A DNA stretch of 27,053 nt, taken from positions 17,700 to 44,752 of the forward strand of contig MHXC01000033.1 of assembly GCA_001824325.1 (NCBI GenBank). The letters are read 5' to 3'. Below, in pieces: positions 1-27,053 of this stretch. The notes under the pieces are model-generated. The model searched no databases, was not told the DNA's origin, and worked only from the letters and a program-made list of their open reading frames with translations. Within the stretch, counting starts at the first letter, position 1, and every line of letters starts with the position of its first letter. Origin of the DNA: Parcubacteria group bacterium RIFCSPHIGHO2_01_FULL_47_10b. Lineage in GTDB: Bacteria; Patescibacteriota; Minisyncoccia; 2-01-FULL-47-10. A program made the translations under genes and the position numbers.

Positions 1-27
1 TTAGCCATACTATTTTATACGCTCGCG

Positions 28-1668
28 TTATTGCCCCCGTGCCCACACAACAAGTTGGCCAGATTTTTGCCCGGGGGGCGTGCCTGCGGGAATTGTGATG
101 CCGGCTTCGACTGCCTGTTGTGAGCCGCTGTTCAGCGACAGAGCCCATTGCTGCCAAGGGTGCTGTGCGAGAGTAAGATTATTGGTGAATACGCTGTGAC
201 CAGTGACCTCGGCGTCAAACGATAAAGCCGATGCTCCGGTATTGCTGATGGACACAGAGGAAGTGGCGGAGTTGCCCGCTGGCACCGATCCGAAGTCAAG
301 CGTTGTTTTATCCACCGTAAATGCAATCGCCGATCCGGTGTTGTTGTTACCTGGTCCCCCGGGATTTTGTGTTGGTGCAGTAACATGAACTGAAAGGCCG
401 ATCCTAATCGCAGTTGAGGCATCACCTTCATGGCTAACAGGAGGGCGCGGCTCTGATCCGAATGCACCAAAAAACCAGATTACATCGTCGCCTTCTTGCA
501 TGAGATAGTCGGCAGCGCCGATTGACGGGCTTACGTTGTTAACGAGATACATCCAGCCGACAAGACCCGCTGCAACGTCGTTATTGACTGCGCTTACATA
601 CGGCCCAAATGACGTGTCGGTAATGACATAGGTATAGCCACACCGCGTGCTGGCTTGCGGGATGACCGCAATTGCCGTGTTGGCAGTAATAGTACCCGAG
701 CATATCTGTGCAGTGTCGCCCTCGATTCGAAACGTCACAACGGGATCGGTTGCGGAGAGCGAGTGTACAGGATACGACGCGCCACTGACGGCAATTACCG
801 CATAGTTGGTGACAAAAAGCGATCCGCTCGCATCGGTTGGAATCCATTTATAGCTGCCATTGGGCGTTCGCAGGGTTTCCACGTAGCTCAAAGGATCGGC
901 GTTGGCAGTGTCAGTATCGGCGTCACTGGACGAGTCCCATGAGTCCGGGCTGATGCCCAGGCCGTTGAGCATGGAAATAATCCAGGCAGTTGATGCGCCG
1001 TCAGAATTGCCGCCAGCTTCGTACGGAAATCCGCCGTCGGGGTTTTGTGTGGCGTGAATATAGCTGACTGCTCGGGTGATTGCGTCGTGGCTGGGTGGCA
1101 AGCCGGATGCCAGAAGCGCCATAACAGCCATTGCGCTATCGTTCGTGTCTGATGGACTGGCGACCGCCCACGACCAACCGCCATCGGGGTTTTGGTGAGA
1201 CAATATGAACGACCGCGCGTCTGCGACGACGGGATTATCGGTCCGAACCCCGGCTGACATGAGCGCCAGTACGCCAAATACATCGTCGTTTATCTGCGTC
1301 GCCACGCCAATTTGATGGTCACTATAAAAATCCCTGATGAGTCGTGCAACGAGGTTGTCGGCGCTGAACGTGCGCGGGTCATTGCCGGTTGCAGTGATTG
1401 CCAGTATGGTGCGCTCGATGTCGGTGGCCTGCGAGCCGGTGACGGTCGCGAGATGTGCGGGATCGCCTGTGTCCGCGCCTGCTGCAGCCAGCGCCATGGT
1501 GGTCCAGGCGTCCTGCTGGCTGGTTTGGATGTAGCTGATCGATGAAGGATTAGCGCCGCTACTGCCAATGAGAGCGGAATATGCAATACTCGCAACGCCA
1601 ACAACAAGCGCTGCCACAGAACAAACAAAAAACGCACGGCGATTCTTCACTGTCACATAATTCTGCAT
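28..1668 (-). CDS. Exported transcobalamin-like corrinoid-binding protein (alpha/alpha barrel + DUF4430 + ASH-like domain)
   Basis: This 546-residue protein starts with a basic stretch and a hydrophobic segment (about residues 10-34), so it is exported or anchored by its N-terminus. Residues about 41-300 carry squalene-cyclase/prenyltransferase-type repeats (two QNPDGG motifs near 159 and 208), indicating an alpha/alpha barrel. Residues about 308-402 match DUF4430, with the typical GWMYLVNN and EGDDVIWFFG motifs. Residues about 447-546 resemble an ASH/choice-of-anchor beta-sandwich (LDFGSVPAG). An alpha/alpha barrel followed by a DUF4430 domain is the architecture of animal transcobalamin and intrinsic factor. 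A cobalamin riboswitch lies directly upstream, so capture of a corrinoid at the cell surface is the best inference. No enzyme active site was recognised. The start lacks a Shine-Dalgarno; an upstream reading frame with a good one overlaps it. Domain calls are firm; the ligand is inferred. Confidence 0.85.
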   Translation of the reverse strand: MQNYVTVKNRRAFFVCSVAALVVGVASIAYSALIGSSGANPSSISYIQTSQQDAWTTMALAAAGADTGDPAHLATVTGSQATDIERTILAITATGNDPRTFSADNLVARLIRDFYSDHQIGVATQINDDVFGVLALMSAGVRTDNPVVADARSFILSHQNPDGGWSWAVASPSDTNDSAMAVMALLASGLPPSHDAITRAVSYIHATQNPDGGFPYEAGGNSDGASTAWIISMLNGLGISPDSWDSSSDADTDTANADPLSYVETLRTPNGSYKWIPTDASGSLFVTNYAVIAVSGASYPVHSLSATDPVVTFRIEGDTAQICSGTITANTAIAVIPQASTRCGYTYVITDTSFGPYVSAVNNDVAAGLVGWMYLVNNVSPSIGAADYLMQEGDDVIWFFGAFGSEPRPPVSHEGDASTAIRIGLSVHVTAPTQNPGGPGNNNTGSAIAFTVDKTTLDFGSVPAGNSATSSVSISNTGASALSFDAEVTGHSVFTNNLTLAQHPWQQWALSLNSGSQQAVEAGITIPAGTPPGQKSGQLVVWARGQ

Positions 1669-1754
1669 AGATGTATGGCGAGAATAAGGACGTAGAACCG
1701 GTGCGTTATCACATCTGCCCGTGGTAGAGACGTAGAAACGTTCGGTGGCTTCAT
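1653..1754 (-). CDS. Possible 33-codon upstream reading frame overlapping the transcobalamin-like gene
   Basis: Between the riboswitch and the main gene, an ATG at 1754 follows a strong purine-rich Shine-Dalgarno (GAGGAGAGGG). It opens a 33-codon frame that ends at TGA 1655-1653, 16 nt inside the main gene in another frame. The main start at 1668 has no obvious ribosome site, so translation of this leader could couple to it. A CCTC/GAGG hairpin can form over the ribosome site. The peptide is unlike any family I know, and it may be incidental. The ribosome site and overlap are seen directly; the coupling is inference. Confidence 0.3.
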   Translation of the reverse strand: MKPPNVSTSLPRADVITHRFYVLILAIHLCRIM

Positions 1755-1831
1755 CCCTCTCCTCGGAGGTTATGAGTTATAAGCTCGATTTAGATGTTGA
1801 GCTAATTGAGCTTGTGTGTTATGAGTGAACA

Positions 1832-1988
1832 CCATGGCGATCTGACTTAACGCGGCGCCTCTAGGCGGCAGGCGACACGTATCACAGTTGCGGGACAGTT
1901 GAGGCATCACACCTCATTCCCCATGAAAAATGTTCAGTTGCGAATGTACGGTGGGCGATTCCGATTTGAAGTCGATTCGATACTGAGA
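1832..1988 (-). promoter_or_regulatory. Cobalamin riboswitch (short form)
   Basis: On the minus strand the segment GGGGAATGAGGTG (1922-1910) is followed by a GAGG/CCTC stem and then CTGTCCCGCAACTGTGAT (1898-1881). This is the conserved core of the B12 riboswitch (GGGAA..GGTG..CCCGCAACTGT). GTCAGATCGCC (1846-1836) matches the closing AGCCAGGAGACC-type element. The usual GCCACT and GGGAAGGC peripheral elements are not seen, so this would be a shortened version. It lies between a minus-strand promoter and the transcobalamin-like gene, and would lower expression when cobalamin is abundant. The outer borders are approximate. Confidence 0.8.
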
Positions 1989-1998
1989 ACGTTATTCT

Positions 1999-2027
1999 AT
2001 GGTAGGAGTCGGGGACAATGATGTCAA
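1999..2027 (-). promoter_or_regulatory. Promoter for the riboswitch-controlled gene
   Basis: A perfect TTGACA -35 (2027-2022) and a TACCAT -10 (2004-1999) are separated by 17 nt on the minus strand. Transcription would start near 1992, just ahead of the riboswitch. The rest of the gap up to the next gene (2028-2161) is AT-rich; the only other element seen there is a TATACT (2127-2132) with no good -35, which could serve the plus-strand gene. Confidence 0.6.
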
Positions 2028-2161
2028 CATGTGGATAAATTTGGTTGAGCGACATGGATTTTCCGCTGAGGTGGACTTAATTAAAAACAATGTGTAATAT
2101 GAATAACATCGAAACTTCGCATACTTTATACTGAAATAACTCAGCTCACTTTTATGAGCAA

Positions 2162-2923
2162 ATGATACAAAAACTGAATTGGCTTTTTATCAAAAATTGT
2201 TCTATGCCAACCCCCCACTCTAACAAAAAGCCCATATCCATCCCCGTCATCTTTGAAGATAACCACGTGCTTGCGGTGTGTAAGCCCGCGGGCATGTTGA
2301 GCCAGGGCGATGCGTCAGGCGACGAAAACGTGCTTGATCGTATGAAGGAATATATCAGGCGAAAGTACAAAAAGCCCGGTAATGTTTTTTTGGGTTTGGT
2401 GCATCGGTTGGATCGAAATGTCGGGGGCGTGATGCTGTTGGCTCGGACATCAAAGGCAGCAGCGCGGCTATCAGTGCAATTCCATGATCGTACAATCCGT
2501 AAGTCGTACCTCGCTCGCGTCGAGGGGAAAATGCCTGAATCGCACGACGTACTCACGCATTACGTATTAAAAGACCCAGAAGAGAATAAAACAACAGTGT
2601 TTGATGCTGCTGCTGATGCTACTAGTGACGCGCGACCGGGAATAGCAGCGACCATTTCTTCCGCAGCAAAGCGCGCAACACTCGAGTACAAACTGATGCA
2701 TTTTGACGGCCGCGACTCATTATTAGACATTTCATTATCGAGTGGGCGATCGCATCAGATACGAGCTCAACTTGCTCACATCGGCCATCCGATTATTGGC
2801 GATACAAAATATGGCTCAAAGGTAGCGAAAGGCGGACGGCTCGAGCTTGTGGCGCGAACCTTGACGTTCCAACATCCCACGACCAAGGAGATGATACAGG
2901 TGGAATGTGGTGAGGATCGCTAA
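2162..2923 (+). CDS. RluA-family pseudouridine synthase
   Basis: The protein converts uridine to pseudouridine in rRNA or tRNA. It carries the RluA catalytic motif HRLDRNVGG (the Asp is the nucleophile), an N-terminal EDNHVLAVCKPAGML segment typical of the fold, and the late SGRSHQIRAQLAHIGHPIIGDTKYG motif (given here split: SGRSHQIRAQLAHIG, then HPIIGDTKYG). No S4 domain is present. Family members usually begin close to the PVIFEDNH segment, so the ATG at 2204 is a credible alternative start; neither candidate has a clear Shine-Dalgarno. The target nucleotide cannot be told from sequence. It converges on the next gene with only 9 nt between stops. Confidence 0.9.
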   Translation: MIQKLNWLFIKNCSMPTPHSNKKPISIPVIFEDNHVLAVCKPAGMLSQGDASGDENVLDRMKEYIRRKYKKPGNVFLGLVHRLDRNVGGVMLLARTSKAAARLSVQFHDRTIRKSYLARVEGKMPESHDVLTHYVLKDPEENKTTVFDAAADATSDARPGIAATISSAAKRATLEYKLMHFDGRDSLLDISLSSGRSHQIRAQLAHIGHPIIGDTKYGSKVAKGGRLELVARTLTFQHPTTKEMIQVECGEDR

Positions 2924-2932
2924 AGCGCAGCG

Positions 2933-3487
2933 TTACGCCAAAATCATCACTGCGCTCGCAACCACCGTTGTCCACAGACCATCTTTATGCCCCTCGGCTG
3001 ATTGGGTATAATTTGTAGTTGAAATAATTTGTCCACTCGCTTTATATATTTGCTCGCGCTCTTTCCAGTCGCGACTGGAATCAAAATCAATACCGAGCGT
3101 AGTAGCAAGCATGGTGGCAGCCAAGTCCTCTGCATATTCACCGGCCTTATGGGCAGTTTCACCGTATGGATGGTGCTCCGACAGATATCCGTACTGGTCG
3201 GGGTTTTTCGGTTTTGCAACGCCGATTGATGCCGCAATTAACCGATTGGGCTCATTGGTTAGATTGCGCGCCATCACCACAAACACAATACTTCCCGGGC
3301 TCAAATGTTTAAGCCCTTCCTCGCGGGTCACGACCTGGCACCGCGGCGGCAAAATACTCGACACATAGACTAAGTTAAACTTTTCAATACCGGCATTACG
3401 AAGTGCGGCCTCGAACGAGGCCAGTTGATCTTTGTGCGCTCCCACACCTTTGGTGAAGAAGACTTTTGTTGGGGTCATGTTGGTCAT
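2933..3487 (-). CDS. Pyruvoyl-dependent arginine decarboxylase
   Basis: This 184-residue protein matches the PvlArgDC family, which makes agmatine from arginine for polyamine synthesis. The proenzyme cuts itself between two serines to generate the pyruvoyl group. The expected Ser-Ser pair is seen at residues 43-44 in [10 protein letters not shown], preceded by the family's [23 protein letters not shown] N-terminus. The conserved [15 protein letters not shown] helix is near residue 110. A TATAAT (3502-3497) ends 9 nt before the start codon, suggesting a very short or absent leader. No other polyamine genes are in the window. Confidence 0.9.
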
Positions 3488-3591
3488 AGTGGGTATATTA
3501 TACAGCTACACAGTTTCTTGGTATACTGTTGGGACTAACGATTTATACACACACCCTCATGGTCCCAGACTTGCAACAGCCCGGAGGAACG

Positions 3592-4284
3592 ATGAACGTG
3601 CCCGCCCAACAGCTTCCGTTTCAAGAAGAGCCCGCTGATTTCCGCTCGTCGTTTCACTGGCGCATTTTTCGAATCATGGCCGAGTTTGTCGAAGGGTTTC
3701 AGTTTTTGGCTGATATACGAAACACAGTGACTTTTTTTGGTTCTGCCCGACTGAAAGAAGATACGCATTGGTACCAAGAGGCGCAAAAACTCGCGCGCAT
3801 GTGCGCAGAACACGGCATTGGCATGGTGACGGGCGGCGGCCCGGGCATTATGGAGGCGGGGAATCGCGGCGCAGTAGAGGGCGGCGGTGAATCAGTCGGC
3901 CTTAACATTCAGCTCCCGAAAGAGCAGCGCATTAACCCATACGTCAAGCGCGGCCACGGCTTCCACTATTTTTTTTCACGCAAGATAATGCTTTCGTACG
4001 CAGCCCGTGTGTACGTGTATTTCCCGGGCGGGTTTGGCACACTGGATGAATTTTTCGAAATCATTACATTAATTCAGACCCATAAAATCGAGCGTATTCC
4101 GGTCATCGTGGTGGGCAAAGAGTATTGGACGCCATTACTTGTGTGGATCAATAACGAGGTGCTCGGGCACCATCAAATGATTGATACAGACGATCAGGCA
4201 ATCTACACACTTGTGGATACTGCGGAAGAGGCATTCGAAATTATCAAGACAGCCCCGCCACGCAAAGATATTGACCATATTTAA
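3592..4284 (+). CDS. LOG-family Rossmann-fold protein (TIGR00730-like)
   Basis: The protein carries the lysine-decarboxylase-like LOG hallmarks: GGGPGIMEAGNRGA and PGGFGTLDEFFE. Many family members are cytokinin riboside 5'-monophosphate phosphoribohydrolases, releasing a base from a nucleotide monophosphate; true lysine decarboxylase activity is not expected. The frame is open from 3529, but the ATG at 3592 is preferred because a GGAGG (3583-3587) lies just ahead of it and family similarity starts soon after. The length is 230 residues. A TATACT at 3522-3527 may be its -10. The natural substrate is not known from sequence. Confidence 0.85.
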   Translation: MNVPAQQLPFQEEPADFRSSFHWRIFRIMAEFVEGFQFLADIRNTVTFFGSARLKEDTHWYQEAQKLARMCAEHGIGMVTGGGPGIMEAGNRGAVEGGGESVGLNIQLPKEQRINPYVKRGHGFHYFFSRKIMLSYAARVYVYFPGGFGTLDEFFEIITLIQTHKIERIPVIVVGKEYWTPLLVWINNEVLGHHQMIDTDDQAIYTLVDTAEEAFEIIKTAPPRKDIDHI

Positions 4285-4303
4285 CTGCGCTTATTTGTCG
4301 ATT

Positions 4304-5053
4304 ATGGCAACGCAATGGCCCAATAAATCAGAAAGGCCACAGAAGGCACGTAAAACCCAGCAACTTGCCGGCAAAGTTGCCGTTATTACCGGTGCCAGCC
4401 GCGGACTCGGGTTGGAGTTGGCGCGCGAGTTCGTGCGTCAGGGCGCACGGGTCGTTATGAGCGATATCGCGCATGACGAGCTGCACCGTGTGGCGGCGGA
4501 GCTCGGCGCACAAGCATATATCGCTGATGTCACAAACGAGCAGGCGATGTTTGAACTAGCTGCGTTTACGAAGCGCACATTCGGTTCGCTTGATCTGTGG
4601 GTAAATAACGCGGGGCTGTGGATGCCGCATTGCCCTATTGAGCAGATGTCGCTGGACCGCGTGCATCGCATGGTGGAGGTGAACCTATTTGGTATTATTC
4701 ATGGCGCTCGGGCTGCGCTGGCCGTGATGAAGCCGGTGCGCACTGGCATTATTATCAATATTTTATCAACAAGCGCATTGATCGGCCGCCCGGGATCATC
4801 GGGATACTGCGCGAGTAAATGCGCAGCAATGGGATTTTGCAAGTCGCTTGCGTTAGAAGTGGCAGACGATGGCATCGTTGTATACAACATCTACCCCGAA
4901 GGCATGCAAACAAAGCTATTCGATGAGCAGCGGCCCCAGGACTATACAGACTATCTCGACCCGCGGGTTGTTGCGATGAAAATTATGAAAAATCTAAGCG
5001 CGAAAAAGCCGAAAGGGGAGTTTGTGATACGGAGGGCAAAACAGAAATATTGA
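4304..5053 (+). CDS. Short-chain dehydrogenase/reductase (SDR)
   Basis: This NAD(P)-dependent oxidoreductase of the classical SDR type has the cofactor motif TGASRGLG near residue 30, the NNAG motif, a catalytic Ser in LSTSALIG and the YCASK catalytic Tyr/Lys. It is 249 residues long, a usual length. The open frame begins at 4181 inside the preceding gene, but homology begins just after the ATG at 4304. VVMSDIAHDE places an Asp at the end of beta-strand 2, which favours NAD over NADP. The substrate is unknown. Confidence 0.88.
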   Translation: MATQWPNKSERPQKARKTQQLAGKVAVITGASRGLGLELAREFVRQGARVVMSDIAHDELHRVAAELGAQAYIADVTNEQAMFELAAFTKRTFGSLDLWVNNAGLWMPHCPIEQMSLDRVHRMVEVNLFGIIHGARAALAVMKPVRTGIIINILSTSALIGRPGSSGYCASKCAAMGFCKSLALEVADDGIVVYNIYPEGMQTKLFDEQRPQDYTDYLDPRVVAMKIMKNLSAKKPKGEFVIRRAKQKY

Positions 5054-5076
5054 ACTAATTAGCCTATACTTCTAAA

Positions 5077-5718
5077 GTGCTCAATTCATTCAACGCCATC
5101 ATCTTCGACATGGATGGCACCCTGGTTGATTCCGAGGGCGCGTGGGTGCGCCTTAATAGTGCGTTGGTTGCGAAGTTCGGGGACGGTAAGAAGCTGGTGA
5201 ATACATTTGGGATGCCGGCTATTGAGTCGGCGCGTACGATTGTACAATTCCACAAAATATCTTTGACCCCAGAGGAGTTCGCGCGGCAACAGCACGAGGC
5301 AATAATCGAAGTGTACCGAGATGGCATTGAACTTATGCCGTGCGCGAAAGACGCGGTGATCAGTGCCCACTCCCAAGGATTAAAACTCGCCGTTGCTACC
5401 AGTTCAAGACGCGAATTACTTGATGCATTCCTTGAGCACCAGCAATTCTTTCGTGACGTTTTTTTGATTACCGTGACTGGACCCGAAGTCGCTCGCGGGA
5501 AACCCGCGCCTGATATTTTTATTGAAACAGCCAAGCGGCTGGGAGTCGCGCCGAGCGAATGCCTTGTGTTCGAAGACTCTGTATTCGGCGTGCAGGCAGC
5601 GAAAGCAGCAGGTATGTACTGCGCGGCAATTGTGGATGAGCGATATAATAAGCGAGAGGATTTTGTGGGAGTTGCTGATGAAGTGTTTGGGTCGTTGTGT
5701 GAGTATGTGAGGGCTTGA
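5077..5718 (+). CDS. HAD-superfamily hydrolase (beta-phosphoglucomutase-like)
   Basis: The 213-residue protein opens with the HAD motif FDMDGTLVDSEG, followed by a helical cap. It then has motif II (VATSSRRE), the motif III Lys in RGKPAPDIF and motif IV (VFEDSVFGVQAA). This is the pattern of phosphoglycolate phosphatase, beta-phosphoglucomutase and small sugar-phosphate phosphatases. The start is GTG at 5077, only five codons before beta-strand 1; no ATG in frame would fit. The substrate is undetermined. Confidence 0.88.
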   Translation: MLNSFNAIIFDMDGTLVDSEGAWVRLNSALVAKFGDGKKLVNTFGMPAIESARTIVQFHKISLTPEEFARQQHEAIIEVYRDGIELMPCAKDAVISAHSQGLKLAVATSSRRELLDAFLEHQQFFRDVFLITVTGPEVARGKPAPDIFIETAKRLGVAPSECLVFEDSVFGVQAAKAAGMYCAAIVDERYNKREDFVGVADEVFGSLCEYVRA

Positions 5719-5751
5719 ATCTCTTATTCGCCGTGCTACTATTTTTGTATT

Positions 5752-6672
5752 ATGGAAAATGCAACTTTTTCGCACAACAAGCATTATAATACCAAGGCGA
5801 TTGGTATAGGAGTCGCTGTTATAATTGTTATTGCAGCAGGCGGATTTTGGTGGATGAATCGCACTGGTGATAGTAGCGGAGAGGCGCCACAAAAAGGCGG
5901 TTCAGTGATGGTGTCCCCCGAGCAACATATCCGCATTGTTGAGCCTGTTGATCTTGAGCTGGACCAGGTGCCAATTCCTGCGCGAGTGCGCGGGGAGGCG
6001 CGACCACAAAGTGCGTCGCTTGAAGTATATATTCAAGATGCCAACGGAAAACTACTCGGCTCAAAGCGGTTTCATCCGAGCGAACAGGCAAGTAGCGACC
6101 CGCTTGCATATGGCGCGTTTGATGCGCGCGTGCCATTCGAGTTATCCTCAACAAAGGATGGTTTTATTGAGTATGCGTTGATTGCAGCGACAAGCACTGA
6201 AAGCGCGACTGATTCAGCTGAAACAGTGATCGAGCGATTGCGCTACCCGATTCGCTTTACTGCTGATCCCGTCTGGCTCAATCTATATTACGCGCGGAAC
6301 GGCGTGACAGGATCAAGCGCGGTCAATGATTATGACTGTAGCGGACTCGAGCCAGTCAAACGACTTATCGTTCAATTGCAATTCACGCCGTTTAAGGCGC
6401 TCACCATGCTCCTTGAGGGGCCGACTACAGAGGAATACGCCCAGGGTTTTCGCACTGAAATCCCCAAAGGTACGAAAGTACAATCGGCCAACATAGATGA
6501 GAAGGGCGAACTTCGCCTCGATTTCAACGACGCGTTCAAAATGGGAGGCGGATCGTGTCATGTCCAGGCGCTCCGAGCACAACTCGAAAAAACACTGAAC
6601 GAACAGTTTGAGGCCGTAGACTCGTTACGCATTACCGTGAACGAAAGCGCTGAAGGCGTGCTCGAACCGTAG
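5752..6672 (+). CDS. Membrane-anchored Gmad2/GerMN-domain protein
   Basis: A short cytoplasmic N-terminus is followed by one transmembrane segment (about residues 16-34). Residues about 55-155 form a Gmad2-like immunoglobulin fold, and residues about 190-300 a GerMN-like domain (LLEGPTTEEYAQGF, IPKGTKV, LDFNDAF). These domains were named in spore germination proteins, but the combination is common in non-sporulating CPR bacteria, where it is probably an envelope protein. A TTGAAT/TACTAT pair with 16-nt spacing (5715-5742) ends about 10 nt before the ATG, implying a near-leaderless transcript. The specific function is unknown. Confidence 0.8.
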   Translation: MENATFSHNKHYNTKAIGIGVAVIIVIAAGGFWWMNRTGDSSGEAPQKGGSVMVSPEQHIRIVEPVDLELDQVPIPARVRGEARPQSASLEVYIQDANGKLLGSKRFHPSEQASSDPLAYGAFDARVPFELSSTKDGFIEYALIAATSTESATDSAETVIERLRYPIRFTADPVWLNLYYARNGVTGSSAVNDYDCSGLEPVKRLIVQLQFTPFKALTMLLEGPTTEEYAQGFRTEIPKGTKVQSANIDEKGELRLDFNDAFKMGGGSCHVQALRAQLEKTLNEQFEAVDSLRITVNESAEGVLEP

Positions 6673-6757
6673 TAATAGTGTGCTTCTACAGTAGGCGTGC
6701 TACAATGCAATTGTACGTGTCATGAATTGAAACATTAATTTCTTAATACACACTTCT

Positions 6758-7738
6758 ATGTCCCCAGCATCGAATGCAACAGCCCCTCGCAAGCGTTCCC
6801 ATGCACGCGATTTTTTCATGTATCTTTTGACCTTTGTGTCATTGTATGTATCAGCAGTCAGTCTATGGGGTGTGACCGCGGGTATTATTAATCGATTGAT
6901 TCCAGACATCATCGACCAGCCATACTATTACAGTCGGAGTGACGCGCTGTTTATCAGCGGCATTGCATTTTTGATTATTGTGTATCCGATTTTCTACATC
7001 ATGAATCGCAAGTTGCAGCGAGAAGTGGCTGCTGATCAGGCGCTCGCTGAATCCGGTATTCGAAAATGGCTTACTTATATTACGCTGTTGATTTCTATTG
7101 GGTTTTTGGTTGGCGCTGGCATTGGTATCTTGACGCAAGTCATCGGCGGCGCGTTTGTAGTGCGATTCGTGATAAAGGCAGTGGCAATCATCATTATTGC
7201 GGGCGGCATTTTTGGCTATTATCTGCATGACGTTTTGAGTAAAACAACTGATAAACAGTTGCAAAATCTGTTTAGCTCTGTATTTACGGTTTTGGTGGTC
7301 GTTGGTATTATTTTCGGCTGGATGCAGATCGGATCGCCGGCTCAACAGCGCTTAACGCGAATTGACGAACAGCGAATCAATGATTTGAGCAGCATTGCGT
7401 CGTGCGCGACTACCCTATACAACCAGGATGGGAAATTACCAGCCTCGCTCGATGAGATTCGGACTATATCCAAGGAGCGCAACGTTCCGTGTGGTGAAGA
7501 TAATTTTTCTGATCCAAAAACGCAGCAACCGTACGAATATTCCTTGATCCCAGAGCAAAAAACAAAATATGAAATATGCGGAACATTCGATACGAAGGAT
7601 AGTGGTAAGATGAGTTATAGCAATTACGGGTATGATTGGAGCCATGACGCCGGGCGTCAGTGCTTTACACGCGAAGTGGAGATATATAACGATGTATCCA
7701 AAGGCCCTGTTCCTATAATATCGCGACCGATAGAGTAA
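6758..7738 (+). CDS. DUF5671 multi-pass membrane protein with pseudopilin-like tail
   Basis: The first two thirds hold about five hydrophobic segments. The N-terminal part (RDFFMYLLTFVSLYVSAVSLW) is typical of DUF5671. From about residue 200 the protein becomes a soluble tail that starts with an RINDLSSIASCATTLYNQDG-like stretch and continues with DPKTQQPYEYS. That resembles the globular part of type II pseudopilins and recurs in CPR membrane proteins. Paired cysteines in the tail suggest it lies outside the membrane. Function is unknown. The gene ends 2 nt before the citryl-CoA synthetase gene, so the two are probably cotranscribed. Confidence 0.75.
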   Translation: MSPASNATAPRKRSHARDFFMYLLTFVSLYVSAVSLWGVTAGIINRLIPDIIDQPYYYSRSDALFISGIAFLIIVYPIFYIMNRKLQREVAADQALAESGIRKWLTYITLLISIGFLVGAGIGILTQVIGGAFVVRFVIKAVAIIIIAGGIFGYYLHDVLSKTTDKQLQNLFSSVFTVLVVVGIIFGWMQIGSPAQQRLTRIDEQRINDLSSIASCATTLYNQDGKLPASLDEIRTISKERNVPCGEDNFSDPKTQQPYEYSLIPEQKTKYEICGTFDTKDSGKMSYSNYGYDWSHDAGRQCFTREVEIYNDVSKGPVPIISRPIE

Positions 7739-7740
7739 AT

Positions 7741-8928
7741 ATGAAACTCTACGAACACGAAGGAAAGGTATTATTTAAGGCCTGTGGAATTTCTGTTCCT
7801 CGAGGCGTGGCAGTAAAGAATGCGAGCGAACTCGACGGACTTTTGTTATCATTCGAATCAACTGCAGTGAAAGCGCAGGTATTGACTGGCGGGCGCGGCA
7901 AGGCCGGCGGTATTAAGCTGTGTCATGGACTAGGGGAAACCAAGCAGGCGGTTACGGCGCAACTAGGCGCAACTATTCACGGCGAGGTTGTTGAAACGGT
8001 GCTCATCGAGGAGCTCGTGCAACACAGTGGCGAATATTACATTGGCATCGCATACGATACGACGCTACGAGTCCCTGTACTTATGGCATCGCGTGAAGAC
8101 GGCATTGATATCGAGAGCGCGGGGAATGTTGCGCGCGTGGCCGTCGATCTGTCGATTGGCTATTCGCCGTTTCTGGCGCGCGAAACGTTGTTTATGGCTG
8201 GGTTTGACAGAGAGACAGCGCTTGCGGCGAGCAGCATTTTTGGAAAATTATGGCAACTTTTCAAGCGTTATGATTGTACTCTTGTCGAGATCAATCCGTT
8301 GCACAGCACTAATGACGGTGAATTGTTAGCAGATGATGCAAAAGTGATTTTGGACGACACCGCGCTGTGGCGGCACAAAGATGTGACATTCCCGCCGCGC
8401 AAAGTTTTCGGACGCGAAGAAAATGAGCGAGAGCGAGCTGCAAAGGCCATTGACCGCGAGGACACGCGAGGCGTTGCTGGCTCGGTCTACTTTGATCTTG
8501 ACGGCGATATCGCGATTTTAGGTATCGGAGGGGGAGGACTGTTGTCTGGCATGGACGTATTGTTAGCGCATGGCTTGCACCCTGCGAATTACACCGAATA
8601 CTCGGGTAATCCACCCGCGGAAAAGGTAAAAGCGCTTACGAAGATCGTGCTTTCAAAACCCGGTTTACGCGGACTCTGGCACTTCGGCGGCACCGCGAAT
8701 CTCACTGATGTGTATGAAACTATGGTGAATGGATTTTATACGGGGTTACTAGAAGTCACTCCCAAGCCCACCTATCCGATTGTCATTCGTCGCGGCGGCC
8801 CGCGGGACAAAGAAGCATTTGCGTGGCTCAAAGAGCACGCAGCAAAGGACGGTTTCAATATTCATTTTTTTGACCGCAATACCCCAATCACCGAGTCTGG
8901 TAAAAAGTTGGCGGAGTTAGTACAATAG
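7741..8928 (+). CDS. ATP-grasp subunit of citryl-CoA synthetase / ATP-citrate lyase
   Basis: The 395-residue protein has a SucC-like ATP-grasp domain (GGRGKAGGIKL at 50-60, VEINPL at 182-187) and a CoA-ligase domain. The ligase domain carries PANYTEYSGNPP (281-292), GGTANLT (316-322) and RRGGP (350-354). These match the citrate-binding region of ATP-citrate lyase rather than the GGGAT and FGGI motifs of succinyl-CoA synthetase. I therefore call it the large subunit of a citrate:CoA ligase. Partners follow at 9350 (small subunit) and 11003 (lyase). Together they would split citrate and CoA with ATP into acetyl-CoA and oxaloacetate. Succinyl-CoA synthetase remains the alternative, but a less likely one. 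Confidence 0.82.
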   Translation: MKLYEHEGKVLFKACGISVPRGVAVKNASELDGLLLSFESTAVKAQVLTGGRGKAGGIKLCHGLGETKQAVTAQLGATIHGEVVETVLIEELVQHSGEYYIGIAYDTTLRVPVLMASREDGIDIESAGNVARVAVDLSIGYSPFLARETLFMAGFDRETALAASSIFGKLWQLFKRYDCTLVEINPLHSTNDGELLADDAKVILDDTALWRHKDVTFPPRKVFGREENERERAAKAIDREDTRGVAGSVYFDLDGDIAILGIGGGGLLSGMDVLLAHGLHPANYTEYSGNPPAEKVKALTKIVLSKPGLRGLWHFGGTANLTDVYETMVNGFYTGLLEVTPKPTYPIVIRRGGPRDKEAFAWLKEHAAKDGFNIHFFDRNTPITESGKKLAELVQ

Positions 8929-8960
8929 TTTTACCGAGTTAATATTTGGTTTTAAAATAT

Positions 8961-9203
8961 ATGAAGAAATCGACAAGAAAAGACATTCGGAAGTACACAG
9001 CTGTTTTTGAGCCCGCGTTGGAAGGTGGCTATGTTGTCTATGTTCCCTCGCTCCCTGGCTGTGTAACACAAGGGGAAACATTTGAAGAAGCACAGATGAT
9101 GGTTCGAGATGCAATCGATGGCTACATTGCCGTATTAAAAGCTGATGAGGAAGCAGTGCCTATCGAGCGACCGGGCGTAGTAATTTCTGAAGTGTATTGT
9201 TGA
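8961..9203 (+). CDS. hicB: HicB-family antitoxin
   Basis: This 80-residue protein has the partial RNase-H-like HicB fold: YTAVFEPALEGGYVVYVPSLPGC, given here split as YTAVFEPALEGG and YVVYVPSLPGC, followed by TQGETFEEAQMMVRDAIDGYI. The ATG at 8961 is favoured over an in-frame TTG at 8946. No separate DNA-binding domain is visible. It is followed by what looks like a shortened hicA. The pair sits inside the citrate-cleavage operon. Confidence 0.85.
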   Translation: MKKSTRKDIRKYTAVFEPALEGGYVVYVPSLPGCVTQGETFEEAQMMVRDAIDGYIAVLKADEEAVPIERPGVVISEVYC

Positions 9204-9213
9204 TTTGTTGTAA

Positions 9214-9336
9214 ATGAGCAGCTACAAGTCCAAGCAAATTATTCACGTGCTTGATCAGTTGGGTTTTGTGCTTCGTCGAACAACTGGGTCTCACTATATT
9301 TATCGCAATCCTAGCAGGAGCTCAGAAAATTACTAG
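9214..9336 (+). pseudogene. hicA: Truncated HicA-like toxin
   Basis: The 40-codon frame begins MSSYKSKQIIHVLDQLGFVL and contains RRTTGSHYIYRNP, the start of a HicA mRNA-interferase double-stranded-RNA-binding fold with its catalytic His (GSH). It stops at a TAG at 9334 just where the usual hydrophobic/basic second half (typically another 20-40 residues) should begin. It directly follows hicB. The likely reading is a decayed toxin gene that leaves an orphan antitoxin. Confidence 0.65.
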
Positions 9337-9349
9337 ATGAGTAGTTTGC

Positions 9350-10318
9350 ATGTCGATATTACTAGACAACAATTCAGTCGTCGTCATTCAAGGTATTACT
9401 GGAAAACAGGGTACTTCAGCATGTACAGAGATGTTGGCATATGGAACTCGCGTTGTCGCCGGCGTGACACCGGGCAAGGGCGGGCAGACAGTCGATGGTG
9501 TTGGCGTACATGACACGGTTGCCGAAGCAATGCGCGCATATCCGGATATGAACGTGTCACTTATTTGTGTGCCGCCACCATTTGTGAAGGATGCTGCCTT
9601 GGAGGCGATGGCAGCGGGTCTAAAATTAATTGTTATATTAAGCGAAGGCGTACCGGCGCTGGATACCGCAGAGATGTTAGCGCACGCGCGGCTGCGCGGA
9701 GTTACGATTATTGGGCCTTCGTCGGTGGGCGTGATTTCGGTTGGAAAGGCAAAGGTGGGGCCGATCGGGGGGCCGACGCCAGACGAAATATTTGTTGCAG
9801 CGACGAGACGTCCGAAGAACCAGAAGTTAAAGACCGCGGGACATGCTGGTACTATCGGTGTTATTTCAAAATCAGGCGGCATGACGCTCGAACTAGGACT
9901 TATTCTTAAGAACGCTGGATATAGCGTAACAACGGCCTTGTCAATCGGCGGTGACATGATTGTGTGCAGCGATTTTGCAGATTTACTGCGATTGTTTGAA
10001 AAGGACCGTGCAACCGACGCAGTGGTGATTTATGGAGAACTCGGGGGCTCCTATGAAGAGCAGGCAGCTGTACTTATCAAGCAAGGAGGATTCACAAAGC
10101 CATTTGTGGCGTTTATCGCAGGAACATTTGCCGAAACGTATTTGCCCAAAGGCCAGCAGCTCGGCCACGCGGGTGCGATTATCGAGGGCGGCCGTGGTAC
10201 TGTGGAGAGTAAGGTGGAGGCGTTACGCGATGCAGGGGCCACAGTTGTGGACGCGCCGTATGATATTCCCAAGGCACTGAAGCGGTTACTCGGTGTTAAA
10301 AAGAAGGAACGCGCATGA
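9350..10318 (+). CDS. CoA-binding subunit of citryl-CoA synthetase / ATP-citrate lyase (SucD-like)
   Basis: This 322-residue SucD-like protein has an N-terminal CoA-binding Rossmann domain (QGITGKQGT near residue 14, then PGKGGQTVDGVGVHDT) and the ligase domain with the phospho-histidine loop LGHAGAIIEGG (His273). It is the expected partner of the ATP-grasp subunit at 7741. The C-terminus is short, so no citrate-synthase-like domain is fused; that activity is encoded separately at 11003. Its stop overlaps the next start (ATGA at 10315-10318), implying translational coupling. Family membership is firm; citrate rather than succinate as substrate is inferred from the partners. Confidence 0.85.
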   Translation: MSILLDNNSVVVIQGITGKQGTSACTEMLAYGTRVVAGVTPGKGGQTVDGVGVHDTVAEAMRAYPDMNVSLICVPPPFVKDAALEAMAAGLKLIVILSEGVPALDTAEMLAHARLRGVTIIGPSSVGVISVGKAKVGPIGGPTPDEIFVAATRRPKNQKLKTAGHAGTIGVISKSGGMTLELGLILKNAGYSVTTALSIGGDMIVCSDFADLLRLFEKDRATDAVVIYGELGGSYEEQAAVLIKQGGFTKPFVAFIAGTFAETYLPKGQQLGHAGAIIEGGRGTVESKVEALRDAGATVVDAPYDIPKALKRLLGVKKKERA

Positions 10319-10656
10319 TCCACATAATCATAAGGCCAATTACCCGCAAGGAATTGCAGAGCATGACCGCAGAAGGATTTGGTGATTTTATGAAAGCAGT
10401 TGTTGATATTGAGAATGGCATTATGGCTGTTGGGGGAGATTTACATGCAGATGAGGAGGCGAAACTGTTGGACAAAGGCTCAAAGCAGATGAACCTCTGG
10501 GGAATCAACTTGCACCTGCAGAAAAATGTTACGGATTTTATTGAGTTCGATTCGATGATAAATATTCGTCCTTCTGATAATAATAGATCGCGCGGCGTCG
10601 AAAATATGGAAATTCAAAATAAGATTCGGGCGATTGTGGCGGATTTAATTCAATAA
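10315..10656 (+). CDS. DUF5674 family protein
   Basis: This 113-residue protein looks like DUF5674, a small family found often in CPR genomes. The sequence shows an N-terminal helix with ITRKELQSM and a central ENGIMAVGGDLHADEEAKLL segment. It next has a WGINL motif, and the tail is SRGVENMEIQNKIR. The start overlaps the stop of the preceding CoA-ligase gene. No catalytic motif is recognised and the function is unknown. Confidence 0.7.
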   Translation: MIHIIIRPITRKELQSMTAEGFGDFMKAVVDIENGIMAVGGDLHADEEAKLLDKGSKQMNLWGINLHLQKNVTDFIEFDSMINIRPSDNNRSRGVENMEIQNKIRAIVADLIQ

Positions 10657-10658
10657 TC

Positions 10659-10982
10659 ATGCAACATGCGTCCTTGGCACAAGGAGGGTGGGGCAAACTG
10701 TCGCTCGTTGAGCAGATGGCCAATATTGGGAGCGAGGTCGGACGTGGTGCGAACTGGGCTGCACGCGATCCTGATCAATCCCGCCGATCGCTCGAACGAG
10801 CCTTGGAATTAATTGATTTAACATTGGCTGACAGACGCTGGCGTGGTCGTTTTAAGGAGATTGCACGTATTCGGGATGTTGTTGCTGCGCAGTGGCTTGG
10901 TGAGACTGCGTATACAACAACCTGTTCTGATTTAGACGAATACTTTTTGCAATTTGGGATAGCGGCGCGGAGCACAAAATGA
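10659..10982 (+). CDS. Small conserved protein, function unknown (often near DUF5674 in CPR)
   Basis: A 107-residue, mostly helical protein with the segments WGKLSLVEQMANIGSEVGR, SLERALELIDLTLADRRW and a late DLDEYFLQFGIAAR. I recall similar proteins as widespread in CPR bacteria but know no assigned function. It starts 2 nt after the DUF5674 stop and sits inside the citrate-cleavage operon. There is no signal peptide or membrane segment. Confidence 0.7.
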   Translation: MQHASLAQGGWGKLSLVEQMANIGSEVGRGANWAARDPDQSRRSLERALELIDLTLADRRWRGRFKEIARIRDVVAAQWLGETAYTTTCSDLDEYFLQFGIAARSTK

Positions 10983-11002
10983 GAGATTAAACAAAACATA
11001 TC

Positions 11003-11776
11003 ATGAAAATCACTACAGCCATCACCGGTCAATTTGACGAGCTTCCATACGTGAGAGGATACAAAATTACCGATCTCATGGAGAAAGTGTCATTCACCGA
11101 TGCCATATATTTGGTGTTGAACGGCCAATTACCGTCGGCGAAAGCGCGTCCGTTTCTGGACGTATTACTTATTGCGGCCATTGATCATGGTGCTGCACCT
11201 ATATATACACAAAACGCTCGCAATACCGCTTCTGCTGGTGGTAGTACGGCCGCGGCTATTGCAGCTGGTGTATTGGGGATCGGGGAATTTACCGGCGGCG
11301 CTGTAGAGGCGTGCGCGCGAGTATTACAAGACGGGGGAGCAACTGTTCCAGTAGGCGATACAAATGCCGTTCAACAAACAGCAGCCGCAATCGTTACGAG
11401 TCACAAAGAAAGCAAGAAGCGTATCGCTGGCTACGGACACAAACTATACACAGATGCTGATCCGCGCACCGAAACCATTATCGCACAAGCGAAGAAGCTT
11501 GGATTTTATGGCCGCTATTTTGAGCTCGCCGAAGCGATCGAGCGCGAACTCGAAACACAGCTGGGTAAAAAGTTAGTATTCAATATCGACGGCGCACTTG
11601 CTGCCGGGATTCTAGAGCTTGGGTTCGGCGCCGACACTGCGAATGCATTTTTCATTATCTCCCGCGTGCCTGGATTAGCGGCTCATATCCAAGAAGAACG
11701 CTTAAACCCGCCAGTCAGCCGACGGCAATCCGAGGAAGAGATCGAGTATAGAGGTGAAAAGCCAAGGAGCTTGTAA
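11003..11776 (+). CDS. Citryl-CoA lyase (citrate-synthase fold)
   Basis: This 257-residue citrate-synthase-fold protein has candidate catalytic residues His62 (IDHGAAP), His146 (GYGHKLY) and Asp196 (FNIDGALA), and a C-terminal SRVPGLAAHIQEERL segment. The size and the C-terminal NIDG context match stand-alone citryl-CoA lyase and the C-terminal module of ATP-citrate lyase, not full-length citrate synthase (about 400 residues). With the two ligase subunits upstream it completes a citrate-cleaving system. Running in reverse as a citrate synthase cannot be excluded. Confidence 0.85.
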   Translation: MKITTAITGQFDELPYVRGYKITDLMEKVSFTDAIYLVLNGQLPSAKARPFLDVLLIAAIDHGAAPIYTQNARNTASAGGSTAAAIAAGVLGIGEFTGGAVEACARVLQDGGATVPVGDTNAVQQTAAAIVTSHKESKKRIAGYGHKLYTDADPRTETIIAQAKKLGFYGRYFELAEAIERELETQLGKKLVFNIDGALAAGILELGFGADTANAFFIISRVPGLAAHIQEERLNPPVSRRQSEEEIEYRGEKPRSL

Positions 11777-11808
11777 AGAGCTTATAGCGCGTGATTATAA
11801 TAAACGCA

Positions 11809-11913
11809 ATGACTACCATGAGCAACTCAAAACACGGATCTCCCCATTTGACCACTATCGTTTTTGTGCAGCGCGACGGACGTACGCTCATGGTGCACCA
11901 CTCGTACGAATAA
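11809..11913 (+). pseudogene. Possible N-terminal fragment of a Nudix hydrolase
   Basis: A 34-codon frame reads HLTTIVFVQRDGRTLMVHHS and then stops, before any Nudix box. The segment resembles the first beta-strands of MutT-like proteins. Nothing downstream continues the domain. A short real peptide or chance similarity are alternatives. Confidence 0.3.
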
Positions 11914-11914
11914 T

Positions 11915-11943
11915 TTGACTACTGTAATACAAATTGTTACACT
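11915..11943 (+). promoter_or_regulatory. Promoter with imperfect palindrome ahead of the RHH/RelE pair
   Basis: TTGACT (11915-11920) and TACACT (11938-11943) are 17 nt apart. The spacer holds TGTAA and TTACA arms 9 nt apart (11923-11941), a possible autoregulatory operator for the ribbon-helix-helix antitoxin that follows. Confidence 0.5.
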
Positions 11944-11971
11944 GAAAACATAATGATCCTTGCATCCATCT

Positions 11972-12202
11972 ATGCGAAACATCATTAATATATCGTTGCC
12001 TCGTGCAATGGCCAAACAAGTCAACGAAGCAGTGAAAGAAGGCGGATTTGCCAGTAAGAGCGAATTCTTCAGGTACTTAGTTCGGTTATGGGACGAGGAA
12101 AAATTATATAGAGATGTAATGGAAGGGGAGCGCGATATTGCTGCAGGACGCTATCGCGAGGTAAGCTCTCCCGAAGAATTGCTCGTCCACGATGAGGATT
12201 AA
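11972..12202 (+). CDS. Ribbon-helix-helix antitoxin
   Basis: This 76-residue protein starts with an RHH DNA-binding unit (MRNIINISLPRAMAKQVNEA, then GGFASKSEFFRYLVRL). An acidic C-terminal part follows (DVMEGERDIAAGRYREV), which in ParD/RelB-like antitoxins binds the toxin. The ATG at 11972 matches the usual family start. It overlaps the toxin gene by 11 nt, the standard type II arrangement. Confidence 0.82.
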   Translation: MRNIINISLPRAMAKQVNEAVKEGGFASKSEFFRYLVRLWDEEKLYRDVMEGERDIAAGRYREVSSPEELLVHDED

Positions 12203-12458
12203 ATATGCGCGAAAATTTGAGAAGCAACTGCAGAAACTCCCGAATCGCATTCAGCAAAAATGTTTTGCAAGAATTCGTATTTTTGAAGACAACCCATATG
12301 ATTCGCGACTTCGGACGCATCATTTATCTGGTACACTTAGTGGGCGCCAAGCGTTTTGGATCGATTTTCGGTACCGCGTTATCTTCATTATTGCGGACGA
12401 GAAGGGTCAGCATGTTGCATATTTTTCAGCGATTGGTACGCATGCGATTTATGATTAA
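12192..12458 (+). CDS. RelE/ParE-superfamily toxin
   Basis: An 88-residue RelE-fold toxin with the pattern KYARKFEKQLQKLP, LRTHHLSG, FRYRVIFIIAD and a closing YFSAIGTHAIYD. The family cleaves mRNA on the ribosome or acts on gyrase; the HxLSG and RYRVIF segments favour the RelE mRNA-interferase side. The gene overlaps its antitoxin. It appears intact. Confidence 0.82.
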   Translation: MRIKYARKFEKQLQKLPNRIQQKCFARIRIFEDNPYDSRLRTHHLSGTLSGRQAFWIDFRYRVIFIIADEKGQHVAYFSAIGTHAIYD

Positions 12459-12473
12459 CATACTTCGGTTTTC

Positions 12474-13772
12474 ATGAAACCCATCGCACTAATCCTCGCA
12501 GCCGGCGAATCGAGCCGGTTCGAGCCGTATAGCTATCTCGGGCATCATAAGTCAATGCTTACGGTGTGTGGTACGCCGATTTTGGCGCACGTGGTACGAC
12601 AAATCGCTGAAGCAGGGCTCGCCGATATCGTGATCGTGATTAACAAGACCAATGCTGATATCAAACAGCATCTGGGCGATGGCTCGGCATTCGGTGCGAA
12701 AATTCGATATGCAGTTCAAGACGAGCCGCTTGGTCAGGGAAATGCAATCGTAGCTGCAAAGGCGTTACTGCAGGGAAGCGAGTCAGGCGCAAAAAGCGCC
12801 GAGCCACGAGATTTTATCGTGTTCAACCCCTCTCATATTCGCGCTTCAGAATTTATAAAACCATTACTAGACGCCAAGGGCGCTGGCATCGACGCAGTGC
12901 TCCTTGGGCGAAAAACGAAGGAGCCATGGCGATACGGCATTTTCCGACTCGAAAACGAACGCGCTGTCGAAATTATTGAAAAACCGGCGAAAGGCAGCGA
13001 GCCCTCGGATATTAAAGTGGTGGGATTGTGGTATCTCTCTGCTGATTTTCTCGAGACGCTTGAAGCCACACCCATAGAACAATACCAGTTCGAGGCAGCG
13101 CTAAACACCTATATGAAAACGCACAACGTGCGGGTCATTCTCACACAAAAAGAAACATATCCACTAAAATTCGCATGGGATTTGCTCACGATGACCCAAG
13201 CGCTTCTGTGCATGCAAAAAGGTTCAATCGCGAGAGACGCTACGGTACATAAGAGCGTTGTCATTGATGAGTCAGACGGGCCTATTGTCATCGAATCTGG
13301 CGCACGAGTTTTTGAACATTCTGTAATTCGCGGTCCCGCGTATATTGGCCGCAATGCAACTGTTGGCAACCACTGTGTAGTCCGCGAATCATCTATAGAA
13401 GAGGGTACGAAAATTGGCGCGCACTTAGAACTCGCCCGTTCGCTCATGATGGAGCGTTCACAAGCACACAGCGGCTATATTGGCGACAGCGTAATCGGCC
13501 GCGATTGTTGGATCGGCACCGATTTTCATTCAGCCAATGCGCGGTTCGATAAAGCACATGTACAAGTCACCGTCAAAGCCGAACGCATCGACTCGGGCAG
13601 ACGCAAGCTTGGTGTTATAATGGGGCATGGTGTCAGCGTGGGCATTAAATCGGGAACGATGCCCGGCGTGGTGATTGGTTCAGAAGCAGCGATTGGACCC
13701 GGCGCAATACTATACGAAAACGTGGAACCAAAAGGCAAAATAGTAACCAGACACGACACCAAAAACGAATGA
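12474..13772 (+). CDS. Sugar-1-phosphate nucleotidyltransferase with left-handed beta-helix domain (GlmU-like)
   Basis: The N-terminal half (to about residue 250) is a Rossmann-type nucleotidyltransferase with LILAAGESSRF, a Lys in GHHKSMLTVCG, and QDEPLGQGNAIVAA. The second half, from about residue 260, has hexapeptide repeats of a left-handed beta-helix (ARVFEHSVIRGPAYIG, IGRDCWIG, IGSEAAIGPGA). The build resembles GlmU and archaeal sugar-nucleotide pyrophosphorylases. The usual LAAGxGTRM is altered to LAAGESSRF, and DxD is replaced by NPSH near residue 119, so activity may be atypical. The last 4 nt overlap the next gene. Confidence 0.82.
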   Translation: MKPIALILAAGESSRFEPYSYLGHHKSMLTVCGTPILAHVVRQIAEAGLADIVIVINKTNADIKQHLGDGSAFGAKIRYAVQDEPLGQGNAIVAAKALLQGSESGAKSAEPRDFIVFNPSHIRASEFIKPLLDAKGAGIDAVLLGRKTKEPWRYGIFRLENERAVEIIEKPAKGSEPSDIKVVGLWYLSADFLETLEATPIEQYQFEAALNTYMKTHNVRVILTQKETYPLKFAWDLLTMTQALLCMQKGSIARDATVHKSVVIDESDGPIVIESGARVFEHSVIRGPAYIGRNATVGNHCVVRESSIEEGTKIGAHLELARSLMMERSQAHSGYIGDSVIGRDCWIGTDFHSANARFDKAHVQVTVKAERIDSGRRKLGVIMGHGVSVGIKSGTMPGVVIGSEAAIGPGAILYENVEPKGKIVTRHDTKNE

Positions 13773-14323
13773 GAACAGAAACACGCATACTCCTACACGG
13801 AGCGAATCTTTGGTATTTTGGGGAAGGGATGTTCGGCCCCCTGTTTGCGGTATTCACGGAACGTATCGGCGGGAACGTCTTTGATATCGCGTGGGCGTGG
13901 GCAACGTACTTAATGGTCACCGGTGTGCTTATGGTTATCATTGGAAAAACCACAACCACAGCGCTGCGCCAGAAGCGACTTTTGGTAACTGGCTATATAT
14001 TGAATGCAGTGCTGACATTTTGTTATTTGCTTATCTCGACCCCTACGCATTTGTTCTTAATCCAGATTGGGTTGGGTGTCGCGGGAGCGTTGGCAACGCC
14101 GACATGGGATTCGCTGTACTCGCATTACCAGAGTAAGCGAATGCGTAGCTATATTTGGGGCCTGGCCGAGGGCGAGGCATTTATGCTCACAGGTATCGCA
14201 ATTCTGATCGGTGGATATATTGTTGGAACATTTTCATTTACGACGTTGTTTATTGTGATGGGTACGGTACAAACCATTGCCGCGTTGTGGCAGGCGCGTA
14301 TTTTACGGAGGGTGCGACAATAA
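13769..14323 (+). CDS. Half-size MFS-like membrane protein
   Basis: A 184-residue protein with about five or six hydrophobic helices that looks like one half of a major facilitator transporter. An N-terminal amphipathic stretch is followed by WYFGEGMFGPLFAVF, a loop with RQKRLLVTGYILNAV and a second-half-like GLAEGEAFMLTG. The start overlaps the nucleotidyltransferase stop (ATGA). Normal MFS proteins are about 400 residues, so this may work as a dimer or be a natural short form; no frameshift is seen. Substrate unknown. Confidence 0.65.
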   Translation: MRTETRILLHGANLWYFGEGMFGPLFAVFTERIGGNVFDIAWAWATYLMVTGVLMVIIGKTTTTALRQKRLLVTGYILNAVLTFCYLLISTPTHLFLIQIGLGVAGALATPTWDSLYSHYQSKRMRSYIWGLAEGEAFMLTGIAILIGGYIVGTFSFTTLFIVMGTVQTIAALWQARILRRVRQ

Positions 14324-14355
14324 TTCGGTTGGGCGGTTTGTTATCAACATATACT

Positions 14356-15030
14356 ATGAACTCAGCATTCAAAATTCCTCATAAGCCAAAACCGCATTTT
14401 TTTGTCGACGTTGATCGGGTCCTGATTGATTTTCCGAAGATGCGAGATGGATGGAACGAGCGTTTCACGAAACGGCTCGGCGCCGAGACACTGGAACGGT
14501 TCAAAGAGTTTTACGATGCGCACAAGGCATCATGGCAGGGGACCTATGAGTCGCTGGTAGATCAGTTTTTCATCGAGCACGCTGATCCGGCCGATGTGCA
14601 ACACGTGCGGTCGATTTTTTTTGATATTGATTACCGTCAGTTTTACCTCCCGCGTGTTATTGAGACACTAAAAATGCTTCACAAAATAGGCGGCATAACG
14701 ATTTTCACCCAAGGATTCACGGACTTGCAAGGCGCAAAAGTACAGCCATTGATCGACGATGGTGTTGTGGGCGCAGCAGCTATTTGTATCGCCAAACAAA
14801 AAACTGATGTTATTGGGGCGTGCCTCGCAGACACTGGCACCCATCAGCCCGTTGTCCCGGTTGTAATAGACGACTACGTCGAAGTCCTCGAAGCATTTCG
14901 GCATTATGCGCCATCAGCAATCGGCGTACTCGTCTACGGCAACCACCCCGAACAACAAGCGCTTATCGGCAACGCAGAATTCCCACAAATCGTCATTGAA
15001 CAGTTGCAAGATATCGGGAGGTTTGTATAA
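14356..15030 (+). CDS. HAD-like hydrolase with altered motif I
   Basis: The 224-residue protein has an HAD layout: motif I FFVDVDRVLIDFP, motif II TIFTQGF, a motif III Lys near KQKTDVIG and motif IV VVIDDYVEVLEAF. The motif I Asp pair is present, but the usual Thr of DxDGT is Val and the Gly is Arg, so it may be a specialised phosphatase. The ATG at 14356 is used; the longer frame runs back through the MFS gene. Its TAA shares an A with the ATG of the isopentenyl phosphate kinase gene. Confidence 0.75.
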   Translation: MNSAFKIPHKPKPHFFVDVDRVLIDFPKMRDGWNERFTKRLGAETLERFKEFYDAHKASWQGTYESLVDQFFIEHADPADVQHVRSIFFDIDYRQFYLPRVIETLKMLHKIGGITIFTQGFTDLQGAKVQPLIDDGVVGAAAICIAKQKTDVIGACLADTGTHQPVVPVVIDDYVEVLEAFRHYAPSAIGVLVYGNHPEQQALIGNAEFPQIVIEQLQDIGRFV

Positions 15031-15851
15031 TGCACTCCACAATGACACACTCGACAACAGTTATCATCAAGTTTGGAGGAAGCATCATTACAAAGAAGCG
15101 TTCAGCTAAGCCGACACTGCGTCCTGATATTATATCCCAGCTCGGATCGGAGTTGGCATTTTTTTTACACGAAAACAGCGATACACAAGTAATCTTACTG
15201 CGAGGAGCTGGCAGTTACGGGCATCCTATTGTGTATAAGTATAAATTGTATGAAAGAACAGTGTTGTCGCTCCAACAACAGAAAGGATATCAGGAGACAA
15301 GAGCATTAATGGATAGGCTTACTGACGAAGCAACGTCAGTTTTACTGAAGACTGGTTGTCCAATCGAGCCACTCCGTACTCCAGAGCTATTTGAATATAG
15401 AAACGATCTGATTCACCTTACAAAACGAGGTTTGATCGAACAAGCGCTTTCTCTCGGGAAAATTCCATTTTTCGGTGGCGATATTTTACTCGACGAACTC
15501 AATAGGCCATATATCATTTCAGCTGATGAAATTGGCTCATATCTAGTCAAAAAATTTCGGATTGAGCGTTTGTTGTTTGCAACGGATGTCAATGGCGTAC
15601 TCGATCACTTTCCGCCCGGACAAAATGAAGCACATATTTCTCACCTTTCCCGAGCTGACATTCGACATCGCGTAAAGAATCACTCTCTTCAAAGTCATGA
15701 AACAGATGTGACAGGTGGGATTTTTGGGAAACTGAACAAACTAGTAACGTTGGATGGTTGCGAAACCGTTATATTTAATGGAGCTATGGCAGGGAATTTG
15801 TTGCAGGTGTTACAAGGCAAAAACATCGGCACAAAGATAACGAAAAACTGA
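15030..15851 (+). CDS. Isopentenyl phosphate kinase
   Basis: This 273-residue amino-acid-kinase-fold protein phosphorylates isopentenyl phosphate to isopentenyl diphosphate with ATP. It shows VIIKFGGSIITKK at the N-terminus and GAGSYGHP with His65, matching the catalytic His that marks IPK against other kinases of the fold. It also has GGDILLDELNRPYIISADE and LLFATDVNGVL. A GGGAGG-like ribosome site (GGGAGG, 15016-15021) lies 8 nt ahead of a start that shares one base with the previous stop (TAATG). IPK belongs to the archaeal-type alternative mevalonate routes. Here it faces idi and ispH. Confidence 0.88.
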   Translation: MHSTMTHSTTVIIKFGGSIITKKRSAKPTLRPDIISQLGSELAFFLHENSDTQVILLRGAGSYGHPIVYKYKLYERTVLSLQQQKGYQETRALMDRLTDEATSVLLKTGCPIEPLRTPELFEYRNDLIHLTKRGLIEQALSLGKIPFFGGDILLDELNRPYIISADEIGSYLVKKFRIERLLFATDVNGVLDHFPPGQNEAHISHLSRADIRHRVKNHSLQSHETDVTGGIFGKLNKLVTLDGCETVIFNGAMAGNLLQVLQGKNIGTKITKN

Positions 15852-15884
15852 GCACTCACGTTGGACTGTGTGAATACTCAGTTT
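15843..15884 (-). terminator. Intrinsic terminator of ispH (minus strand)
   Basis: Perfect arms AAACTGAG (15845-15852) and CTCAGTTT (15877-15884), with an inner TCAC/GTGA pair, are followed on the minus strand by a run of T. The left arm covers the stop codon of the kinase gene. Confidence 0.6.
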
Positions 15885-15892
15885 AGTTCGAT

Positions 15893-15918
15893 CACCCCCT
15901 AGGAGTGTTTTATTTTTT
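15893..15918 (+). terminator. Intrinsic terminator of the isopentenyl phosphate kinase gene
   Basis: A short hairpin (CAC/GTG plus CC/GG with one mismatch and a 3-nt loop, 15893-15907) is followed by TTTTATTTTTT. The T-tract overlaps the ispH stop codon on the other strand. Confidence 0.5.
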
Positions 15919-16962
15919 CGAATGTGCCAATACTCTCTGTTCGAGTTCAAATTCGATACGCTCGAATTCAGCGTCGCGGGCCTTGGTACTCATTTGTTCA
16001 GTTGTCGCAGAGAACTCATGCTGGACAAGCTCTCCACTTGTCAAACTTTGAACTAGTTCTATCACCGCATCGAAATCCTTCGGAAGAACTGATGCTCCAG
16101 CCGTTATCCCGAGGATTTTGGTATCGACGAACCACGATGGGTCGACACTGTCGGTGTCAATCGTGCAGCGTGTTTTGACTCCACGTTGCTGAGCGATTTC
16201 GACTAACCGTGTCGTATTGGAGCTTTTGAAAAACTGAATATCACCTACGACGAGAACGGTATCGACACCGCAACGATCGATCAAGTCTATTAAAGCCTCT
16301 TGACGCGATGTTGTCGCACCACATCTACCGATGCCATCGATGAAACGTTTTGGTAGGAGTGGCTTTAGAAATGCAACTGCTTCCTCTGTTTCAGATTTCG
16401 CGAGTGTTGTCTGTGTGACGACAACCACCTCAGCCGCACTTCGAACTCGTCGAATGTCTTCCCCTGAAAGCATTGGCTTCGAGCGGGGGTCGAGTAAAAT
16501 AATCTGGCGCTGTTGTAAACTGGAAATAGCTTCTGGTTCGAGGCACCCGATCATTTCTTGGTGTCCAGCATGACCGATTACAACTGCAAGGCGATCATCT
16601 CCTCGTTTGATATAGCTTGCGATTAAACGATGGTTTCGGACGACCAGAGGGCATGTCATGTCTCCGAATATTATGCCTCTCTGGCCGGCAAGGGATCGAT
16701 TAGAGGATGAACCGCCATGGGCGCTTTGGATGTACATCGCTTGTCCGTCAAATTCCGGCGGAATGTCTGCGATCGACTTTACGAGGGATATCCCAGCCAT
16801 TTCCGCCATCCGTACCACATTTCTATTGTGCGCTGGCGGGTAACAAAAGAAATGTAGCCACGGAAACCGCTTCTTTAGTTCAGTGAGACGTTGAATGGGC
16901 TCGAACGCATATTCTTGAATTCCAAGACACGCACCTCGATACTTCGCAATAAAGATTTTCAA
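15910..16962 (-). CDS. ispH: 4-hydroxy-3-methylbut-2-enyl diphosphate reductase
   Basis: IspH is the last MEP-pathway enzyme, a [4Fe-4S] reductase giving IPP and DMAPP. All key residues are present: Cys12 (YRGACLGI), Cys104 (DMTCPLV) and Cys214 (GRCGATTSRQ) for the cluster; His45, His82 (SAHGG) and His134/Glu136 (GHAGHQEM); Thr186 (TQTTL) and the SSN triad at 247-249. The start is the TTG at 16962, which has an AAGGGGG ribosome site and places the first Cys at residue 12 as in E. coli; an ATG at 17010 would lie inside idi. The gene begins 10 nt after idi. A 40-residue charged tail (310-350) is extra. No other MEP genes are in view. Confidence 0.88.
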   Translation of the reverse strand: MKIFIAKYRGACLGIQEYAFEPIQRLTELKKRFPWLHFFCYPPAHNRNVVRMAEMAGISLVKSIADIPPEFDGQAMYIQSAHGGSSSNRSLAGQRGIIFGDMTCPLVVRNHRLIASYIKRGDDRLAVVIGHAGHQEMIGCLEPEAISSLQQRQIILLDPRSKPMLSGEDIRRVRSAAEVVVVTQTTLAKSETEEAVAFLKPLLPKRFIDGIGRCGATTSRQEALIDLIDRCGVDTVLVVGDIQFFKSSNTTRLVEIAQQRGVKTRCTIDTDSVDPSWFVDTKILGITAGASVLPKDFDAVIELVQSLTSGELVQHEFSATTEQMSTKARDAEFERIEFELEQRVLAHSKK

Positions 16963-16972
16963 ATGAACCCCC

Positions 16973-17536
16973 TTATTTTTTTGTTGTATTTTTGTTAAAC
17001 CACATTTCAAATGCCTTATTCTGTGCTAATAACTGTGAAATTTCAAGAGCCCAGTGAGAGTATTCAGGAGAATTGATTATTGTGGAGCTGACAAACTGAG
17101 TCCATGCAACCCATTTCATTGCACTAACCTCTTTTTTATTTAACCGAGGATGTTGTTTGGTTATTCCTACAAACACCGGGCATAATTCATATTCCACAAC
17201 GCCGTTGTGTTGATAGCGATAACGGTAATCGGGGAGCACCTCGATTAGCTTGATATTCGATAACCCTAACTCCTCCATAACCCGTCGTCGCGCCGCATCT
17301 TCTATTTCTTCTCCTAACCTTGGATGCCCACAACAACTATTCGACCACACTCCCGGCCACGTTTTTTTCGTCAGACTCCGTTGTTGCAATAAGAGCTCGC
17401 CCTTGTCATTAAACAAAAATACCGAAAAGCCCCGATGTAGCGGCGTATTAGCCGTATGCACTGTTGCTTTCGGGGCAGTACCGAGTACTTCATTGCGCTC
17501 ATTAACGAGCACTACATGGTCATCGTTGGCTGTCAT
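16973..17536 (-). CDS. idi: Isopentenyl-diphosphate delta-isomerase, type I
   Basis: This Nudix-fold enzyme interconverts IPP and DMAPP. It has the type I active-site Cys in NSCCGHPRLGEE, the metal-binding HRGFSVFLF region, the RRVMEELGL helix and the second catalytic Glu in VEYELCPVF. The length is 187 residues. The ATG at 17536 follows a TATAAT (17549-17544) by 7 nt, so the transcript probably has no leader. The frame remains open to 17911 but upstream residues are unlike any isomerase. It is transcribed with ispH. Confidence 0.9.
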   Translation of the reverse strand: MTANDDHVVLVNERNEVLGTAPKATVHTANTPLHRGFSVFLFNDKGELLLQQRSLTKKTWPGVWSNSCCGHPRLGEEIEDAARRRVMEELGLSNIKLIEVLPDYRYRYQHNGVVEYELCPVFVGITKQHPRLNKKEVSAMKWVAWTQFVSSTIINSPEYSHWALEISQLLAQNKAFEMWFNKNTTKK

Positions 17537-17543
17537 ACTGCGC

Positions 17544-17549
17544 ATTATA
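17544..17549 (-). promoter_or_regulatory. -10 element for a leaderless idi-ispH transcript
   Basis: A perfect TATAAT ends 7 nt before the idi ATG. No good -35 is seen at the proper distance. The gap between idi and the divergent phosphatase gene also holds a 7-bp inverted repeat (AGCGGTG 17605-17611, CACCGCT 17621-17627) of unknown role. Confidence 0.5.
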
Positions 17550-17722
17550 CCTATAATGCACCTACATGCAACTGGTTGCACTGTGAGTAATCGCGGAGTA
17601 TCATAGCGGTGTATGGTAGTCACCGCTGACGCCCCTATAAAGCATATTATTACTTCGTACAGCGACCCTGATATTATCGAGTACTTGTCGAAGAAATCAT
17701 AAACTTTATTAAATGGACGACC

Positions 17723-18508
17723 ATGAAGCACGGAGACATAAAACAATTCATCGAACGAACCATAAAGAAAGCTGGCGATGCAGCGCTTGAGCTCTATGGC
17801 GAAGTCGGAGTGAAATATACCAAAGCAAATGCAGCTGACGTTGTGACCGAGGCAGATCTCCGTAGTGAAAAAATTATCCTCGACGCAATCAAGCGCGAAT
17901 TTCCTCATCACGGCATTATTTCCGAGGAAAGCGGCGAGGACAATGCGGGCGCCGAATCGTTGTGGATTATTGATCCACTCGATGGAACACGAAATTTCGC
18001 AACCAAGACGCCTTTTTGGGGAGTAATGATGGCGCTGGTGGAAAAGGGTGAGACGCGTTATGGGGCGATATATATTCCGATGTGGAAGGACTACCTATAT
18101 GCAGAAAAGGATAAAGGCGCATATCGTAATGGCGAACGAACGCATTGTTCTGATGCGCGAGATCTTTCGAAGAGTTTTGGATATTTCGATGTGAGTTCCA
18201 GACAGCTTAAAGTCGACATACTTTCCCGATTTACTAAAATACCTCAGGAATCAGCGATCTGGATGACCAGCCTAAACTGTATGATCGTGCCTACATTGCT
18301 TATTGTTGCCGGCAGTCGTGACTGGATTATAACAACGCCGGTTGAGAAAAAAATATGGGACCACGCGGCTTCAAAATTACTAATAGCAGAATCGGGCTGC
18401 GTCGTTACCCGTTATAACGGTAAGCCATGCGATTACACTGATGTGCACTATATAGGCGCAAATAAATATCTTCATCCGCAGCCTGTAATAATTCTTCAAG
18501 GTCTATGA
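17723..18508 (+). CDS. Inositol-monophosphatase-family phosphatase
   Basis: The 261-residue protein shows the metal-dependent phosphatase signature: Glu69 (ISEESGE), DPLDGTRNF (Asp84, Asp87) and a C-terminal WDHAA with the third metal ligand. Members act on inositol phosphate, fructose-1,6-bisphosphate, 3'-phosphoadenosine 5'-phosphate or NADP; the sequence does not decide. It overlaps the Nudix gene by 4 nt (ATGA), suggesting coupled translation. Confidence 0.88.
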   Translation: MKHGDIKQFIERTIKKAGDAALELYGEVGVKYTKANAADVVTEADLRSEKIILDAIKREFPHHGIISEESGEDNAGAESLWIIDPLDGTRNFATKTPFWGVMMALVEKGETRYGAIYIPMWKDYLYAEKDKGAYRNGERTHCSDARDLSKSFGYFDVSSRQLKVDILSRFTKIPQESAIWMTSLNCMIVPTLLIVAGSRDWIITTPVEKKIWDHAASKLLIAESGCVVTRYNGKPCDYTDVHYIGANKYLHPQPVIILQGL

Positions 18509-18930
18509 AAAAATACGCAACAGCCGGAATTAAAGCGATCATACAAAATAACGAGGGGAAGTTCTTAGTTATCCAAGAGCGAATCAATGGCATTCCAAAG
18601 TGGACGCTACCAGGTGGGAGAATCGAAATTGGAGAAATTCCGGTGGAAACACTCGTTCGGGAAGTTCGGGAAGAGGTAGGACTCGTAGTCACTATCGAGA
18701 TGATTATCGGCCTGTGGTGGAATATGTCGAGCGACAGCACAACTCCGGGGCAACAAAACATATATACGACATATCTCTGTTCGTATCAAGGCGGCGAAAT
18801 CCATCACACAGACCAAATGAGCGACGAAGATATTTTAGATTATCGCTGGGTGACAAAAGAAGAATTTTTGCCGCCGGACTATGTACCCGCACATGAAAGT
18901 CTGAAGGATGTGGTGCGGATGTTGCCGTAG
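18505..18930 (+). CDS. Nudix hydrolase
   Basis: A 141-residue protein with a complete Nudix box: GRIEIGEIPVETLVREVREE with VGL following, fitting GX5EX7REUXEEXGU. The preceding AIIQNNEGKFLVIQER strand is typical. It would hydrolyse a nucleoside diphosphate linked to another group; the substrate is unknown. The overlap with the upstream phosphatase hints at a joint clean-up or salvage role, but that is only inference. Confidence 0.88.
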   Translation: MKKYATAGIKAIIQNNEGKFLVIQERINGIPKWTLPGGRIEIGEIPVETLVREVREEVGLVVTIEMIIGLWWNMSSDSTTPGQQNIYTTYLCSYQGGEIHHTDQMSDEDILDYRWVTKEEFLPPDYVPAHESLKDVVRMLP

Positions 18931-18971
18931 CCGCGGAGCGCCTAGAAGACTATTCATATCTTAAAAAGCCA

Positions 18972-19000
18972 TTGACGCTATATACACCTCGGTGTATACT
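18972..19000 (+). promoter_or_regulatory. Promoter and palindromic operator of vapBC-1
   Basis: TTGACG (18972-18977) and TATACT (18995-19000) are 17 nt apart. The spacer and -10 contain a perfect 18-bp palindrome with 8-bp arms TATACACC and GGTGTATA around TC (18981-18998), a good autorepressor site for the RHH antitoxin. The start codon at 19010 is only 9 nt beyond the -10, so the message is nearly leaderless. Confidence 0.75.
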
Positions 19001-19009
19001 TACGCTATC

Positions 19010-19264
19010 ATGGTTCGCACACAAATTTATTTGCAAAAGAGTCAACTGAATCAATTACGTCGTTTAGCAAGAAGTAAAAGGGCGACTGTTTCTGATGTTA
19101 TTCGCTCGATACTGACTGGCAACTTAGAACAAACGCGCAGTCCTGAATCGGGCGGTATAGGGATAATGTTTGATGCATTTCAGCGCATTGGCGCTTTGGC
19201 CCGCAAGGACACTCCGAGGGATTTGGCATCCCGTATGGACGACTATCTGTATAAACGGCCGTAA
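19010..19264 (+). CDS. vapB: RHH antitoxin, VapB-type
   Basis: An 84-residue protein beginning VRTQIYLQKSQLNQLRRLA with TVSDVIRSIL, a CopG/Arc ribbon-helix-helix. The C-terminal half (about residues 50-84) would wrap the toxin. An upstream in-frame GTG at 18992 lies in the operator and is not used here. The PIN toxin follows after 8 nt. Confidence 0.82.
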   Translation: MVRTQIYLQKSQLNQLRRLARSKRATVSDVIRSILTGNLEQTRSPESGGIGIMFDAFQRIGALARKDTPRDLASRMDDYLYKRP

Positions 19265-19272
19265 GATCAATT

Positions 19273-19692
19273 ATGCAAGTTTTTATTGACTCCAATTTTT
19301 GGATTGCATTATGCAGTCCAAACGATACCCTGCATAAGAAATCGAGGGCTATTGCCCGACGATTGAAACATGAGCGCGCGGACCTCGTGACCTCAAGCGA
19401 CGTTATAGCTGAAACAGTGACGGTTCTCTCCATGCGTGCTGGCAGAAAAATTGCTATTGCCGCAGGAGAATTATTGGTCGCAAACCCGATGCTTGAAATA
19501 GTACATATCGAAGAAGAATTGTATCTACGTGCATGGGATATTTTTCGTGCGACTTCGAAAAAGGATGTGGGGTTCGTCGATTGTTCAATTCTTGCTGTGT
19601 TGCAAACGATGATGATCCCTACACTGGTGACATTCGACTGCGACTTGGCGCATTTTGCTGTAAAGCAGCACGTAGAGACAGTAACTACCTGA
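19273..19692 (+). CDS. vapC: PIN-domain toxin VapC
   Basis: A 139-residue PIN nuclease with the acidic residues in FIDSNFWIAL, SSDVIAETVTVLS, VGFVDCSILAVL and TFDCDLAHF. VapC toxins are Mg-dependent ribonucleases, many cutting tRNA or 23S rRNA. It follows its antitoxin and looks intact. It converges on asnS with 15 nt between stops. Confidence 0.85.
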   Translation: MQVFIDSNFWIALCSPNDTLHKKSRAIARRLKHERADLVTSSDVIAETVTVLSMRAGRKIAIAAGELLVANPMLEIVHIEEELYLRAWDIFRATSKKDVGFVDCSILAVLQTMMIPTLVTFDCDLAHFAVKQHVETVTT

Positions 19693-19707
19693 TAGTTGGA
19701 TTTACGT

Positions 19708-21017
19708 TTACGGTCTCATCCGATTAATCAACCGTGGAAACGGGATGGTTTCGCGCACATGTTGCACGCCACAGATCCAGGCAACGGTCCGCTCAAGGCC
19801 TAGTCCAAAGCCGCTGTGAGGCACGCTGCCAAAGCGGCGCAGATCGAGATACCACTGATATTCTGGTCCGGTCGTCCTTCGAGCTCGATGGCTGCCTGCA
19901 GCGTTTCATAATCATCTTCACGTTGCGATCCGCCGATAAGTTCGCCCGCGCCTTCAATGCCAATGAGGTCGTTATTTAACACCAATTCGGGATTTTTCGG
20001 ATCGCGTTTCATGTAGAATGGCTTGATAGCCCGCGGCCAGCGTTCGATAAAGATTGGTGCTGGCGAGTCTGTAGTCAATAATGATTCGTCGTCGTTTCCG
20101 AGGTCCTCGCCATCCTTGATATCGCTGCCGAGTGAGTGAAGCTGCTTGATGGCATCGGCATACGACAGCCGAGTGAATGGCGCTTTTTTGTTTTGGAGCG
20201 AAGCAATGTGCTGGAGTGGCGCGAGGGTACGCTCCAAAATCGCCAATTCCACTGCGCATCGCTCAAGCGCTGTTCGAACTACCGCGATTATGAGCTCTTC
20301 TTGGATGCGCATATTTTCCTCATGCTCCACAAACGCGGCTTCAGCATCCATCATCCAAAACTCAGTCAAGTGCCGTTTTGTTTTGCTTTTTTCAGCGCGG
20401 AACGTAGGCCCAAAGTCAAATGCCTTGCCAACAGACATAATGGCTGCCTCAAGATACAACTGGCCTGACTGCGACAAAAATACTTTTCCCTGATCAAAAT
20501 ATTCGAGCTCGAACAATGTTGTTGCGCCTTCGCACGCGTCGGGCGTCAGTATTGGTGTGTCGATTTTGATAAACCCGCGAGAGTGAAAGAATTCATAAAT
20601 CGCCTGGATCGCCACGTCACGAACCCGCTGAATCGCCCATTGCTTTTTGCTGCGCAGCCATAAGTGTCGATTATCGAGCAAAAAATCAGGCCCGTGCTCT
20701 TTTTTGCCCAGCGGATATTCCGGGGCGAGCTGTACGATCGTGAGTTCGGTGATATGCAGCTCGAACTCGCCAGGGCGTTTGGGGTGCGCCGCAACCGTGC
20801 CCGCGACGATCACCGACGACTCCTGTGTCACTTGCTCTGCTGCCTGCCACACGGTCTCCGCCACGTCCGGCTTATACACAATCCCTTGTACAAACCCACT
20901 CCCGTCTCGCAACTCAAGAAACGCAATTTTCCCCGACGAGCGCTTGTTGTATAGCCAGCCGGAAATGGTGACTGACTTGCCAATATGGAACGAGAGGGAG
21001 GAAATGGTGGAGGTCAT
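19708..21017 (-). CDS. asnS: Asparagine-tRNA ligase, with an apparent 1-nt deletion
   Basis: A class II synthetase: an OB-fold anticodon-binding domain ([20 protein letters not shown]), a class II catalytic core with motif 2 ([20 protein letters not shown]) and [13 protein letters not shown]. In the frame read from the start, similarity ends at EGRPDQ (about 19864) and a stop follows at 19800. In the -1 frame the expected end continues without a break: [20 protein letters not shown], then [12 protein letters not shown] (motif 3), RETIPFPR and a stop at 19708-19710. One missing base near 19861-19866 explains this. The intact protein would be about 436 residues. No slippery heptamer is seen. 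Either a sequencing or assembly error or a real lesion is possible; error is likelier for an essential gene. Confidence 0.88.
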
Positions 21018-21086
21018 AGAGGGAAGTGACTATATGTATACAAGCGTATCAGGAAGTTGATCGTGATTCAAGGGTATGAGATTTCC

Positions 21087-21141
21087 GTACATTATACATA
21101 CATTTGACTTACGCCTTCTGTATGTATATAATGTACATACA
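21087..21141 (+). promoter_or_regulatory. Promoter and inverted-repeat operators between asnS and vapBC-2
   Basis: For the antitoxin, TTGACT (21104-21109) and TATAAT (21127-21132) are 17 nt apart. The -10 is framed by perfect 8-bp arms TGTATGTA (21119-21126) and TACATACA (21134-21141). A second, inverted copy of the site lies at 21087-21102 and differs by a 2-nt deletion; it carries a TATAAT facing asnS (21096-21091). The antitoxin probably represses from both sites. Confidence 0.7.
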
Positions 21142-21160
21142 TTTTGTAAATAATGAAGCC

Positions 21161-21388
21161 ATGGATAATACAAAAACAAAAATTACGATTAGTGTTCCTG
21201 AAGCCGCTTTGGCTAAAGTAAGGCACGCAGTTCCCCGTGGTAAATATTCAGAGTTCTTCATAGCCGCAGCGCTACGCGAGCTTGAAAGACAAGCAAAAAA
21301 GCGAATACTTGCCTTACGGGGAAAGATTGTTTTTGATTTAGACTGGAAGGAAATGGAACGTATCGAACTCAAACATGAATCAAAATGA
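21161..21388 (+). CDS. Antitoxin of the second VapBC-type pair
   Basis: A 75-residue protein that begins MDNTKTKITISVPEAALAKV and continues with VPRGKYSEFFIAAALRELE, a ribbon-helix-helix-like unit, followed by a short toxin-binding tail (KIVFDLDWKEMERIE). The ATG at 21161 lies about 28 nt from the -10. In-frame codons further upstream are inside the operator. Its stop overlaps the PIN toxin start (ATGA). Confidence 0.8.
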   Translation: MDNTKTKITISVPEAALAKVRHAVPRGKYSEFFIAAALRELERQAKKRILALRGKIVFDLDWKEMERIELKHESK

Positions 21389-21780
21389 AACTCTATTCCA
21401 TTGACACCTCCGCATGGATTGCATTTTTTCGAAAAAGAAGTTCTCCCGCATTTTTTGCTGTTGAAAAGGTGCTTGCTAATGAATATGCGAGCGTCGGAAT
21501 TGATGGAATAGTTATGACCGAGTTACTTCAAGGGGTAAGATCAAGAAAGGAGACAGATTTAATTGATGCCGCCATCGGGAGCTTGCCTTACTTTCTACAC
21601 AACAGGGACATTTTTTTTCGTGCGGGCGGGTTGAATAAAAGTTTGCGCGCGAAGGGCATCACAATCCCGATAACCGATGCAATTATTGCTGCTACATGTA
21701 TAGAATATGGCGCAGTATTACTGACAATAGACGAGCATTTCAAGCACTTTAGAGGATTGAAAGCGAAAATAGTTTGCTAA
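21385..21780 (+). CDS. vapC: PIN-domain toxin VapC (second copy)
   Basis: A 131-residue PIN nuclease with YSIDTSAWIAFF, MTELLQGVRS, ITIPITDAIIAATC and LLTIDEHFKHF carrying the conserved acidic residues. It is only distantly similar to the VapC at 19273, so it is not a recent duplicate. It is probably a site-specific RNase controlled by the antitoxin it overlaps. Confidence 0.85.
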   Translation: MKLYSIDTSAWIAFFRKRSSPAFFAVEKVLANEYASVGIDGIVMTELLQGVRSRKETDLIDAAIGSLPYFLHNRDIFFRAGGLNKSLRAKGITIPITDAIIAATCIEYGAVLLTIDEHFKHFRGLKAKIVC

Positions 21781-21803
21781 TGCAGGGAGAGTTTAAGAAA
21801 TGA

Positions 21804-22421
21804 ATGGCTGAATCTATGCAATACAACAAAGCAATAAGCCACATCACCAGCGCCGACCCCATCCTCGCTCGCGCTATCGCGAAGCTCGGTCCCTGTACGC
21901 TTGAGCCCACACACGGCGAACCGTTTCAGGAACTTGGGGAATCTATTTTGTATCAGCAATTAAGCGGCAAGGCAGCGGCGACTATTGTGGGGCGGTTAAA
22001 GGATTTGTATGGCGGCAAGTGGCCTGGTGCGCAGGCGCTACTCGATACACCAGACATGCGCATTCGGGGGGTCGGGATTTCAAATGCAAAGATGCTTGCA
22101 ATACAGGACTTGGCGCGACATGTATTGAAGGGCAAGCTCAAGATGTCAGCACTGGCTGCGCTCGACGATGATGCTTTAGTGGAACATGTGGACAAAGTTC
22201 GCGGCATCGGCCGCTGGACTGCGGAAATGTTTTTGATATTCACTCTTGGCAGGCCAGATGTCTTTCCAGTTGATGATCTGGGCATTCAAAAAGGCGTGCG
22301 ACGTGTGTACGGCTATAAAAAGCTTCCGGCAAAGAGCACCATGCTCCGTCATGCGGAGAAATGGAAGCCCTATCGAACGGTGGCAACGTGGTATTTGTGG
22401 CGGGTGGTGGATAAGGGGTGA
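21804..22421 (+). CDS. DNA-3-methyladenine glycosylase (AlkA-like, HhH-GPD)
   Basis: A 205-residue base-excision-repair glycosylase that removes alkylated bases. The helix-hairpin-helix is at about residues 124-141 (VDKVRGIGRWTAEMF), and the catalytic Asp lies in FPVDDLG (Asp157 or 158). There is no [4Fe-4S] Cys cluster, which argues against Nth/MutY. The N-terminal AlkA domain found in E. coli is missing, as in short bacterial forms. The start at 21804 is the first ATG in frame. Confidence 0.88.
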   Translation: MAESMQYNKAISHITSADPILARAIAKLGPCTLEPTHGEPFQELGESILYQQLSGKAAATIVGRLKDLYGGKWPGAQALLDTPDMRIRGVGISNAKMLAIQDLARHVLKGKLKMSALAALDDDALVEHVDKVRGIGRWTAEMFLIFTLGRPDVFPVDDLGIQKGVRRVYGYKKLPAKSTMLRHAEKWKPYRTVATWYLWRVVDKG

Positions 22422-22426
22422 GATCC

Positions 22427-22454
22427 TTGACACGCACTAACCCCCATGTATACT
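22427..22454 (+). promoter_or_regulatory. Strong promoter for the 23S rRNA transcript
   Basis: A perfect TTGACA (22427-22432) and TATACT (22449-22454) are 16 nt apart, overlapping nothing but the few bases after the glycosylase stop. It points into the 23S rRNA gene with no gene in between. Confidence 0.7.
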
Positions 22455-22460
22455 AATAAA

Positions 22461-22784
22461 TACAACCATACAGCGAGCAAAACATTCGTTAGCGCCCATT
22501 CATTATCGGGTGCGAGTATATGTATACTCGAGTGATGTTTATGCGCCTAGCTTGGTTGTAGCTCTGTCAAAGTATAAGAGCTTTACTCCATGCACGTTGA
22601 CAATTGCATACGTACATATCAGACGCGCTTTGTGTTTTATACAGGAGCGTGCGATATGTGTATCGAGATTGTCAGCATCAAAACAATCAAAACAAAAGAT
22701 CAAACCAAAGATCTCGTTGTGGTTAAAAACTCGAAATTCTCGAGAATCATAGAATATGGCTAGTAAGTAGCTTAGGCGTTCTAT
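22461..22784 (+). other. 23S rRNA leader region
   Basis: About 320 nt without a credible protein or tRNA gene. It holds a perfect 18-bp palindrome, arms CGAGTATA and TATACTCG around TG (22513-22530). AGCTCTGTCAA (22560-22570) weakly resembles an antitermination boxA. CATAGAA and TTCTATG arms just before the rRNA 5' end may form part of a processing stem. The roles are inferred. Confidence 0.4.
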
Positions 22785-23385
22785 GGTTCCTGTAGTAGCG
22801 GGTATACAGAGGATCCCTTGAGACCAAACAGCGATGAAGGACGTGGCGTGACTGCGATAAGCGTCGGCGAGGCGTCGAGCGGCCTGCGACCCGGCGATGT
22901 CCGAATGAGGAAACTCACTGGAAGTCATGTTCCAGTATCACGTGTATGGGAAACTGTGCGCGTGGAGCATACCTGGGGAAGTGAAACATCTCATTACCCA
23001 GAGGAAAAGAAAGCAATAATCCATCCTTCGGGATGGTGTGCGTATTCCCTGAGTAGCGGCGAGCGAAACGGGAGAAGTCTAAACCAGTCGATTTATTTCG
23101 ACTGGGGTTGAGGCGCAAAAAACGTAATCGCACTTCTGTCGTGTCGAGTGATTGATTCGTCAATCGCGAGGCGACGGATAGTCTGATTACGGATCAAGAG
23201 GGTCGAAAAAGTATTTTCGGTAGCCGAAGGACCCCTGGAACGGGCGTGCCAAAGAGGGTAATAGCCCCGTAGGCGAAACTGAAAATCTACCTTCGATTGT
23301 GTTCTAGAGTAGGGCCGTGCCAGCTGCACGGTTTGAAGGCGGGAGTACTGTCTCCTAAGACTAAATATGTTTGGCCATCGATAGC

Positions 23386-23421
<36 letters not shown>

Positions 23422-24874
23422 GGAAGGGGAGTGAAATAGACTGTGAAACTGTATACCTACAACAAGTCGGAGCCCAAGATTCGTTCTGGGTGACGGCGTG
23501 CCTTTTGCAAAATGAGCCAACGACTTTTAGGGCATTCCAAGTCTAAGCCGTGACAAAACGGCGGAGGCGTAGGGAAACCGAGTATGAATAGTGCGTCTAG
23601 GAATGTTTTAAAGACCCGAAGCCAGGCGATCCATCCATGAGCAGGGTGAGTGCTGGGTAACACCAGCAGGAGGCCCGAACCAGTTGATCGTGCAATATCA
23701 TTGGATGACTTGTGGATAGTGGTGAAAAGTCAATCGCGCCTGGGAATAGCTGGTTCTCTCCGAAACAGCTTTGCGGCTGGCGTTGTGTGAATCACTCCGG
23801 AGGTAGAGCACTGACTAACGGAAGGTGGCCAATGGCCTACTTTTGTTTATCAAACTCCGAATACCGGAAGTGTATGCACAGCAGTTAGACTACGGGGGCT
23901 AAGCTCCGTGGTCGTGAGGTTAATAGGCCAGACCATCGCTTAAGGTCCCAAAATCTATACTAAGTGGGAAAGGAGGTGGAATTTCTCCGACATCTGGGAG
24001 GTTGGCTTAGAAGCAGCCATCCTTTAAAGAGTGCGTAATAGCTCACCAGCCAAGAGATTTTGCGCCGAAAATGTAACGGGGCTAAGTATAGTACCGAAGG
24101 CATGGGTGCGTGTTGTGCTTCGGCATAACATGCGCGGTAGGAGAGCGTTCGCATTGCGCTGAAGCCGGACCCGCGAGGGCCGGTCGAGCGATGTGAAGTG
24201 AGAATGTTGGTACGAGTAACCACAAGGGAAGTAAAATCCTTCCCCGCCGAAAGTCCAAGGTTTCCATGGCAATGGCGATCATCCATGGGTTAGTCGGTCC
24301 TAAGGTGAACCCGAACGGGGTAGCTGATGGACAGCAGGTTAATATTCCTGCACCACTTGTGTATGCGAAGGAGCGACGCATGTTAGTAGTGTGTGCCTCT
24401 TATCGGATTGAGGTCCGGTGTATAGGGAGGAAGCGTTGGAAAATCCGCGCTTCTGTGCTTCGAGCACGACTCCGAGTGCATCGGGGACGTTCCTGCTTGC
24501 AGGAGCAAACGCACATGAGCAATGGGCCTAGAAAAACTTCTAAGCATAATACACAGGTGACCGTACCGCAAAACCGAAACAGGTGGACAGGTCGAGTAGA
24601 CCAAGGCGAACGAGTGAAAGCTGGATAAGGAACTCGGCAAAAAAGCGGCCGTAACTTTGGGATAAGGCCTGCCTGGTGCGTGCTTGCACGTGCTGGGCCG
24701 CAGCTAAAGATTTCAAGCGACTGTTTATCAAAAACACAGGTCCCTGCTAACTCGTAAGAGGATGTATAGGGGCTGACGCCTGACCAGTGCCGAAAGGTTA
24801 AGAAACGCCGGTGCATTGTGATTTATCATGGTGTGCTGGAGTTCGAAGCCCCGGTAAACGTCAGCGATAACTAT

Positions 24875-25198
24875 AAACAACATTGTAGTTACAAAACTTG
24901 GCTATATGCTGGGATCTCCCACGTATCCTGTATTGGCAACGATACCGGTGGGGACAATCAGCAGGGAAGTCACGGTTTCGTGAAGGCGCGCATAGTGTGC
25001 GTTGCACGTGTTGTGACCCCTCAGAGACTATACGCCGAGCCCTTCTGTAATAATTGCGATAACCGTCGTTATGCAAGGGATGATATAGTCCGACCCTTAT
25101 GGCGACATAAGGAGACTGACAGAAATGTCCAGTCCGTGCGAGCATGCCTGACAGCGCAATTTTTGGCGCAGAAGGTATGTTGCATAGTAACAAACGTG
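24875..25198 (+). ncRNA. Group I intron 1 (after U1917, E. coli numbering)
   Basis: A 324-nt intron. The internal guide GTAGTTA (24885-24891) pairs with the exon end TAACTAT with a U-G wobble at the splice site. The P7 strands are GACTATA (25026-25032) and TATAGTC (25084-25090). The intron ends with G at 25198, and the exon resumes with AATCGTTCTAAGGT, restoring helix 69. No ORF is credible inside. Confidence 0.9.
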
Positions 25199-25212
25199 AA
25201 TCGTTCTAAGGT
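25199..25212 (+). rRNA. 23S mini-exon of 14 nt (positions 1918-1931)
   Basis: AATCGTTCTAAGGT corresponds to E. coli AACGGTCCTAAGGT. The TCGTT pairs with AGCGA of the previous exon to close helix 69, a compensated change relative to E. coli. Confidence 0.9.
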
Positions 25213-26023
25213 AAAAAGTGCCCAGGAATGCACTGCTGCCTTAGTAAAATCTGGCTATATGCTGGAAACTCCGGAGAATCTGGTGTTACGCAACGTGTTT
25301 GGAAAGTGTATGGAACTATGGTAGAATGATACAATATGACCAAACCATTACGTGAAAAAACAACCAGTGTGTACGCTTTAGGGCGTGCGCCGGACAATCA
25401 GCAGGAAAGATTTCGATCTCCGCTGAATTTGCGATGGCTTGATAATATTCCATCATCAATCGGATATTATTTAGCTGGATTTGCAGATGGCGAAGGAAGT
25501 TTTACCGCTTCATTGAGAAAGAAACGTGATTACAAAAATGAATGGCAGATATCTCTGGCATTCAATGTTGCTCAACGCGATGTAAGTACGCTTAAATTAT
25601 TTAAGCAGCACTTGAAGTGCGGGCGACTACAATGTCGAAGTGATGGTGTCCACTACTTTGTAGTGGGGGATTATCCCTCGCTACAGAACCACGTAGTCCC
25701 ATTTTTCGACAGATATCAAATTCTTTCAGAAAATAAGCGTAAGAACTTTCTAATCTTCAAAAAGATTACTTCCCTTGTCTACCAAAAGAAACATTTAACT
25801 CACAACGGGATGAAGACAGTTTTAGAATTACGAGAGGAGTTAAATAAAGGTAAGGGTAGAAAAAGAAAGTATTTTATCGGAGACGTGATCGAAGAATCCT
25901 CAACGACCACACGCCGGACTCGTTCTATCGAACGAGAAGATATGGTCTGAGCTCTATGGTGACATAGAGAGTAAGACGGAAACGAATCTTACCACTTCAA
26001 ACATTGAAGTAGTAACAAATCTA
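25213..26023 (+). ncRNA. Group I intron 2 (after U1931) with endonuclease ORF
   Basis: An 811-nt intron. The guide GCCTTAG (25238-25244) pairs with CTAAGGT of the mini-exon with a G-U wobble at the splice site. Core elements include GGCTATATGCTGG near 25253, GGACAATCAGCAGG (25392-25405), and P7 strands GACCA (25905-25909) and TGGTC (25943-25947), a compensated version of GACTA/TAGTC in its neighbours. The last intron base by exon alignment is A (26023), not the usual G. Confidence 0.87.
25336..25950 (+). CDS. LAGLIDADG homing endonuclease encoded in intron 2
   Basis: The 204-residue protein has one LAGLIDADG motif (YYLAGFADGEGSF, near residues 44-56), so it would act as a homodimer. The fold continues with WQISLAFNVAQRDVSTLKLF and ends in a basic region. 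Such enzymes cut intronless copies of the rDNA site and so spread the intron. Unusually, the frame overlaps ribozyme core at both ends: residues APDNQQ come from the GGACAATCAGCAGG element, and the final residues and stop come from both P7 strands. The ATG at 25336 has no ribosome site. The conserved LAGLIDADG core starts about 40 codons in, so a later start is possible. Confidence 0.85.
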   Translation: MTKPLREKTTSVYALGRAPDNQQERFRSPLNLRWLDNIPSSIGYYLAGFADGEGSFTASLRKKRDYKNEWQISLAFNVAQRDVSTLKLFKQHLKCGRLQCRSDGVHYFVVGDYPSLQNHVVPFFDRYQILSENKRKNFLIFKKITSLVYQKKHLTHNGMKTVLELREELNKGKGRKRKYFIGDVIEESSTTTRRTRSIEREDMV

Positions 26024-26035
26024 AGCGAAATTCCT
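26024..26035 (+). rRNA. 23S mini-exon of 12 nt (positions 1932-1943)
   Basis: AGCGAAATTCCT is identical to the E. coli sequence at 1932-1943. Confidence 0.88.
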
Positions 26036-26327
26036 AGAAACCGACTGGGACCCTCAATGGGTAACCATGAGCGGAAAACTTGGCTATATGCTGGGAACTC
26101 CCGTGTATCTACTACTGGAAACGGTAGTAGTGGGGACAATCAGCAGGGAAGTTCTGTCTTCTATCTAAAGAATCAGAACCCCTCAACGACTACACGCCAG
26201 GATCCTTATATAATAAGGAATGTGATATAGTCTGAACTGCATGGCGACATGCAGAGTCTGGCTCGCGCTAGGCCGCCTCATTATATGAGGTCAGTTCAGC
26301 GAGTTGCTGAACGAAAGTAACAGTTTG
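26036..26327 (+). ncRNA. Group I intron 3 (after U1943)
   Basis: A 292-nt intron with P7 strands GACTA (26188-26192) and TAGTC (26228-26232). It shares two 22-nt core blocks with intron 1 (26075-26096 and 26131-26152). The intron ends with G at 26327. A possible guide, GGGA (26047-26050), gives only a 4-bp P1 with TCCT of the exon, so the 5' site is less firm than the others. No ORF. Confidence 0.83.
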
Positions 26328-26335
26328 TGTCGGGT
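26328..26335 (+). rRNA. 23S micro-exon of 8 nt (positions 1944-1951)
   Basis: TGTCGGGT is identical to E. coli 1944-1951. It lies between the terminal G of intron 3 and the start of intron 4. Confidence 0.87.
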
Positions 26336-26623
26336 AAGCCTGTCGGGGCAAGCCCGTAGGTGGCTTATAACGGTGAAGCCGTCAGTTATTATGATGTTTG
26401 GAAAATGTATGGTATAATGACTCGGTAATACCGTGGGAAGTCGTGTTACGCACAGTAACATTGACCCCGTAACGACTTAACGTAATCGTTAGGTAGCGAA
26501 CAGAAATGGCAGTGAGTATATCGCTACAATACGCCGCCCAGTATGTGCAATAGTGATAAACGCACAACAACACATACTGAAGATATAGTCTGTGCCGCTG
26601 GAAACAGCGGAGTAGAGACCACG
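26336..26623 (+). ncRNA. Group I intron 4 (after U1951)
   Basis: A 288-nt intron. The guide GCCCG (26352-26356) pairs with CGGGT at the exon end with a G-U wobble. The P7 strands appear to be GACT (26474-26477) and AGTC (26587-26590) within AAGATATAGTC. It ends with G at 26623, and the exon resumes AAGTTCCGAC as in E. coli 1952. Its 5' half lacks the core block shared by introns 1-3, so it is a different lineage or subgroup. Confidence 0.83.
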
Positions 26624-27053
26624 AAGTTCCGACGCGCATGAAAGGCGTAACGACTTGAAAACTGTCTCATCCAGCTGCTCGGTGAAAATCCAATTGTCAG
26701 TGAAGATGCTGACTACTCGCAGTTAGACGGAAAGACCCCAGGAGCTTCACTGTAAGCTGCTATTGGGCCTCATGTTTGCATGCGTAGCATAGTGGGGAGA
26801 CTTTGAAGGTTCCATTCTGGTGGAACTGGAGTCGCCAATGAAATACCCATCTTGTGATTGTGTTGTCCTAACCTCGTTCGTGTGAAAAGCACAACAGGAA
26901 CAGTGGCAGCCTGGCAGTTTGAGTGGGGCGCTCTTCTCCTAAAGAGTAACGGAGAAGTCTCAAGGTCGGCTAGCTACGGATGGAAATCGTAGCGATAGTG
27001 CAAAGGCATAAGCCGGCTTTACTGCAAGACCTACAAGTCGCGCAGTTGCGAAA

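Follow-up and report, generated by a model that had tools for sequence, protein, structure and literature searches.

Four probable self-splicing group I introns within a 34-nt stretch of a Parcubacteria 23S rRNA gene, two of which share the bases of an 8-nt exon

The window, i.e., the whole stretch of DNA analysed (27,053 nt from Parcubacteria group bacterium RIFCSPHIGHO2_01_FULL_47_10b), ends within a 23S rRNA gene (RF02541), at an N run in the scaffold, and the rest of the gene lies on the same scaffold. Within the window the gene is interrupted immediately after the bases corresponding to U1917, U1931, U1943 and U1951 of the E. coli 23S rRNA by inserts of 324, 811, 292 and 288 nt, respectively, which leave three exons of 14, 12 and 8 nt between positions 1917 and 1951. 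The features of the array are the following.

24868-24891, + strand: P1 of intron 1 in the predicted fold, exon UAACUAU (24868-24874) with guide GUAGUUA (24885-24891)
24875-25198, + strand: intron 1, group I, site L1917, 324 nt, final G; RF00028 67.4 bits
25199-25212, + strand: exon 1918-1931, 14 nt, AATCGTTCTAAGGT, containing the 3' strand of helix H69
25206-25244, + strand: P1 of intron 2 in the predicted fold, exon CUAAGGU (25206-25212) with guide GCCUUAG (25238-25244)
25213-26023, + strand: intron 2, group I, site L1931, 811 nt, final A and not G; RF00028 31.2 bits
25299-25327, + strand: promoter-like TTGGAA-17-TAGAAT just upstream of the endonuclease ORF; weak, six such being found in the region against 3.6 expected
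25336-25950, + strand: gene for a single-motif LAGLIDADG_1 homing endonuclease of 204 aa (Pfam PF00961)
26024-26035, + strand: exon 1932-1943, 12 nt, AGCGAAATTCCT
26032-26050, + strand: P1 of intron 3 in the predicted fold, UCCU-AG (hyphen at the splice site) with CUGGGA, compensated in locus L034
26036-26327, + strand: intron 3, group I, site L1943, 292 nt, final G; RF00028 77.6 bits
26328-26335, + strand: exon 1944-1951, 8 nt, TGTCGGGT, containing the 5' strand of helix H71 (26329-26333)
26336-26623, + strand: intron 4, group I, site L1951, 288 nt, final G; RF00028 43.5 bits

The site numbering was verified on the E. coli gene rrlH, where AACTAT ends at 1917, AAATTCCT at 1943 and TGTCGGGT at 1951 (last base). 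The initial annotation had described a gene broken four times between 1917 and 1951 by group I introns, with exons of 14, 12 and 8 nt that rebuild the 34 nt exactly and close H69, and had pointed to a parallel in Coxiella burnetii. The boundaries proved correct to the base, and with them the exon sizes and the exact 34-nt reconstruction; H69 and H71 are both closed in the predicted fold of the joined exons, a covariance-model search with RF00028 matched all four inserts (E ≤ 1.3e-5), and the Coxiella parallel, introns at L1917 and L1951 flanking a 34-bp exon, is supported by the title of Raghavan (2007).

Introns 1 to 4 match RF00028 with E-values of 1.8e-16, 1.3e-5, 1.6e-19 and 2.7e-9, respectively; introns 1 and 3 exceed the gathering score of the model (50 bits) and introns 2 and 4 lie below it, the match of intron 2 bridging its ORF, which may explain the low score. 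The P7 strands are GACTA/TAGTC in introns 1 and 3 and GACCA/TGGTC in intron 2, and those of intron 4 are seen through the covariance-model alignment. All four introns are preceded by a U as the last base of the 5' exon, and a P1 with a U-G pair was found in the folds of introns 1-3 and, for intron 4, in a duplex search; moreover, the P1 of intron 3, UCCU/GGGA, becomes ACCU/GGGU in locus L034. In intron 4 the alignment places an insert between the 5' strand of P7 and P3', where hairpins form in the fold. An extra stretch at this place is a mark of IA-type introns. On this feature we take intron 4 to be IA-like, as a working label and not a formal subgroup. The cores of introns 1, 2 and 3 are of a single kind, and that of intron 4 appears to be of another, IA-like kind. 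The two Coxiella introns belong to subgroups IB2 and IA3 (PMC10136302), the L1917 intron being the IB2 one (PMC11019260), and introns 1 and 4 of the window may fit this pattern.

The four covariance-model matches, the exact reconstruction of the 34 nt and the presence in relatives of introns at each of the sites L1917, L1931, L1943 and L1951 put the array beyond chance. From this we infer, with a probability of roughly 85%, that four separate, working group I introns occupy as many homing sites in this single 34-nt stretch, which belongs to the best conserved parts of 23S rRNA; each of them would remove itself from the precursor, its P1 pairing with the preceding exon.

The origin of the introns is a separate matter, since they might have been copied from one another within the array instead of arriving by separate homing. 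Introns 1 and 3 are 85% alike over 78 nt, a stretch that beats every match reported in the other 382 genomes of the class (two candidates scored in each), and an 18-nt motif is common to introns 2 and 4. On the other hand, summed BLAST bits are higher between intron 1 and the L1917 intron of locus L113 (121) and between intron 3 and the L1943 intron of L034 (137) than between introns 1 and 3 themselves (88), intron 4 is of another kind, and the stretch shared by introns 1 and 3 is also explicable by gene conversion between neighbours. In a block tree of the intron cores, weakly supported and too weak for use, the neighbours of intron 3 come from three different sites. Local copying is thus unlikely.

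The reading of four working introns has to accommodate the end of intron 2, because every placing of this intron that gives a normal rRNA leaves it without a terminal G. In the set used for intron ends (loci mapped before the last batch of stretches, score of at least 35), the 68 mapped L1931 introns end with G in 43 cases, A in 24 and T in one; by hand count, 13 of the 24 A-ending introns begin with AG, so that a two-base shift gives a G, and 11, including intron 2, cannot be re-read in this way. The final base is G in 28/28 L1951, 6/6 L1943 and 37/41 L1917 introns of the same set, one of the four L1917 exceptions being a doubtful split (L041). According to the title of Raghavan (2007), one Coxiella burnetii element lacks the canonical terminal G and both introns are self-splicing, for which reason the terminal G is not treated here as defining for group I.

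These data bear on the possibility that some of the introns are degenerate and stay unspliced, the gene dying or another 23S copy lying outside the assembled contigs. The missing terminal G, the low scores of introns 2 and 4 and the state of the genome, which is scaffolded (1.01 Mb, 66 contigs) and 92.8% complete, so that a second 23S copy is possible, speak for it. Against it stand the frequency of the final A among L1931 introns, the G-less Coxiella element and the preservation of the exons, with H69 and H71 closed and downstream domain V exons close to those of E. coli; we consider such decay improbable. A single occurrence of the first two kb of 23S sequence was found in the genome; should there be no other copy, the cell could survive only by removing all of the introns. 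The array lies in an essential gene of which one occurrence was found, and the cell probably needs the correct removal of all four introns for working ribosomes.

It is very improbable that excision of the inserts leaves the exons unjoined and the rRNA in fragments, as happens with the intervening sequences (IVS) of bacterial 23S genes. Short 23S inserts, many of them probably IVS, are reported at two other sites in a survey of CPR rRNA genes (Tsurumaki 2024, PMC11270868), but all four inserts of the window match group I cores, P1 and P10 guides flank the 8-nt exon, and in a fragmented rRNA 8 nt of H71 and another piece of 12 nt would be left on their own. An assembly error merging the introns of several strains, suggested by the metagenome-like scaffold and the nearby N run, is scarcely credible, given that positions 24800-26700 are free of N, that the exons are exact and in the correct order and that three-intron arrays exist in other genomes.

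The 8-nt exon contributes the 5' strand of H71 (GUCGG), and the complementary strand, CCGAC, comes from the exon that follows. A comparison with other genomes shows that the two strands covary (for example TGTCTGGT with CAGAC, TGTCGTGT with ACGAC and TGTGGGGT with CCCAC), which indicates that the 8-nt exon is under selection as rRNA. The elements that pair with it, or with its partner, are:

26041-26045, + strand: P10 guide of intron 3, CCGAC, pairing with nt 2-6 (GUCGG) of the 8-nt exon and identical to the 3' strand of H71
26342-26349, + strand: P10 guide of intron 4, GUCGGGGC, pairing with the 3' exon GUUCCGAC (26626-26633) and mimicking the 5' strand of H71
26352-26356, + strand: P1 guide of intron 4, GCCCG, pairing with exon CGGGU (26331-26335, nt 4-8)
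26629-26633, + strand: 3' strand of H71, CCGAC, within the exon downstream of intron 4

The P1 guide of intron 4 follows the exon in relatives: with a CAGGU exon the guide is GCCUG in 4/4 cases, and with a CUGGU exon (n = 4) it is GCCAG in three and GCUAG, which also pairs, in one. The P10 duplex of intron 4, over eight exon bases, has an energy of -13.7 kcal/mol versus -5.4 in shuffles (p = 0.003). The 5-bp guide is present in 24 of 28 L1951 introns (guides taken as first matches, doubtful for L096 and L098), and in these 24 the mean P10 energy is -7.3 versus -2.9 kcal/mol in shuffles, with p ≤ 0.05 in 14. For intron 3 the P10 duplex reaches -9.0 kcal/mol versus -3.7 (p = 0.023); among the six L1943 introns this holds for that of the window only, P10 being no better than shuffles in the other five. 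Since the guide for a 3' exon must resemble the natural partner of that exon, introns 3 and 4 each copy one strand of H71.

The P10 of intron 3 and the P1 of intron 4 overlap at three bases (26331-26333), hence they cannot both be complete simultaneously. The initial annotation had proposed that these two introns use the same exon bases and that splicing order may be forced in consequence. The sharing holds, with nt 4-8 in the P1 of intron 4 and nt 2-6 in the P10 of intron 3, but the forced order does not follow, because the two pairings act in different steps and the overlap imposes mutual exclusion only. By hand reading, the 14-nt and 12-nt exons have no such P1/P10 overlap.

The 8-nt exon would thus be contested by three partners, namely the P10 guide of intron 3, the P1 guide of intron 4 and the downstream strand of H71, and stand-in helices formed with the P10 guides would replace H71 until splicing ends. 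Intron 3 would leave first and intron 4 second. This order is the easiest one because, once intron 4 had left, H71 could capture the 8-nt exon from intron 3, whereas intron 3 meets no H71 rival if it leaves first; the energies of the isolated duplexes are close (-9.0 for the P10 of intron 3, -7.9 for the P1 of intron 4 and -9.3 for H71). Two observations count against so simple a picture: the 5' end of intron 4, whether folded by itself, together with the 8-nt exon or as part of the whole intron, is predicted to hide its guide in an internal hairpin in place of P1, and the CCGAC of intron 3 can pair with the GUCGG of intron 4 (-9.0). We consider the splicing of intron 3 before intron 4 to be slightly short of an even bet. 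As two ribozymes must share bases of an 8-nt exon, the array represents a limit case for self-splicing, in which splicing order, exon skipping and the rivalry between guides and a ribosomal helix become testable in vitro.

Introns 1, 3 and 4 have no room for a complete endonuclease gene. The enzyme encoded in intron 2 matches PF00961 with 61.9 bits (cut-off 23.1), its solved relatives include I-SmaMI and others, and its stop codon directly abuts the 3' strand of P7. As regards possible promoters, the 18-nt motif mentioned above, TGTTTGGAAAATGTATGG, was considered and rejected: it has five matches in the genome versus three for a reversed-pattern control, so that it stands out only by the way its copies cluster within the 23S gene.

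In a tree of 70 intron ORFs the endonuclease types group by site (8 changes versus 31.9 with shuffled labels), and one clade (support 98/97) takes 30 of the 33 L1931 ORFs. The remaining three, from the window, L113 and L118, are placed among the L1917 types, and the arrays of all three have an L1917 intron without such an ORF; 6 of the 33 L1931 ORFs are in arrays with an ORF-less L1917 intron (Fisher p = 0.0037, post hoc). Similarly, in genome G394 the L1917 intron has an L1923-type ORF (100/99) and its L1923 neighbour lacks one, so that for all four wrong-site endonucleases of the tree the matching-site neighbour in the array is without such a gene. Forcing the ORF of the window to group with the 30 L1931 types gave p-AU = 0.033 (long row L098_L1951 dropped), in tests of placement made post hoc, with the pattern already seen. 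With modest support values of 83/80 and 80/63, these sequences suggest that the endonuclease of intron 2 is of the L1917 type though sited at L1931. That the enzyme is actually aimed at the L1917 site is a tentative proposal, with the odds a little against it.

If the enzyme cut the L1917 site of an allele free of introns, repair of the break could transfer all four introns as a unit. Among the 19 arrays with L1917 and L1931 introns, frames of at least 120 codons (open frames between stops) occur in the first intron only in nine, in the second only in six, in both in none and in neither in four (hypergeometric p = 0.0077). Arrays are not restricted to a single enzyme, since five arrays that include an L1951 or L1943 intron (L077, L078, L083, L098 and L121) hold two endonuclease ORFs. 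A broader scheme, rather unlikely as it stands, would have the endonuclease gene move between neighbours in crowded rRNA intron arrays, one enzyme aimed at the site of a neighbour driving the array as a unit, and the P10 guides, as stand-ins for the rRNA helix of their exons, setting the splicing order. Should endonuclease types be exchanged between neighbouring introns, the unit of evolution may be the array and not the single intron.

How rare such an array is was assessed on 151 mapped loci. A 585-nt exon query on 188 genomes of the class matched in 133, among the matches listed, and 43 of the 188 were searched again with complete rows. In a phylum sample of 379 genomes, a search with RF00028 under strict filters, which scored up to five candidates per genome, gave no hit in 202, and these were queried with the exons only if among the 188; of the RF00028-positive ones, sets of 40, 70 and 58 gave 35, 57 and 48 matched genomes, again among the matches listed. 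The genome searches scored few candidates per genome, and the 130 stretches examined were mostly picked for splits, most loci from the 188-genome search being best matches without an insert; the fractions given here are for this reason not population rates. The 151 loci leave out those scoring below 40 (L154 kept), repeats of the window's own locus, E. coli, a Chitinophagales hit and other loci of the window's own genome, and count G142, G171 and G298 twice. The genome of the window is the sole member of its order in the genome set used; its small size and intron-rich rRNA, shared with its relatives, point to a member of the CPR (Patescibacteria).

All four sites are filled in one locus, that of the window, and three sites in seven, of which five have 1917+1931+1951 and the other two, G317 and G005, have 1917+1943+1951. 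L1931 is the commonest site in the sample, with 79 introns, and L1943 is occupied in 8/151 loci, so that among the sites of the array only L1943 is rare. The 8-nt exon is not without parallel: two other genomes of the sample, G317 and G005, carry one in this position, as TGTCTGGT (the 3' end of the L1951 intron of G005 falls within an N run; the split of locus L083, which has this exon, was placed by hand), and G394, with introns at L1917 and L1923, has an exon of only 6 nt, which over its full length is able to pair with the guide of the L1923 intron (hand reading). Another candidate for the L1917+L1923 pair, an insert of G060 (L041), was discarded as a spurious split of what the first mapping gave as one 552-nt insert. 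A pattern scan for L1943 introns (251-311 nt, exact exon letters) over 84,980 genomes had a Chitinophagales MAG as its sole hit, rejected as chance, with no convincing neighbouring 23S exons mappable.

The array of the window is the densest case in this sample and extends a known kind, the site-specific group I introns of CPR rRNA, which as such are already well known. In the CPR survey 82% of the 23S genes have inserts; it shares with the window the sites 1917, 1931 and 1952 and LAGLIDADG_1 genes, and it reports ectopic moves between sites, whereas the parts of it covered here name no 1943 site, exon lengths or endonuclease swap between neighbours of one array (PMC11270868). The Coxiella burnetii pair, for which exon skipping is reported (PMC10136302), has the same outer sites, two kinds of core and one element without a terminal G; in contrast, in the window the 34-nt exon is split by two further introns and the G-less element is at L1931, which is not a Coxiella site (Raghavan 2007). 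Group I introns at L1917 and L1931, likewise separated by a 14-nt exon, are described in Synechococcus sp. C9, together with one at L2593 (PMC1995217), and in the plastid of the diatom Navicula vanseea (PMC11019260), but there both introns of the pair hold an endonuclease, and these accounts, in the parts covered, name no L1943 or L1951 intron. Tandem IA2 introns around a 23-nt exon in Twort orf142 likewise combine a short exon with exon skipping, but in a phage protein gene and with a longer exon (PMC10136302). Among the literature titles covered, none was found on an L1943 intron or on four introns in the 1917-1951 stretch. Several points were not met in the literature covered, namely such a density of introns, exons as short as 8 and 6 nt, an intron site at L1943, the frequency of a final A among L1931 introns and the signs that endonuclease genes move between neighbours of one array.

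Downstream of the window the same gene contains five further inserts, of 917, 856, 287, 875 and 365 nt, after U2449, U2546, base 2575, U2584 and U2656, respectively, separated by exons of 97, 29, 9 and 71 nt, the 9-nt one being 2576-2584, GAGCTGGGT. The 2575 insert scores above the RF00028 cut-off (64.9 bits) and those at 2656 (39 bits, E = 4e-7) and 2449 (27.2 bits, E = 0.0014) below it; the 2584 insert appears at E = 0.82 only, and no match was reported for the 2546 insert in this search. LAGLIDADG_2 genes are present in the inserts at 2449, 2546 and 2584. Once joined, domain V, including the peptidyl-transferase region, aligns closely with that of E. coli. The nine inserts of the gene total 5015 nt, which places it near, and not past, the limit of the CPR survey, in which the largest 23S insert total is 5,750 bp and the highest number of inserts per gene is 16 (PMC11270868).

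An 18-nt motif recurs in the 23S rRNA gene, both in two introns of the window and farther downstream on the same scaffold (locus L002):

window 25296-25313, 18-nt motif near TGTTTGGAAAATGTATGG, intron 2 (site L1931)
window 26395-26412, the same motif, intron 4 (site L1951)
L002 4920 and 5915, the same motif, in two downstream inserts
L002:4845-8350, the full set of five inserts of the same 23S gene beyond the window, those two among them

With 0.00 occurrences expected in the 13-kb locus, the motif is common to introns 2 and 4 and to two of the downstream inserts, and its exact searched form is present in 7 of 173 loci, all of them from this genome. It may represent a promoter-like element common to the inserts, or the remnant of an exchange among introns of different kinds. 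Introns 1 and 3 are 85% alike over a 78-nt stretch (window 24893-24970 versus 26075-26152), a likeness for which gene conversion within the array may be the source.

LAGLIDADG_2 ORFs are found in three of the five downstream inserts, and those at 2575 and 2584 are separated by a 9-nt exon. A 6-nt exon, AACGGT, lies between tandem L1917 and L1923 introns in another genome of the sample (G394, locus L120). Outside the 23S gene, the Rfam group I model RF00028 has three further matches in the same genome, L150 (contig C65), L146 (C43) and L151 (C42), one of which adjoins a 16S rRNA match while the other two are close to tRNA genes. At the window end (27053; L002 4755-4779), a run of N within the 23S gene marks a scaffold gap.
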